Assembly (NCBI RefSeq): GCF_017873855.1
Contig: NZ_JAGGKR010000001.1
Location: forward strand, 2,113,529 to 2,177,528
Direction of reading: 5' to 3'
DNA length: 64,000 bases
From: Methanolinea mesophila
GTDB taxonomy: Archaea; Halobacteriota; Methanomicrobia; Methanomicrobiales; Methanospirillaceae
The position numbers and the translations under genes are program-made. Below the pieces are notes generated by a model that saw nothing but the letters and a program-made list of their open reading frames with translations, searched no databases and was not told the DNA's origin. The first letter of the stretch is position 1; each line of letters opens with the position of its first letter. This document shows, piece by piece, positions 1 through 64,000 of the stretch.

Positions 1-2
1 CC

Positions 3-770
3 AACATGCTCCGTCCCGAAGATTATCGGAACGCCTTTGACCAAATCGAGCTCTCCGGGAAACACCACAACGTGCTGGTTACGCACGGGCTTGCCACGGG
101 ATTAAAAGATAAACGGCTCTCTACGGTGGCGGAACACGAGTTGGACAACACTATTCTTTCCGACGGGTTCGATTATATCGCACTCGGGCATTATCACGGC
201 CAGTCGGAGATAACAGGGAACGCCTGGTACTCCGGTTCACTCGAATACATCACTTACGGCGAGATCTCTGATGAGAAGGGAGGTCTCCTCGTAGACCTGG
301 ATAAGACTCCGTCACCGGACACGCCCCACGGGGAAGTGAATATTCGTCACTTCGACCTCCCCAAAACGCCGATGGTGGACCTGGGGACCATCCTGTGCGA
401 GGGTATGGCACCAGGCGAGATTACCGAGGAGATCATCTCCCTCGTTGCCAGAAAGAACGTGCCACTCCAGGCGATGGCGCAGGTGACCCTCAAGGACCTT
501 TCGCGTGAGCATGGGAAAGGCCCGGATACAAAGGACCTCGCCAGTGTGCGTGAACAACTGCTCGACCTGAAGATCCGCCAGGTCTCCAGGGACCAGGGCG
601 GAGAGGCCGTCCCGATCCAGCAGGACGTGCGGGCGATAGATTACCTGCAGGAGTTCTCTTCGTTCCTCGGCAAACAGCAGATCAGTGCGAAACAGAAGGA
701 GTACGTCGCGTCGTGCGGTCTTGAAGTCCTGAGGACCGTTATGGACCGCCACCGGGAGGACTCGGAATGA
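3..770 (+). CDS. mre11: Mre11-type DNA repair exonuclease, C-terminal part (5' truncated by window)
   Basis: The reading frame is open to the left edge, so this is the 3' part of a larger gene. It keeps the late metallophosphoesterase motifs of Mre11/SbcD: a His in LVTHGL near the start, then GHYH, then YSGSLEY. These belong to the manganese-dependent nuclease that resects DNA double-strand ends together with Rad50. About 60 bp separate it from rad50, and nurA and herA follow on the same strand, the archaeal end-resection arrangement. The C-terminal half is charged and helical, as expected for the Rad50-binding part. The assignment rests on motifs and gene order; the N-terminal motifs lie outside the window. 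Confidence 0.9.
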   Translation, partial: NMLRPEDYRNAFDQIELSGKHHNVLVTHGLATGLKDKRLSTVAEHELDNTILSDGFDYIALGHYHGQSEITGNAWYSGSLEYITYGEISDEKGGLLVDLDKTPSPDTPHGEVNIRHFDLPKTPMVDLGTILCEGMAPGEITEEIISLVARKNVPLQAMAQVTLKDLSREHGKGPDTKDLASVREQLLDLKIRQVSRDQGGEAVPIQQDVRAIDYLQEFSSFLGKQQISAKQKEYVASCGLEVLRTVMDRHREDSE

Positions 771-834
771 TCCCTGCCGGTGAAAACCGTGTGATCCCCG
801 GAAACACAATGCCAAGCTCAACGGGGGTCTCGCG

Positions 835-3273
835 ATGATCATAGACCGCATCGTCCTTAAAAATTTCAAGCGGTTCAGGGACCAGGAGATACGGTTCAGG
901 GATGGGATCACCGGGATCCTGGGGAACAATGGGACCGGAAAGAGCAGCATCGTCGAGGCGATCTTTTTCGCCCTGTACGGTGTGCAGGCAACCGGGATCT
1001 CGTCGGAATACATCGTTTCATCGTTTGCGTCTCCCAAAGACAGATGCGAAGTTCGTGTGGACTTCAGGATTGGCGGTGACGAATATACCATCCTCCGCAC
1101 GTTCAAAAAGGGGAAAACTGTCCAGCATGATGCACAGTTTAACAAAGGGCAAAAACTTTTAGCGAAAGGCGTCAGCGACGTAGAGATCCAGGTGAGAAGG
1201 GTTCTGGGGATGGGGCCTGTCGACTTCCGGAACACGGTATATGCAGCCCAGAAAGATCTTCTCACCCTGCTCGAAAACACTCCCGGTAAAAGGAAGGAAT
1301 GGTTCCTCAAAGCACTCGGCATTGATTACCTGAAGACGGAGAGCGATCGGCTCCTGAAGGAGCGGACCGATGCAAAAGACCGCGACCTGAATCTCCTCGA
1401 AGGAGAACTGCAGGGGCTCATCGCCCGGCACGACCCCGAAGAGCTGAAAGCCCTGGAAGATTCGAAAATGGTGCTCTGCACTGCACTTCAGGAACTCGGT
1501 TTGCGAGTGGAACACCAGAAAGAGAAAAGAAAACAGGTTGCAGCAGAATTGCTGCAGTTCTCCGATAAAAAAACAGAATACACGCGTCTTGTTGAACGGA
1601 AGACGGCACTTGCGGCGGAGGCTCAGGGGCTAGTCCGGCAAAGGGACCTGCTTGCTCTCCAACTTGAAGGTCTTCCCGCTCTGGAAGAAGAGTATCAAAG
1701 ACTCGGAAGATCTCTGGCGGCCCTTGAAGGAAAAAAGAACGCTCTCGAAAAATTACGGATAACGAAATCAGATTTCGAGCACCTTAAATCGGAACAGAGG
1801 TTCGCGGAAAAAGAATTCAGTACTTTGAAAACACAGGAGGAAAAAACAAGGGCAAAGATTGAACTCCTCGAAAGGGACTCGGTACGGCTGGCATCGTTGC
1901 GAAAAGGAGTCAGGGACCTTTTACATATCGGCCAGGGGATCCCGGACCCGGATCTTGAACAGGCTGCTCTCGCAAGAGAAGGGGAAATCGTTCATTCCCT
2001 TGGTTCGCTCACGGCGAGGCTCGAACATTTGGTGGATGAAAGAAAAAAGCTCGTTTCTGACTGGAAAATCATTGAAGATGCGGGTTCCGATGGAGTATGT
2101 CCCCTTTGCCGTCAGACGCTTGGGGCTCATTTCGGTGAGATCGAAGAGGAATTTTCGTCCCGGCTCGATTGGATCGAGCAGGAAGCAATGCGGGTAAATG
2201 ATGAAAAGGACAGGATGATCGCTGAGAGAGACAGGATTCATCAACAAAAACCGGCATTTCAGGAGATACGGAATATTTCGGAGAGACTGAAGAACCGTGA
2301 GTCTCTCGAAGCAGACCTCCACGACCTGTTGACACAGATCCGGGAAAAAGAGGAGGTCAAAAAGTCCCTTTCAGCCCGGTTGCTGAAGACGGGATATGAC
2401 GAAGCCATGTACCAGCAGACCGTGAAAGATATCCTGGAACTGGAAAAGGTCCAGGTGCGTCATACGGAGGTCGGGAGAACTATTGCTCATGGTACGGCGC
2501 AAAAAACCCAGCTAGCAGAACTCGGTACCAGGATCGTGGCGAAACAGGATGAGATCGGCAAGTTGGAACTCATGATCGTCCAATCGGAGTTCGATCCAGA
2601 GATCGGGAGAGGCCTTGAACGGGTCCTGGAAGAAATCGATTCGAATCTCCGTGCTGCCGGAGCAGAGATCGCGGCAAACGAGGAACGTGTCCGGGGTAAC
2701 GAGGAGAAAATTACAAGGCATAAACAGGACAAGGCGACTATTGAAGGACTGAAATCCCAAAAAACGGGTCTCGAAGAAGAGATCGGAATGCTACGCCTGA
2801 CACGCTCGATGATCGGAGAATATGTGCTCTACCTCATGCAGGTCGTCAGGAGCCATATTGAAGGGGAAGTCAGCAGGATTATCGATGAGATCACCGGCGG
2901 CCGCTACGAGCAGGTGCTTCTCGACGAGGACTTCAACCTCCTCGTCCGCGATATCGACAATGATTACCCCATTGATCGTTTCAGTGGAGGGGAGCAGGAC
3001 GATATTGCAGTCGCACTCCGGATTGCACTCTCCCGATACCTTGCCGAACTGCACCAGGTACACGAGAGTACGCTGCTCATCTTCGACGAGATTTTCGGGA
3101 GCCAGGACGAAGAACGGCGGACAAACCTCCTTACCGCGCTCAGGACCCAGGAGTCCCGGTTTCCACAGATCATACTCATCTCGCACATCCCGGATATCCA
3201 GGGAGAGTTCTCCAATACCCTCATGGTTGAGATGGGGACTGACCTCTCGAGCAGGGTTCAGGAGGTGACGTGA
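835..3273 (+). CDS. rad50: Rad50 double-strand break repair ATPase
   Basis: Rad50 is the SMC-like ATPase partner of Mre11, which tethers and helps resect broken DNA ends. Visible motifs: Walker A GNNGTGKSS at residues 30-38, a long charged coiled coil, a zinc hook CPLC at residues 422-425 in mid-coil, the ABC signature FSGGEQ at about 716-721, and Walker B ending in DE at about 751-752. At 812 residues it is slightly short for an archaeal Rad50, but every diagnostic element is present. The ATG at 835 follows a G-rich ribosome-binding sequence (ACGGGGGT). Its TGA stop overlaps the nurA ATG (TGATG), implying translational coupling. Confidence 0.95.
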   Translation: MIIDRIVLKNFKRFRDQEIRFRDGITGILGNNGTGKSSIVEAIFFALYGVQATGISSEYIVSSFASPKDRCEVRVDFRIGGDEYTILRTFKKGKTVQHDAQFNKGQKLLAKGVSDVEIQVRRVLGMGPVDFRNTVYAAQKDLLTLLENTPGKRKEWFLKALGIDYLKTESDRLLKERTDAKDRDLNLLEGELQGLIARHDPEELKALEDSKMVLCTALQELGLRVEHQKEKRKQVAAELLQFSDKKTEYTRLVERKTALAAEAQGLVRQRDLLALQLEGLPALEEEYQRLGRSLAALEGKKNALEKLRITKSDFEHLKSEQRFAEKEFSTLKTQEEKTRAKIELLERDSVRLASLRKGVRDLLHIGQGIPDPDLEQAALAREGEIVHSLGSLTARLEHLVDERKKLVSDWKIIEDAGSDGVCPLCRQTLGAHFGEIEEEFSSRLDWIEQEAMRVNDEKDRMIAERDRIHQQKPAFQEIRNISERLKNRESLEADLHDLLTQIREKEEVKKSLSARLLKTGYDEAMYQQTVKDILELEKVQVRHTEVGRTIAHGTAQKTQLAELGTRIVAKQDEIGKLELMIVQSEFDPEIGRGLERVLEEIDSNLRAAGAEIAANEERVRGNEEKITRHKQDKATIEGLKSQKTGLEEEIGMLRLTRSMIGEYVLYLMQVVRSHIEGEVSRIIDEITGGRYEQVLLDEDFNLLVRDIDNDYPIDRFSGGEQDDIAVALRIALSRYLAELHQVHESTLLIFDEIFGSQDEERRTNLLTALRTQESRFPQIILISHIPDIQGEFSNTLMVEMGTDLSSRVQEVT

Positions 3274-4301
3274 TGGCCCGTGATCCGGACTATGAGAAGG
3301 CGTTAGATGCCGCAGTGGGCCGTATCCATGCAACCGTCCCCGCCAATCTGGTCGAGAAATTTCGAAAAGAGGGGGGCATTTCTCCGGAGGATTTCCAGTC
3401 CTGCACGCCTGTATCCTGTGGGGAGGTTTGTGCGGTAGACGGGAGCGATGTCCTGATCCTTGAATCGGGGAGCATGGCAATTGCATTGTTCCGTGCAGCC
3501 CAGAGTACGTTCTTCAACATGGAGAGAAGCAGGAGATCGATCTCTTCACTGGAATTCGGGATCATCGGACCGGGGGCGGAGAACGAAGATTTTACCAGGG
3601 TTTACCAGGACTGTTTCGATGAGGCCCCCGGGACCCCGCTTGCGAACGAAGACCGTGTCCGGACTGCGGGTATCCTGCGTGACACGGTGGAATACCGGGT
3701 CACCGAAGAGATGGCACAGTCCCTGGGAGGGGGAGCCATGCTCCTGCGCGATGGGCCGCTCAGAGTCTCCCATGCAAGTCATGACCCGGTCCTGACCAGG
3801 ATCGAACAGACTTGCACGGCGAGGAAGGTCGATCTGGCAGGGGTGAGTAAACAGACCTCAGCGACCTGGGGTGGCGGGCACCCGATCCTTCCGTCAGTCG
3901 ACGGCCTTGCGTCGGCATTCGGGATAAAAGCCCCCTGGTGGATCAGGATCGACCCTGGAATCCTCGATCACACCCAGTTTCCACGGTGGCAGCACGGGAA
4001 GATGTTCGTCGCCCGCCTTCACTCCAGAGCGAGGTCGCCCCTTAAGATCGAATTGATAAAGGATCTTCCTGACTCACACGCGGAAGGAATTATGAACCGC
4101 CTTGCGGCATGTTCCGGGGATGGAAGGATCCCCGGATACCCCTACCCGTTATTTGACGCCCACCGTACCGTGGTGCTTAACGAGGAGATTGTGGAACAGG
4201 CCCGGTCTGACCTGATGCGGAGGATCACCGAGGCCGGCATCGAACGACAGACCTTTGAGATCCTGTTTGGAGATTACCATGATGAATTTGCGCGATATTG
4301 A
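3273..4301 (+). CDS. nurA: NurA 5'-3' nuclease
   Basis: NurA-family nuclease, the partner of HerA helicase in archaeal DNA end resection. The N-terminal motif CAVDGSD carries the acidic residue typical of the NurA active site, and a second acidic/His region lies near the C terminus (YPYPLFDAHR). The length of about 342 residues is normal. The ATG at 3273 is chosen because AGGAGGTGA lies four bases upstream; a GTG at 3270 is possible but too close to that site. The gene overlaps the rad50 stop and, at its 3' end, the herA start, so the three are probably co-translated. Confidence 0.88.
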   Translation: MARDPDYEKALDAAVGRIHATVPANLVEKFRKEGGISPEDFQSCTPVSCGEVCAVDGSDVLILESGSMAIALFRAAQSTFFNMERSRRSISSLEFGIIGPGAENEDFTRVYQDCFDEAPGTPLANEDRVRTAGILRDTVEYRVTEEMAQSLGGGAMLLRDGPLRVSHASHDPVLTRIEQTCTARKVDLAGVSKQTSATWGGGHPILPSVDGLASAFGIKAPWWIRIDPGILDHTQFPRWQHGKMFVARLHSRARSPLKIELIKDLPDSHAEGIMNRLAACSGDGRIPGYPYPLFDAHRTVVLNEEIVEQARSDLMRRITEAGIERQTFEILFGDYHDEFARY

Positions 4302-5901
4302 ACCGAACGACCCTTCAAAATACAGGCTGATCGGGCGCAGCGTCCTCTCGTACCGATTTATTGCACCCTATGACACCACCCTCTATATCGGAGACATTAA
4401 AAAAATCACCGACAATACGAAGGGAGTTACGTTTTTTGCAAAGATCACCGATCTCTCTCACGATAGCAATTTCGCTGATACCCGGTGGGACACACGGGTT
4501 TATGCCGAGCAGTTCTATGGTCTCGGAGAGGATGTATTCATCACCGTAGATGCCGTCCCTCTCGGTTTTGTCGACAATGCGAGCGGAAAATTCCATAAAC
4601 CCCGGACGATCCCCTCGAAATTCTCCACCGTCGGAGATCCGGACGCAGAGGACTTCCGGTTTTTAACTGAGCAGATGGGAGAGATAGAGGTGGGTCTTAT
4701 GCGGAGCGGCCAGGACGTGATCAAAGACGTTGCCGTCCGCATCCCGAGCAAAGTGCTCCCTCAGCATATGGGGGTATTTGCGACTACCGGAATGGGAAAA
4801 AGCAATTTCATGAAGACCTTTTGTGCTTCGTGCATGAAAGAGAAGAAATTCGGTCTGCTGATCGTGGACCCGCACGGGGAATATGTCAGCGGCGGCAAGT
4901 CTTCCATCGGGGAACCCACAAATGGGCTCGTCCATTATACGGCGGGAAAGGACGGGCTCTCGATCTTTACGATCCGTCATGAAAACGACCGGAAAAAGTA
5001 CGGAATGAATCGGTTGTCTCTCGAATACGATGATTTCAGGATCGGCGACCTTTCCATCCTTTACGACCTTTCTGCAGCTCAGCATGAAATTCTCGAAGCC
5101 TTCGCCAACGAGAAAGGCAAGGATGTGATTGAGTTCTTCAGGAGTACAGACCCCGAGATCTTCCCGATAAGGGATCCCGAGGCCGCGGGGGTCCGGGAGG
5201 GGAGCATGGCCTGGAGGATCCGGAATTCCATGGGTGGGCCGGTAAGAGTATTAAAGAGCCATATCGAGAACATCGTCAAAGGAAACGAGGCATTTTTCAG
5301 GCCCCAGGGCTCTTCGATCCCGGATATTATCCGGGACCTTCATGATAACCGGGTGGTCCTGGTCGATATCCCCGATATGAGCGAGAGAAGCGAACTTTTC
5401 GTTCTTTCCATCATCACCAGGAGAATCATGGAGCGGCACAGGCTGGAGGCGAGGGGTTTCGGGATCGATGACCGGCAGGAGAATTCTCACCAGGTACTGA
5501 TTACGATCGAAGAGGCCCAGCGGGTTCTTGCCAGCGGAGGGTCTTCAACCCAGGTTTTCAGGGAATGTGCGATGGAAGGGCGCAAGTTCGGTGTCGGCCT
5601 CTGCGTCATCACGCAGCAGCCGAAAAATGTTGATCCTAAAGTCCTGGCACAAATCAACACTTTTGTGGTCATGGCCCTCGGGGATCGGGGAGACCGGGAC
5701 ATCATCATGGGAAGTGCCAAGCAAGACCTTTCGAAGATGGAGATCGAGATCCAGACCCTCGACAGGGGCGAGGCGATTATTAGTACCATTGGAATCCCGT
5801 TCCCTGTGAGCACCCGGATCCACAAATTCGAGGACTACATCAGTGTATTGAACAGGGAAAAGAAAAAATCAATTTCTGAAGGACTGGATTCAGGGTTCTG
5901 A
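4279..5901 (+). CDS. herA: HerA DNA translocase/helicase
   Basis: HerA is a hexameric FtsK/VirB4-like ATPase that drives NurA in end resection. Walker A is TTGMGKSN at about residues 169-176, followed by LLIVDPHGEY. A Walker B-like IEEAQ and the characteristic ITQQP and DRGEAI segments lie in the C-terminal half. The N terminus has a beta-barrel-like HAS domain. The ATG at 4279 (or the next one, 4282) overlaps the nurA end by about 20 bp; a TTG at 4255 would also be in frame but adds residues unlike the family. This is the last gene of the mre11-rad50-nurA-herA operon. Confidence 0.92.
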   Translation: MMNLRDIEPNDPSKYRLIGRSVLSYRFIAPYDTTLYIGDIKKITDNTKGVTFFAKITDLSHDSNFADTRWDTRVYAEQFYGLGEDVFITVDAVPLGFVDNASGKFHKPRTIPSKFSTVGDPDAEDFRFLTEQMGEIEVGLMRSGQDVIKDVAVRIPSKVLPQHMGVFATTGMGKSNFMKTFCASCMKEKKFGLLIVDPHGEYVSGGKSSIGEPTNGLVHYTAGKDGLSIFTIRHENDRKKYGMNRLSLEYDDFRIGDLSILYDLSAAQHEILEAFANEKGKDVIEFFRSTDPEIFPIRDPEAAGVREGSMAWRIRNSMGGPVRVLKSHIENIVKGNEAFFRPQGSSIPDIIRDLHDNRVVLVDIPDMSERSELFVLSIITRRIMERHRLEARGFGIDDRQENSHQVLITIEEAQRVLASGGSSTQVFRECAMEGRKFGVGLCVITQQPKNVDPKVLAQINTFVVMALGDRGDRDIIMGSAKQDLSKMEIEIQTLDRGEAIISTIGIPFPVSTRIHKFEDYISVLNREKKKSISEGLDSGF

Positions 5902-5956
5902 AAAATCACATAAAGACTTTACAATCTTTTGTGAAAGCCAATCCCCCTATCCCCCT

Positions 5957-6745
5957 TCAATAATTCTCCCCTTCGTCCCCTCTTCTCGCGATCAGTCCCA
6001 TGAACAGGCACTTGTCCGCCGCAATCGACTCGATCCCCTCGAAATCCCCGATCGGGACATCGAGCCCCCGTATGACCGCCGCCGGGGTGCATTCGTCCGC
6101 CTCGCCCATGACGATCTCGGCCGCCGATGCGAGGTTGTCGGCGAGCGCGAGCTTGGTCACCTCGAGCTCCCGCCCGAAGAGGTCCTTCCTTCCCCGGGCG
6201 TCGATGACCGCGAGTATCCCCGAGCACCCGATGGCGACCCCGCTGCACCCCGACCGCATGGCATGGGTCCGGCTGTCCGCGACGATCACCCCTATCTTCG
6301 CCCCGCAGAGCCGGAATATCTCTTTCCGGATACGCTTCGCGCTCCCGTCGGGGTCCCGGGGAAGGGGGACCACGCACCCCGGAGGGGCGTTCGACCCGTC
6401 CACGCCTGCGTTGGGGAGAAGGGTCCCGTTGGTCATGGAGAGCAGGAACCCGGGGATACCCCCCACGATCTCGTCGCTCTCCTCCCGGACCACCTGCACC
6501 AGGCGGGGGTCCATGTCGTACCGCTCCCCCATCGCGATCGACTCCTCGTCCGGTTCCACGCAGTCGAGGCAGGTGACCCGCTCCTCGGCGGTGGCGAGCG
6601 CGGACTCGGCAATCACCAGGACGTCCCCGTTGCGAAACCCTCCCAACGACGACTCGAGGGCCGCCCTGAGGAGGATCCCCGCCATATCGTCCCCTTCGCG
6701 GATGAGGGGAGTGCGGAGCCCCGTGGTGGTAAACGATCCCTTCAT
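5957..6745 (-). CDS. cofE: Coenzyme F420-0:L-glutamate ligase (CofE family)
   Basis: CofE adds gamma-linked glutamates to F420-0 using GTP, the last steps of coenzyme F420 synthesis in methanogens. At 262 residues it is typical in size. Conserved segments are DGDVLVIAES-like near residue 40, NAGVDGSNAP in the first half, and DSRTHAMRSGCSGVAIG in the centre. The C-terminal acidic segment MGEADE fits the metal/GTP-binding half. It stands alone on the minus strand, divergent from nothing and convergent with herA. Upstream of its start lies a spacer of short tandem repeats. A distant paralog with another substrate is possible but less likely. Confidence 0.85.
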   Translation of the reverse strand: MKGSFTTTGLRTPLIREGDDMAGILLRAALESSLGGFRNGDVLVIAESALATAEERVTCLDCVEPDEESIAMGERYDMDPRLVQVVREESDEIVGGIPGFLLSMTNGTLLPNAGVDGSNAPPGCVVPLPRDPDGSAKRIRKEIFRLCGAKIGVIVADSRTHAMRSGCSGVAIGCSGILAVIDARGRKDLFGRELEVTKLALADNLASAAEIVMGEADECTPAAVIRGLDVPIGDFEGIESIAADKCLFMGLIARRGDEGENY

Positions 6746-6836
6746 TGTTCTCTATTCTCTCCTGCACCTGCTTGATGATTCCGATGGTCCCTGCCCCGGA
6801 CCCGCCCGGCCTGGTAAACGGCCTTCTCTCTTCGCG

Positions 6837-6950
6837 TCACCCCGGGATCTTTACGGAAAAGGCGAATCATTGCGCGGCCAGGGGATCATTACGGGAAAAT
6901 GAATCATTGCGTGACCCGGGGATCTTTTTCGAAAAAGGCGAATCATTGCG
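6837..6950. repeat. Three imperfect tandem repeats of about 38 bp upstream of cofE
   Basis: Units 6837-6874, 6875-6911 and 6912-6950 each end in GAATCATTGCG and share a core like GGGATCWTTACGGAAAA. They fill the spacer between the folP stop (7097) and the cofE start (6745). I see no gene in 6746-7096 beyond this array. The position suggests a cofE regulatory region or simply slippage-expanded DNA. Confidence 0.8.
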
Positions 6951-7096
6951 TGAACAGTGGACTTTTACAGGGACTGTGACTTTTGCCGGGAGGAGTGCAG
7001 GTTTTTTCAGGAATCAGGTATGTCAGGCGAATTCGTCCGATGCGGGAATTCGTCCTATAATTGAAAAAGGATGTTCTATCCGTTCCCAGGGATCTG

Positions 7097-7912
7097 TCAT
7101 ACCCCGTGTTCGTTCATCCGGGACACCACCCGGATCACCTCTGCCGTCTCGGCCACGTCGTGCGCCCGGACCATGTCGGCTCCCTGCCGGAGCAGCAGCG
7201 CGGTCATGCCAAGGGTTGCCGGGAGCCGTGCTTCCGGTCCCTGCTCCGGTGTGGCCCGGAGGAAGGTCTTCCGGGAGATCGCGGCGAGGAGCGGACGGTC
7301 GAACTCCCTGAACCGGGAGAAGTTCCTGCAGAGCTCCCAGTCCATCTCCACCGTCCGTGCGGGAGTCCAGAGCCCGATCCCCGGGTCGAGGACGTATTCC
7401 TTTACCCCTGCGTCCTCGCAACGGGTGACGATCTCCTGCAGAGCCCGGACTGTCATCTCCACCCCCAGGGCATCGCCGGGCTCCATGCACGCCGCCATAA
7501 GGATCGCGGGGAGCCCCGCCCCGGCCGCCATCGCTGCGTACCCGGGGGTCGAGAACCCCCCGATATCGTTCACCGCGTGGAGGTCGTGGGAGAGGCAGGC
7601 ATCGAGCACCTCGGGGTAGCGGGTGTCCACCGAGACGGTGATCCCGCTCCCGTCCAGCTCGGAGAGCGCCCGGGTGATCCGCTCCGTCTCCTCGGCGACG
7701 CTGATCGCCGGGCTCCCGGGAGCGGTGCTCCTCGCGCCGAGGTCGATGATATCGGCCCCGGCATCGGTCATCGCCTCGGCCCTGGACCGGACGTCAGCGG
7801 GCCGGGTAAAGGAACCGGAAAAAAAAGATTCGGGGCTGCAGTTGATCACACCCATCAGCCGGACGGGCGCCCCGCCCCCGACGGCCATCCCGTTCACACG
7901 ACACGGGAACAT
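7097..7912 (-). CDS. folP: Dihydropteroate synthase-like pterin-binding enzyme
   Basis: The TIM-barrel protein shows the dihydropteroate synthase signature: [11 protein letters not shown] near the N terminus, [12 protein letters not shown] with the conserved Asp, [25 protein letters not shown] and RAHDV. Bacterial FolP joins p-aminobenzoate to dihydropterin; in methanogens DHPS-like proteins may serve folate or methanopterin synthesis, so the substrate is open. It is the third gene of glyA-folD-folP on the minus strand and overlaps the folD 3' end by 19 bp if the ATG at 7912 is used. An ATG at 7888 is an alternative start. Confidence 0.78.
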
Positions 7913-8736
7913 ATGATCCTTTTCGCGGCCGTGAAGGTGTTCTCCATCAGGGTGGCGATGGTCATCGGCCCGACGCCTCCCGGCACCGGGGTGATGGCCG
8001 CCGCCTTCTCCGCGACCCTGTCGAAATCGACGTCGCCGCAGAGCTTCCCGTCCACGTGGTTGATCCCCACGTCGACCACCGCGGCGCCGGGTTTCACCAT
8101 CTCCGGCCCGATGAACCGGGCCTTCCCGATGGCGCTCACCAGGATGTCCGCCCGGGCGAGTTCGCCCGCAAGGTCCTTCGTCCTGCTGTGGCAGATGGTC
8201 ACCGTCGCGTCCCGGTTGAGGAGGAGCGCCGCCATCGGCCTTCCCACGTCGATGCTCCTCCCGGCGACGACCGCGTGCGCTCCGGAAATATCGATCCCGT
8301 ACTCGTCCAGGAGGGTGATGATGCCCCGGGGGGTGCAGGGGGCGAACACGGGGTGACCGGAGAAGAGTTTGCCCAGGTTGAACGGGTTATAACCGTCCAC
8401 GTCCTTGCCGGGGGCCACCGCTTCGATCACCTTCTCCGTGTCGATCCGGCCCGGCATGGGGAGCTGGACGAGGATGCCGTGGATATCCTGGTCCCTGTTC
8501 AGCCTCCGCACCGCGTCGAGGACGTCCTCGGTGTTCGCGGTCTCCGGGAGCTCGATCCCCACCGAGCCGATATGCACCCGCTCGCAGGCACGGTGTTTCA
8601 TACGGACGTACATCCGGGACGCCGGGTCGTCACCCACGATGACCGTGGCGAGCCGGGGGTACAGCCCGGACTCGTCGATCTCCTCCTTCAGGAGGTCAAG
8701 ACGTTTCTCCGAGACTGCTTTTCCGTCCAGTATCAT
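7894..8736 (-). CDS. folD: Bifunctional methylene-H4folate dehydrogenase/cyclohydrolase (FolD)
   Basis: FolD interconverts methylene- and formyl-tetrahydrofolate through NAD(P)-dependent oxidation and hydrolysis. The 280-residue protein has the family segments YVRMKHRAC (catalytic Lys region), [37 protein letters not shown] (nucleotide site) and the C-terminal [11 protein letters not shown]. It begins one base after the glyA stop and overlaps folP, so the three are one transcription unit. Methanogens normally carry C1 units on methanopterin; tetrahydrofolate-specific FolD is established for Methanosarcina barkeri. Confidence 0.93.
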
Positions 8737-8737
8737 G

Positions 8738-9976
8738 TCACTCGGGATAGAGGGGGTACTTCCCGGCGAGCTCCTTGACCTGCCCGCCGATCTTCGAGAT
8801 CGCGGTCTCGTTCCTGATGTCCTTCAGGATGGTGGCGATCCATTCGCCTATCTGCCGCATCTCCTGCTCTTTCATTCCACGGGTGGTGACCGCGGGGGTT
8901 CCGATGCGGAGCCCGCTGGTCACGAAGGGGCTGCGGTTCTCGTTCGGGATGGTGTTCTTGTTCACGGTGATCCCCGCCTTCCCGAGCGCGACCTCGGCCT
9001 CGAGCCCGGTGATCCCCTGGGCGGTCAGGTCGAGGAGGATGAGATGGTTGTCCGTCCCTCCGGAGACCAGCCGCAGGCCGTGGTTGTCGAGCACCTCCGC
9101 CATGGCCCGGGCATTCTTCACGATCTGCCGGTTGTAGTCGGTGAACGAGGGACGGAGCGCCTCCTTGAAGCACACCGCCTTTGCCGCGATGATGTGCATC
9201 AGGGGACCGCCCTGCATGCCGGGGAAGACCGCCTTGTCCACCATCTGTGCGTTCTCGCTGCTGCACATGATAGCCCCGCCCCGCGGGCCGCGGAGGGTCT
9301 TGTGGGTGGTGGTGGTGGTGTAATCGACGATGCCGACGGGGTTCTCGTGGATCCCGGTGGCGCAGAGCCCGGCGATGTGGGCGATGTCCGCCATGCAGCG
9401 GGCGTCCACCGAATCGGCGATCTCCTGGAACGCCTTGAAATCAATGGTCCTCGGGTAAGCGCTGGCCCCGCAGACGATCACCTTCGGGCGCACCTTCTTC
9501 GCTATCTCGGCCACCGCGCCGTAATCGATGGTCTCGGTCTCGAGGTCCACCCCGTACTGGGTCACCTTGTAGAGCTTCCCTGAGAAGCTCACCGGCGAAC
9601 CGTGGGAGAGATGTCCTCCCTGGGAGAGGCTCATGCTCATCAGCGGGTCCCCGCACTCCATGGTCGCGAAATAGATGGCCATGTTCGCCTGGGTCCCGGA
9701 ATGGGGCTGTACGTTGGCGTGTTCGGCACCGAAGAGCTGCTTCAAGCGGTCCCTCGCGAGGTTCTCCACCACGTCGTGGAACTCGCACCCTCCGTAGTAC
9801 CGCTTGCCGGGATACCCCTCGGCATACTTGTTGGTCATGATCGAACCCATCGCCTCGAGCACCGCCCGGCTAACCAGGTTCTCCGAGGCTATGAGCTCCA
9901 GCCCGTACGTTTGCCGCATCCGTTCCATATCTATCACGTCTGCGACATCGCGATCTGTGGTGGCCAGATAGGACAT
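8738..9976 (-). CDS. glyA: Serine hydroxymethyltransferase
   Basis: Pyridoxal-phosphate enzyme converting serine and a tetrahydropterin to glycine plus the methylene derivative. The 412-residue sequence contains [10 protein letters not shown] near the N terminus, [13 protein letters not shown], and the PLP lysine K226 within [14 protein letters not shown]. The C-terminal [12 protein letters not shown] is also conserved. It is first in glyA-folD-folP and feeds methylene-pterin directly to FolD. The ATG at 9976 lies about 25-30 bp downstream of a TATA-like stretch, with a perfect 12-bp palindrome between them. Whether it uses H4folate or H4methanopterin cannot be read here. Confidence 0.95.
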
Positions 9977-9990
9977 GTAGATAAGAGTCG

Positions 9991-10002
9991 ACCTGATCAG
10001 GT
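9991..10002. promoter_or_regulatory. Palindromic candidate operator ACCTGATCAGGT in the glyA promoter
   Basis: A perfect 12-bp palindrome lies 14 bp upstream of the glyA ATG. The TATA-like AAAGTATTA on the minus strand (about 10002-10010) abuts it, so it falls between TATA box and expected transcription start, where a bound protein would block initiation. The rest of 9977-10293 is AT-rich and includes a second TATA-like region near 10185-10200 for the smc operon. Confidence 0.5.
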
Positions 10003-10293
10003 AATACTTTTTCTTCCCCCCGGAAAAAATTCCCCTTAATATGGCGTTTATTTATCGTATCGCACCGGTAACGCGGCTGATTTCCACGATCGCGGACACC
10101 GCCCGGCTGTTCCTTAGGATCGTAATCACCGGGATTCGGGAAGTTACAGGTGAAAAATGGCCGGATTCCCGATACAAAGCAGCATAATTATTATAGGGAA
10201 TAACTCGCATGATTATCAATATGGGCTCTAATATTGCCGGATGATGCCAGGGGGTACTCACAGAGGGGAGCTCACGAGGAGAAAGAGAAGGAT

Positions 10294-10758
10294 ATGGAGA
10301 TCATAAAAGACAAGGAGAATGCAATCCCGGTGGAGGACCGCGTCGCCAGCCTTGAAAAGAAGATGAAGGATATGGAAGCGCTGGTGAAGGGACTGACCGA
10401 GGAGTTGCTGGACTTAAAATCCATCGCCATGCGGCTGAACAAGGTGAGCGAGGAGCGCAGGGCCGAACTGCGCATGTCCAAGGCGCCCGCCGCGGCACCC
10501 GGAGGGCAGAGCACCGTGGTGGTACCGAGGAAACCCGCCACCCCGCCCCAGGTCAGGACTCCTGCGGCTCCCCCGGTCGAGCCCGAGAAGATGGACATGA
10601 TCATGCAGCCCGACGGGACCCTCAAGCCCGAGAAGAGAAAATCGAGCGATTACATCGTGGCCTCCGCGGCGTACACCAAGAAGAACAAGCCGGGCCAGTC
10701 CGGCGGAAAATCCAGTGATCTTATCGTAGCCGAAGAGGAAGAGTCAGAGAAGAAGTAG
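10294..10758 (+). CDS. Short coiled-coil protein upstream of smc, function unknown
   Basis: I do not recognise a named family. The protein has about 154 residues: an acidic/basic helical N-terminal part (about residues 8-60) with coiled-coil heptads, an Ala/Pro-rich middle, and a Lys-rich tail with the motif SSD-x-IVA repeated twice (SSDYIVA and SSDLIVA). It ends 13 bp before smc on the same strand and is probably co-transcribed with smc and scpA, so a condensin-related role is a guess from position. The ATG at 10294 follows GA-rich sequence; an upstream in-frame start at 10234 would add about 20 low-complexity residues. Confidence 0.75.
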   Translation: MEIIKDKENAIPVEDRVASLEKKMKDMEALVKGLTEELLDLKSIAMRLNKVSEERRAELRMSKAPAAAPGGQSTVVVPRKPATPPQVRTPAAPPVEPEKMDMIMQPDGTLKPEKRKSSDYIVASAAYTKKNKPGQSGGKSSDLIVAEEEESEKK

Positions 10759-10771
10759 GGGAGCCCGGCCA

Positions 10772-13700
10772 TTGCATATCACCTCGCTGGAGATTGACAA
10801 CTTCAAGTCATTTGTAAAAAAGACCAAAATACCCTTTTACGATGGCTTTACGGTAATCTCCGGCCCGAACGGCTCGGGAAAAAGCAATATTATAGACAGC
10901 ATTCTCTTCGTCCTCGCGCTCTCCGGTTCCCGCACCCTGCGGGCGGAGAAACTCACCGACCTCATCAACCTCAACTCCGGGAAGAACACCGCTGAGGTCA
11001 CCATCACTTTTTCGGACGGCACCAGGATACGGCGCCGTATCAAGCGGACGGAGAACGGATATTACAGTTATAACTACCTCAACGACCGGGTCTGCAAGCA
11101 GGCGGACGTGACCGCGTTCCTCTCCCAGTTCGGGATCGTCCCCCACGGCTACAACGTGGTGATGCAGGGGGACGTCACCCGGATCATGGAGATGAGCGAT
11201 TACGAACGCCGGAAGATCATAGACGAGATCGCGGGGGTGGCCGAGTTCGACGCCAAGCGGGACCAGGCCCTCCAGGAACTCGAGGTGGTCCGGGAGCGGA
11301 TCGAACGCGAGGAGATGATACTCCACGAACTCGCCGAGCGGATGGAAGAACTGGCGAAGGAGAGGGAGCAGGCCCTCGCGTACCGGGAATGGCAGGAGAA
11401 ACTTGACTATTACCAGTCCTGCCGGGCGGCAGCGAGCCTCCGGGACAAGGAGAAAGAACTCGGGTCCCTCGCCAGGCTGATCGTCGATCAGCAGACTGCG
11501 CTCTCGGGAATTCTCTCGGATCGGGCCCTCGAGGAGCACGAGATCTCCTACCTCCGTGCCGATCTGAAAGAGATCGACGACCAGATCAACGAGAAAAGCG
11601 GCTCCGAGTACCTGCGCCTGATCGCGGACCTCGAGGAGGCCAAGGGAAGCATAAAGGTATCAGAACAGAGCATCTCCCGCCTGGAGAAAGAACGGGGGAC
11701 GGTTCTCGAGTCCATCAACCGGTGTTTCGTGGACATGAAGCGGGCCGAGACCCGGGTCGCGGAGCTCACCCAGTCCATCCGGGAGCTCTCCATCGACCGG
11801 ACGAACCTCGCCATGGAAGCGGCTACCGCGAGGGCGCGGGTGGAGAAGATCCAGGGGGAGCTCGAGAAGGAGAGCAAGGACACCGAGGGGGCGAGGGACG
11901 AGCTCTTCGCCCTGATGAAGGAGGTGGAGGAGAAGAGAGCGGGACGGTCTTCGGTCCTCCACCAGCAGGACATGCTCATCGAGAAGAGCCGGATGCGCAC
12001 CTCGGAGAAGGAACGGCTGGAGGAGCGGCTCCGGGTGCTCGACGAGGACTCCGGGGCCCAGGCTGCCCAGGCGGAAGAGTTCGCCCGCCAGGTGAAAGCC
12101 CTCGAAGAGGAACGCGAGGACCTCGACCGGGAGCTCTCTGCCCTCGAAGGCGCGGTGTTTGCCCGCCGGTCGACCCTCGAACGGGCGAGGAACGAGTTAA
12201 AGGTCGTCGAGCAGGAGGTCATCCGTCTGGAGGCCCAGCAACAGGCCCGCGGGGAGGGAGGCTCCCGGGCGATGGAGGCGGTGATGGGGATGGAAGGGAT
12301 TTACGGCACCCTTGCCCAGCTGGGAAAAGCCCCGCCGGAATATTCCACCGCACTGAACGTGGCTGCGGGAGGAAAGCTCCAGTATGTGGTGGCGAAGGAC
12401 GACGGCAGGGCGGCCGGGGCGATCTCCTACCTCAAGGACCAGAAACTCGGCAGGCTCACCTTCCTCCCCCTGAACAAGATGCGGCCGCCCGAACTCCCCA
12501 GGCTGAAGGAGGAAGGGGTGATCGATTACGCGGTCAACCTCCTGGAGTTCGAAGCCGCCTATGCCGATGCGTTCCGGGTGGCGCTCGGCGGCACCGTGGT
12601 AGTGAAGTCGCTCGACCGGGCCCGCGCCCTGATGGGGAAGTACCGGATGGTCACCCTGGAGGGCGAGCTCGTGGAGAAGAGCGGCGCCATGACCGGCGGG
12701 TCGTTCAAGCGGCCCGTGAAGGGGTTCGGCGCTGCGGTGGAGGACGAGATCGGCAGGCTCCGCGCCCAGCTCGCGGAGATGGCGGAAGAGGTCCGGGAAC
12801 TGGATCAGGGCGTGACCCGGGGCACCGCGGCGATAGAGGAGCAGCGGGCGAAACGGAACGAGATCACCCAGAACCTGGACCGTTCCCGTATGATGCGGGA
12901 AGAGTTCACCCGCCGAAGGGAGGGGTATGCCGGGGAGAAAGATGCGGTCAATGCCGATCTCGCCCGGATCGCGGAGGAGGTGAAGACGGGTGCGGCGGAG
13001 CTCGCCGCGCTCGAGGCATCCCTCGACGCAATGACCGAGGAGATCACCCGGGTAGGGAAGAAGATCGACCAGATCAAGAAACGACTGGACGACACTGCCA
13101 TTCCGGCCCTCACCGACGCGCTCGAGAAGAAGCGGAGAGAGCAGGAGGATGTCGAGCGCCGTCTGCGGAACAAGGAGTCGGACATCGGCGACCTCTCCAG
13201 GGAACGCCAGCACTTCTCTACCCGGGTCGAGGAGCTCCGTGCGGAGAACGAACGGTATAACGAGAAGAACCGGGAGATCGATGCCGAAGTCGCGGGGGCG
13301 AAGGAACAGATCGAGGCGGCGCGGGAGAAGATCGGGGAGATCGAGGAGCGGCAGAAACAGTTCTCGTCGGAACTCGCGGAACTCCGGGCCCAGCACGACC
13401 GGGTCGCGGAGTCCATCGGCGCATCGGAGAAGAAGATCCTGGAGTTCGATGCGGCGGCAGAGAAGGTGCGGATCCAGGTCCAGGCGCTCGAAGAGCGCCA
13501 GGCAGCCCTTGCCGCCGAGATCGACCTCCTCAGGGCGGAGGTGGGTGACATCACCACCGACCTCACCCTGCAGGAGATCGAGGACCACGTCGCCGAGGCG
13601 AGCCTCGCCATCCGGAAGATCGGGGCGGTGAACATGCTCGCCATCGAGGAATACGACCGGGTCCGGGTGCGGGTGGACGAACGCACCGAGAAGAAAGAGG

Positions 13701-14212
13701 TCCTCTCCCGGGAACGCACCTCGCTGATCGAGCGCATCGAGCACTTCGAGAAGATGAAGTACGAGGCGTTCATGGAAGCGTTCCGGGCAATCGACGGGAA
13801 CTTCCGTGAGGTGTTCGCGAGGCTGACCAGCGGGAGCGGGCACCTGATCCTGGAGAACGAGGAAGACCCGTTCGCGGGAGGGCTCTCGTTCGCGGTGCAG
13901 CCCCGGGACAAGCCGGTGCACCTCCTCTCCGCGCTTTCGGGCGGGGAGAAGTCGCTCACCACGCTCGCGTTCATCTTCTCCATCCAGCAGTACATCCCTG
14001 CACCGTTCTATGCGTTCGACGAGGTGGACATGTCGCTCGACGGGTCGAACGTGGAACGAATAGGGGATATGATCAAGGAGCTCTCGAATACCTCGCAGTT
14101 CGTGATCGTCTCCCTCCGAAAACCCATGCTCGAAGGCGCCGACCGGTTGGTCGGGGTGACCCTCCTCCCGGACAAGAGCACCTTCGTGACCGGCATCAAA
14201 GTAAATGACTGA
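10772..14212 (+). CDS. smc: Chromosome segregation SMC ATPase
   Basis: The core ATPase of the prokaryotic condensin, which compacts and segregates chromosomes. Its 1146 residues have the standard order: Walker A GPNGSGKSN at 31-39, a first coiled coil, a hinge in the middle (around residues 500-650, with repeated GG motifs), a second coiled coil, ABC signature LSGGEK at about 1056-1061 and Walker B AFDEVD at about 1081-1086. The start is a TTG at 10772, supported by GGGGAG eight bases upstream. Its end overlaps scpA by 8 bp. Confidence 0.97.
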   Translation: MHITSLEIDNFKSFVKKTKIPFYDGFTVISGPNGSGKSNIIDSILFVLALSGSRTLRAEKLTDLINLNSGKNTAEVTITFSDGTRIRRRIKRTENGYYSYNYLNDRVCKQADVTAFLSQFGIVPHGYNVVMQGDVTRIMEMSDYERRKIIDEIAGVAEFDAKRDQALQELEVVRERIEREEMILHELAERMEELAKEREQALAYREWQEKLDYYQSCRAAASLRDKEKELGSLARLIVDQQTALSGILSDRALEEHEISYLRADLKEIDDQINEKSGSEYLRLIADLEEAKGSIKVSEQSISRLEKERGTVLESINRCFVDMKRAETRVAELTQSIRELSIDRTNLAMEAATARARVEKIQGELEKESKDTEGARDELFALMKEVEEKRAGRSSVLHQQDMLIEKSRMRTSEKERLEERLRVLDEDSGAQAAQAEEFARQVKALEEEREDLDRELSALEGAVFARRSTLERARNELKVVEQEVIRLEAQQQARGEGGSRAMEAVMGMEGIYGTLAQLGKAPPEYSTALNVAAGGKLQYVVAKDDGRAAGAISYLKDQKLGRLTFLPLNKMRPPELPRLKEEGVIDYAVNLLEFEAAYADAFRVALGGTVVVKSLDRARALMGKYRMVTLEGELVEKSGAMTGGSFKRPVKGFGAAVEDEIGRLRAQLAEMAEEVRELDQGVTRGTAAIEEQRAKRNEITQNLDRSRMMREEFTRRREGYAGEKDAVNADLARIAEEVKTGAAELAALEASLDAMTEEITRVGKKIDQIKKRLDDTAIPALTDALEKKRREQEDVERRLRNKESDIGDLSRERQHFSTRVEELRAENERYNEKNREIDAEVAGAKEQIEAAREKIGEIEERQKQFSSELAELRAQHDRVAESIGASEKKILEFDAAAEKVRIQVQALEERQAALAAEIDLLRAEVGDITTDLTLQEIEDHVAEASLAIRKIGAVNMLAIEEYDRVRVRVDERTEKKEVLSRERTSLIERIEHFEKMKYEAFMEAFRAIDGNFREVFARLTSGSGHLILENEEDPFAGGLSFAVQPRDKPVHLLSALSGGEKSLTTLAFIFSIQQYIPAPFYAFDEVDMSLDGSNVERIGDMIKELSNTSQFVIVSLRKPMLEGADRLVGVTLLPDKSTFVTGIKVND

Positions 14213-14924
14213 AGAACCGGTTGAGATCCTGGTCCAGATGGCGGAGCGGGGCGAGATAGACCCGTGGAACATCGACATCGTCGAGGTCACCGACCGGTTC
14301 CTCTCCGAGCTCGAGCGGAGGAGGGAACTCGACCTGCGCATTTCAGGCCGGACCCTGTTCTTTGCTGCGATCCTCCTCCGGATGAAGTCCGAGGCCCTGG
14401 AGATGGGGGAAGAGGAGGAAGAGGGCGAACCGCTGGAAGACGAAGACGGGGACCTCTTCTCGTTCGGGGACGATGACGAGGAGCCGGGGACCTCACGCGA
14501 ATCCGGTCCCATCGACCTCCTGGAACGGGAGATATCCCGGCGGCTCGACCGGAAAAAGCTCCGGAAGAGCCCGATCACGCTCTTCGAGCTGATTATCGAA
14601 CTCAAGAACGCGGAAAAAGAGCAGCGTCGCCGTCACCGGTTCCGCTCCCCGTTCAGCGAGCTGATCACCGCGGAGGACGTGGTCGCCATCGCCCACGACG
14701 AGGAATACAAGGAGACCGCAGAGGCGGTGATGGAGCAGTGCGAGGACCATCTCGCAGGGGAGGAGGTCATGACCCTGCGGGAGATCGCTGCGCTGCTCGG
14801 AAAAGGGCTGCTTGACATCTACATCCCCCTGCTGTTCCTGATGTCCGAGGGCCGGGTGATGCTCTGGCAGGAGGAGTTTTTCGGTGAGATCTTCGTGCAG
14901 GCTTCCCGGGTAGAAGCAGAGTGA
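14205..14924 (+). CDS. scpA: Segregation and condensation protein A
   Basis: The kleisin subunit that bridges SMC heads. The 239-residue protein opens with the family motif PVEILVQMAERGEIDPWNIDI and includes ISGRTLFFAAILLRMKSEAL. An acidic linker (about residues 65-95) precedes a C-terminal winged-helix segment ending in LWQEEFFGEIF. It overlaps the smc 3' end by 8 bp, indicating coupled translation. No scpB follows; the next genes lie on the other strand and a decayed copy of the scpA 3' end is found about 2 kb further on. Confidence 0.93.
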   Translation: MTEEPVEILVQMAERGEIDPWNIDIVEVTDRFLSELERRRELDLRISGRTLFFAAILLRMKSEALEMGEEEEEGEPLEDEDGDLFSFGDDDEEPGTSRESGPIDLLEREISRRLDRKKLRKSPITLFELIIELKNAEKEQRRRHRFRSPFSELITAEDVVAIAHDEEYKETAEAVMEQCEDHLAGEEVMTLREIAALLGKGLLDIYIPLLFLMSEGRVMLWQEEFFGEIFVQASRVEAE

Positions 14925-15054
14925 AGAGGGGGGGCCTCGGCCGGAAACGACCTCTTTATCATGGATACAAATCCGGCCTCTTCCTGATGCACCTTTTTTC
15001 ATCATGGTCACCGGGGAAGCTGGACTTCTCGGCGGCATTCAGGTGAATCATCTT

Positions 15055-15291
15055 TCACTCTTGGGTTGCAGGTATGGAGAATTTTTTTCTGATTTCTCTG
15101 AACCGGGATTTTACCGCTACGAGTGTAACGACAAGAGCCGGGAGGATAAAACAGCCTCCCGGGATGGGACAACCTCCGCACCCGGCGCCACACGAACCCG
15201 GCAGTAAAAGTGCAAAAGGAGATACCGCGCTCGCGACAACGAACGCCCAAAACCCTCGGACGCTGCCTTTTCCCTGACCCGGGGGTGTCAT
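15055..15291 (-). CDS. Small Cys-rich two-helix membrane protein, third gene of redox operon
   Basis: A 78-residue protein whose ATG overlaps the stop of the NapH-like gene (ATGA, 4-bp overlap), with GGAAGGA five bases upstream, a strong sign of coupled translation. It has two hydrophobic segments (about residues 13-32 and 48-60) separated by a short loop with Cys 34, 38, 41 and 47 in the pattern CX3CX2CP-X5-C. A basic tail (KSRFREIRKK) should face the cytoplasm. The cysteines could bind a metal or an iron-sulfur cluster or form disulfides. I recognise no family. The gene is small, but overlap, ribosome-binding site and composition support it. Confidence 0.7.
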   Translation of the reverse strand: MTPPGQGKGSVRGFWAFVVASAVSPFALLLPGSCGAGCGGCPIPGGCFILPALVVTLVAVKSRFREIRKKFSIPATQE

Positions 15292-16151
15292 CGTTTCCTT
15301 CCGTATTCATATGCCGCGTGTGGGCAGGCATTCGTGCATTCCTGGCAGGCGATGCATAAATGGGAGTCAACGGATTTATCGGCCGATATTGCCCAGGTCG
15401 GGCAGAAAACTTCGCATTGTGAGCAATTTTGGCACCTTTCCGCGTTATGGAATACCCGGTACATCCCGGCCCGCTTGCCTGCGGAATGGGACAAGTTCGA
15501 GAGGACACCGAGTGGACAGAAAAAGAGACACCACCCCCTCCCACCTGACATAAGAACTCCCCCAATGACCAGCCATGATATCAGGGCAATAAGTGAGCCG
15601 GTATGCCAGTATGAAACGGAGGATAACTGGCCGGTGAGGCCATTGGCGATGTTCTGGAGCACTGACGAGGTGCAATAACGGCAACACACACTGCTAAGGG
15701 ATGCAATCCGGTACCCCACGATTACCGATACCGCAACGAACCCGGCAAAGAATCCATACCTCAGTCCCTTCGTTATCAGGGGATCTTTGATCCTGATTCT
15801 GTAATAATCGGGAAGCGGCGTTATCCTGCTTAAACATTCGCTCAATGAACCTACAGGGCAAAGCCATCCGCAGAATACCGGGCCGACAAAAAAAGCAATC
15901 AACACGACTCCAAGGATGAATGCAGCCGCGACGGATCCGAGCAAGGCATACCACCTCCCTCCAAAAAGCCAGTCTATTGGCATCCTGTAACACATGGTGT
16001 GAAGTGTTGGAGATGCCATATTGCCGGTGACACCGTAAGCAAGTCGTGCAATCACTGCGAAAGGCCCTACAAACAGGAAGAAACCCAGGATAAGTGCGAG
16101 ATACCGCCAGCGGTTGTTGCGAATTGTACTGACGGGATTCCTCAATGACAT
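15288..16151 (-). CDS. NapH/NosR-type membrane 4Fe-4S protein
   Basis: Integral membrane iron-sulfur protein of the NapH/CcoG/NosR type, a quinol- or ferredoxin-linked electron carrier. The 287 residues show hydrophobic segments near 18-40, 68-92, 130-150 and 184-202, and two CX3CP motifs (C94-C98 and C208-C212). A C-terminal ferredoxin domain has two CX2CX2CX3CP clusters (C240-C250 and C266-C276). An extra VCCRYC lies at 155-160. The ATG overlaps the upstream secreted-protein gene by 10 bp and follows AGGAGG. With the adjacent secreted protein and Cys-rich mini-protein it probably passes electrons across the membrane; the substrate is unknown. Confidence 0.85.
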   Translation of the reverse strand: MSLRNPVSTIRNNRWRYLALILGFFLFVGPFAVIARLAYGVTGNMASPTLHTMCYRMPIDWLFGGRWYALLGSVAAAFILGVVLIAFFVGPVFCGWLCPVGSLSECLSRITPLPDYYRIRIKDPLITKGLRYGFFAGFVAVSVIVGYRIASLSSVCCRYCTSSVLQNIANGLTGQLSSVSYWHTGSLIALISWLVIGGVLMSGGRGWCLFFCPLGVLSNLSHSAGKRAGMYRVFHNAERCQNCSQCEVFCPTWAISADKSVDSHLCIACQECTNACPHAAYEYGRKR

Positions 16152-16732
16152 TCGCCTCCTGTCGTATTTACGGTGTCTTTGCCGTTTACAATGGTTATCG
16201 GAAGGAAAGTGAGCATTTCGCCGCTGTCAGCATCGGAAAAGAGCAGGCCGCCTTCGCACACCACTTCGTTATAAAGCCGGTCGCCCGGTATCTGGAAAAA
16301 CCAGTCGATTCCAAGATTGCCGACGGATTCCCCGGGGGGGAGCGGTTCCAGGAATGTGCGTGTATCGGGGTCGTAGGGAAGATTGGCGCTCATCTCCCAG
16401 CGTACCGGGATCGAAATATTCACGAGTTCCACCCTTATCCTGACAGGTGTTTTCCCCACATTGGTAATGGTGTGAGTTGAAATTCCCTCGATGTCTGGAT
16501 TCAGGACTTTCTTCAGGTTGCCCCGCTGCTGCAGGTCTATCATGATCGGCGCCATCTCGATAGGTGCTCCTCCCCCCCTGACGATGGTGGACTTGGAGAT
16601 AACACCCCCTGGTACTGCTACCTTGAAGTGGACCATCTCAGATTTCCCAAAATCGCTCGCATACGCTGCTGCTCCGAGAGTGAGAAAAAATGTGAATAAC
16701 ACGGCGATAATGATAATGCCAAATTTTTTCAT
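16142..16732 (-). CDS. Secreted protein of unknown function, first gene of redox operon
   Basis: A 196-residue protein with a clear signal peptide (MKKFGIIIIAVLFTFFLTLG, cleavage probably after AYAS). The mature part is beta-rich with no recognised family; it contains TITNVGKTPVRIRVELVN, which resembles an immunoglobulin-like or COG1470-type fold, and ends in GGECH. The ATG at 16732 is chosen because AGAGGA lies five bases upstream and the next residues are a standard signal sequence; an upstream TTG adds seven residues. It overlaps the NapH-like gene and probably acts on the outer face as partner or substrate carrier of that membrane redox protein. Confidence 0.78.
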   Translation of the reverse strand: MKKFGIIIIAVLFTFFLTLGAAAYASDFGKSEMVHFKVAVPGGVISKSTIVRGGGAPIEMAPIMIDLQQRGNLKKVLNPDIEGISTHTITNVGKTPVRIRVELVNISIPVRWEMSANLPYDPDTRTFLEPLPPGESVGNLGIDWFFQIPGDRLYNEVVCEGGLLFSDADSGEMLTFLPITIVNGKDTVNTTGGECH

Positions 16733-16947
16733 GTCTTTTCCTCTTCGCAAAATTCACTCCGACTGCTCGGCACTGGAGGGCTTCATCCGGTTTAACTAAA
16801 AATAAGACAGAAATTATATAGATATTTCCTGGAATGCGGATATGCGTTGGGCGATATCACTCCCCGGATATACTATCAATCTCCGGGAATAACCGCGATG
16901 CACACCTCAATGAAGAATTCTTACCGGGCGGACGACTGTCGAACTAC

Positions 16948-17061
16948 CCGGCAAAGCGTTGTTGAAGTCTTTATTCCGCAGGACTTCCTGATGCCGGAGT
17001 GGCGGGTGCAAATCTGGCGGGAGGAGTGTTTCGGGGGGATCTTCTTGCACACTTCCCGGAA
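16948..17061 (+). pseudogene. Decayed copy of the scpA 3' end
   Basis: Translated in the plus frame, this stretch reads VVEVFIPQDFLMPEWRVQIW followed by REECFGGIFLHTSR. It aligns with the true ScpA C terminus LLDIYIPLLFLMSEGRVMLW and QEEFFGEIFVQASR. DNA similarity is also visible around GGAGGAGT-TTCGG and CTTCCCGG, and GAAGAGGGGG follows both copies. No scpA sequence precedes it, so it is a fragment and not a gene. It lies about 2.1 kb downstream of real scpA, on the far side of the minus-strand redox operon. Other sequence in 16750-17236 appears non-coding, with an AT-rich promoter-like part near 16795-16825. Confidence 0.7.
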
Positions 17062-17236
17062 AGGAGATCAGGATAACTCGAAGAGGGGGCCGGGTGTAAG
17101 AGACGGGCGGGTCGTTCCGGTTCGGAACATGATGCCGCTGCAGAGTGAGGATTCCGATTCCGGTCGCCCTTGTTTGTTTAATCCGATCTCCGGCATCCGC
17201 TCCGACCGAGACAAAAGGGGAAAAAGGAAGAGATTT

Positions 17237-17611
17237 TCAGGCCTGCTTGAACCACGCCTTGACCTGCGGCTGGAACAGGTACCAGAGGATGATGATGTCG
17301 ATGATGATCCCGATGACGGCCGAAGCGGTGTTGGAGAGGATGGACAGGAGGTTGATGATGACGCCGATGATGGTGAAGATGACTCCCACAGGCCAGACCC
17401 ACGGCCAGCCCTTGAAACAACCGATACCCAGGAACAGGAAGACGAGGCCGATGACGACAAAAATCACGCCGACCGCGGCACCGATCGCGCCGAGTCCTAT
17501 AATCGCCAGTGCTGCACCGCCGACGGCTCCTCCGATGACGGTAAGGATGCCGGCAATAAACCAGAGAATTCCGATAATCGTAACCCCGAGGGGGCGAGCT
17601 TGATCTGCCAT
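17237..17611 (-). CDS. Small four-helix membrane protein of unknown function
   Basis: A 124-residue, very hydrophobic protein with about four membrane segments (residues about 8-30, 33-60, 66-88, 92-112). It starts MADQARPLGVTIIGILWFIAG and ends WYLFQPQVKAWFKQ. This layout, with an N-terminal RPxGVTIIGIL and a C-terminal aromatic/basic tail, is common in archaeal membrane proteins of unknown function. No catalytic residues are seen. It is a single minus-strand gene, probably monocistronic, with an AT-rich promoter-like stretch (ATATATATAGATATG) just upstream at about 17634-17648. Confidence 0.8.
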   Translation of the reverse strand: MADQARPLGVTIIGILWFIAGILTVIGGAVGGAALAIIGLGAIGAAVGVIFVVIGLVFLFLGIGCFKGWPWVWPVGVIFTIIGVIINLLSILSNTASAVIGIIIDIIILWYLFQPQVKAWFKQA

Positions 17612-18039
17612 ACAGCAGAGAGTTCATTTCCCTAATATATATAGATATGACGTGTTTTTCGAAGATATCGGGATGAGGGTCCTGAATTTATCCTCAAATC
17701 CCGTTGGATATGCGATCCGTGACTCCGATCCGTCTCAAACGAAAACGGACTCCGGGGCCCGGAAGCCTTGCAGGCTACGGGCTCATTCTCCCGCATTTTC
17801 TGTCAATCCCGGATCCTGATTTTGAGGCAGGCACCAAAACGGTTCAAGCGTTGCATCCTGCATGCGTGAGGTTCCTGCACACGCACAAATTCAGGAGATC
17901 AGGTTTCACGATGGAAGCGGGGTCAAAATATGGTTTTCCGACATCCCGGATCAATCTGGCGGAAGTTTCCATATCCTGGTAAGGCCTCCTGTTGGTGGCA
18001 AAGGCTGGGGGCAGCACTCTGAAAGGTCCGCCCCACCGG

Positions 18040-18350
18040 CCCCCGGGTTATCCGGGAAGGGAGACGCCGCCCTGGACGGCCGGGTCCCGGTTTAGTCCGG
18101 GACCGTGTCACCACGTCGCCTGCGGGGGAGCTCTCCCCGTCATCCGGGACTCGTGGGGGCGGAGCGTCATATTGCCTGCGATGCGGACTCCAGAGCGATC
18201 TGCGCGAAGACACGTGCCGCCGCGAGGTCCCCGCGTGCGCGCGAGGAGACCTCGTGCATGCGCGGGATCGCCGCATTGGCCGGAAAATTGCTGTCGGGAC
18301 ACTCTACTTCCCTGGTTCTTCCGGCGCCCGGGGGTCGGGAGACCCCCTCA
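18040..18350. other. GC-rich stretch with several perfect hairpins; no gene assigned
   Basis: The interval 17612-18632 has no gene I can support. Within it, strong inverted repeats cluster: GGTCCCGG/CCGGGACC with a 6-base loop (18083-18104), GGGGAG/CTCCCC (18125-18138), CGAGGTC/GACCTCG (18223-18254) and GGGGGTC/GACCCCC (about 18330-18347). A 90-codon minus frame at 18167-18439 could be a gene remnant. The cluster could be a structured RNA or merely GC-rich decayed DNA; no RNase P or SRP signature was found. Confidence 0.3.
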
Positions 18351-18632
18351 AGGATCGCGGTTTCCGGGGAGATATCAATGCAGATTATCTGCGCGGGAGA
18401 ACAGGAACTGCGCCAGGCCCGTTGCCGGCCTTCAGGCAATTTATCACGGATGTGGGTTCCAGATCATCACAGTTCCCCCCATAAAATGGAAATTTCCGAT
18501 ATCAAAGCAAAATTCTTTGATTTTTCCGCATCAACCCCAAGTATCAAGACTTATATACCAGTCGTGAGAACATAATATGGCTCCGGGGATGTCTGGAATA
18601 CGACGCAATATGCGCCGTGTTTCGGATTCCGG

Positions 18633-18753
18633 ATGAGGAACGCGTTCGCAAGGTTAATAACCTTCCGCGGACAACATGTGTATCCTCAAGTGAGTGAGGA
18701 ACGTGGTCGCAAAGGTTAATAACCTTCAGCGGACAACATGTAGATCCTCAAGT
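18633..18753. repeat. Two tandem ~61-62-bp repeats with palindrome, upstream of rRNA operon
   Basis: Copies at 18633-18691 and 18695-18753 are nearly identical. Each holds the palindrome AAGGTTAATAACCTT (18650-18664 and 18712-18726) and the tail GCGGACAACATG followed by ATCCTCAAGT. They lie 300-400 bp before 16S. The TTAATAA core could act as a TATA box, so these may be duplicated rRNA promoters or binding sites for a dimeric regulator. Confidence 0.75.
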
Positions 18754-18890
18754 TGCGATGAAGAACCGGATGAACAAGGACGATTCCGGCTCTGATGCAT
18801 GATTCACCGTTCGCGGTGAACAAGTCCCGAACCGCGCTCCGTTCAAGGATCGCGGGGAGGATCAGGCCCGCCCGGAAACGGGAAAGGGAA

Positions 18891-18901
18891 TGATTAAATA
18901 C
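18891..18901 (+). promoter_or_regulatory. Likely rRNA operon TATA box
   Basis: TGATTAAATAC at 18891-18901, preceded by purine-rich GGGAAAGGGAA that could serve as a BRE, is the best TATA-like element before the 16S processing stem. Transcription would begin near 18922-18930, well ahead of the stem at 18973. The tandem repeats upstream may add further promoters. Confidence 0.5.
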
Positions 18902-18972
18902 TCACAGCACTAACACTATTACCCTCTGTGATGGAGAACCAAGCTCCCCGGCAAGACCGGTTTTGGTTCTGA

Positions 18973-19012
18973 CGCTGGTACTGGCAATGCGGAAATTTGT
19001 TTAGTAACCGCT
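18973..19012 (+). other. 5' arm of the 16S rRNA processing stem
   Basis: CGCTGGTACTGGC (18973-18985) and TTTGTTTAGTAACCGCT (18996-19012) pair with GCCGGTATCAGCG (20564-20576) and AGCGGTTGCTGAACAAA (20537-20553), allowing G-U pairs. The two arms flank 16S and form the long precursor stem cut by the archaeal splicing-type endonuclease. The downstream arm lies between 16S and tRNA-Ala. Confidence 0.75.
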
Positions 19013-19053
19013 AATTCCTCGAGAAAAAAAAGTACTTCAATAGTGTGCATTTA

Positions 19054-20521
<1,468 letters not shown>

Positions 20522-20590
20522 AATGAAATTTCGGGGAGCGGTTGCTGAACAAACCGTAAAATAGCCGGTATCAGCGAGAATACGAACAGG

Positions 20591-20663
20591 GGGCTCATAG
20601 CTCAGCTGGAAGAGCGCGGCGTTTGCAACGCCGAGGCCATGGGTTCAAATCCCATTGGGTCCA
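20591..20663 (+). tRNA. tRNA-Ala (anticodon TGC)
   Basis: A complete cloverleaf in the 16S-23S spacer, as usual in Euryarchaeota. The acceptor GGGCTCA pairs with TGGGTCC (two G-U pairs), the D arm is GCTCAGCTGG-AAGAGC, the anticodon loop is TTTGCAA with TGC, and the T loop is GGGTTCAAATCCC. The 3' CCA is not encoded beyond position 73. There is no intron. Confidence 0.97.
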
Positions 20664-20734
20664 CTTTCGATGCACCTGGAGATGCGAGTCACCAGGGAAG
20701 GGTTGAGGGTCATCTGACCCGACGAAGCCGTGTA

Positions 20735-20769
20735 AAGGTTTGCACTCAGGACGTTATATGGGTTTGACG

Positions 20770-20779
<10 letters not shown>
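20735..20779 (+). other. 5' arm of the 23S rRNA processing stem
   Basis: AAGGTTTGCACTCAG (20735-20749) is a perfect 15-base complement of 23714-23728. GTTTGACG and GAATACCAGT (to 20779) complement CGTCAAAC and ACTGGTATTC (23680-23704 region). The unequal interruptions resemble the bulge-helix-bulge substrate of the archaeal tRNA-intron endonuclease. The innermost pairs belong to mature 23S helix 1. Confidence 0.8.
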
Positions 20780-23689
<2,910 letters not shown>

Positions 23690-23769
23690 ACCACGTCAAA
23701 CCCAGACGAAATTCTGAGTGCAAACCTTATAGCCAATGCTATCGTAGAGTATAGGGCTATCACGCGGCT

Positions 23770-23841
23770 GCCAAGGTGGCGGAGAGGCTACGCGGTTGAC
23801 TGCAGATCAACTACACTCCGGTTCAAGTCCGGACCTTGGCT
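23770..23841 (+). tRNA. tRNA-Cys (anticodon GCA)
   Basis: A cloverleaf 40 bp after the 23S processing arm. Acceptor GCCAAGG pairs with CCTTGGC, the anticodon stem GTTGA/TCAAC holds the loop CTGCAGA with GCA, and the T arm is CCGGTTCAAGTCCGG; the discriminator is T. CCA is not encoded. Its 3' half was duplicated with the following 5S gene. Confidence 0.96.
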
Positions 23842-23842
23842 T

Positions 23843-23972
23843 TGGGTGATGGCGGCCATAGCAGTCGGGCAACACCTGGACTCATTCCGAACCCAGAAGT
23901 TAAGCCGACTCACGTAGAGTACTGTACTGAGGTACGCGAGTCCTCGGGAACTACTCCACGCTGCCATCACCC
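23843..23972 (+). rRNA. 5S ribosomal RNA, copy 1
   Basis: Typical archaeal 5S: the 5' end TGGGTGATGGCGGCCATAGC pairs with GCTGCCATCACCC at the 3' end, with the conserved CATTCCGAACCC and GAAGTTAAGCC between. It starts two bases after tRNA-Cys, so it is processed from the same transcript. A hairpin (GAGCAT/ATGCTC) lies about 45 bp downstream in a spacer that otherwise shows no gene. Confidence 0.95.
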
Positions 23973-24250
23973 TTCTTATTGCATCGAAAAATCCAATCAG
24001 TTCTGCATGATTATTCCGTGAGCATACATGCTCGCGATAGTTTCTGAAGTGCAAACCTTTGAGCGGACACGCTCCCGGGATACTATGATCTTTCCGCCAT
24101 GACCTTACAGGCAATCGGATCTTTTCCCGGACGCGGAGTTCAATCGCACCTGCATCGCAAGGGATGCCGGCAGGTTCGCGGCCTGCGGTGAATACTCAAA
24201 ATTATAATTGCCAGTATCCGCAAAATTCTACCAGGAATTCCAGAAATTCC

Positions 24251-24642
24251 GGTTCATACCCGGGACCTGGTGTCGGGCGACGGCGGCCATAGCAGCCGGG
24301 CAACACCCGGACTCATTCCGAACCCGGAAGTTAAGCCGGCTCACGTAGAGTACTGTACTGAGGTACGCGAGTCCTCGGGAACTACTCCACGCTGCCGTCA
24401 CCCTTCTTTGAATCAGCCTGAATTATGAATTAATTCTGGAAGGCTTTTCTCGTGGGAATATAGGCTCACGAAATTGCGTATTTTCTGAAGTGCACACCGG
24501 GTAGCGGATGCGTTCGCGGGGTTCCAGGATCCTTTCGGCCTGATGACAGTCGGGTTTTCTCCTGGAGAAGGAGGTTTTATTGCCTGCATCGTAAAGGATG
24601 CCGGCAGGTTCGTGGCCTGCAGCCGTAGTTTGGAAAATTATC
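24251..24642 (+). repeat. Tandem duplicate of the tRNA-Cys 3' half, 5S and downstream spacer
   Basis: Sequence from about 23813 to 24209 is repeated here with a period of about 430 bp. The copy begins in a degenerate tRNA-Cys T arm (GGTTCATACCCGGGACC against GGTTCAAGTCCGGACC), includes a full 5S, and continues through a shared tail with TGAAGTGCA, CGGACACGCTC/CGGATGCGTTC and GCCTGCATCG followed by GGATGCCGGCAGGTTCG. From 24643 to 24829 I see no gene. Confidence 0.8.
24273..24403 (+). rRNA. 5S ribosomal RNA, copy 2
   Basis: A second complete 5S about 300 bp after the first. It differs at several positions, and some changes are compensated: T-to-C and A-to-G at paired sites in helix I (GACGGCGG/GCCGTC), in the GCAGCCGG...CCGGCTC helix and in the ACCCGG/CCCGG helix. 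One helix I position becomes a C-A mismatch. Retained pairing suggests it is functional and expressed from the same operon or a local promoter. Confidence 0.92.
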
Positions 24643-24829
24643 CACAGAAAGCCAGTTGTTCTCCTGTATACAATTTCGCGGACAATGCTCCCGGAATCGT
24701 TATAGAGTTGATTGTCATCGCAACGGTTTCGGATTAAGGAAAAAGGTGTTTGGCCGGAGAATTCTCGATCCCGGCATTATTAATATCCTGGACTTCTGAG
24801 AATCTGACAAGAACCCGGTGAAAACCGTC

Positions 24830-25165
24830 ATGCCGTATTATTCCGAATCCGAATCAAAAGAATTAAGGGAAAAATTCGAGGAGATTGTCCTTTCCTGGCC
24901 TGACGTAACGAAAAAGATGATGTTCGGCTCTCCGTCCTATGCACGCGGGGGAACAATTTTCGCGATGCTTGTGAGCGGGGGCATCATCCTTACGCGCCTC
25001 GATGAAGACCGCAAAGCGGCCCTGCTGAACGAGACTGATGCGGAGTATTTCGTCGGTCATGGAAGGGTGATAAAAAAATGGATTCATATCAGGATTAAGG
25101 ATATTTCAGATGTCGATCGGTATATCCCCTTTATCGAGGCGAGTTATCGCTCAGCAGAAGAATAA
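24830..25165 (+). CDS. TfoX N-terminal domain-like protein
   Basis: A 111-residue protein with the layout of the TfoX N-terminal/YjbR-like fold: the helix KELREKFEEIV, then VTKKMMFGSPSYARGGTIFA, where MMFG and the following strand are the family hallmark, and a C-terminal Trp/His strand. In bacteria the domain occurs in the competence regulator TfoX, but stand-alone archaeal forms have no assigned role. The ATG at 24830 follows GGTGA by eight bases; a GTG at 24818 is an alternative. Monocistronic, just after the rRNA operon. Confidence 0.75.
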   Translation: MPYYSESESKELREKFEEIVLSWPDVTKKMMFGSPSYARGGTIFAMLVSGGIILTRLDEDRKAALLNETDAEYFVGHGRVIKKWIHIRIKDISDVDRYIPFIEASYRSAEE

Positions 25166-25227
25166 AAAAGGGGCCGCAAATCGGGTATGATACCCTTAAT
25201 TGATGCTATTTCCACGTTCTCCTGGAC

Positions 25228-27660
25228 CTACTCTCCCAAACTGAACCGGATCGCCCGGTCATGAATGATGTCGTCGTAATCGGCACCGGAGGCCGTGTGC
25301 GGATTGAGGTAGGCCCGGTAACCGATCATTATCGGGTCATCGAGCCCGAGACAATAGCCGGGCTCTGCACAAGGATGTTCCGGGGTCGAGGTCGGCACCA
25401 CGACATAGTATTTTTCGTTCGTGTCTTGAGGCGGCTGGCGTAGCACCTTTACCGCGTACAGGTAGGGAGCCATCGGGTCCCCGGGGATATATTCCTCTGC
25501 GCTCCCGGTGAAAACGTGACTGCTCATGCCTGTCACGCCGTTCCAGCTGCGGTCGCCGCACCCGAACACGTACTGCATCGGGTTGTCCTGGCACGAACAG
25601 GTGATCCAGTCTCCGTACACCCCGAAATTGGAATAGGTAGCCAGGCCGGTTGCCGCATGGTTGACCCCGTAGACCACCACCATATCGTCGTTTCCCAGCA
25701 CGAAATTGGCCGCCTCGCCGGAGAGCGACGTCCGCAGGTAGGGCGTGTCGGAGCCTTCCCCGGCTACGAACTTGTGGTAAAGGGGCGAGCTCGGGTCGGT
25801 CTCCTCCAGCACATCCCTTGAATCGGCAAACCAGCGGATGGATTCATAGGATTCGTACGAGGCATTGGGCGTCTGGGCGATGATGGCGTTTTTCAATCGC
25901 TCCAGCCCGTTTTCCAGGTCGGGATAGAGCTCGCGCTCGCTCTTCCATTTACGGACCCGCGGGTCGGGCGTGGGGTAAGGGTCCAGTACCGGCGCCGTTT
26001 CGGGCGTAACCCGCCATACCCTGGCATAGTGGTTATCACTGAGGTATTGGTCCCCTTGGGTCTTGCTGACGAAGTTGGCCGTGCGCAACAGGATGATAAA
26101 CGAATCGGCGAGCGGGGTCTCGGGATACACGCCGAGGTTCAGCAGCCCGGAAGGAATGATATAAGGATTGATCATGGATTCGGGATAGCCGGCCTCCCGG
26201 GCATGGGCCGCTACGCGTTCGTAGACACCCCTGTCCGGCGTGAAGATCACCATCGTCTGTTGGCCGAAGGGTGTGCCGCCCCCCTCGGTCTTGATCAGGG
26301 CGTTGTTGAGCGGGTCGTTCACGGCGGCGTTCATCCAGTCCCCTTTGGGAACGAGGCTGTCTTTGTGGCGGACCCAGAGGTAGACCGTGAAGCTGAAGTA
26401 ATCGCACGGCGGGGGTGTCGGCCCCAGGTAGATCACCCCCTCGTCAGGCCTGAGCCGGAGAATCGTGATCCCCCTCTCGAAGGGATTATCTTCTCCAAAA
26501 GGCGAGACCGGGACCATCAGCACTTTGTAGGGTTGGCCTGCGTTGTTGCCGTTGGCCGAATCGCCGATGCCGGAGTCCAGCAGATCGACGATCGGATCGA
26601 CGGGTGTCATTTGGCCGCTGTTGACAATAAATCCGTGTTCCTCAAGGGTTGCCCGAAAGATCTCAGCCCGATGCTCGTCGCTCATCTCAATCAGGGTGAT
26701 AGGTGCCAGGACCTTCACTCCACCAGCCGGAACCGTGACGTTCGTGCTATATTGCGCGTATCCGGCGAGGGTAAGGGTGAGGACATGGTTCCCTGCGGGC
26801 AGATTGTTCACGAACCGATCGGTGATCCCGCTTATGTTGCCATCGATACGGATGGTTGCATCTTTTGGATAGGAGGCCACGTACAGGGTCCCGGTCTCCT
26901 CCGGCGATGGTCCTCCTTTGATGAGGGTGATGGGTGCCAGGACCTTCACTCCACCGGCCGGAACCGTGACGGTCGTGCTGTACGGCTGGTATCCTTCTTT
27001 CACCAGGGTCAGGTTCTGGTTCCCTGCAGGTGCGTCCGTCACGAATTTGTCGGTCATGCCGTGGTCGGTTCCGTTAATGAGAATCGTGGCACCCGACGGG
27101 TACGAGGCAACATACAGGGTTCCGGTGACCTCGGGCGACGGTCCTCCCCTGGTGAGGGTGATGGGAGCCAGGACCTTCACTCCACCGGCCGGAACCGTGA
27201 CGGTTGTGCTGTACGGCAGGTAGCCTTCTTTCACCAGGGTCAGGTTCTGGTCTCCTGCAGGTGCATCCGTCACGAATTTGTCGGTCATGCCGTGGTCGGT
27301 TCCGTTGATGAGAATCGTGGCACCTGAAGGGTACGTGGACACGTACAGGGTTCCGGTTACCCCCGGCGACGGTTCTCCCTTGGTGAGGGTAATGGGAGCC
27401 AGGACCTTCACTCCGCCGGCCGGAACATTGACCACGGTAGTATATGGCTGGTATCCTTCTTTCACCAGTGTCAGGTTCTGCATACCTGCGGTAATGTTGG
27501 TGACGAACTGGTTCGTGACCCCTTGTTCTGCGCCGTTGATGAGGATGGTCGCCCCCGTTGGGGAGGATGCGACATACAGGGTCCCTTCCGAAGGGAGAGC
27601 AGTTGCTCCTGTGATAAGGATACAGAGGAATAGAACCAGAATTATATAACGAAATTTCAT
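25228..27660 (-). CDS. Large secreted protein with four PEGA repeats
   Basis: An 810-residue exported protein. Residues 1-22 are a signal peptide. Residues about 25-320 are four PEGA repeats of about 75 residues, each with GTLYVAS-P-GATILING, a LTLVKEGYQPY-like segment and VPAGGVKVLAPITL. Repeats 2 and 3 are nearly identical in DNA (about 26930-27360), so they duplicated recently or were homogenised. The remaining 480 residues form a large domain I do not recognise, rich in aromatic residues with several cysteines (CSCQD, CGDRSW). No C-terminal membrane anchor is seen. A cell-surface or extracellular role is inferred. It lies 171 bp behind a radical SAM gene on the same strand. Confidence 0.85.
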   Translation of the reverse strand: MKFRYIILVLFLCILITGATALPSEGTLYVASSPTGATILINGAEQGVTNQFVTNITAGMQNLTLVKEGYQPYTTVVNVPAGGVKVLAPITLTKGEPSPGVTGTLYVSTYPSGATILINGTDHGMTDKFVTDAPAGDQNLTLVKEGYLPYSTTVTVPAGGVKVLAPITLTRGGPSPEVTGTLYVASYPSGATILINGTDHGMTDKFVTDAPAGNQNLTLVKEGYQPYSTTVTVPAGGVKVLAPITLIKGGPSPEETGTLYVASYPKDATIRIDGNISGITDRFVNNLPAGNHVLTLTLAGYAQYSTNVTVPAGGVKVLAPITLIEMSDEHRAEIFRATLEEHGFIVNSGQMTPVDPIVDLLDSGIGDSANGNNAGQPYKVLMVPVSPFGEDNPFERGITILRLRPDEGVIYLGPTPPPCDYFSFTVYLWVRHKDSLVPKGDWMNAAVNDPLNNALIKTEGGGTPFGQQTMVIFTPDRGVYERVAAHAREAGYPESMINPYIIPSGLLNLGVYPETPLADSFIILLRTANFVSKTQGDQYLSDNHYARVWRVTPETAPVLDPYPTPDPRVRKWKSERELYPDLENGLERLKNAIIAQTPNASYESYESIRWFADSRDVLEETDPSSPLYHKFVAGEGSDTPYLRTSLSGEAANFVLGNDDMVVVYGVNHAATGLATYSNFGVYGDWITCSCQDNPMQYVFGCGDRSWNGVTGMSSHVFTGSAEEYIPGDPMAPYLYAVKVLRQPPQDTNEKYYVVVPTSTPEHPCAEPGYCLGLDDPIMIGYRAYLNPHTASGADYDDIIHDRAIRFSLGE

Positions 27661-27831
27661 GAGATTCCACCTATATTTCGATCTTTTGGAGTTACAGATA
27701 ATCTATTCTACCTTGGGTTCTGAAGGTGTAACTCAATGTTTTGGATAAAAAAGATATGCCCGTGTAGCGAATGCCCCAATTCACGTCATGATCCATTTTT
27801 TAGTGCCGGCAGGGTCACGACCCGGGATGGT

Positions 27832-28740
27832 TCACTCGTCGCAATATACCTGCGTCGGCTCGAGAATTCCCGGGAACTTCTCCCGGCAGGACTTCCGTGC
27901 AAGGTAGCAGAGGTGGCAGGCATCTGCAACCGTCGCCGGCGGAGTATACTCCAGGTCCCGGGCGAGTTGTGCAGGTCCCCCTTTCAGAAGCGGTCCGCAG
28001 ATCGGATGGTTTTCTGGTGAATAGTTCCTGACGAGTTCTTCGAGCGGGTGTTTCCAAACATTTCCCATGCATATCCCCTGGCATATCTGGACATTCCCGA
28101 ATGCATCCACGTGTACCCGCGAAGGTTCCCGTAAGTCCTCGTAGGGACAGGTCCTGAATTCCTGCCAGTCGCGGGCGTCGGCATACTGGCTCAGTTTCGC
28201 CGCAGCCCGCCCCCGGAACATGATGCTCCCGCCGGTGACGACTCCTTTCTTTTCCTCTCTCGGAGATCCCCTCATTTCCGGACCCGATGCCCCCGGCTCC
28301 AGGGCGAGGATTTTTGCCGGCAGCCCCATCTCCTTTGCTGCCCGGAATGCCCGCCGGGCGGCATTTTCCTCCCGGATCTCGTAATGGAAAACGTCTTCGC
28401 TGATACTGAGATCCGAAAGCCCGAGATTAGGAAAAGGTTCCAGGAAACACCGGGCGTTCTCTATGGAGGTGGCAAAGTACCCGTTGGTCACGATACCGAC
28501 GGCGTATCCCCGGTCTCTGGCCTGACGTATGCCATTGAGCATAACCGGATAGAAGAGGAACGGTTCGCCGCCTTCGAAGTAGATCTTTTGCACGGTCCCC
28601 AGGGCATCGGTCTGATCGAGGAGCGTGGTTATCTGGCTGGGGGTGAACGTCCCCTCCGAATACGGGCTGCTGCAGACGAAACAGTGTTCGCACGACATAT
28701 TACACATGTAGGTTGTAAGGATATGCACCTGGGTTATCAT
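27832..28740 (-). CDS. Radical SAM protein with C-terminal Cys-rich (SPASM-like) region
   Basis: The N terminus has the radical SAM cluster motif CNMSCEHC (residues 12-19, CX3CX2C) and the SAM-binding segment YFEGGEPF. The C-terminal third has cysteines in ICQGICMG, ICGPL, CHLCYLARKSC and VYCDE that could hold auxiliary iron-sulfur clusters as in SPASM/Twitch proteins. Those families often modify peptides or act as enzyme-maturation factors; no substrate can be named. The 302-residue protein is the first of a minus-strand pair with the large PEGA protein, which makes a functional link possible but unproven. Confidence 0.82.
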   Translation of the reverse strand: MITQVHILTTYMCNMSCEHCFVCSSPYSEGTFTPSQITTLLDQTDALGTVQKIYFEGGEPFLFYPVMLNGIRQARDRGYAVGIVTNGYFATSIENARCFLEPFPNLGLSDLSISEDVFHYEIREENAARRAFRAAKEMGLPAKILALEPGASGPEMRGSPREEKKGVVTGGSIMFRGRAAAKLSQYADARDWQEFRTCPYEDLREPSRVHVDAFGNVQICQGICMGNVWKHPLEELVRNYSPENHPICGPLLKGGPAQLARDLEYTPPATVADACHLCYLARKSCREKFPGILEPTQVYCDE

Positions 28741-28909
28741 GACCTTGGAATCTCCGGAAATGAGCAGGATTATATCCGTAGGCCTTAAAACAGCTTGTCT
28801 TCGGGAACGTTACTAGTATGCACACTCGTATCGCAAAGTCAGAGTGGCTTATGTGGGATTCTATTATCTCTAAAAAATATTTGAAATGACCTTAAAATGA
28901 TATGAGGTG

Positions 28910-29521
28910 TTACCTCATCACTCCCGCAAGCCTCCTCTCCACCTCGTTCCAATTCACAATATTCCAGAACGCCTCGACGAACTTCCCACGGTCGTTCCGG
29001 TAATCGAGGTAGTAGGCGTGCTCCCAGACGTCAAGGACCATGAGGACCGGGTAACCCGGGTACAGGTTGGCATTGTGTTTCTCGATCTGCACGATGAGCG
29101 GTCGTTTTGTCTCGGGGCAGTAACTGAGTACTCCCCAGCCTGATCCTTCCACGCTCGATGCGGCGGCAGAGAATTCCTTCTTGAACCGGTCGAATCCGCC
29201 GAATTCTTCGTCGATTGCCTTCGCAAGGTTTCCCTTGGGGAGTCCCCCGCCTCCTTTGCCAGCGGGCGCCATGTTCCGCCAGAAGAGGTCGTGGAGTTCG
29301 TATCCTCCGACATGGAACGAGAGTTCTTTCAGGGTCGCTTTCACATCGAAATCTGTCTTTTCTTTTCGGGCCTTGTCGAACTTCTCGAAGATGCCGTTCG
29401 CCCCGTTCACATATCCCTGGTGGTGCTTCGTGTGGTGCAGGGTGAGTTGGGTTTCCGAGATATACGGCTCGAGCGCCTTGTAGTCGTACGGAAGTGTCGG
29501 AAGCGTGTAGAACTTTTCCAT
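28910..29521 (-). CDS. sod: Iron/manganese superoxide dismutase
   Basis: Fe/Mn superoxide dismutase of 203 residues. Metal ligands are visible: a His in LHHTKHH (about 29), His 77 in YELHDLFW, and D164/H168 in DVWEHAYY, with the D-X3-H spacing of the family. GGGG and GSGWGVL are also conserved. It removes superoxide in the cytoplasm and gives an anaerobe some oxygen tolerance. The ATG at 29521 lies about 12 bases after AAGGAA; a GTG three codons upstream sits too near that site. A TATA-like GCATTAATATG (minus strand, about 29552-29561) precedes it. Metal preference cannot be told. Confidence 0.95.
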
Positions 29522-29942
29522 GGTTACCACATTCCTTTATTCCCACGGTCATATTAATGCTATTTGTTACAGTGAAAAATGCAGTGAAAAAGAGGGTGAA
29601 GATGAAAGGACTTTGGATAAAATCCATATTAGGCACATAGGCTCGTATCAAATCAAATTAATCAGTACTACTATTCGAGCTTTACCGGAACATTACCCGT
29701 GACTTCGACCGCATTCGAGCGTGACATCTGATATCCGGCCTGACCGGACAGCCATCTCCCCCTTTTCTCGATTTAAGAACTAGGAGAACATACCCTAATG
29801 GCGGCAAGGTATTTAGTCCCTAGATCAGGAATACCCCCCGCGGAATCAGTTTAGTTTGGGTTTCAATGTAATCAAAAAATGGGTATTGCATTTTATTTAT
29901 TTTATTGAGTAAACTAGTTAAGTAGTGAGAAATTAAATAAAA

Positions 29943-31379
29943 ATGATAAAATTGTCATTTAATGATATAGAATTTGGTTTAGCCGCAGCAGAAAATGAAA
30001 GATCAAATAAACCCTATCTTTTGCTTAAAGGATTTTTGGATTCAAATGGATATATTGATCAATTAATGAATGGAGATAAATTCTTGGTTTTAGGCCCGAA
30101 AGGTTCAGGAAAATCGGCAATAGGGTCGCGAATTGAACTTCTATCCGATAGTCGTACCGTTTTTGTTAAAAGCCATTATTTAGAGGATTTTCCATTTAAT
30201 CGGTTTAATGAAATTATTCCTGGTCGGGAAGAACCTCCTGAGGTTAGATATCCTTCTCATTGGGAATTATTAATTCTAATTAGTTTTATAGAAAATTTTT
30301 ATTTAGATCGTGATATTGAACCCTATGAGAAATTAACAAAATTACAGTCAGTGCTCTCAGAATCGGGTGTATTGCCGAGTAAGAATTTATCTGAAATGGT
30401 GACAAAAGCTACAAGAAGAGAGTTCAAGGTAGGGCTACCGAAAATATTGGAATATGCATACACTGCTGAATCTGGAGGAAAAAAATTAGATATTAACTAT
30501 CTAAATAGTGTACTGAAGGATATTTGCTATTCAATCAAAGGGAAAAATCAGCATATTGTAATCATTGATGGTTTGGATGATGTATTAACAAAAAGAGATA
30601 AACAATATGTATCTTTATCATCTCTAATCCTTGCAGCAGACAGAATTAATCGAAAATTTAAACAAAATTCAATAAGAGCCAAAATTATCATTTTATGTAG
30701 AACCGATTTATTTGAAAAACTTCCTGGAACAAATAAAAATAAAATTAAACAAGATTCGGCTCTTGTTTTGGATTGGTATCAAGACGTAACCGATATTAAA
30801 TCTACGAATTTAGTAAAATTAATCAATCTAAGAGCATATGCATCACTAAATCGTGAAGTTGATGTATTTGATGAATATCTCCCCCATTATTATAAGGGAA
30901 ATACAACGGTAATTAGACAAGTGTTTGATAATACCCGACACACACCGAGAGATATCATTCAATTACTAAATAAAATTCAAGAGCATTCTAAGATACAAAA
31001 TCGAGAAAGACCTAGTGTTGAGAACATAAAAAATGGATTGAGAGGTTATTCATTAGATTATCTCGTACCTGAAATAAAAGATGAATTGGTAGGGTATCTG
31101 TCAAATGAAGAAATTGAAAAGATAATATTGTTATTGTCTGCAATGAGACGACCCACATTTTCACTACACGAAATCGAAGCTTTTTCACAATCAGATGTAT
31201 CATTTTCGGATTTAACTTTAACCAAAATTTTACCAATATTGTATGATTGTAATGCTATAGGAAATATTGATAGAGCGGGTTTCGTTTCTTGGAAATATAG
31301 AAATAGGTATTCCAGCTTTGATCCGCATTCAAATATAATAATCCATAAAGGTTTAAGAAAAGGGTTAAGTCTTCCTTGA
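29943..31379 (+). CDS. AT-rich P-loop ATPase, resembles the Sll1717 family
   Basis: A 478-residue soluble ATPase. After an N-terminal FNDIEFGLAAAENE, Walker A GPKGSGKSA lies near residues 52-60. A Walker B-like IVIIDGLDD and an ILCRTDLFE segment follow in the middle, and the C-terminal part is helical and may be winged-helix. This plan matches what I recall of the Sll1717-type P-loop ATPases, whose function is not established. Base composition is far more AT-rich than all neighbours and codons favour A/T endings, a strong sign of recent transfer. AT-rich DNA runs from about 29800 to 31540. A TATA-like TTTTATTTATTTTATT precedes it; there is no clear ribosome-binding site. Defence is a guess from context. 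Confidence 0.8.
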   Translation: MIKLSFNDIEFGLAAAENERSNKPYLLLKGFLDSNGYIDQLMNGDKFLVLGPKGSGKSAIGSRIELLSDSRTVFVKSHYLEDFPFNRFNEIIPGREEPPEVRYPSHWELLILISFIENFYLDRDIEPYEKLTKLQSVLSESGVLPSKNLSEMVTKATRREFKVGLPKILEYAYTAESGGKKLDINYLNSVLKDICYSIKGKNQHIVIIDGLDDVLTKRDKQYVSLSSLILAADRINRKFKQNSIRAKIIILCRTDLFEKLPGTNKNKIKQDSALVLDWYQDVTDIKSTNLVKLINLRAYASLNREVDVFDEYLPHYYKGNTTVIRQVFDNTRHTPRDIIQLLNKIQEHSKIQNRERPSVENIKNGLRGYSLDYLVPEIKDELVGYLSNEEIEKIILLLSAMRRPTFSLHEIEAFSQSDVSFSDLTLTKILPILYDCNAIGNIDRAGFVSWKYRNRYSSFDPHSNIIIHKGLRKGLSLP

Positions 31380-31570
31380 ATTAAATATTTTGAGACCTCT
31401 TTGCCTTCCACCTTTTATCGAGTTCTGTAAGTATGTCATTCCTTTATGAGTCAAAACATAAAAAATAAAATTTAACATTCCTAATAGAGATTCATTGGGT
31501 TACGTTGCAGTAAAATGATTACGATGAGGAAGGTTATCAGGGTCATTTCATTGCCCGGTGTCCGGCCGAA

Positions 31571-33021
31571 TCAACGTTTTCCATGCCAAATAACCACAAT
31601 TAGCCCCAGAATTGCGAGTAAGGGAGCAATTACAAGAGGAATTTCCTGACTTGTCGAGGTAGCGCCTGGTGAGTCCTCCGCACCTTGTGAAACCTGATCA
31701 ACAGATATAACCGGAGTAACAGTGGTAATAGGAGTAAACGAGGGCGTTTGTGACACTATCCCATCGCCAGTAACCTCATAACCCGCCAGTTTCGCGAGAT
31801 AGATCTTTCCCGGTATATTTCCCAGGAAAAGCAAGTATTCCAGACCCGCCTCGTCCGCTGTAGTCCCGAGCACGATATATCCTCCATCGGGGGTTTCATG
31901 GACCTTTATTCCTTCATTGTAATTAGCTGCTGAAAGCGTGGAAGTCCAGAGAGTATTGCCCTGAATATCGGCCCTGACGAGCAGGATACCTAAATTGTAG
32001 GTTGTATTTTCCCTGATTTCAGCTGGTTCCTCATTAAAAATGGCAATTGTCCCGATCGCCAAAAACCCGCCATCCGACGTCGCCTCGACCGCCCGGCCCA
32101 AGCTCCAGTTGTGGGGTGGCGGCATTGTCCATTCCGGCTTCCCGGTGGGATCGGTCTTTTGGAGTAGGAGGAGTGGATACCGGTTCACCTGGGAGGGTGT
32201 AACCCCGGTGACAATCGCACCTCCGTCCGGTGCGAACCGGGTGTCAGCCAGAATCGTATCGTTATACGCCGACCAGATCACGTTTCCCAGTGCATCGGTG
32301 CGAACCAGGGCCGGTGCCCCGTAGATATCGAGGAGGTAACCCTCACTACTCGAACAATCGAGTGATCTCACTCCGCCGGGATCCCCCTCGCCATACGTTC
32401 CCGGAAACAATTTTTCCCACAGGATCCCGCCATTCTGGTCGGTTTCGGCCAGATATCCTGCTCGACCCCCGTAATCCTGGCCCTGGTCGGTCTCGCCGGC
32501 AACAATGAAATTCCCGTCCGGAAGTGCGCACACTGTATGAAGTGCATCGAACCCGGGGTTCGAATCGTAGTGTTTCTCCCATACCACATTCCCGGCGGAA
32601 TCGGTCCGGACAAGGTACGGTCCGCATCGAGGTGATCCGGATCACTCGTATATCCGGCCAGGATGAAACCTCCATCCCGGGTTTCACCCAATGCATATGC
32701 TCCGTCGCTTGCGGAACCACCAAAGGTCCTGGCCCATAGTTCATTTCCATTTTCATCGGTCCGAATGAGAAACGCGTCGGAATTCTGGGGAGTCAGTTCG
32801 TAACTGGTAGTATTGTACGAACTATCTGAAACAAGGGTGACGCCTGCAATTGCATACCCGCCCTCACCGATCAGGACAATATCGCGGGCCTGGCTCTCAA
32901 GGCCGAGCGAATAGGTCCGTTCCCAGACGACCAGAGGTGCCGGAAGGGAGGATGCGAATGTAGGAGGGGCAATAAGGAAGGACACCAGGAGAATTACAGG
33001 GACAAATCGATGAATGTACAT
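31571..33021 (-). pseudogene. Surface beta-propeller protein gene with single-base frameshift
   Basis: Two frames on the minus strand form one protein. The first part (33021 down to about 32620) has a signal peptide and ARDIVLIGEGGYAIAG, DAFLIRTDENGNELWARTFG. The second part (about 32620 to 31571) continues in another frame with YLVRTDSAGNVVWEKHYDS and further repeats, then a C-terminal transmembrane helix and the basic end IVVIWHGKR. Both carry the same repeat (x-x-RTD-x-GN-x-x-W), so they belong together. Restoring one base near 32619-32621 (GACCGTAC to GACCCGTAC) gives a continuous protein of about 483 residues. The repeats suggest a membrane-anchored extracellular propeller. A recent mutation or a sequencing error are both possible. 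Confidence 0.85.
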
Positions 33022-33129
33022 GACGGATCGATATCAGATAATCCGGGCGCCGAAAAGTAAAGATTCCGGTTTTTATATTCTGATTAAAATAGAAGATGCC
33101 CTGTTCTTTACCGCTGATCGCGGTTCTAA

Positions 33130-33963
33130 TCACCTCTTTAAAAACTCTATCAGCGCCCTGTTCGCCTCGTCTGCATGGGTCCAGATCAGGCCGTGCGGTC
33201 CGCCCTTGATCACCGCAAAGGTGCTCCCCTTGATCGCGTCGTGCATCCGCTTCCCGGTGACCGGGAAGGGACAGATCCGGTCCGCATCGCCGTGGACGAT
33301 CAGGGTGGGAATGGTGATCCGTGTGAGATCCCCGCGGAAGTCCTCGAGCCAGGCGTTGACGCATTCGTAGCTCGCCCGGGCAGAGGCCCCGGCCGCGACG
33401 TTCCAGGAGAGCTGTAGTGCCTGGTCGCTGATCCGCGTCCCCTTCAGGAGGTCCGCATTGTAAAAGTTCGCGAAGAACTGGGTGAGAAACGCCGGCCGGT
33501 CGGCGGCGAGACCCGCCTGGATCTGGTCGAAAACCGCCTTTTCCACCCCGGCAGGGTTATCGGGGGTCTTTAGGAGGAACGGCGGGATCGCCGAGATAAA
33601 TACCGCCTTTTTCACCCGGTCGGGTCCGTAGGTCCCGAGATAGCGGGCGACCTCTCCGCCACCCATGGAAAACCCGACGATGGTCGCGTCCCGGATGTCG
33701 AGCTTCTCCAGCAGCGTGTGCAGGTCCCGGGTCATGGTATCGTAATTGTAGCCCGCCCAAGGCCTGGCCGATCGGCCGAATCCACGCCGGTCATACGTAA
33801 TCACCCGGTATCCGGCGCTGATCAGGGCCGTGATCTGCTTCTCCCACGATGCACCGGACAGGGGCCAGCCGTGGATCAGCACGACCGGCGTTCCCGTACC
33901 GTGATCTTCATAGTACAGGTCGATATTTCCCGAATTTTCCTTCCCGACGGTAATATATGGCAT
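33130..33963 (-). CDS. Alpha/beta hydrolase, non-heme chloroperoxidase/esterase-like
   Basis: A 277-residue alpha/beta hydrolase. It has the oxyanion-region motif LIHGWPLSG, TYDRRGFGRS, the nucleophile elbow GFSMGGG with Ser 99, the late Asp in HGDADRICP and the catalytic His in GGPHGL. This order is typical of the cofactor-free chloroperoxidase/arylesterase group (RutD/ThcF-like). Many members are simply esterases or lactonases, so the name gives the fold, not the substrate. GAAGGAGA precedes the ATG at 33963. The gene is on its own between two secreted-protein genes; composition is like the chromosome. Confidence 0.87.
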   Translation of the reverse strand: MPYITVGKENSGNIDLYYEDHGTGTPVVLIHGWPLSGASWEKQITALISAGYRVITYDRRGFGRSARPWAGYNYDTMTRDLHTLLEKLDIRDATIVGFSMGGGEVARYLGTYGPDRVKKAVFISAIPPFLLKTPDNPAGVEKAVFDQIQAGLAADRPAFLTQFFANFYNADLLKGTRISDQALQLSWNVAAGASARASYECVNAWLEDFRGDLTRITIPTLIVHGDADRICPFPVTGKRMHDAIKGSTFAVIKGGPHGLIWTHADEANRALIEFLKR

Positions 33964-34026
33964 GCGTTCTTCTCCTTCTGATGAACCGCATGCCCTTACG
34001 CAGTATCGATGATATAAGTATTGGCC

Positions 34027-34050
34027 GCAGGATAAAAATAAAAAAAAAGG
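34027..34050 (-). terminator. Oligo-T terminator
   Basis: Immediately after the TAA at 34051-34053 the minus strand reads CCTTTTTTTTTATTTTTATCC. A long T run just behind a stop codon is the usual archaeal terminator; no hairpin is needed. Confidence 0.7.
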
Positions 34051-35256
34051 TTACCTGGGAAACGGCCTCCCCCTAAGGTACGGCTCCCACCAGGCGAACC
34101 GCAGATCTCCTTTCCTCGAGTCGTAGTAGGCGATGTGCGGGCGGTTCTTGCTGTCGACCGCGATGGATGTCCATTGGGTCGGGGTAGTGTCGACCACCTG
34201 GGTGTACCATTCGGTGCCGTTCTTCGACGCATACTTCAGCTGCGCTCCGGTCGAATAACTGATGTGCGGCTCGTCGTTTAGGTCGATGACCAGCGAACTG
34301 TATTGTCCGGCCCCCCGCGTGGTGTCTATCGTCTCAATGGTCCAGTTGGAATCCTTTTTGGATGCATACTTGAGCACACCCCCGTCGTAAATTCCCTGGT
34401 AACTTATGTGGGGGTCACCTCTGCTGTCGTAGGCGAGCGAACAGTACGTCCCTGCGGGCGCGGAAGATCCGTCGACGACGTCATGGAGGCCCCCGTAGCG
34501 GAGATTGATATATTGCAGGGTCCCGTTGATATTGTCGTACCAGCATTCCCCATAGGCTACAAAGTTCCGGACATCACGTGCAATCGATTGACCTTCTCCT
34601 CTGTTGTTGCTGCCGACAACCCGGTTCTGGACCGTTGTCCCGTTGCAATTCTGGTTCAGGGGGTCAGTACAATTGTGAATTGACATTCTGCTCAGGCCTG
34701 GTGTCTGGAGATACCCGTTCAGATAGAGTATGTCCGTTACGATAGTGTAGGTATCATAATACCTGGAGATCGAGGTCGGGCCGGCGGCTATGATGTACCT
34801 TGTGGTCTCATCGGTCATCGAGATGATATAAGGGGCGTACCCGTCGCGCCCTGCCGGCCGGAACCCACCCTCGCCGAGATAAATATGGAATGAACTGTCC
34901 ACGCAGGAGAACGCAAACCTCCTGCCGGTATCATTCACCCAGAGAGAGACCCCTTTTCCCAGGGTGCTCCCTGCAGGGGTTATCCGGGACCACGCGAAAT
35001 ACGGTTTGCCCGAGGCAGAGGCGGAATCCCACGAATATGGTTCCCATGCGAGGTGAAGACTATCGTCCGTCTCGGAATAATACGCGATGTACGCCCTGTC
35101 TTCCTCATCTATCCGGAGCGAACAATAGTAACCCAGGTCATCCCGCTCGGTGTCGATCGACCTGCTCTTCCAGAAGCCTTCGTCCGCCACGACCGGAGCG
35201 GCCAGCGCTCCGCAGAATATCATCGCGACAATCAGCGATACAAATCTGAGATCCAT
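34051..35256 (-). CDS. Secreted repeat protein with SIAVDSKNRPHIAYY-type repeats
   Basis: A 401-residue exported protein. The signal peptide is about residues 1-24 (VSLIVAMIFCGALAAPVVA). The rest holds several copies of a repeat resembling (S/C)SL-x-I/V-D-x2-D-x-PHISY, for instance near the N terminus (CSLRIDEEDRAYIAYY), the centre (CSLAYDSRGDPHISYQ) and the C terminus (SIAVDSKNRPHIAYYD). Such repeats are common in archaeal surface proteins and suggest a beta-propeller resembling sialidase/BNR blades. No catalytic residues are assigned and there is no C-terminal anchor. A T-rich terminator follows its stop. Confidence 0.82.
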   Translation of the reverse strand: MDLRFVSLIVAMIFCGALAAPVVADEGFWKSRSIDTERDDLGYYCSLRIDEEDRAYIAYYSETDDSLHLAWEPYSWDSASASGKPYFAWSRITPAGSTLGKGVSLWVNDTGRRFAFSCVDSSFHIYLGEGGFRPAGRDGYAPYIISMTDETTRYIIAAGPTSISRYYDTYTIVTDILYLNGYLQTPGLSRMSIHNCTDPLNQNCNGTTVQNRVVGSNNRGEGQSIARDVRNFVAYGECWYDNINGTLQYINLRYGGLHDVVDGSSAPAGTYCSLAYDSRGDPHISYQGIYDGGVLKYASKKDSNWTIETIDTTRGAGQYSSLVIDLNDEPHISYSTGAQLKYASKNGTEWYTQVVDTTPTQWTSIAVDSKNRPHIAYYDSRKGDLRFAWWEPYLRGRPFPR

Positions 35257-35456
35257 GTTTAATTTTCCCCCCGATACTATGGGTGTGTGATAGTGACTCA
35301 GAGGAGGTAAACATAATTTTATCGTTAGTATCCTTTAGAAAATATTCAATTTTAGAAATTATTCAAGGGAGACTCTTCGTAACAGAAGCTGCAATCACCC
35401 GATCTCCAGGTCTCTTTAGGAGTATGTTGCGTTCAATGATGTCTGACGGCTTTGAT

Positions 35457-35876
35457 TCAGATCGACATCTCCCAGCCCTGCCCCATGTCGATCAGCGGGC
35501 GGATCTCCACAACATCGAAGGTCACGGTGGCATGCACCATGTCGGCCGCTTCCTTCCCCACGATCTGTTCCATCCGGGCCTTGAAGGTCTCGAGCAGCTC
35601 GCCCGAAGTAGCGAGCGCTTTCACCTTGAGGTAGACCCGAATCCCCTTCCAGTCCATGACCGTCTTCCCCGGCTCGATGATCATGAACACGGCATGGGGG
35701 TTCTGTTGCAGGTTTTCAAGGGTCCGGTTCGTCCCAAGCCCCATGACCACCGTCTTCGCATCGATCATTCTCGGGGAGCCGAATACGGCACTGTCGACGA
35801 CTCCGTCTTTGTTCGCGGTGCTGAGCGTTCCGATCCTGTCTGTCCTGTTGAAGTACTCCATTAACTTGTCCGCCAT
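35457..35876 (-). CDS. Pyridoxamine 5'-phosphate oxidase-fold flavin-type protein
   Basis: A 139-residue split-barrel protein of the PNPOx-like family. It begins MADKLMEYFNRTDRIGTLST and continues with SAVFGSPRMID and RTLENLQQNPHAVFMI, standard elements of these small FMN- or F420-binding proteins. In archaea they are usually of unknown function; F420 or FMN binding is likely from the family. The ATG at 35876 is fixed by AGGAGGTG about six bases upstream; a GTG nine bases earlier is too close. The flanking 35257-35456 and 35877-36080 show no gene. Confidence 0.85.
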   Translation of the reverse strand: MADKLMEYFNRTDRIGTLSTANKDGVVDSAVFGSPRMIDAKTVVMGLGTNRTLENLQQNPHAVFMIIEPGKTVMDWKGIRVYLKVKALATSGELLETFKARMEQIVGKEAADMVHATVTFDVVEIRPLIDMGQGWEMSI

Positions 35877-36082
35877 CGGGGACACCTCCTATCCTGATCC
35901 ACCCTTTAATGCGGGGGAGTAAATAGGCGTATCGGCCCGGATTTATTATGGCCCGGTGGGCCGGGTGAAAATTTTCATATCACGTTAGAATATCAAACGG
36001 GAGGCGTCAGGCAGGAATCGGGTCGCGGACCAGCCGGTACTAAAATCAAGTGGGAATTATCGTACCTGACCGGTTGTGGCCG

Positions 36083-36133
36083 GGGGATATGCCGTGGAAT
36101 CCGTTTTATCACCGGGATCTCCGGCATATCCCC
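36083..36133. other. Perfect 12-bp inverted repeat downstream of the B3/4 gene
   Basis: GGGGATATGCCG (36083-36094) and CGGCATATCCCC (36122-36133) are exact complements separated by 27 bases. They lie 33 bp beyond the stop of the minus-strand gene 36166-36858. This could be an RNA hairpin in that gene's 3' end or a protein-binding site. No T run follows. Confidence 0.55.
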
Positions 36134-36165
36134 GGGGCGGAGCGGTTTTCGACCGGCCGGCTTTC

Positions 36166-36858
36166 TTACGTATGGACGGTGCCATCCCGCGGATACAACA
36201 CGTATCCGGTTGAGACCCCTCCCGTGTACTCTTCCAGGTACCGTACACATGTTGCGAATGCCCCGGCAACCATCGCCGGGGCTATCCCCGGAACTCCGCA
36301 TGAGACGATCCGGATATTGGTGGTGGCGGGAGTGACTTTCGTAGAATCCGAATCACGGTAAGGATAGACTGCGATAATCCGGGCATTATCGGTCATGACG
36401 ACCTGGTTCTCCCGGAGGACGAGCGGTTTTTTCATCCCTATCCCGAGGAATTCCTCGCCATTCCGGGCAAACCGCAGTAAAAGACCGCCGGAGAGCGTAT
36501 CGAGGTCGAACGCCGCTATCGGCACGCCGGATAGTGCGGATGCGAGGTTATAGGCGTCAACCGCAGTATTGATGACCGGGAGTGTTCCCCCTGTGAGGAT
36601 CCTCCGCACCAGCGCCTCGGATGCGGGCCGGGTCTTTGTTGGATCGACTCCCACACTCCAGAAAAAGTCCCGGTATGCCCGGAATACCGGTTCGTTCCTG
36701 ACATTTTCAAGGGTGTAACGACCTCGGACCCCCTCCAGAACCTGAATTTTTCCGGCCTCCAGGTCAGCCCTTTGCGGTTCGATGCGGACAGAACGGATGT
36801 CCCCTTCCGCAACACCGATACCGGGGAACGCTGCGAGAACTTCGGGCGAGAACTCCAT
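36166..36858 (-). CDS. B3/4 domain protein (Phe-tRNA synthetase beta-like domain)
   Basis: A 230-residue protein resembling free-standing B3/4 domains, which in phenylalanyl-tRNA synthetase beta chains form the editing module. It has FRAYRDFFWSVGVDPTKTRP, then LPVINTAVDAYNLASA, then PIAAFDLDTLSGGLLLRFA and ENQVVMTDNARIIAVYPYRD, in the order seen in this group. Stand-alone members may edit mischarged tRNA or bind nucleic acid, but the activity is not proven. It is a single minus-strand gene with no recognisable partner. Confidence 0.82.
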   Translation of the reverse strand: MEFSPEVLAAFPGIGVAEGDIRSVRIEPQRADLEAGKIQVLEGVRGRYTLENVRNEPVFRAYRDFFWSVGVDPTKTRPASEALVRRILTGGTLPVINTAVDAYNLASALSGVPIAAFDLDTLSGGLLLRFARNGEEFLGIGMKKPLVLRENQVVMTDNARIIAVYPYRDSDSTKVTPATTNIRIVSCGVPGIAPAMVAGAFATCVRYLEEYTGGVSTGYVLYPRDGTVHT

Positions 36859-36945
36859 AGATGAATCCCTGCACGAACTGACTTATACTTCCCGGTACCC
36901 CGATCTCCTATTCCGGAATGGCCCGTACCTTCGGTCCTGCAGTCA

Positions 36946-37674
36946 TCACATCAACGATTGCGGGCCGAATGTGACCGTTCCCGTGGTCTCGCTGCTCCCT
37001 GCCGGGTTGGTGACATTCAGTGTCACGTACCACGTCGCCGCGACGGCCGGGTAGGAATGAACCGGGTTCTGCTCGGTCGAACTTCCCCCGTCGCCGAAAC
37101 TCCAGGACCAGTGTGTCGGGGGGCCTGTGGAGGTATCGATAAACTCGACCGTATATGGTTGGGCCACGGTGGGAGGATTTGCGGTAAACGAAGCCCCAGG
37201 GGGTCGGTATGCGGGATTGACCGTAATGAAGTAATACTTGGTCTCCGAGTTGCTCCCGCCGGCGTTGGATACTACCAGGCTGACCGTGTAGGTCCCGGAA
37301 GCGGTATACACGTGGACCGGGTTTCGCTCGTTCGACGTGCTTCCATCCCCAAAGTCCCAGGCCCAATGGTCGGGTGAAAGGCTTGATTCGTCTGTGAAAT
37401 GTACGGTGAGCGGGTCTACGCCTGAAACAGGGCTCGCGGAAAACTGCGCGATAGGGGGTGGGATCGATGCAGTCCGCGGGCTTTGCGTGGCAATGACGGT
37501 CAATTGCAAAGTGGTGCCTGCAGGATTGGGGGAGTTCGTGGCGGGCACTGTCGCGGGAGATGTCGGGACAGGGGAGACCGTGGGTGTAGCGGGACCGGTG
37601 GGCTGCGTGGTGCACCCGCTGAGCACGACGCCGAGCAGAATGAAGGAGATAACGCACACGGTCAGTGATTTCAT
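36946..37674 (-). CDS. Lipoprotein with two PKD domains
   Basis: A 242-residue exported protein. The N terminus ends in a lipobox-like LSGC (Cys at residue 21), followed by a Pro/Thr-rich linker to about residue 70. Two PKD domains follow: FSASPVSGVDPLTVHFTD with WAWDFGDGSTSNERNPVHVY, and FTANPPTVAQPYTVEFID with WSWSFGDGGSSTEQNPVHSY. PKD domains are beta-sandwich modules of archaeal surface proteins, used for adhesion or spacing. No enzyme domain is attached. It lies 88 bp behind the B3/4 gene start, both on the minus strand. Confidence 0.88.
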   Translation of the reverse strand: MKSLTVCVISFILLGVVLSGCTTQPTGPATPTVSPVPTSPATVPATNSPNPAGTTLQLTVIATQSPRTASIPPPIAQFSASPVSGVDPLTVHFTDESSLSPDHWAWDFGDGSTSNERNPVHVYTASGTYTVSLVVSNAGGSNSETKYYFITVNPAYRPPGASFTANPPTVAQPYTVEFIDTSTGPPTHWSWSFGDGGSSTEQNPVHSYPAVAATWYVTLNVTNPAGSSETTGTVTFGPQSLM

Positions 37675-37933
37675 AGCACCAGCTGTCCTGTATCGTTCTT
37701 AAATGTATCCCGTTTTTCCTGCGGCCCTCCGGTCCCGGCGATACCCCTGGTCCGAGGAAGGGTTGAAGAGCGTATAAAAAATGCCAAGAGTCTGAAATCC
37801 GGGATTGTGGGGGGGCGGAGAAAGGGTCCCACAACCGGGACCGGGGTGTCCCGGACCTGAGTCTTTGTTTCCGATCCCGGAGAGCGGAATCCAACGGGAA
37901 ACGTTTATGGGGTGCCGGACAGAAGGACCGCTC

Positions 37934-38746
37934 ATGGAACCACTCATCCTGGTTACGGGTTCGACGGACGGGATCGGAAAAGCGACCGCGGGGGCACTCG
38001 TCCGGCAGGGGGCCAGGGTCATCCTCCACGGGAGGAGCCGGGCGAAGGCGCGTGAGGTCCAGAGGGAATTGCAGGAAGTATCGGGCGGAGAAAAACCCGA
38101 TATCCTCGTTGCCGATTTCTCCGCCCAGGACGAAGTCCGCAGTATGGCCGACGAGGTCGTTTCGACCTTTCCGAAGCTCGATGTGCTCATCAATAACGCC
38201 GGGACCTACCAGGAAGCCCGGACTCTTACGGACGACGGAGTCGAGATGACGTTTGCAGTGAACTACCTTGCGCCATTCCTGCTCACCGGCCTTCTCCTTC
38301 CCCTGCTCCGGGAGAGTGCACCCTCGCGAATCGTAAACGTGGCATCGAGCGCCCACGAGGACGTCTCCCGCATAGACTGGGATAACCTCCCTGATATGCC
38401 CCGCTACGACCCGTGGGAAGCGTACAGCCTCTCGAAATTCGGGGACATCGTATTCACCTATCTGCTCGCGGAAAAACTTGAAGGGTCGGGGGTTACCGTG
38501 AACTGTCTCCATCCTGGTGTGACCGACACAAAGATCCTCAACAACGCGTTCCCTGGCATGAGGGGCATCAGCCCCGAAGAAGGAGCCCGGACCTCCGTGT
38601 ATCTGGCGGTCTCACCCGAAGTGGCAGGAGTGTCGGGAAAATATTTCGAGGAGATGCAGCCGGCCGGATCAACCGCACTCACGCATGACCGGGCCGTCCA
38701 GGAGAGGTTCTGGAAGATCGCGGAAGACCTGACCGGGCTTGAATGA
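37934..38746 (+). CDS. Short-chain dehydrogenase/reductase
   Basis: A 270-residue SDR oxidoreductase. The N-terminal cofactor site is TGSTDGIGK (TGxxxGIG) followed by HGRSRAK, favouring NADP. NNAG, the serine in NVASSAH and the catalytic YSLSK are all present. The sequence resembles retinol-dehydrogenase/WWOX-type SDRs of unknown substrate. The ATG at 37934 follows AGAAGGA; there is a TATA-like TTTATGG upstream. The 3' end (EDLTGLE, stop) has been multiplied in a 62-bp tandem array directly behind the gene. Confidence 0.9.
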   Translation: MEPLILVTGSTDGIGKATAGALVRQGARVILHGRSRAKAREVQRELQEVSGGEKPDILVADFSAQDEVRSMADEVVSTFPKLDVLINNAGTYQEARTLTDDGVEMTFAVNYLAPFLLTGLLLPLLRESAPSRIVNVASSAHEDVSRIDWDNLPDMPRYDPWEAYSLSKFGDIVFTYLLAEKLEGSGVTVNCLHPGVTDTKILNNAFPGMRGISPEEGARTSVYLAVSPEVAGVSGKYFEEMQPAGSTALTHDRAVQERFWKIAEDLTGLE

Positions 38747-38987
38747 ACGGGATTCCCGGGAGATGTCACGGGGGGAGAGGCCGGGGAAGACCTGACCGGG
38801 CTTGAATGAACGGGATTCCCGGGAAATGTTATGGGGAAGAGACCGGGAAAGACCTGACCGGGCTTGAATGAACGGGATTCCCGGGAGATGTCATGGGGAA
38901 GAGATCGGGAAAGACCTGACCGGGCTTGAATGAACGGGATTCCCGGGAAATGTTATGGGGAAGAGACCGGGGAAGACCTGACCGGAC
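38721..38987. repeat. 62/63-bp tandem array derived from the SDR gene 3' end
   Basis: The unit starts with GAAGACCTGACCGGGCTTG AATGA (last codons and stop of the SDR gene) and continues ACGGGATTCCCGGGARATGT. GACCTGACCGG begins at 38726, 38789, 38851, 38913 and 38975, giving periods of 63, 62, 62 and 62. The fifth copy is partial. Copies 2-4 are over 90% alike. It fills most of 38747-39043, which holds no gene. Confidence 0.92.
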
Positions 38988-39043
38988 CTAAAGAAAAAGA
39001 TCCACGGATGCGGCCAGGAGGAAAGATCGTGGATGTATCCTTT

Positions 39044-40477
39044 TCAGGTCCCTGGTTTTGCCGGAATTCCGAGATCTTTTCGTGCGAGTCCGCGATGTAA
39101 CAAATAGAGTGAGAGGATTACCGCAGGGACCAGGAAAAGTTCCGAGACGAACAGCGCCGCCCGGTATCCTTCGACTGTGATCACCGTTTCCGTCCCTGAC
39201 AAGCGTGCAAACCCGGTGATCACTACGCCGGCGATGCTTACCCCGACGGCCGCACCTATCTGCTGGGAGGTGGTCAGGAGCCCGGCCGCGAGACCCTGGC
39301 GTTCGTGGGCCACCCCGGTCGTGCCGGCGATATTGAAGGAGACGATGGCGGATACGAGGCCAAGCGCCGTAAAATAATAGTACACCATCAGCAGGACGAT
39401 CGACGAGGTGGTACCGATGGTCGCGAGTGCGATCACCCCCGTAATGAAGAGCACGAGCCCGCCGAGGATCATCAGCCGGTAGCCGATCCGCCTGATGATC
39501 CGCGGGGCAAGGGTCGCACCGGAAAGTCCGCCGAGTCCGGCGGGGATGAAGATAATGCCGGTCTCGAGCGGGGAAAACCCCCGGACTTCCTGGAGGAAGA
39601 GGGTGATCACGAAGACGAGTGCGGCGTTCGCCGCGAAGGTGAGGAACATCAGGATATCTGCGATTGCGATGAGGCGCCGGCGGAAGATGTCGAACGGCAC
39701 CAGGGGGACACAGGCCCGCCGTTCCACGTACACGAAACTGGCCACGAGCACCACGGTCAATACCAGGAGGATCGCGAGGTGCAGGGGAGATTCCCCCGGG
39801 TTCGATGCCTGGGTAATGGAATAGATGACAAGGAGGAGCGAGCTCGTGATCAGCACCGCCCCGGTGATATCGAACCCCGCCTTCTCCTGTTTTGTTTCCG
39901 GTCCGGGGATGACGAGGACGCTCGCGATGAACACGAACGCCCCGATGGGGACATTGACAAAGAACACCCAGTGCCACGAGAGGGCACTGGTCAGGATACC
40001 TCCGAGGATAACCCCGGTGGTGAATCCTATTGCGGCCATCGAACCGAAGAGACCGAGGGCCGTGTTCCGTTCCTGTCCCTCGCGGAAGGTGGTGGTCACC
40101 AGGGACAGCGCGGTAGGGGAGAGCATGGCGGCACCGAGCCCCTGGATCGCCCGGGATACGAATATCATCTCCGCTGAAAAGGCAAAACCACCCAGCAGGG
40201 ACGCGAGTGAAAACACGACCAACCCTGCGAGAAAGACATGCTTTCTCCTGAACATGTCGGAAGCCCGCCCTCCCAGGAGCAGGAACCCGCCGAAGGTCAG
40301 GGCGTAAGCACTGACCACCCACTGGAGGTTGAGAGGGGCGAGCTGGAACTGGGCCTGGATCGAGGGAAGCGCGACGTTGACGATGGAAAAATCGAGCACT
40401 ATCATGAGTTGGGCGAGGGAGAGCAGCCCGAGGATGAGACGCAGCCGTTGCGGGGAGTCCGGGGCTTCATCCGACAC
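39044..40477 (-). CDS. MFS drug/multidrug exporter, DHA2 family
   Basis: A polytopic transporter of about 477 residues with 14 hydrophobic segments. DHA2 (EmrB/QacA) markers are LDFSIVNVALPSIQ in helix 1, WVVSAYALTFGG, the RxSDxFRRK loop motif (GGRASDMFRRKHVF) and IQGLGAAMLSPTALS (motif C-like). It probably exports small toxic compounds by proton antiport. The GTG at 40477 is chosen over an ATG at 40525 because a TATATATA box at 40500-40507 lies inside the longer version and would place transcription start at about 40477, giving a leaderless mRNA. Confidence 0.88.
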   Translation of the reverse strand: MSDEAPDSPQRLRLILGLLSLAQLMIVLDFSIVNVALPSIQAQFQLAPLNLQWVVSAYALTFGGFLLLGGRASDMFRRKHVFLAGLVVFSLASLLGGFAFSAEMIFVSRAIQGLGAAMLSPTALSLVTTTFREGQERNTALGLFGSMAAIGFTTGVILGGILTSALSWHWVFFVNVPIGAFVFIASVLVIPGPETKQEKAGFDITGAVLITSSLLLVIYSITQASNPGESPLHLAILLVLTVVLVASFVYVERRACVPLVPFDIFRRRLIAIADILMFLTFAANAALVFVITLFLQEVRGFSPLETGIIFIPAGLGGLSGATLAPRIIRRIGYRLMILGGLVLFITGVIALATIGTTSSIVLLMVYYYFTALGLVSAIVSFNIAGTTGVAHERQGLAAGLLTTSQQIGAAVGVSIAGVVITGFARLSGTETVITVEGYRAALFVSELFLVPAVILSLYLLHRGLARKDLGIPAKPGT

Positions 40478-40499
40478 AGGATACCATGAGAGAGCGGCA

Positions 40500-40507
40500 T
40501 ATATATA
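40500..40507 (-). promoter_or_regulatory. TATA box of the MFS gene
   Basis: TATATATA (minus strand, about 40500-40507) is centred 26 bp ahead of the GTG at 40477, the archaeal spacing for a leaderless transcript. The remainder of 40508-40758 shows no gene. Confidence 0.6.
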
Positions 40508-40758
40508 GCGTGTTCCCTTCTCCACCGCACCTTTCTGAAGGGGGCCGTCGGTCTAAACCCGGCCGACCCCGCATATCCCATCAGGGAATTCACCGGGGAC
40601 GGCCCGGATGTGCGAAGGAGATTGCAAAAGCATGAAGGCGGTGCGGAATGCCGCGGATATGCGGATCCCCCGGGTCGGGAATGAACGGGTGGATGCAAGG
40701 GGGATCGGTTCGGTGCCGGTTCACGCAAAACCCCTTTTGAAAAAAGGAATAGATTCGT

Positions 40759-41193
40759 TTACCCTTCGATATCGGGGAACGACCGGCCCTGCTCCTGGCC
40801 CTCGTACGGCATGGAGAAGTGCAGCTGCTCGAAGATCCATCGTGCACCGGTATTCAGCAGTACTGCGGTGAACCTCCCGGTCATGGAGAGTCCGCATCCC
40901 TTGAACATCGCGTCGAACGTGCAGAGGCCCATCACCCAGACCACCCTTCCGTCGCCGTTGATGATCAGGTCGCAGAAGGTCACGTTTATACTGTCTGCCT
41001 GTGAGAGGTCCCTCCGGACCGCTTCGAGAAACTCGCTCCTGGAGGTGCTGATCTCGTCGACTCCGGTTCCGAATCCCATTGCATACTGGGAAAGGAGCGC
41101 CTTGAAGCCCTGGATATCGCGCTTCTCGTAGCACTCGGCATAGCGGGTGAAGGTATCCATGATCTCCTGGATTGTCTCTTCAGTGAATTCCAT
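40759..41193 (-). CDS. SnoaL/NTF2-like fold protein
   Basis: A 144-residue protein with the SnoaL/ketosteroid-isomerase-like layout: an N-terminal helix EIMDTFTRYAECYEKRDIQG, a central VNVTFCDLIINGDGRVVWVMG strand pair and a C-terminal RWIFEQLHFSMPY strand. These folds act as small-molecule isomerases or regulatory binding proteins; the ligand is unknown. The ATG at 41193 (EFTEETIQ) is preferred to an in-frame start 33 codons upstream, whose residues look non-coding. It is divergent from the serpin gene. Confidence 0.75.
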   Translation of the reverse strand: MEFTEETIQEIMDTFTRYAECYEKRDIQGFKALLSQYAMGFGTGVDEISTSRSEFLEAVRRDLSQADSINVTFCDLIINGDGRVVWVMGLCTFDAMFKGCGLSMTGRFTAVLLNTGARWIFEQLHFSMPYEGQEQGRSFPDIEG

Positions 41194-41324
41194 GAAGGGT
41201 TGTCGGCAGGAGAGGTTATCAATATGGCGGGATTCGACCGGGCGGACGGGGCCGCGGGCCATGACTTGTAAATAAATCGCACCTAACGCCACGTTTATCG
41301 AGGCCCGGCTCCAACGCTGCTCGC

Positions 41325-42644
41325 ATGAAGAAACGGATTGCGGGAACCCTCGCCCTGGCGGCGGTTCTTCTCAGCGGAGTCCTCCTCATGGGGTGCAACG
41401 GATTCGCCCCCGGGCCGGAAGCCACTCCGGCGGAAGGAGGGCCGACAACGCCGGTACCGGGGGCCTTTCCCTCTCCCGGTTCGGAGGTGTACGAAAAAGC
41501 GGTCGTGGACGCGAATAACCGGTTCGCATTCGACCTTTATCACAATCTCGCGAATGATCCCCGGAATGCAGGAGAGAACATCTTCTTTTCCCCCATCTCC
41601 GTGTCTTCGGCACTGGCCGTGACGTACGAAGGGGCCCGGGGCACTACCGCGGAGGAGATGAGGGCGGTGTTCCATTTCCCGGAAAACGATACAATGCGGC
41701 GCGAGGGATTCCTCGCGGTCGGTACCGGCCTTTCCACTGTCGGCCGGAACTATACGCTGGATGCCGCAAACGCGCTCTGGGCGGAGAAAACATATCCTTT
41801 TCTCCAGGAATATGTCGATATCGCCCGGATCTACTACTCGGCAGACGTCAATAACCTGGACTTCATCGACCAGCCTGAGGCATCCCGCGAGATCATCAAC
41901 CTGTGGGTGAATGAAAGGACCGCGGGAAAGATTGCGGATCTTCTCCCCTCCGGGTCCGTCGACCCGAGGACCCGTCTGGTGATCACCAATGCCGTCTATT
42001 TCAAGGGCGCCTGGATCCTTCAGTTCGATCCGGCAAAGACGACGGAACATGAATTCCGGACCGTCGGGAACGGGACTGTGACGGTCCCCATGATGTCGAG
42101 GACCGACGAGGATGCAGTCTACGGGTATACCGAGACCGACACCCTCCAGGTCATCAGGTTGCCCTATACGGCAGGGTACGGGCGAATGCTTTCCATGCTG
42201 GTCATTCTCCCGAGGGAAGACAATCTTTCTGCCGCCGGGGAGGTGCTGGATCCGGATGGCATTGCCAGGCTGCGAGAGTCCCTGACCGGGCGGCAGGTGA
42301 GGGTATACTTCCCGAAATTCACACTGGATACCGGATACCGCCTCCCCGGGACGCTTGCAGCGATGGGAATGCCCACAGTATTCACGATGAATGCAGATCT
42401 CTCCGGAATGGACGGCACAAAGAATCTCTATGTGAGCGATGTCGTCCATAAGGCACACGTGGACGTGAACGAGGAGGGGACCGAGGCCGCTGCTGCGACA
42501 GGTGTGGTTGTCAACCTGAAAGCGGTTTCCCCCACGGAACAGGTACCGGTATTCCTCGCGGACCACCCGTTTGTCTTCCTGATCCAGGATGACGAGACCG
42601 GTAATATCCTCTTCATCGGGCGGGTGGCGAACCCGGTCGCCTGA
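41325..42644 (+). CDS. Secreted serpin (serine protease inhibitor)
   Basis: A 439-residue serpin with an N-terminal lipobox (LLMGC, Cys about residue 24) and a Pro/Thr-rich linker. The core starts ANNRFAFDLYHNL, and NIFFSPISVSSALAV (helix B) and NAVYFKGAWILQF are diagnostic. The hinge is EEGTEAAAAT and the C-terminal DHPFVFLIQD is conserved. Alignment with alpha-1-antitrypsin puts the P1 residue at Lys in NLKAV, predicting inhibition of trypsin-like proteases. The small residues at P12-P9 mark an inhibitory serpin. Archaeal serpins are rare; this one is likely anchored outside the cell. Confidence 0.93.
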   Translation: MKKRIAGTLALAAVLLSGVLLMGCNGFAPGPEATPAEGGPTTPVPGAFPSPGSEVYEKAVVDANNRFAFDLYHNLANDPRNAGENIFFSPISVSSALAVTYEGARGTTAEEMRAVFHFPENDTMRREGFLAVGTGLSTVGRNYTLDAANALWAEKTYPFLQEYVDIARIYYSADVNNLDFIDQPEASREIINLWVNERTAGKIADLLPSGSVDPRTRLVITNAVYFKGAWILQFDPAKTTEHEFRTVGNGTVTVPMMSRTDEDAVYGYTETDTLQVIRLPYTAGYGRMLSMLVILPREDNLSAAGEVLDPDGIARLRESLTGRQVRVYFPKFTLDTGYRLPGTLAAMGMPTVFTMNADLSGMDGTKNLYVSDVVHKAHVDVNEEGTEAAAATGVVVNLKAVSPTEQVPVFLADHPFVFLIQDDETGNILFIGRVANPVA

Positions 42645-42731
42645 GTTCCGGATTACCGCCGACCCCTTTTTCCGGGGCCCGGCAGGTCGTATCCGGGGTT
42701 ACCCGCGGGGGCTATCCCCGGTCATTTCCTT

Positions 42732-43262
42732 TCATCGATGCGGGTGCGTCATCCCGGCCTGCAGGGCTTGTCCGAGTTCTTCGGCCCGCCCGGAACCGAG
42801 CAGGATCTTTTTTCCGTTATTTTTTGTGATCCGGACTCCGCGGTCTCCCTGGATGTTATAGGCCATACCCCCCCGCCAGCCGAACCTTATGCCCCACCCT
42901 CCGAACTCGCGGAGAGGATGATACGTGACCGCCTCGGCGTACTCGATCTCGGAAAAGGGGATCACTCTCCATTTCAGGTGCAGCGGGAAGAACCGGAATG
43001 CAAGCCCTTCACTGGTAACCAGGGTCTCCAGCTTCATCATGACGAACCAGATCGGAAAAATGACACCGAATATTCCCCAGATGACAATTACCGCCCAGTC
43101 GGGGGCAGGGTTGCTCCCTGGTGACTCGCCGAACACGATCTGGGCGAGGAAAAAATACCACCCCAGTGCAGCGATGAACGCGATGAGAATCCATACCCAG
43201 GCCTGGTGAAACCGCTGGACCTCGTGAAAACGCACTGTTTCTTCAGGCGGTCGATCTTCCAT
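42732..43262 (-). CDS. Membrane protein with two helices and a PH-like domain
   Basis: A 176-residue protein. Residues 1-20 are charged and cytoplasmic, two membrane helices lie at about 22-45 and 60-78, and the C-terminal part LVTSEGLAFRFFPLHLKWRV...IPFSEIEYAEAV resembles bacterial PH-like domains. These usually bind ligands at the membrane, but the role is unknown. The gene is alone between the convergent serpin (stop 42644) and the ten-helix protein. Function not assigned. Confidence 0.7.
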   Translation of the reverse strand: MEDRPPEETVRFHEVQRFHQAWVWILIAFIAALGWYFFLAQIVFGESPGSNPAPDWAVIVIWGIFGVIFPIWFVMMKLETLVTSEGLAFRFFPLHLKWRVIPFSEIEYAEAVTYHPLREFGGWGIRFGWRGGMAYNIQGDRGVRITKNNGKKILLGSGRAEELGQALQAGMTHPHR

Positions 43263-43450
43263 TGCTATATGATCGGTGCTTCCAGGTCAAATGGATAACG
43301 GAACATCCGGGGCCGGCACCCTTTACGGGCAATGAAAACCTGCTCCCGTCGATCGTTCCGGGCTCCTGCACAAGGAATTTTTAACAAAGGTCCGCCGGGA
43401 ATTATTGTGTCGATCCTGTAATATGCCGCCCTGCGTTGTTTCCGGAGTGT

Positions 43451-44551
43451 TTACGGGTGCCCGCCCCGGGCTTCCGGGGACCGGCCCGCGTGACGGCCCG
43501 CGAAGAACCGGAATATCACGAGCCCGGCCACCGTAAGGGCAAGGAGGGGGCCGAGGAAGACCAGGATAAGATAGATACCCGTTCCAAGCGCTCCACCAAG
43601 CGCCGGGACGAGGGAGAAGAGGACGATTAGTGCCGAGGCGAGCGCCAGAAACCCTGCCATGTGCCGTACCCCGAGGATCGTCGTCGTTCCAGGAATCCCG
43701 GCAAACACGGAAACCGGCCGGTCGAGCCAGATCAGCAGTACTACAACGAGATAGATGAGGACCGTGAGCACTATTGTCGGGGCCGGGGGGATTCGCCCGG
43801 GCAACAGGAAGAAGAAGGCCAGGAGGTAGAGCACGGCAAGATAGAGGAGCGCGAGGAAAAGCCCGTATTTTTTGAGTGAAAGTGAAGATACCGGGAAAAA
43901 TCCCCCGGTCACTCCTGAGACGGCCATGTACAGGATCGCAACAATTCCCGCGCTGATCAGGAGAGTCGTAAGGGCTGCAGCCCCGTTGAAACCCGAGTTC
44001 ATGGAGAGAAACGCCGCCCCGATGAGTGCGACCCCCGCGAATAGTCCGAAGGAACGCCTGCCTTTCGCGAGCAGCCACCGGTGACCGGGCAACAGGGGGG
44101 AGTCCTCGCGGGAAGAGGAAGAGAGCACTTCGAATGCAAGGAGCGGGAAGAGGAACGACATTACAGGGTGCCAGAAGAGGACGATTACCATGAACTCGGC
44201 GGGGGCGAACCCGAGCACGGTCCCCCACCCCGGTTCGGATCCGATGTACCCCGCCCAGGTCACCTTGGTGATCCAGGACTCGTACATCCCGAAGATCACC
44301 CCCCACAGGTAGAGAGAGGTGAACGAGGTGCGCCGGAACATCATGGCCAGGCTGAAGAGGAAGACCAGGTGGACCATGTAGAGGGGAAATGTGACGAGCC
44401 AGCCCCAGGCGGTGACGAACCAGAGCACCGAGGCCCCCGAAAGGACCTCCGCGAAGAGCATGGAGAGTGATCCTGCAAGGAGGACACAGAGGATGACCGC
44501 CGGAACGGGGAGGTCTCCTGAAGTGCTGCGGGTTTCCCGGAGGTCTTCCAT
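43451..44551 (-). CDS. Polytopic membrane protein, about ten helices, unknown function
   Basis: A 366-residue very hydrophobic protein. After a short charged N terminus (MEDLRETRST) there are about ten predicted membrane segments; loops contain FRRTSF and LPGHRWLLAKGRR, with a basic cytoplasmic tail (RHAGRSPEARG). The central YESWITKVTW is a conspicuous aromatic loop. No transporter motif or catalytic pattern is recognised. The ATG at 44551 lies at the head of a minus-strand single gene, divergent from the SulP gene, so they share a promoter region. Confidence 0.75.
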   Translation of the reverse strand: MEDLRETRSTSGDLPVPAVILCVLLAGSLSMLFAEVLSGASVLWFVTAWGWLVTFPLYMVHLVFLFSLAMMFRRTSFTSLYLWGVIFGMYESWITKVTWAGYIGSEPGWGTVLGFAPAEFMVIVLFWHPVMSFLFPLLAFEVLSSSSREDSPLLPGHRWLLAKGRRSFGLFAGVALIGAAFLSMNSGFNGAAALTTLLISAGIVAILYMAVSGVTGGFFPVSSLSLKKYGLFLALLYLAVLYLLAFFFLLPGRIPPAPTIVLTVLIYLVVVLLIWLDRPVSVFAGIPGTTTILGVRHMAGFLALASALIVLFSLVPALGGALGTGIYLILVFLGPLLALTVAGLVIFRFFAGRHAGRSPEARGGHP

Positions 44552-44746
44552 GATGCGGTAATTTAGGGTATCATTGGTAATGTGGGTTGGTACAGGGGAC
44601 GCGGGTATCAGGGTGTTCCGGTCCCGGCAGCGAAGGTCCCGTTACCCGATCGGAACGCACCGCCCTCTTCCGGTGGAGCGTCCTTCATATCCAAAGGATC
44701 ATATAATGGAAGATAGTGCTGTTCACAGCAAGAGGAATGTGGCAAG

Positions 44747-46453
44747 ATGGGAACACCTCCGGATTCCGGTAAACAGACGGGGATAAGGATTCTCCAGGGA
44801 ATCCTGCCGATCGAGAGGTCGCAGATACCCGTGGAGATCCTCGCCGGGATCACCTTTGCCGCACTGGCTATCCCCGAGGTGATGGGGTACACCAGGATCG
44901 CGGGGATGCCGGTGGTGACCGGGCTCTACACCATCCTCTTCCCCATGCTGCTGTTTGCCTTTCTGGGATCCTCGCGCCACCTCGCAGTGGGGGCGGATTC
45001 GGCCACGGCGGCGATCATCGCGAGCGGCCTGGTGATCCTGGCGGTGCCGGGTTCACCGGAATACGTCGCGTATGCGTCCATGATCGCCATCATGGCCGCG
45101 ATCTTCCTCTTCCTCGCCGGGATCATGAAACTCGGGTTCATCGCAGACTTCCTCTCCCGGAGCGTCATGATCGGGTTTCTTACGGGAGTCGGGATCCAGA
45201 TCGCAATCGGCCAGCTCTCCGGGATGACCGGTCTTCCGGTGAGTTACGTGGGAGCCGGGCAGCAGCTGATCTCGTTCTTTTCCAACCTCTCCGCGCTGCA
45301 GCTCCCCACGCTTGTGCTGTCACTTGCGGTGATTGCAGTCACCCTTGCGGGGAGGAGGATAAGCCGCAGGGTCCCGGGAGCGCTGTTGGCCGTGACGGGG
45401 ACAATCATCGTGAGCTGGGCGTTCGATCTTTCTGCACGCGGGATCGAGGTGATCGGCCCTGTCCCCGGAGGCTTTCCGGCAATATCGTTCCCCACGGTCC
45501 CCCTCGCCGCGTTTCCCGATCTTCTCGGGCTGTCTGCGGCATGTTTTATCGTCATCCTGGCCCAGAGCGCCGCGACTTCCCGGGCGTACGCTCTCAAATG
45601 TTCGGACCGGTTCGACGAAAACACCGATCTCATCGGCCTGTCCTTTTCCAATATCTCCGCGGGACTCACCGGGACGTTCGTGGTGAACGGAAGCCCGACA
45701 AAGACGGAGATGGTAGTGAGCGCCCTGGGCAGGACGCAGCTGACCCAGGTCGTCGCGGCGATCGTCGTGCTTGCCGTACTCCTGGTACTCACCGAGCCCC
45801 TTTCCTACCTCCCGGTCGCGGCATTATCCGCGATCGTTTTCCTGATCGGCCTGCGCCTCATCGATATCCGGGGTATGATCTCGCTCCGCAGCCGGAGGCC
45901 GGTGGAGTTCGGTGTCGCGCTGATCACGGCGGGAGCGGTGATCTTTCTCGGGGTGGGAATAGGGATTGCCGTTGCGGTGGCACTCTCCATCATTGCACAT
46001 CTCCGGCACAGCTACCGGCCGATGGACATGCTGCTGGTGCCCGCACCCGGCGGGGGGATGAAACCGACACCCCTGGCCCAGGGGCAGCAGGCCGTTGAGG
46101 GGCTCGCGGTCTACCGGTTCGGGGCCGACCTGTACTTTGCGAACGAAACGAAGTTCACCGAGGAGATCGTGAACCTTGCACGGAACGCCGAGCCTCCCCT
46201 GAAATGGATCTGCCTCTCCGCCGTGAACATAAGCGACGTTGATTACACTGCGTCCGAGACGCTCAAAGCGGTCCATGCGGAACTGCAGAAGTATGGGGTG
46301 ACTCTGGTGGCGAGCGATCTCTCCGAACTGGTGAGGACCGAGTTCGACCGGGACGGAATAACCTCGATGATAGGGACCGATCACATCTTCGAGACCGTCC
46401 ACGAGGCCCTCGCGGCATACAGGATGCAGTACCGGGAAAAATCCGGAGGGTAG
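44747..46453 (+). CDS. SulP-family anion permease with STAS domain
   Basis: A 568-residue transporter. The SulP signature region PVEILAGITFAALAIPEVMG and VVTGLYTILFPMLLFAFLGSSR forms the early core. About 10-12 helices follow, and residues about 450-555 are a C-terminal STAS domain (AVYRFGADLYFANETKF, ICLSAVNISDVDYTASETL). In many SulP proteins a Ser or Thr near DVDYTA-type loops is phosphorylatable. Sulfate, bicarbonate or other anions are possible substrates. The start ATG 44747 follows AGAGGA; a TATA-like ATCATATAATGG lies about 45 bp upstream. Confidence 0.9.
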   Translation: MGTPPDSGKQTGIRILQGILPIERSQIPVEILAGITFAALAIPEVMGYTRIAGMPVVTGLYTILFPMLLFAFLGSSRHLAVGADSATAAIIASGLVILAVPGSPEYVAYASMIAIMAAIFLFLAGIMKLGFIADFLSRSVMIGFLTGVGIQIAIGQLSGMTGLPVSYVGAGQQLISFFSNLSALQLPTLVLSLAVIAVTLAGRRISRRVPGALLAVTGTIIVSWAFDLSARGIEVIGPVPGGFPAISFPTVPLAAFPDLLGLSAACFIVILAQSAATSRAYALKCSDRFDENTDLIGLSFSNISAGLTGTFVVNGSPTKTEMVVSALGRTQLTQVVAAIVVLAVLLVLTEPLSYLPVAALSAIVFLIGLRLIDIRGMISLRSRRPVEFGVALITAGAVIFLGVGIGIAVAVALSIIAHLRHSYRPMDMLLVPAPGGGMKPTPLAQGQQAVEGLAVYRFGADLYFANETKFTEEIVNLARNAEPPLKWICLSAVNISDVDYTASETLKAVHAELQKYGVTLVASDLSELVRTEFDRDGITSMIGTDHIFETVHEALAAYRMQYREKSGG

Positions 46454-46620
46454 CAGGAACACCTGGAAGAGCATCGTGAGGATACCCCGGGGTCTTCCCC
46501 GGGAGGGACATGAGGTCGCGGATATTCCGTGAGTGCCGCGAAGAAGCTGCCTTCGGGTGAAAAATTAACCCGGTCTCCGGCAAATGACCGGGCGAACCGG
46601 GTGCGCTTCCCTGGCAACCC

Positions 46621-46785
46621 CTATACATGAAGCATGTGACAGGAAAGCATTGCGATAGAGAGGAAGAGAAGAGCCATGGGGATGGCATGAATAAGCGCAG
46701 CGGCACCGATCGCCCGACGGCTCCGGGATACCAGCCCGGCACAGCGATCCCCCGCCATTCTCTTCATTATTTCCGTATAGTCCAT
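46621..46785 (-). CDS. 54-residue single-helix membrane microprotein
   Basis: A short frame beginning MDYTEIMKRMAGDRCAG with a basic stretch SRSRR, then a hydrophobic helix (about residues 28-50, AALIHAIPMALLFLSIAML) ending CHMLHV and TAG. AGGAGGATAA stands directly before the ATG at 46785, and the A/T-rich TTTTTTATAGCG about 25 bp upstream can act as a TATA box. The charge arrangement fits a type II single-pass anchor. I recognise no family, but signal strength makes it a likely gene. It is alone in the 46454-47065 interval. Confidence 0.65.
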   Translation of the reverse strand: MDYTEIMKRMAGDRCAGLVSRSRRAIGAAALIHAIPMALLFLSIAMLSCHMLHV

Positions 46786-47065
46786 TTATCCTCCTGGAAT
46801 GCGCTATAAAAAACCGCATCCGCCATTCAGGTAGGAATTGATCTTAAAATATTCGGGCAATGAGCCGGGTGCCAGGGGTGAACTCCCGGGGTATCCTTCC
46901 TGACGACGGGCAGTATGGGTTAAACCTGGAATTTCATTCCCCCATCCGCAGGAAACGAACAAAAATGCTGAGGTACCCGAACGCATCCTGGTTTCCGGGA
47001 AGCCTGGCGGTCCCGGAGCGGGATTTTTTTCTGAGTTCCCCGGACCCGCGGGAAGAGAAAGGGGG

Positions 47066-49471
47066 TTATGCCCCGGGCCCTCTGAATTCCCTGAGGGTTT
47101 CGGCCATCTCCGTGAGTTTTTTATCCACCAGGAAGTTCACCGTGTCCTTATCAAACGTTCCGTCGGCACGCCGTTCACCCGCTTTCACCCCGGTGAGCAC
47201 CTCGATCCCCTCGTCGATGGTGCTCACCGGGTAGATTGAGAACTTCCCCTGTTTCGCTGCCTGGATGATCTCATCCTTTAACATCAGGTGCTCTACGTTG
47301 CTTGCCGGGATCATGACCCCCTGTTCTCCGGTCAGGCCCTTTGCCTTGCAGATATCGAAAAACCCTTCGATCTTCTGGTTGACACCTCCTATCGCCTGCA
47401 CGATCCCTTTCTGGTTCACGGACCCGGTGACCGCGAGCGATTGCCGTATGGGAATGCCCGAGAGGGCGGAGAGGATGGCGTAGAGCTCCGTGCTGGACGC
47501 GGAATCACCGTCGACTCCTTCATAGCTCTGCTCGAACACGAGCCTCGCCGAGAGGGAGAGCGGTTTGTTCCTCGCATACTTGTCTGAGAGATACCCCGAG
47601 AGGATCATCACTCCCTTGGTGTGTGTTGGGCCGCCGAGCGCCGCCTGACGTTCGATATCGATGATCCCGTCCCTGCCCACGCTGACACTCGCGGTGACCC
47701 GCGACGGCCGCCCGAACTCGATATCTCCAAGACCGATCACCGAAAGCCCGTTGATCTGGCCCGGGGTCGAGTTTTTGGTATCGATGAGGTAGATATCCCT
47801 GGTAATGAACTCCTGGATCTTCTCCTGTATCAGGTTCGAGCGGTGGATCTTCTCTTCGATGGCCTTCTGGACGTGTTCGCCGGTGGTATATTTCGCCTTG
47901 TCCTGGGTGGCGTAGAAACTCGCCTCCCTTACGATATCGGCGATGCGGGCGAACCGGGTGGTGAGTTTCTCCTGGTCCTCTGCAAGCCTCGACCCGTACT
48001 CGACTACCCTGGCGATCCCGGTGGCGTCGAGGTGCTTCAGGTTCTCATTCCGGCACATGGTGCAGATGAACGCAGCGTATTTTTTGGCGTTTCCGGCGTT
48101 CCAGTCCATGCTCGTATCGAACTCGGCCTTGACCTTGAAGAGTTCCGAGAAATCGGGGTCCTGGGTAAACAGGACCTGGTTTGCGAGGGGTGTGCCGATC
48201 AACACCACCTTGATGTCGAGCGGGATCGGTTCCGGCTTGATTCCCTTGGCGAAGATATATCCCATCCGTTCGCCCGGCTCCTCGATGGCGAGTTTCCCGG
48301 TCTTTAATGCGTTCTTCAGTCCGTCGTACGTGTACGGAGTGCGGAACAGGTCTTCCACAGGGATGACCATGTATCCCCCGTTCGCCTTGTGCATGGACCC
48401 CGGACGTATCATGGTAAAGTCGGTGGTTACGACCCCGTACTGGACCTCCTTCTCGACCTTGCCGAAAAGGTTGGGATAGGACGCGTTCTGCTCGAAGATC
48501 ACCGGTGCGCCTTCGCTCTCGGAGTTATCCACGATCACGTTCACCTCGTATTTGCGGAAGATCATCTGCCGATAAAACGGGTTCATGAGCGGAGACTGCT
48601 GCTGTTCCTGGGGAGTCTGCCCGGGCTGGGTGAGGAACAGTGGGAGGTTGTCCAGGATGTCGGTGGAAACCGCGGTGAGGTACTCGTTGATCTCATCGAT
48701 ACCGCCGTACGGGTCCTTCAGCTTCTTCAGGGCCGGGCTCATCGCGTCGAGGGAAACGTCTTTTGTCAGTTTCTCGACCGTTTCGTTCTCTTTCTGGTCG
48801 AGCTCCCGCATCAGGCGGAAAGCCTTCCGCATCTCCACGGCGAGCTCCTCACGCTGTTCCTGAAAGCGCTGCTGCTCCTCTTCCGGGAGGGCCATGAACT
48901 CCTCCTGGGAGAGGGGTTTCCCGTCTTTTGTGGGGATGGTCAGGATGCCGTTCGGGCTTCCCTGGATGGTGAACCCCTTCTCGTTGGCCTTGCTGTTGAT
49001 CTCCTCGAACAATTTCGCTTTATCCTGCTCGATCTCCCGGAGTGCGGCCTGGCGCCGGTTGGCGTAGTCCTCGCTCTCAAAGACCTTCGGGATCACCCGC
49101 TGGACCTCGGCGACGAAATCGGCCATGCTTGCCCGGAACTTCTTCCCTATCCCAGCCGGAAGCCTGATTGCATTCGGCTCGTACTGGTCGCGGAAATTGT
49201 TCACATAAATCCAGTCGTTCCCCTTCGGCTTGGATTTGGCGAGCTCTTGTAAAAATTTGCACACAGCGGTCTTTCTTCCGGTTCCCGGAACCCCGGAGAT
49301 GTAGAGGTTGAATCCTTTCTCCTCGATATTGAGCCCGAAGGTGAGCGCCCTCAATGCCCGCTCCTGCCCGATTATCTCCTCGACAGGGGTGAGATCCTCG
49401 GTGCTCTTGCAGGAAACGTCCTTTACATCGTAGGTTTTTCTATAGCGGCCTACTGGCAGTGGTTCGATCAT
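47066..49471 (-). CDS. ATP-dependent Lon-like protease
   Basis: An 801-residue soluble AAA+ protease of the Lon superfamily. Walker A is GVPGTGRKTAV (about residue 58); a long helical insertion follows at about 130-260. The protease domain has GVDGDSASSTE with Ser 657 and, 43 residues on, Lys 700 in NQK, exactly the spacing of the Lon dyad. No membrane helices are seen, so it differs from archaeal LonB and is probably cytosolic. It likely degrades damaged or regulatory proteins. It is a single gene; the ATG at 49471 follows the sequence AGGAGACCC. Confidence 0.88.
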   Translation of the reverse strand: MIEPLPVGRYRKTYDVKDVSCKSTEDLTPVEEIIGQERALRALTFGLNIEEKGFNLYISGVPGTGRKTAVCKFLQELAKSKPKGNDWIYVNNFRDQYEPNAIRLPAGIGKKFRASMADFVAEVQRVIPKVFESEDYANRRQAALREIEQDKAKLFEEINSKANEKGFTIQGSPNGILTIPTKDGKPLSQEEFMALPEEEQQRFQEQREELAVEMRKAFRLMRELDQKENETVEKLTKDVSLDAMSPALKKLKDPYGGIDEINEYLTAVSTDILDNLPLFLTQPGQTPQEQQQSPLMNPFYRQMIFRKYEVNVIVDNSESEGAPVIFEQNASYPNLFGKVEKEVQYGVVTTDFTMIRPGSMHKANGGYMVIPVEDLFRTPYTYDGLKNALKTGKLAIEEPGERMGYIFAKGIKPEPIPLDIKVVLIGTPLANQVLFTQDPDFSELFKVKAEFDTSMDWNAGNAKKYAAFICTMCRNENLKHLDATGIARVVEYGSRLAEDQEKLTTRFARIADIVREASFYATQDKAKYTTGEHVQKAIEEKIHRSNLIQEKIQEFITRDIYLIDTKNSTPGQINGLSVIGLGDIEFGRPSRVTASVSVGRDGIIDIERQAALGGPTHTKGVMILSGYLSDKYARNKPLSLSARLVFEQSYEGVDGDSASSTELYAILSALSGIPIRQSLAVTGSVNQKGIVQAIGGVNQKIEGFFDICKAKGLTGEQGVMIPASNVEHLMLKDEIIQAAKQGKFSIYPVSTIDEGIEVLTGVKAGERRADGTFDKDTVNFLVDKKLTEMAETLREFRGPGA

Positions 49472-49658
49472 AGGGTCTCCTCATAAATAACGCAATGGAC
49501 GCTAATTATCGCCGGGACATAAAAGGGTTTTGGGTCGGATTCGACTCCCTGAAGGGTTTTCTCTTCCGTCGGGCGGTACCGTACGCCGACACCGGCGTAC
49601 CCGTTGTCCCGGCCTCCGCAACCATTATCATGGTCATGGACCCCTCACCGGGTTGAGG

Positions 49659-50594
49659 ATGATGCAGAAAATACGCATTATCGCCAGAGTCTTTGCCGCC
49701 CGCCCTACGGTTGAAGGGGCTGGAGTACACCTGAAACGGGCGCTCGGGTATGCCCAGGCCCCCCGCCTGGACCCGTTTCTTCTGCTAGACGACTTCCACT
49801 CGAACCGGCCTTCGGAGTACCTCCCCGGGTTTCCCTGGCACCCGCACCGGGGGATCGAGACCGTCACCTATGTACTGCATGGAAAGGTGGAACACGGCGA
49901 CAGCATGGGGAACCGGGGGGTTATCGGCGAAGGCGACGTGCAGTGGATGACCGCCGGGAGCGGGATCATCCACCAGGAGATGCCGCGGGGAGACGAAAAG
50001 AATCTCCTGTGGGGTTTCCAGCTCTGGGCCAACCTCCCCGCATCCCATAAGATGATGGACCCCCGCTACAGGGGAATAACCCGGGAAGAGATCCCCGAGG
50101 TGATCACGGGGGAAGGGGCCCGGGTAAAAGTGATTGCCGGCGAGGAAGGGGGGATACAAGGTCCGGTGCAGGGAATCGTCACCGACCCTTCTTATCTTGA
50201 TATCACAGTTCTGCCGGGGAAGACCTACAGGAGGTCCGTTCCCGCGGGCCATACCGTGGCGGCGTATGTGATCCAGGGATCAGGGTCGTTCGACCCCCGG
50301 GACGACCCATTCGGCTACGTGGTGGAAGGGGATACCTATTTCACTGATCTGCGGAAAGGACCGGGGATAGAGAAGGAGCACCTGGTCCTCTACGGCGACG
50401 GGGACGAAGTCATGGTGGAGGCGGGCCCGGAGGGAGTACGTTTCCTGTTGTTCTCGGGGAAACCTGTCGGGGAACCCGTGGCCTGGTACGGGCCGATCGT
50501 GATGAACACCCAAGAGGAGCTGAAGGTGGCCTTCGATGAGCTGGACAAAGGCACATTCATAAAAAAACCGGGAAACCGTCCCGGGGAACGTTGA
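49659..50594 (+). CDS. Pirin-family cupin protein
   Basis: A 311-residue bicupin. Metal ligands of the N-terminal cupin are seen in FPWHPHRGIETVTYV (two His) and SGIIHQEMP (His and Glu), the classic pirin set. The C-terminal part EHLVLYGDGDEV...LFSGKPVGEPVAWYGPIVMN is also pirin-like. Some pirins are quercetin dioxygenases and others regulators; the role here is unknown. Tandem ATGs at 49659 and 49662 are possible starts, with GAGG immediately before; neither changes the protein much. Confidence 0.9.
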   Translation: MMQKIRIIARVFAARPTVEGAGVHLKRALGYAQAPRLDPFLLLDDFHSNRPSEYLPGFPWHPHRGIETVTYVLHGKVEHGDSMGNRGVIGEGDVQWMTAGSGIIHQEMPRGDEKNLLWGFQLWANLPASHKMMDPRYRGITREEIPEVITGEGARVKVIAGEEGGIQGPVQGIVTDPSYLDITVLPGKTYRRSVPAGHTVAAYVIQGSGSFDPRDDPFGYVVEGDTYFTDLRKGPGIEKEHLVLYGDGDEVMVEAGPEGVRFLLFSGKPVGEPVAWYGPIVMNTQEELKVAFDELDKGTFIKKPGNRPGER

Positions 50595-50871
50595 GAGTGA
50601 GAATCACCGGCGCTAGGGTGGAGATCACCAGGTGGAACGAGAATTTCCGATCGTCGAATTAGGGGCCAGTTTACATGACATTTCAGCTGTATCCTGTTGG
50701 AGCACTGCAAGGGACGTGAGCAGTCCCTGGAGCGGCAGATGCTGCAGGTTTGTATTTTTCAGAATATCACCGGCGAGGCCTTTTAAAAGAGGTCCGTCAG
50801 AGATCCGCATAACCGAAGGAGATCGGAGATTTCAACAGAACTAAAAAATAGAGTTCATTAGCCCCTGCGAA

Positions 50872-51708
50872 TCAGGAGGCACTCACATCGATTTTCAGAT
50901 GGTAGGTCTGGTCGCCGGGCAACACTCCCTCCCAGGGCCGGATGTATGCCGCCGAGAACTCCTGTGTCCCGGGTGTCAAGGCCCGGAGAATCCACCAGTG
51001 CGTTCCCCCGACACCCACCATGCCCGAGGCATGCGCATCCTCCTCATACGTTTCGTTCACCAGTTCCAGGCCCGGAGATATCGTTGCGTTCCAGGAATAC
51101 CCGGTGGTCGGGTTCTCCGCAAGGGAGACCGCGAACATGGAGCCCTGGATCTCCTTCACCGTAGTACCGTTGTCCGCCTCCGTGTAGGTCACCAGTTTCT
51201 TCCCCGGAGGAGTCTGGACCTCGCCGGCGATAATGGTGAGGGTCTGGTCTGACGGCGTCACCCCTTCCCAGGGCCGCATGTACACTGCAGAGAACTGCCC
51301 GGTCCCCGGTTCCGGCATTTCGACTACCCAGTAACGGGTCCCCCCCGCACCGGCGAGACCCGCGGTCTCCGGATTCCGGGTATATCCTTCCGCGGTATTG
51401 AGCAGTCCGGCGTTGAAGGTGGCGTTCCAGGAATAACCTGTAGTCGGATTTTCCCCAAGCGCAATCGCGATCCGCTCCCCGGGAGAGACGGTTATGGTCC
51501 GCCCGTTGTCACTTTCGTTATAGAGGGGAAGCCCTGTCCAGGGGACCTGGACGGGGGTTTCCGCGGGCACAGGGGTGGTGGTTGTCGGGGAAGGCGTCGG
51601 AGGCCCGCCGGGTGACATGGTGCAGCCGGCAACCACCAGGGCCAGGGCGAGCATCCCTGCAAGCAGGAGGGCCCAGGGCGTCTTTTTTCTTACCGTTGCA
51701 GTATACAT
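50872..51708 (-). CDS. Lipoprotein with two chagasin (I42) cysteine-protease inhibitor domains
   Basis: A 278-residue exported protein. A lipobox (VVAGC, Cys about residue 29) and a Pro/Thr linker lead to two tandem chagasin-type domains. Both have the inhibitory loops: NPTTGYSW twice, GAGGTRYW and GVGGTHWW, and YMRPWEG and YIRPWEG. These three loops fill the active site of papain-like proteases. Anchored outside the cell it would protect surface proteins from such enzymes. A paralog lies upstream at 52104-52946 on the same strand. The 395-bp spacer between them holds this gene's promoter and no further gene. Confidence 0.92.
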   Translation of the reverse strand: MYTATVRKKTPWALLLAGMLALALVVAGCTMSPGGPPTPSPTTTTPVPAETPVQVPWTGLPLYNESDNGRTITVSPGERIAIALGENPTTGYSWNATFNAGLLNTAEGYTRNPETAGLAGAGGTRYWVVEMPEPGTGQFSAVYMRPWEGVTPSDQTLTIIAGEVQTPPGKKLVTYTEADNGTTVKEIQGSMFAVSLAENPTTGYSWNATISPGLELVNETYEEDAHASGMVGVGGTHWWILRALTPGTQEFSAAYIRPWEGVLPGDQTYHLKIDVSAS

Positions 51709-52103
51709 GATCTACACTACACACACAGACGAGAAAAAAATGCCTTTGAGTGGAAATTTTTTCGCAGTGTTCGCAGTGACCGATATGACCGGATGCCTTG
51801 GCTTAGGAATCGTGGAACACACCCGTAATTTCATGGAGTGTGCCCTGAGGTGTCGCGGGATATTGCGATGGGCGACGGTCCCCCGGGTAAATGACCGTCT
51901 TTTTCTCATGTCCTGGCGATAACAGGGAATTATAATTCACGGATCATGGGACTTCCACCACTATCCCGTAACAGGCACACGGTACATGGTGAAGTGTGAT
52001 CTTTCCGGCGACCCATCCCTGGAGTCCGGGCAGAAATCGTTGATCAAATTCCATTGCCGGTGGATTTGGAAAAAAGTGGAAAAGAGTCCCTGGGCTTATC
52101 CGA

Positions 52104-52946
52104 TCAGCCCTCTTTCACAAAGATGCTCAACCGGTAGGTCTCCGCCGGCGGGCCGCTCTCGAACGACCTGGCGTAGTAGGCGTTGAAGGTCTGGCCGCCC
52201 ATGGATATGGCCTGCACGATCCATGTGTGGGTGCCTCCGACCCCGGTCATCCCGGGAGCTGAGGTGTCCGGTGTGTAACTTTCATTGACCAGTTTCAGCC
52301 CGGAGGTCAGGGTCACGTTCCACTGATATCCCGTGGTGGGATTCTCGGGCAGTTCCACCGCGAAGAGGGATTCGTCAATAAGTTCCTTTGTAGTGTTGTT
52401 ATCGGCCTCCGTATAGGTGGCGACCACCTGGTCCTGGGGCGGGAGGACCTGCTCGACCAGCACGTTCAACGTGAAGGTCTCGGCGGGGGGCACGGTCTCG
52501 AACGGTCGTGCGTACATCGCCGTGAAAGACTGGGGCCCCATCTCGTTGACGCCTTTTATGACCCAGTAGTGGATGCCTCCTGCACCTGCCATGCCCGGAG
52601 CCGGGTTCTGCACGAAATCTTCCGTGACCAGCTGGAGACCCTGGGTGAGCGTTGCATTCCAGATGTAGCCGGTGCTCGGGTTCTCGTTTAAGGCAACGAC
52701 GAAAGTTTTTCCCGGCTTGACCGCGACGGTGGCGCCGTTGGAGCTTTCATTATACAAGGGGAGCCCCTCCCAGGGGGCCTGGGTCGGGGATACGGTGATT
52801 GTTGCCGTCGGTGTGGATGTCGCGGTGGAAGTCGGGGGGCCGCCGGGGGTCTGGGTGCAGCCGGCAGCCGCGAGCATGAAGACAAGGACGCCTGCGATCG
52901 CAAGGCTTCCGCAGAGCTTCAGATACGTGCGTCTATCAGGTTTCAT
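52104..52946 (-). CDS. Second lipoprotein with two chagasin (I42) domains
   Basis: A 280-residue paralog of the gene at 50872-51708 with the same plan: a lipobox (AAAGC), a Thr/Pro linker, then two I42 domains with NPSTGYIW and NPTTGYQW, GAGGIHYW and GVGGTHTW, YARPFET and YARSFES. In the second domain the third loop is RSF instead of RPW/RPF, so its affinity may be weaker. N-terminal twin basic residues (RRTYLK) precede the hydrophobic core. It probably arose by duplication and then diverged. An A-run (minus-strand T-run) 30 bp past its stop may terminate transcription. Confidence 0.92.
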   Translation of the reverse strand: MKPDRRTYLKLCGSLAIAGVLVFMLAAAGCTQTPGGPPTSTATSTPTATITVSPTQAPWEGLPLYNESSNGATVAVKPGKTFVVALNENPSTGYIWNATLTQGLQLVTEDFVQNPAPGMAGAGGIHYWVIKGVNEMGPQSFTAMYARPFETVPPAETFTLNVLVEQVLPPQDQVVATYTEADNNTTKELIDESLFAVELPENPTTGYQWNVTLTSGLKLVNESYTPDTSAPGMTGVGGTHTWIVQAISMGGQTFNAYYARSFESGPPAETYRLSIFVKEG

Positions 52947-53097
52947 GGATCAAGATAGAAATACCGATTGATAAAGCTGACCGTCAGTATCCCGGGTGAC
53001 CGGTAGAGAGATTCCCTCGTTTTACGGCGGGTGCCCTGAGGGAATCCCGGGTTGAAAACCGACCTGTCACCCTGGATATCCGTGACTCCGGTGAAGT

Positions 53098-53331
53098 TTA
53101 TTCAGGGAACTTTACGGCAGACTCTTCGGAACGGTTCCCGTGTCGCCTCCGGATTTCCCGTGTCCCGGGGTCGCAGAGATATTTTTGCGGATATTGCAGG
53201 AGGTGGAGTGCGTTGATCTTCATCCCCACCAGCTCGCCGAACCCGAAGAGCACCTCCTTCACCCCCGAGGGGGTCTCGACCCGGAGGAGAATTCCATTTT
53301 TCACCCGCTCGGCCCCTGCGATTCCGTCCAT
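53098..53331 (-). CDS. Small hypothetical protein
   Basis: A 77-residue frame beginning MDGIAGAERVKNGILLRVET and continuing with EVLFGFGELVGMKINALHLL. The composition, GC-rich third positions and hydrophobic spacing look coding. It lies 70 bp behind the stop of the PEGA protein gene on the same strand. No family, no ribosome-binding site and no obvious anchor. A GTG at codon 10 is an alternative start. It may be a regulatory peptide or a real small cytoplasmic protein. Confidence 0.5.
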   Translation of the reverse strand: MDGIAGAERVKNGILLRVETPSGVKEVLFGFGELVGMKINALHLLQYPQKYLCDPGTREIRRRHGNRSEESAVKFPE

Positions 53332-53400
53332 GGGTGGAATTTGGAAAGGCAGCTCAAAATGATTTGGGCGCCTTCCCCGGGTCGCCGGAAATAATCCCCA

Positions 53401-54204
53401 TCAGGGGTCGTCTCTGTGAGTTCCCTCCCGGAACACCATGAGAGCCAGTGCTCCTCCCAGCGCTCCCGCAATCGCTGCAAGGGACAGCGGGGCAGGAGTG
53501 GGGGAGGTTGCCGCGGCCGAAGTGGGAGGCGAGGTCTCCGGAGAGGCGGAAACAGTCGGAGTCGGCTGCAGGGAGACCGGGACGAGCGCGACATTCACCG
53601 AAGTGGTCTCCCCCGCGACGACGGTCACCGTACTGGTGGAGTTCGCGTAGCCTGTAAAGCTTAGTACCACGAGGTGCTGACCTTCGGGGACCCCGGTCAG
53701 TTCGACCGGGGAAGTCCCCTGGAGAACGCCGTCCACCACGACCCCGGCACCGGCGGGGACAGACTCCACGACCAGGGTTCCGGTGGGCGGGACTTCGATC
53801 GTCGGGAGGGTCAGGGTGATGCTTATGCTGGAATAGACCGCCCTGGAAAGGTCATTTCTCCCCACGGGGGTGGTAGAGACGTAGACGGTATATGAACCCG
53901 CATCAAGGGTTCCTCCCGTGCTCCCGGTATACCAGGTATACTGCCACTGGCCGTTCGAGACAGGAGCCTGGGTGAATGTTGAGGGAACACCGGTGACGAC
54001 CTCGGCGGTGATATCGTCGAGACGGACGCCGTTCGAGGGCAGGTTCGGGCCGGTGAGGAAGAGATAGACCGTATCGGCCACGGGAGCGGCCCCGGAGAGC
54101 GGAACCGGGTCCCCAAGCGGCACCGTGATCCCGAAAACCCCTGGAACGAGAGCGATGAGAACCAGGATCGCGGAGAGTGCGAGAAATGCATGTGTGCGGA
54201 TCAT
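53401..54204 (-). CDS. Secreted PEGA-domain protein with C-terminal anchor
   Basis: A 267-residue exported protein. The signal peptide covers about residues 1-24 (ALSAILVLIALVPGVFG). An N-terminal beta domain of about 115 residues (GPNLPSNGVRLDDI, WQYTWYTGSTGGTLDAGSYT) resembles domains in archaeal surface proteins. A PEGA domain follows (GTLVVESVPAGAGVVVDG, LVVLSFTGYANSTSTVTV). Then comes a Ser/Thr/Pro stalk and a C-terminal membrane helix LAAIAGALGGALALMVF with basic tail. It is anchored in the cell membrane and faces outward. Confidence 0.85.
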   Translation of the reverse strand: MIRTHAFLALSAILVLIALVPGVFGITVPLGDPVPLSGAAPVADTVYLFLTGPNLPSNGVRLDDITAEVVTGVPSTFTQAPVSNGQWQYTWYTGSTGGTLDAGSYTVYVSTTPVGRNDLSRAVYSSISITLTLPTIEVPPTGTLVVESVPAGAGVVVDGVLQGTSPVELTGVPEGQHLVVLSFTGYANSTSTVTVVAGETTSVNVALVPVSLQPTPTVSASPETSPPTSAAATSPTPAPLSLAAIAGALGGALALMVFREGTHRDDP

Positions 54205-54360
54205 GATGGATCCATGCGGCCCGGAATAAATAATAGTACCTGTGTGCTCCGGGATTGACCCGATACTTCGTGCGGACAGGGCAGATTTTCCGGAGGAGGT
54301 ACCTTCGGGAACGAAATTATATAAATTTTTTTATACGAGCGGACATTTGTTCGGACCTCC

Positions 54361-54459
54361 ATGACCTCGCCACCGGAATTACGGAAAAATGTCTCGTATG
54401 AGAGCGTTTTGACCGATAATTTCATGTGCATAGAACATATCAACCGGATCATCAGGTGA
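54361..54459 (+). CDS. Possible 32-codon leader ORF of the radical SAM gene
   Basis: ATG at 54361, TGA at 54457-54459. The peptide starts MTSPPELRKNVSYESVLTDN and ends NRIIR. It begins about 36 bp after the TATA-like ATTATATAAAT (54316-54326), so it would be the first ORF of the transcript. Its last codons and stop contain AGGTGA, the ribosome-binding site of the following GTG-started gene, suggesting coupling. There is no family match and it may be chance. Confidence 0.35.
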   Translation: MTSPPELRKNVSYESVLTDNFMCIEHINRIIR

Positions 54460-54469
54460 ATAAAAAATC

Positions 54470-56005
54470 GTGAAATCTCCTGCCATCGTCCTCACCACGG
54501 ATGAGACCATGATGAGCAGGTACCGGGGGGGAATATTCGTCGGTTTTGCCACCTGTATCCCGCAGGGAGTTATACCGGACTGGATTTTTTTCCATGCGGT
54601 GGCCCCCCCGGTGCCGCGAAAGAACGGGAGGGCGATATTTGCCGACCAGGGGACCAGGATGATCGAGGCGGCACTGCTCGAATCCGGATTTGGAGAAGAC
54701 GAGGTGGCAGTGGTGCATCCGCGGGATCTCCCGAAGATGGTGGGCGAAAATACCGGTATTGTGTCGGTAAGCGGCCACGACCTCCTGGGAATCAACCCCC
54801 CCACGTCGACGTTTGCCGACCTGCTCCGCACAGGACCGCCCTATAACCGGGTCATGTTCCTGGAACTCATGAGGAACCCGGTGTTGAGGAACGTGACCAC
54901 CGTGGTCGGAGGGAAATCCGCGTGGCAGGTCGCCGAAGAGGGAGTGATGGATCGGCTGGGGATTGACCATGTCCACCTCGGCGAAGGAGAGGTCTCGGTA
55001 CCGAAAGCGTTCTCCGCAATTCTGGCCGGGGAGGAGGTCCCGAGGGTCATCCATGGAGAGGAAGTCCCCCTGGAGAAGATCCCCGTCCTGAAAGGGGCGA
55101 CAATCCACGGGCTGGCCGAGATCTCGCGGGGATGCAACCGCGGCTGCAAGTTCTGCACTCCGGGAATGCAGAAGATCCGTCATAAGCCGATCGACCAGAT
55201 CGCCGCGGATGTCAGGCTCAACGCGGCGGGAGGTAACTCGTGCGCCATCCTTCATGCCGAGGATGTGCTGGCCTACGGTTCGAAAAAGATCGAACCGGAG
55301 CCTGAAAAGGTGGCCGCCCTCTTCACCCGTGTCGCAGGAATAGAGGGCGTGAAGGGAATCGGGCTCTCACACCTGGCACTGGCCACGGCCTATCATAATC
55401 CGGCCCTGATCGAGACCATCGCGGATATTATCTACACGCTCCCGAACCAGAACTTCATCGGGGTGCAGACGGGCATCGAGACGGGGAGCCCGAGGATCAT
55501 GGAGATGTACATGAAGAGTAAATGTGCTCCGTCCTCTCCGGGAGACTGGCCCGATATCGTAAAGAGCAGCCTCGGACTTCTGAATGATCACGACATTATC
55601 CCGGCGTGCACCCTTATAGCTGGGCTCCCGGGAGAGGAAGAGGAAGACGTGATCCTGACCATCGAGATGATGGAGGATATCCGCGACACCAGGTCCCTGG
55701 TGGTGCCGCTCAACTTCGTATCCATGGACCCCGCGGCCCTTTCGGATAAGGACTCGTTCACCGCAGAAAAAATGACGCCCTCGCACTGGGAACTCCTCGG
55801 CGTATGCATAGACCATGACATGCGCATGGTCAGGAGGATGAACCGGTACATCGTTGAAGGAAATATGGTGCTGACCGCGATAGCCCGCCTCGCGATGAGG
55901 TACATGGTCAGGGGTGCCGAGAAATACTCCCGCGAGATGAAGCAGGGTCAGCCGCCGGCGGGGTGGGATATCACGGCCAGGAATTACCTGGTCCCCGAGT
56001 TCTGA
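54470..56005 (+). CDS. Radical SAM protein, B12-binding-type N-terminal domain (COG1032-like)
   Basis: A 511-residue enzyme. Residues 1-180 form an N-terminal domain with LTTDETMMSRYRGG-like motif and NTGIVSVSGHDLLGINPPTS, similar to the B12-like domain of this radical SAM group. The cluster motif is CNRGCKFC (CX3CX2C) near residues 221-228 with GIETGSPRIMEMY and IAGLPGEEEEDV downstream. It probably catalyses a methyl transfer or related radical reaction; the substrate is unknown. A GTG at 54470 is chosen because AGGTGA lies 10 bases upstream. It is preceded by a TATA box and possibly a leader ORF. Confidence 0.85.
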   Translation: MKSPAIVLTTDETMMSRYRGGIFVGFATCIPQGVIPDWIFFHAVAPPVPRKNGRAIFADQGTRMIEAALLESGFGEDEVAVVHPRDLPKMVGENTGIVSVSGHDLLGINPPTSTFADLLRTGPPYNRVMFLELMRNPVLRNVTTVVGGKSAWQVAEEGVMDRLGIDHVHLGEGEVSVPKAFSAILAGEEVPRVIHGEEVPLEKIPVLKGATIHGLAEISRGCNRGCKFCTPGMQKIRHKPIDQIAADVRLNAAGGNSCAILHAEDVLAYGSKKIEPEPEKVAALFTRVAGIEGVKGIGLSHLALATAYHNPALIETIADIIYTLPNQNFIGVQTGIETGSPRIMEMYMKSKCAPSSPGDWPDIVKSSLGLLNDHDIIPACTLIAGLPGEEEEDVILTIEMMEDIRDTRSLVVPLNFVSMDPAALSDKDSFTAEKMTPSHWELLGVCIDHDMRMVRRMNRYIVEGNMVLTAIARLAMRYMVRGAEKYSREMKQGQPPAGWDITARNYLVPEF

Positions 56006-56216
56006 TGCACGGACCACGGAGCGTGAAAACCAGGCATATTCCGGGGATCCGGGGATATGGCTCATATTTTTCATGGTGCCGCATCCCTGCATACGTCCTT
56101 TTAGGAAAAAATTATTCAGGGTTACAATGAGGGTATATTCGGGATACCCCGGATATCCGGATCGGCAGCAGGAATGCCGGGAATAGCGCGAAGGGTCTAT
56201 AGTGAAGCTGCACCGC

Positions 56217-57095
56217 TTACAGACCCGCCTGTTCGCACGCACTCTTTTTTGCATCCGACCAGAGTTGCCTGTTCGGCGTCCCGGAGCGTGACGGACCGGT
56301 CTTCCTGCCGGTGCCCTTGAAGAACGTGTAACAGAACGTCCCGTCCGGTTCCATGGTCCTGTAGAGGTCGGATATTCCTTTTTCCCAGGTTTTTTCATCG
56401 ATAAGCCCGAGGGCACGTGCCTCTGTCTCCACTCCCTCCACCATGGCGGTGAACGTGTTTTTGGTAAATCCTTCCACCAGGGCGGGCCTGCTTTCGTCGA
56501 CGTAGACCATCCGGGGCGAGACCCTGACCGACCGGGCCCCCGCCTCGTTCATCAGGTGCCAGAGTTCCCTGCCTATGAGTGCGTTCCCTCCCGCTCTCCG
56601 CTGGACCTCCACAAGGCACTGGATTGCTTTCGTTGCCTCGTCGCTCCGGGGATAGAAGAAGGCCGATCCGTGGTCTCCCTCGATGACGGTGATCGTCCCC
56701 CCCGGCCTAAGCACGCGTAAAAGTCCCTCCAGGGCCCGTACAGGGTCGGGAAGATGTTCCAGGAGAAAGCAGACGAATACATGGTCGAACGCCCCGGGTG
56801 CGAACGGGAGATGGTATACATCGCCGGTCCGGAACGAGATGTTGGTGTATCCTTCACGGGCGGCCCGGTCCCTGGCTCTCCCGACGGAGTCCGGGGATAT
56901 ATCGATCGAGGTGATAAGGGCTTCCGGGCTGTTCCTGGCGAGGATGACCGACTGGGCACCGACCCCGCATCCTGCCTCGAGGACCGTGCTCCCCGGGGGA
57001 TACCGGGTATCGTGATGCAGCAGGTCTTCGAGGGTTGCGGCCTGGTCGCCGAGCCGCATGGACTCGCGGTCGGAGCGGCCGTGCACGTACGGCAT
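56217..57095 (-). CDS. SAM-dependent methyltransferase (class I)
   Basis: A class I methyltransferase. Motif I is VLEAGCGVGAQSV, followed by SIDISPDSV, SFRTGDVYHLPF, DHVFVCFLLEHLPDP and RVLRPGGTITVIEGDHG, all in order. The family resembles menaquinone/ubiquinone-type small-molecule methyltransferases. The ATG at 57095 (MPYVHGRSDRESMR) is chosen because residues upstream, up to 57287, look non-family; no clear ribosome-binding site is seen at either. The C-terminal 100 residues probably cap the substrate site. Substrate unknown. It is a single gene next to the metallophosphoesterase. Confidence 0.85.
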   Translation of the reverse strand: MPYVHGRSDRESMRLGDQAATLEDLLHHDTRYPPGSTVLEAGCGVGAQSVILARNSPEALITSIDISPDSVGRARDRAAREGYTNISFRTGDVYHLPFAPGAFDHVFVCFLLEHLPDPVRALEGLLRVLRPGGTITVIEGDHGSAFFYPRSDEATKAIQCLVEVQRRAGGNALIGRELWHLMNEAGARSVRVSPRMVYVDESRPALVEGFTKNTFTAMVEGVETEARALGLIDEKTWEKGISDLYRTMEPDGTFCYTFFKGTGRKTGPSRSGTPNRQLWSDAKKSACEQAGL

Positions 57096-57349
57096 GTCTG
57101 CAGGAGGTCTGTAGTCGGTCAATCCGGATTCTCCGCGGGAGAGTATCGAACTCTTCGCACAAAAAACACATGGATCGACCGTGTTGAGGACGGGACCGGG
57201 AAGCATCGGGTTTCCGGGAACCTGATCCCGCACTTTCCCGGGGATTGCCCCCCGCGTCATAAGGAAGGATTCGCGGACCCTGTCCACGGGGCCACGGTCA
57301 CGGCGGAGCCCGGCCCGTCCCTGAGTCCAGGAGAAGCGGATCGGATAGT

Positions 57350-58246
57350 TCAGGGATTGATAACCACGATCTCGGGAGTGGCGAACAGGCGGAGCTCCAC
57401 CTCAAGGTTCGAGGTTCCCACCCCCCTTGTGATATAGGTCCTGGTGCTGTCGTCGGTGACCAGTCCGGAGAGCCTTACCAGGCCGTCAGAGGCGAGCCCG
57501 TCCACTCCCGGGGGAATGAACTGGCCACCGTGGGTGTGACCGGCAAGGATGAGATCCGCGTCCCAGTCGGCCCGGCACTCAGGCTCGTGGATCATATAGA
57601 TCACGAAACCGTCGCCTTCGGGGTGTGAGGGGGGGTCCGCCATCCCCGCCCATCCGTCGTCGACTCCCACGATGCAGAGCGTTTTCCCGTCGATTTCCAT
57701 CTCGGTATATTCGTTCCGGAGCACGTGGACGTCGTTTTCTTCAAGCACCGCGGTGAGGGTGTCCGCATACGCGTATCCCTCGGGATCCTCGTCCTTCATG
57801 CAGCCGAGGTCGTAGTGGTCAGGGTCAAGGTCGGCGCCACGGAGTGCGAGTGTCTTTTGGATTGCGCCGGTTCCCGAATCACCTGATTTATAGTCGTGAT
57901 TGCCCAGCACCGCGTAGACCGGGGCATCGACCTCTTTCCATACTTCCTGGAGCGCGAGGTCCTCTCCCTCGCCGTACACGAAGTCGCCCCCGATAAGCAC
58001 CACCGACGGGTGGAGCTCATTGATGGCGGCGATGACCTCGCGGATATGGTCCATATTGGCATCGCGAAGGTGCGGGTCGGCGATGAACACGATCCCGTGC
58101 GGGGCATCGGGAATGGTAAGCACGGTGATCTCGGTCGACGAACCCTGTTCGTACATGACCCCCACCGAGACCGGGATCAACGCCATGATGAAGATCGCGG
58201 CGAAATACCGGTTGAATGTCATCCGGGGGAGATGTGGTTTCTTCAA
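57350..58246 (-). CDS. Membrane-anchored metallophosphoesterase
   Basis: A 298-residue calcineurin-like phosphoesterase. An N-terminal membrane helix (about residues 13-31) anchors it. Metal-binding motifs are IADPHLRDAN, IGGDFVYGEGED, LGNHDYKSG, MIHEPE and LAGHTHGGQF in the expected order. Its layout is like YkuE/YaeI, which act on lipid or nucleotide phosphoesters at the membrane. The substrate is not known. The start ATG at 58246 follows GAAGAAACC-type purines. It lies in tandem with the methyltransferase but the 250-bp gap argues against strict coupling. Confidence 0.88.
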   Translation of the reverse strand: MKKPHLPRMTFNRYFAAIFIMALIPVSVGVMYEQGSSTEITVLTIPDAPHGIVFIADPHLRDANMDHIREVIAAINELHPSVVLIGGDFVYGEGEDLALQEVWKEVDAPVYAVLGNHDYKSGDSGTGAIQKTLALRGADLDPDHYDLGCMKDEDPEGYAYADTLTAVLEENDVHVLRNEYTEMEIDGKTLCIVGVDDGWAGMADPPSHPEGDGFVIYMIHEPECRADWDADLILAGHTHGGQFIPPGVDGLASDGLVRLSGLVTDDSTRTYITRGVGTSNLEVELRLFATPEIVVINP

Positions 58247-58416
58247 GAAGATCGAACAGTATCCTCCCTGGTGCTTAAAATTACCTCGTATTCCGGCAGC
58301 TGCGGGGTACCGCGTAATTGTGCCATGTATCCGGGAGTGACCCGGGGTTTCAGAGAAAGAATGAGAGTTTTTAGAGATCCGAAGTGCATTCGCCCGGGTG
58401 TCGGGATGACCAGGAG

Positions 58417-58544
58417 TTACCCGACGGGTTCTGTCACGGTGACCCTCTCATGCCCCATTCCGGCCACCGAGACCGTGCAGAGGATCGGGCCTTTGCATCG
58501 GTGACGCCTTCCGGGGTGATATTCAGCAGTTCCTCTCCATTCAT
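58417..58544 (-). pseudogene. Possible broken 42-codon gene with single-base deletion
   Basis: On the minus strand an ATG at 58544 with GGAGGGG eight bases upstream reads MNGEELLNITPEGVTDAK, then leaves frame. In the next frame the reading continues GPILCTVSVAGMGHERVTVT to a TAA at 58417. Adding one G near 58489 would give a continuous 42-residue protein. The two halves together look like one small protein of unknown type. Otherwise 58247-58622 holds no gene. Confidence 0.35.
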
Positions 58545-58622
58545 GGAAGACCCCTCCGGCCATTCATCCCCTCGTTTTTCACCCTTATGCGAAGCTATGT
58601 CAAAATGCCGGGAGGAACGGGA

Positions 58623-59560
58623 TCACGTAATACTCCCCATGAACAGCGAAAGGGCGATTCCTGTTATCAGCGCGACAAGGGCGTCCGTTGCGAAATAGTT
58701 CAGGGATAAGAGCTGGTCGATGGGAATCCCTCCCCAAAAATACCCGAGGATGAGGGAGAGCATCCCGCCGATCAGCACCGCGGCCCCAAGGTGGCGGAGC
58801 CCCCGGTAATAGTCGCGGTAGGTCAGGCGGACGAAGATCAGGCTCGCCAGCATGAACCCGCCGAAGAAGATCAGCCCGGTCTCGATATTGGGAGCGTGGG
58901 TGGTCTTGCTCGAGAAGACTCCGAACTCGGCGATAATGATATAGGCGACCACCGCCCCGATCCTCTTGTCGTTTTTCAGGGCTCTGAGCGAGAGCTCGTC
59001 CTTTACCCTCGTCCCAAAACTCTCCTTCATACCGGTTTTCTCCCGGGGTGGGCCCGGCGGCACGGGGGGCGGAGGAACCGGCGGTTCTTTCCCGGCTACG
59101 GGTTCCTCCGCACCGGCTGTACCTGGCGCTGGCGGCTGTCCTGCCCCTTCATCAGCCGTGGTCTCTTCCGGGAGTTCCCCTCCCCGCCGGAAGACCCGTA
59201 TCGAGTGCAGCGCGACATAGAGGGCGATTGCAAACGCCGAAATTCCTATCACGAACCCTACGATCCCGAAGACCAGGGTGTCCGAGGTCCATCCCTCAAG
59301 CCTGATCTTTTCGAGCAGGACAATCAGGAACTGGGTAAAGGCAAGCCCTACCACGATGAGGAGGAAGATCTTTTTCAAGACCTTCACCAGCACGGTGGTC
59401 AGTTTCTGGATCACCCAGATAGCGATGTAAATCAGGATGAAAAAGATGAGGATCGCGAGGATGTCCCCCTGGAGGACCAGTTCCGGAAGGGAGAGAAAAT
59501 ACTGTATGATATTTTCCAGCGGGCCGGGAGCCTGGAAGATAGTCGCGGGTTCCACCATAA
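58623..59560 (-). CDS. Multi-helix membrane protein with Pro-rich linker
   Basis: A 312-residue membrane protein. The N-terminal half has three helices (about residues 28-50, 60-80, 92-118), then a charged/Pro-rich linker of about 60 residues (PVPPPPVPPGPPREK), then about four helices at the C terminus (YIIIAEFGVF, LIFFGGFMLASLIFV, GAAVLIGGMLSLILGYFWGG, ALVALITGIALSLFM). No family is recognised and no active-site motif is seen. The ATG at 59560 is chosen; a longer reading begins in low-complexity sequence. Divergent from the gene at 59883 across a 322-bp spacer with no other gene. Confidence 0.7.
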
Positions 59561-59882
59561 GGACGCCTGTTGGTAGAATTATGCTCAAAGGCCAAAGTCG
59601 TTTGCGTAGTGTCCGGGGGGGCCTTGCCACCCCCCGAAATGATCTGCCGGGACTCCGTCGCACCGTTACCGCTGAGTGCTGACCGGGACGAACAGCTCTT
59701 ACGTCAGGTCTTACGCCATGGGACGGGTCGCTCACCTCACCCCCGCATCAGGTCCGGGCAGCAGGTCGACCCGATGCGTCTGCTGGCCGTATCGGTGGTG
59801 AAATGTGAGGAGAAGCAACGGCAGTGGGCCGATACGGGGGCGGGATTCATCATCTCCCGTGCAGACCTCCTGTACCAGAACC

Positions 59883-60200
59883 ATGACGTCCCGCCGACGC
59901 CTCTTCATCGCGGCCCTGATCGCCGGGGGCATGTTCCGGCTGGGAATTCCCGGCATCGCCGACCTGGTCTCGTACGCATGGGCCCGTGCCGAGCCGGTAT
60001 CCCGGAGCCTCCTCCCCGGCCAGGAGGGACTGATCGCCCTGGCAGGCATCGGGATCCTCGCATTCGTTGGGTATCTCAACTACGATATCTTCTTCAAAGG
60101 GGCAAAAAAAGGGAAGAGGGGGTTTTTACTGGTAATCTATGGGTTTCTTGCCGGTTTTTTCCTGGCTTCCGCAGGCATTGCCCTGGCAGGTCTGGGCTGA
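59883..60200 (+). CDS. Small three-helix membrane protein
   Basis: A 105-residue protein starting MTSRRRLFIAALIAGGMFRL. Three hydrophobic segments are seen (about residues 6-24, 50-67 and 78-100), with basic loops (FKGAKKGKRG). The ATG at 59883 is chosen over an in-frame start 26 codons earlier, which would add non-hydrophobic sequence with cysteines. No family is recognised; function unknown. It is convergent with the gene at 60392. Confidence 0.6.
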   Translation: MTSRRRLFIAALIAGGMFRLGIPGIADLVSYAWARAEPVSRSLLPGQEGLIALAGIGILAFVGYLNYDIFFKGAKKGKRGFLLVIYGFLAGFFLASAGIALAGLG

Positions 60201-60391
60201 CCTTCTCAGGCCTGCCTGCGTGGAGCCGTGATTCCGACCGACCGGGCGGACCCAGACCCCGGCGGACACATTCGTTTCCGGGGACCGCTTTTCCCGGGGA
60301 ATGACGCCGTTCTGCCCTCACGGATCTTCAATTCAGGATTCAATGGGAAGTCTTCCATCCGGAACCATCCGGAAGATTCCGATACACGGCC

Positions 60392-60856
60392 TTATTCCCC
60401 GGCTGCGGGCGAATTTGCCTTTTGCTTCCCTGCCATTCCGGACCAGATCCTCGCATAAAGGATCCCCAGTACCGGAAAGCCTATCAGATCGGTGAACAGG
60501 CTCCCGATAAAGAACCCCGGGGGGTAGGTCATCGAGGTGTAGATGACGTAGAGGCTCGGGACCATCACGAGAAGGATCATGATCAAACCGAAGTGCAGCC
60601 CCTGCCGGATATCGGGCCCCTCGAGCGAGGTACGCACCATGCCGAACACTATCGCGGAGGTGAACGAGAGGACAAAGGGATAAAGGAAGAAAAACGCCAG
60701 GACCGGATCGGTTTCGCCTCTCATTCCGCCGATAGTCATGATATCGTACGGTGCGGTCATGGTCCCCGCGTTGCTCCCAAGATACGTCATGATGAAGAGC
60801 CATATTCCGCCGAGGATCCCGGCGGCAAGAACAGCTTTAACAGGTATATCGCTCAT
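60392..60856 (-). CDS. Four-helix membrane protein of unknown function
   Basis: A 154-residue hydrophobic protein with helices at about residues 8-28, 52-75, 88-108 and 118-138. The sequence FLYPFVLSFTSAIVFGMVRT and GLHFGLIMILLVMVPSLYVIY are notable; the short tail is GKQKANSPAAGE. No catalytic motif. It resembles small membrane proteins of unknown function found in methanogens. The start ATG at 60856 lies in a divergent region facing the CNNM gene, 225 bp away. Confidence 0.75.
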   Translation of the reverse strand: MSDIPVKAVLAAGILGGIWLFIMTYLGSNAGTMTAPYDIMTIGGMRGETDPVLAFFFLYPFVLSFTSAIVFGMVRTSLEGPDIRQGLHFGLIMILLVMVPSLYVIYTSMTYPPGFFIGSLFTDLIGFPVLGILYARIWSGMAGKQKANSPAAGE

Positions 60857-61081
60857 TTCCCTGATGTTCGACGGGCATGGCCAAAAAGGTGCGGGGAGTG
60901 ATGAAAAATGAGTCTTCCCGGAACACGGCTCGTACCGGTGTCCTTTCCCTTACCCCTGAACCCCGGGGAGGTATCGGGAACCGGAACCGGAACCGCGATC
61001 GCGTGACTCCCGTGGCTTCCGGAACGGTAATGGGTACACGGGTAAAAATGAGTGACAGACGCGACTACTGGTGATACTCCG

Positions 61082-62437
61082 ATGGCGACACTCTGGGAAT
61101 TTACGGTACTGCTGATCCTGATACTGATTAACGGGTATCTCTCCATGGCGGAGTTCGCCCTGGTGGCGGCAAGCCCATTCCGGCTGGAAAGCATGGTCCT
61201 GGAGGAACGTAAGGCCACAAAGGCTGCCCGGACGGCGAAGTCGGCGAAAGCGGCGCTTGCCCTCAAGCAGGACCCGAACCGGTTCCTCTCTGCCATCCAG
61301 GTCGGGGTCACCCTGGTGGGAATATTCACCGGGGCGTATGCGGCGGCTTCATTTTCGCCGCTGCTGGTCCCGTTCTTCTCTTTGTTCCCCCTGACCGGGC
61401 CGTACGCAGAGACAATCTCGTTCGTGCTGGTCCTGGTGCTGGTCACCTACATCGCCCTGGTCATCGGGGAGGTCGCCCCGAAAAGGATAGGGATCCATAA
61501 CCCCGAAAAGATCGCCGCGATGGTGGCCCGGCCGATCACCGCCCTGACTGTCGTCACTGCTCCGGTGGTTGCGCTCCTCTCAGTCTCGACGGATGGAGTA
61601 CTCTGGCTGCTCAGGATACGGGAACGCCCCGGCCCCCGGGTGACCGAGGAGGAGATCCGGATTCTCGTCAGGGAAGGGACGGAGGAGGGGGTCCTGGAAC
61701 GTGAAGAACAGGAGATGGTCGAAGGGGTGTTCAACCTCGGGGACCGGAAGGTCTACTCGGTGATGACCGCCCGCCCGGACATCGCGGCCATAGACCTTGC
61801 CGATCCCCTCGAGCAGAACCTCCGTGTTATGGAGACGAAGCGCCACTCCCGGTACCCCGTGTACCGGGAAAACCTCGACAATATTCTCGGGATCGTCTGG
61901 ATTGGGGACGTGCGTGCCGCCGAGATCCGGGGAAAGGTGCCGGACTTCCGGGGTATCCTCAGGGAGCCGCAGTTCATCCCCGAAAATGCGCCGGTGCTCC
62001 GGGCCCTGGAGACGTTCAAGCACACGGGCGCGGCGTTTGCAGTGGTAGTGGACGAATACGGGGGCGTCGCCGGGATACTGACCCCCCACGACCTGATGGA
62101 GGCCATCGTGGGGGAATTCACCACCCAGGGGTCGCCGGATGAACGGATGGTGGTACAGCGGGAGGACGGGTCGTACCTGGTCGACGGGCTCTATCCAATC
62201 GACGGGGTGCAGGAACTGCTGGAGGCCGGTCCGCTTCCGGACCAGGAAAATTTCCATACCCTGGCCGGATTTGTGATGCTCAGACTGGGAAGGATCCCGG
62301 TCACGGGGGATCATTTCGACTGGGAGAAGTGGCGGTTCGAGGTGGTGGACATGGACGGTAGGAGGGTGGACAAGGTCCTTCTTTCACCGCTCGAGCCGGT
62401 TGAAACTCTAACCGCACCCGAAGAACGCAGCGAATAG
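61082..62437 (+). CDS. CNNM/CorC-type membrane protein (DUF21, CBS pair)
   Basis: A 451-residue protein of the HlyC/CorC/CNNM family. Residues about 1-190 are the DUF21 membrane domain with NGYLSMAEFALVAASP and VIGEVAPKRIG. A CBS pair follows at about 200-320 (VMTARPDIAAID, RYPVYRENLDNILGIVWIGD, VVVDEYGGVAGILTPHD), and a CorC_HlyC domain ends it (LVDGLYPIDGVQELL). Family members take part in magnesium and other divalent-cation homeostasis. The ATG at 61082 is chosen since GGTGAT lies seven bases upstream; a GTG at 61052 is possible. CorA follows 225 bp downstream. Confidence 0.9.
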   Translation: MATLWEFTVLLILILINGYLSMAEFALVAASPFRLESMVLEERKATKAARTAKSAKAALALKQDPNRFLSAIQVGVTLVGIFTGAYAAASFSPLLVPFFSLFPLTGPYAETISFVLVLVLVTYIALVIGEVAPKRIGIHNPEKIAAMVARPITALTVVTAPVVALLSVSTDGVLWLLRIRERPGPRVTEEEIRILVREGTEEGVLEREEQEMVEGVFNLGDRKVYSVMTARPDIAAIDLADPLEQNLRVMETKRHSRYPVYRENLDNILGIVWIGDVRAAEIRGKVPDFRGILREPQFIPENAPVLRALETFKHTGAAFAVVVDEYGGVAGILTPHDLMEAIVGEFTTQGSPDERMVVQREDGSYLVDGLYPIDGVQELLEAGPLPDQENFHTLAGFVMLRLGRIPVTGDHFDWEKWRFEVVDMDGRRVDKVLLSPLEPVETLTAPEERSE

Positions 62438-62662
62438 ACCGTTAGGAACGGGAAAGTACGGTCCCGGGGCCCTGCATTAGTACGAGGTTGAGGGTACCGC
62501 CGGCGTTCCTGCATGAACCCGGTGATTTTTCCCGTACAGGGCACACGTCGTATCGGAGAGGGCCGGCAGAACCCTGTGGTCGCGAACAAGGCGGGGGGTG
62601 CGGTCCCTCACAACACTTATCTCGCCGTCTCGTGCATCTTACTATCGGATTACGGCCTTTCC

Positions 62663-63724
62663 ATGTCCAGACGGCGCCATAAACTTTCGAAGAAGGCAGG
62701 ACTCCCTCCCGGAACCCTGGAAGTGACCGGTGAACCGAAGGGAGGACCGGTGAGAATCACGCTCTTCGACTACGATTCCGTCCATTTCGAAGAGCGGCAG
62801 GTGCAGAAGATCGAGGATTGCCTTCCCTACCGGGACACGGCCACGGTCACCTGGATCAACATCGACGGGGTGGCGAACGTCGAGGTCCTGGAAAAGATTG
62901 GGACGTATTTCTCCATTCATCCCCTGATCCTCGAAGATATCCAGAATACCGAGCAACGCCCGAAAATGGAAGACCTGGACACCTATCTCTATATCAACCT
63001 GAAGATGATCCAGGCCCCGCTCCCGGGAAAAGAGATCAGGCTCGAGCACGTGAGCCTCATAATCGGCCCGAACTACCTTCTTTCGTTCCAGGAAGACCCG
63101 GGAGACGTGTTCGACCCGGTCAGGGAGCGGATTAGGAAGGACGGGAGGATACGGAGGTTCGGTCCCGATTACCTCGCCTATGCCCTCATCGACAATATCG
63201 TGGACAACTACTTCCTGGTAATGGAGCGGATGGAGGAGCGGGTGGAAGACCTGGAAGAGGAACTCGTGGAGAACGCGACCCCGCAATCCATGGAGAAGAT
63301 CAACGGGTTGAAAAAAGACATGATCTACTTAAGAAAGGCGGTCTGGCCGCTTCGTGAACTGGTCACCGGACTGGAACGTTCAGATTCTCCGCTCATCAAA
63401 GAAGAGACCCTGATCTATCTCCGCGACGTGTACGACCATATCATCCAGATTATCGACACCCTTGAGACCTACCGTGACATGGTGTCGGGAATGATCGATA
63501 TCTACCTCTCGGGCCTCTCCTACAAGATGAACGAGATCATGAAGGTGCTCACCCTGATAGCGACCATATTCATCCCGCTTACCTTCATCGTCGGGGTCTA
63601 CGGCATGAATTTTCGCAACATGCCTGAAATCAATTACCGGTACGGCTACTACGTGATATGGGGGGTCATGATCGGGATGGTGGCGATCATGCTCGGATAT
63701 TTCCGGAAAAAGAAATGGATCTGA
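62663..63724 (+). CDS. corA: CorA magnesium/cobalt channel
   Basis: A 353-residue CorA. The N-terminal cytoplasmic domain contains TWINIDGVANVEVLEKIG and DIQNTEQRPKMED, and the long helix is followed by two C-terminal membrane helices with the diagnostic YGMNF at 313-317. The C terminus ends in FRKKKW. CorA forms a pentameric Mg2+ channel. The ATG at 62663 (MSRRRHKLSKK) is preferred to a start 50 codons upstream, which adds unlike sequence. Adjacent to the CNNM-type gene, so cation homeostasis seems shared. Confidence 0.93.
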   Translation: MSRRRHKLSKKAGLPPGTLEVTGEPKGGPVRITLFDYDSVHFEERQVQKIEDCLPYRDTATVTWINIDGVANVEVLEKIGTYFSIHPLILEDIQNTEQRPKMEDLDTYLYINLKMIQAPLPGKEIRLEHVSLIIGPNYLLSFQEDPGDVFDPVRERIRKDGRIRRFGPDYLAYALIDNIVDNYFLVMERMEERVEDLEEELVENATPQSMEKINGLKKDMIYLRKAVWPLRELVTGLERSDSPLIKEETLIYLRDVYDHIIQIIDTLETYRDMVSGMIDIYLSGLSYKMNEIMKVLTLIATIFIPLTFIVGVYGMNFRNMPEINYRYGYYVIWGVMIGMVAIMLGYFRKKKWI

Positions 63725-63809
63725 GCACCCCCTCTCCCGTATCGGGAATCCCCCGGAGGACGATTCCTAAACTATTTATTCCGGTCGCGCACCAATCCAC
63801 TTCCCATAC

Positions 63810-64000
63810 ATGGACCTTTTCGTCCCGTTCCTGATACTGGCGATTGCACCCGGGTTGTTCTGGTTATGGTATTTCTATCACCGGGACAAGTACGAGCCTG
63901 AACCGCTCTCCTGGATCGCGATCGTGTATCTGCTCGGGATGACCATCACCATCCCGGTGGCCTTCCTGGAGGGGACTATCGGGCTTCTCCTGGGGGATTT
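63810..64000 (+). CDS. PrsW-like intramembrane protease, 5' part (truncated by window)
   Basis: The ATG at 63810 opens a frame that runs to the window end: MDLFVPFLILAIAPGLFWLW, then YHRDKYEPEP and a second helix SWIAIVYLLGMTITIPVAFL. The D-x-YEPEP motif after helix 1 marks PrsW-type membrane metalloproteases. The catalytic motifs lie beyond the edge. A TATA-like CTATTTATTCC (63773-63783) lies 30 bp upstream. Confidence 0.78.
   Translation, partial: MDLFVPFLILAIAPGLFWLWYFYHRDKYEPEPLSWIAIVYLLGMTITIPVAFLEGTIGLLLGD

Follow-up and report, generated by a model that had tools for sequence, protein, structure and literature searches.

A mobile three-gene membrane redox module of archaea and its possible role in exporting reductant

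Introduction

Exported redox proteins need reducing power from across the membrane. What, then, does a NapH-like iron-sulfur protein do when its gene overlaps those of an exported protein and of a tiny cysteine-rich membrane protein? Such a trio lies in the window, as we call the whole 64,000-nucleotide stretch of Methanolinea mesophila DNA analysed here. The original prediction, made from the sequence of this stretch, knew of no named system with this composition, and the literature searched, which was covered in part, likewise contains no description of one; the two partners of the NapH-like protein also fall outside the Pfam and NCBIfam families. Here, we describe the architecture, distribution and origin of the trio, and weigh what it might do.

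Results

The three genes are encoded on the minus strand of the window in the order exported protein (16142-16732, 196 residues), NapH-like protein (15288-16151, 287 residues) and mini-protein (15055-15291, 78 residues, two helices). As predicted, they overlap and are encoded together: the exported and NapH-like genes share 10 nt (16142-16151, minus strand), while the NapH-like and mini-protein genes share the 4 nt ATGA (15288-15291, minus strand), with GGAAGGA just before it. A TATA-box-like sequence on the same strand (16814-16821), read by eye roughly 85 nt upstream of the exported gene, is a candidate promoter. Also upstream on this strand is the gene of a small membrane protein (17237-17611) with a sub-threshold Pfam match to DUF7144. 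The trio is adjoined by a full rRNA operon (16S, tRNA, 23S, tRNA and two 5S copies; window 19055-24400), and most of the long ORFs called across that region are spurious.

The centre protein had been described as an electron carrier of the NapH/NosR type, and its composition agrees with this. It matches PF12801 (Fer4_5) with 52.1 bits against a cut-off of 22 and Fer4 with 38.6 bits (Pfam), and features two CX3CP motifs (C94xxxC98P and C208xxxC212P) and two ferredoxin-type 4Fe-4S motifs. Hydropathy predicts four transmembrane helices; together with the distribution of positive charges, from which we infer the topology of both membrane proteins, it assigns the ferredoxin domain and the two CX3CP motifs to the predicted cytoplasmic side and C54 and C156/C157/C160 to the predicted external side. 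Both CX3CP motifs are invariant in alignment A2, with the exception of genome G882, which has CX2CP at the second. The CX3CP and 4Fe-4S cysteines are common to the trio family and to all four homologues aligned with it, namely Azospirillum NapH, E. coli YccM, a Leptolinea homologue and an Archaeoglobus-like homologue. C54 and C160, invariant in predicted external loops throughout the NapH-like proteins of the trio family, are particular to it and absent from the aligned NapH, YccM and Archaeoglobus-like homologue. NapH is the best NCBIfam match for all 22 NapH-like members scanned, and we considered the protein as a NapH proper; this identity was rejected, as the scores are far below the curated cut-offs (56.1 of 213 bits for TIGR02163, NapH/MauN; 45.2 of 234 for NF007013, NapH). 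Judged by its sequence, the NapH-like protein is a new branch of the NapH/NosR/CcoG superfamily.

The mini-protein consists of a CX3CX2CPX4C motif between two hydrophobic segments. Its predicted topology, again from hydropathy and charge, has both ends inside and the four-cysteine turn outside. The cysteines are kept in 16 of the 17 sequences of alignment A3, the copy at locus L019 having a tyrosine at the last position, and the mini-protein of G882 retains all four with altered spacing. There is no Pfam match above the cut-off, and no NCBIfam family covers the protein. The predicted outer face of the module would therefore present six conserved cysteines, C54 and C160 of the NapH-like protein plus the four of the mini-protein. 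A joint model of a natural NapH-mini fusion reached a pLDDT of 67 overall and about 45 in the mini-protein part, too weak for contacts.

The exported protein starts with a hydrophobic segment, a signal peptide or an anchor, followed by an Ig-like beta-sandwich that is modelled with confidence (AlphaFold2 mean pLDDT 88.8). Fold searches returned generic Ig-like matches only (all Foldseek E values ≥1e-3, VIA-align Z ≤7.5). Neither the protein nor 16 relatives match any Pfam family at E 0.1, the P19, FixG_C and cupredoxin families included, and no NCBIfam family covers it. H87 is invariant in all 17 sequences of alignment A4 and H35 nearly so, and apart from the tail encoded by the gene overlap there is no conserved cysteine.

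This tail, GGECH in the window, carried weight in the original prediction that it does not bear. An ending of CH, CC, CCG or CCS after a glycine stretch is found in 16 of the 18 loci examined, and its cysteine is conserved because the start codon and ribosome-binding site of the next gene overlap the end of the exported gene. Within the 10-nt overlap of the window, the start codon of the NapH-like gene and the two codons after it double as the Cys-His-stop of the exported protein, and the GGAGG ribosome-binding site just upstream encodes its Gly-Gly; more generally, a TTG or ATG start is read in the other frame as xxT-TGy or xxA-TGy and yields a cysteine. The tail cysteine is present in all 16 sequences with the overlap (relatives and window) and absent from both loci without it (L018 and L097). 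Since the tail vanishes with the overlap, the ending does not speak for a redox or metal arm, and we dropped this role: the motif is a product of the next gene's Shine-Dalgarno sequence and start codon. The result serves as a warning that these two elements can create a conserved C-terminal motif.

How widely does the trio occur? A named-genome scan with the NapH-like protein gave 16 loci at 43-58% identity, all from Methanomethylicales/Methanomethylicota or Methanomassiliicoccales. The proposed search for the three-gene set in other archaea had a clear outcome, with the trio together and in the same order at 15 of 15 Methanomethylicia loci on uncut contigs (L013, L014, L015, L017-L020, L026, L027 and L067-L072) and in G882, a recurrence well in excess of chance. 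Gene overlaps at the Methanomethylicia loci are similar to those in the window, except that L018 lacks the one between the exported and NapH-like genes. The idea that the partners are not conserved beside the NapH-like gene in relatives is thereby clearly contradicted, as both are conserved in Methanomethylicia. The exported protein is encoded in 17 of 40 Methanomethylicia genomes, and 398 genomes sampled from the same phylum (Thermoproteota) add one more, in the deeper genome G882, where all three genes stand in order. What lies beside the trio changes from lineage to lineage (leuC-like genes, ribosomal proteins, pyrophosphatase, scpA), which identifies the trio itself as the conserved unit. 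One genome of Methanomethylicota, G465, contains two diverged trio copies (L018 and L019), both near contig ends. Beside the NapH-like matches in Halobacteriota (L010-L012) there is neither a mini-protein nor an exported partner.

Part of the trio extends to Methanomassiliicoccales, where the NapH-like protein and mini-protein occur in 9 of 147 genomes. They are fused in six, from which it follows that they act together; in the other three the mini-protein is a separate downstream gene. The exported partner in this order is a different protein, also with Ig-like domains. MCR is present in all Methanomassiliicoccales hosts of the module and in each of the 17 Methanomethylicia genomes that encode the exported protein; the gene of this protein occurs in none of the 13 without MCR (Fisher 1e-4). 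A role confined to methanogens was nevertheless rejected, as the deepest host, G882, lacks MCR; the association is a trend and no rule.

Within the order of the window genome, the NapH-like and exported proteins were found in none of the 149 other genomes sampled, and a profile search of 392 other genomes of its phylum gave no close relative. The tree nests the window protein within the Methanomethylicia clade (100/99 support); its position beside Methanomethylicus is modestly supported (80/83). GC3 of the trio genes is 0.51-0.59, compared to 0.60-0.88 (mostly >0.72) for nine other window genes. Further, the trio is bracketed by a direct repeat on the plus strand: the intact 3' end of scpA (14812-14916; scpA by Pfam SMC_ScpA) forms the left copy, and a decayed second copy of 105 nt, 73% identical, lies 2150 bp away on the other side (16962-17066). 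The local alignment of the two scores 120, compared to 34 for the best of 200 shuffles. The low GC3, the tree and the decayed scpA copy point to a horizontal gain of the trio, perhaps by insertion at scpA with the decayed copy as a possible scar, a mechanism that we infer from this arrangement.

A lead on function comes from Methanomassiliicoccales. CcmF (PF01578) is encoded in 11 of the 147 genomes, in 9 of 9 with the module versus 2 of 138 without it (Fisher 8e-13, a value that ignores phylogeny and, given the relatedness of the genomes, overstates their independence). The gene directly follows all six fusions (L021-L023 and L062-L064) and is adjacent to the module, in divergent orientation, at L073; in G627, CcmF and module are far apart on different contigs. 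In G523, with CcmF and no detected module, the contig ends inside CcmF, so that its neighbour is outside view, and in G629 the module is absent and CcmF lies beside an exported protein with a canonical CXXCH. No CcmF/CcmC-type protein (PF01578) is present in the window genome or in any Methanomethylicia tested, and the heme link therefore cannot explain the trio of the window.

Two CcmF tryptophans, W216 and W253 in E. coli, have been proposed to carry electrons to the external heme, and the reductant upstream of CcmF is unknown (PMC10663686). We had considered that archaeal CcmF might lack the transmembrane heme histidines; this was wrong, as the four heme histidines and the WWD motif are intact in all aligned CcmFs, from Methanomassiliicoccales as well as two bacteria. 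The CcmFs of the fusion clade, the partial one of G523 included, lack both relay tryptophans, with Gly and Thr/Met/Leu/Phe in their place; both are kept in four other Methanomassiliicoccales CcmFs and in the two bacterial ones, and the W216-W253 spacing of 37 matches in the alignment. CcmFs with WWD and four heme histidines and no relay tryptophans are encoded at L022 (6151-8112), L023 (6147-8093), L062 (5754-7700), L063 (8777-10774), L064 (8653-10596) and L084 (1492-3030). As the fusion clade is monophyletic (100/99), the tryptophans were probably lost in one event.

The exported Methanomassiliicoccales family (L023 3964-4905, L024 2704-5004, L065 3759-7601, L085 6539-8323 and L086 11897-12565) has an N-terminal heme-type motif that varies between CXXCH, CSCH, CX5CH, CSAH and CSFH, followed by Ig-like domains. 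Its members are possibly cytochromes, either at several points on the way to being lost or attaching heme in an unusual manner.

Discussion

The existence, conservation and mobility of the trio are well supported; for its function we offer a hypothesis, backed by one strong association at the level of a lineage. The reading that we favour, while stopping short of calling it probable, is a transmembrane module for the export of reductant, which passes cytoplasmic electrons to an external cysteine site and on to an exported acceptor. The two 4Fe-4S clusters of the NapH-like protein would be the point of entry, from which electrons would pass to the two CX3CP sites and reach the six cysteines of the outer face: C54, C160 and the four-cysteine turn of the mini-protein, which would in effect be an added terminal domain of the NapH-like protein. 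From there, they would go to the exported partner or its cargo, with the Ig-like exported protein docked at the outer cysteines, as may also hold for the Ig-like domain in CcoG. The acceptor in Methanomassiliicoccales would most likely be heme or the thiols of the module's exported neighbour, a c-type-cytochrome-like protein, while heme is attached with the help of CcmF. In Methanomethylicia and the window genome, both of them devoid of CcmF, it would be a different exported cofactor or thiol protein. The direction of electron flow, the cofactors and the acceptor are all read from sequence features and gene context. Several observations speak against the scheme: the exported protein has no conserved cysteine and hence offers no obvious thiol acceptor, the loss of the CcmF tryptophans is limited to one clade and perhaps to one event, the hosts outside Methanomassiliicoccales examined here (the window genome and Methanomethylicia) have no CcmF, and CcmF occurs apart from the module in G627 and with no module in G629.

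How does such a module compare with known systems? We model its working on CcoG, a reductase, and on NapH, NosR and RdhC, which supply exported enzymes (PMC7558416, PMC5928378), although it belongs to none of these families. NapH shares the four transmembrane segments, the two CX3CP motifs and the two C-terminal 4Fe-4S motifs. However, the trio protein is 24% identical to Azospirillum NapH, and its family has the extra invariant external cysteines and an obligatory cysteine-rich mini-protein. In contrast to the Azospirillum locus, no nap genes (NapG, NapA, NapB) were recognised among the neighbours of the window trio or of its relatives. The same membrane core is found in the polyferredoxin CcoG/FixG/RdxA and its short form YccM. 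CcoG, a related polyferredoxin reductase, has a periplasmic Ig-like domain (reviewed in PMC7558416), whereas the Ig-like component of the trio is a separate protein unrelated in sequence, and FixG_C is matched neither by it nor by its 16 relatives (Pfam); YccM lacks C54, C160 and a mini-protein partner. NosR and RdhC (PceC) share the core and the CX3CP motifs and feed electrons to an exported enzyme (PMC5928378), but their FMN-binding domain is matched in none of the three trio proteins (Pfam). CcmF-type maturation, finally, is encoded with the module in Methanomassiliicoccales and needs an outside-facing reductant, yet the trio proteins themselves are not Ccm proteins. If our assignment is true, the trio adds to the NapH/NosR/CcoG superfamily a new branch with a minimal external cysteine domain.

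The original prediction had offered two functions, electron delivery to an external acceptor or reduction of an exported cofactor. The latter gains support from the CcmF link in Methanomassiliicoccales; the former stays as a rival, which we hold unlikely. Here, the module would oxidise a membrane carrier or ferredoxin and load the exported protein as a lasting carrier for respiratory or extracellular electron transfer; in Methanomassiliicoccales the carrier would be a c-type cytochrome, and CcmF would be there only to mature it. NapH works in this manner with periplasmic NapG and NapA, scattered NapH homologues occur in ANME genomes, one of them followed by an 8-heme cytochrome (PMC9012536), and the Methanomassiliicoccales partner family has a canonical CXXCH (CDNCH) in G629 and CSCH or CX5CH elsewhere. 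But the heme-type Cys-His pair is gone from the partners at L024, L025 and L065 (CSAH, CSFH), no cofactor motif is conserved among the exported proteins of Methanomethylicia and the window, and this reading leaves unexplained why CcmF lost its tryptophan relay.

More doubtful still is a reductase or uptake system for copper or iron, like CcoG or FtrD, in which the cysteine turn and CX3CP motifs bind, reduce and pass on the metal and the Ig-like protein is an external metal-binding partner. While CcoG is indeed a cupric reductase with two FeS clusters, two Cu sites and a periplasmic Ig-like domain (PMC7558416), and H87 and H35 of the exported protein could be seen in this light, inspection by eye of the loci read revealed neither a metal permease nor a P-type ATPase or metal chaperone beside any of them, and the exported protein matches none of the P19, FixG_C and cupredoxin families. 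A general thiol-disulfide relay for oxidative folding or anaerobic repair, replacing CcdA or DsbD and with no cofactor link, seems very improbable to us. It would make use of the six invariant external cysteines, and whether the CX3CP motifs of the superfamily act as disulfides or FeS centres is unsettled (PMC5928378); however, it predicts a wide occurrence, and the module is patchy, with 17 of 40 Methanomethylicia, 9 of 147 Methanomassiliicoccales and 1 of 150 genomes of the window's order.

Returning to the export of reductant, the loss of the CcmF tryptophans fits a fused module that provides reductant on the outside in place of a CcmF no longer able to do so. A bolder version, which we also hold unlikely, is that the fused module took over the reduction step of CcmF in one Methanomassiliicoccales clade and so let CcmF lose its relay, and that Methanomethylicia and a Methanomicrobiales-like methanogen, the latter having received it by gene transfer, use the same device for an exported acceptor that involves no heme. 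The tryptophan-less CcmFs are a natural test of the proposed electron relay, and the CcmF-tied module makes heme and thiol reduction outside the archaeal membrane testable. Archaea with Ccm genes mostly lack CcmH (PMC9012536). In G627, the gene of a 141-residue protein (L086 8551-8976) stands next to CcmF and a CcmC-like gene; with its terminal CASKY, a CXXXY motif, the protein looks like an archaeal CcmE.
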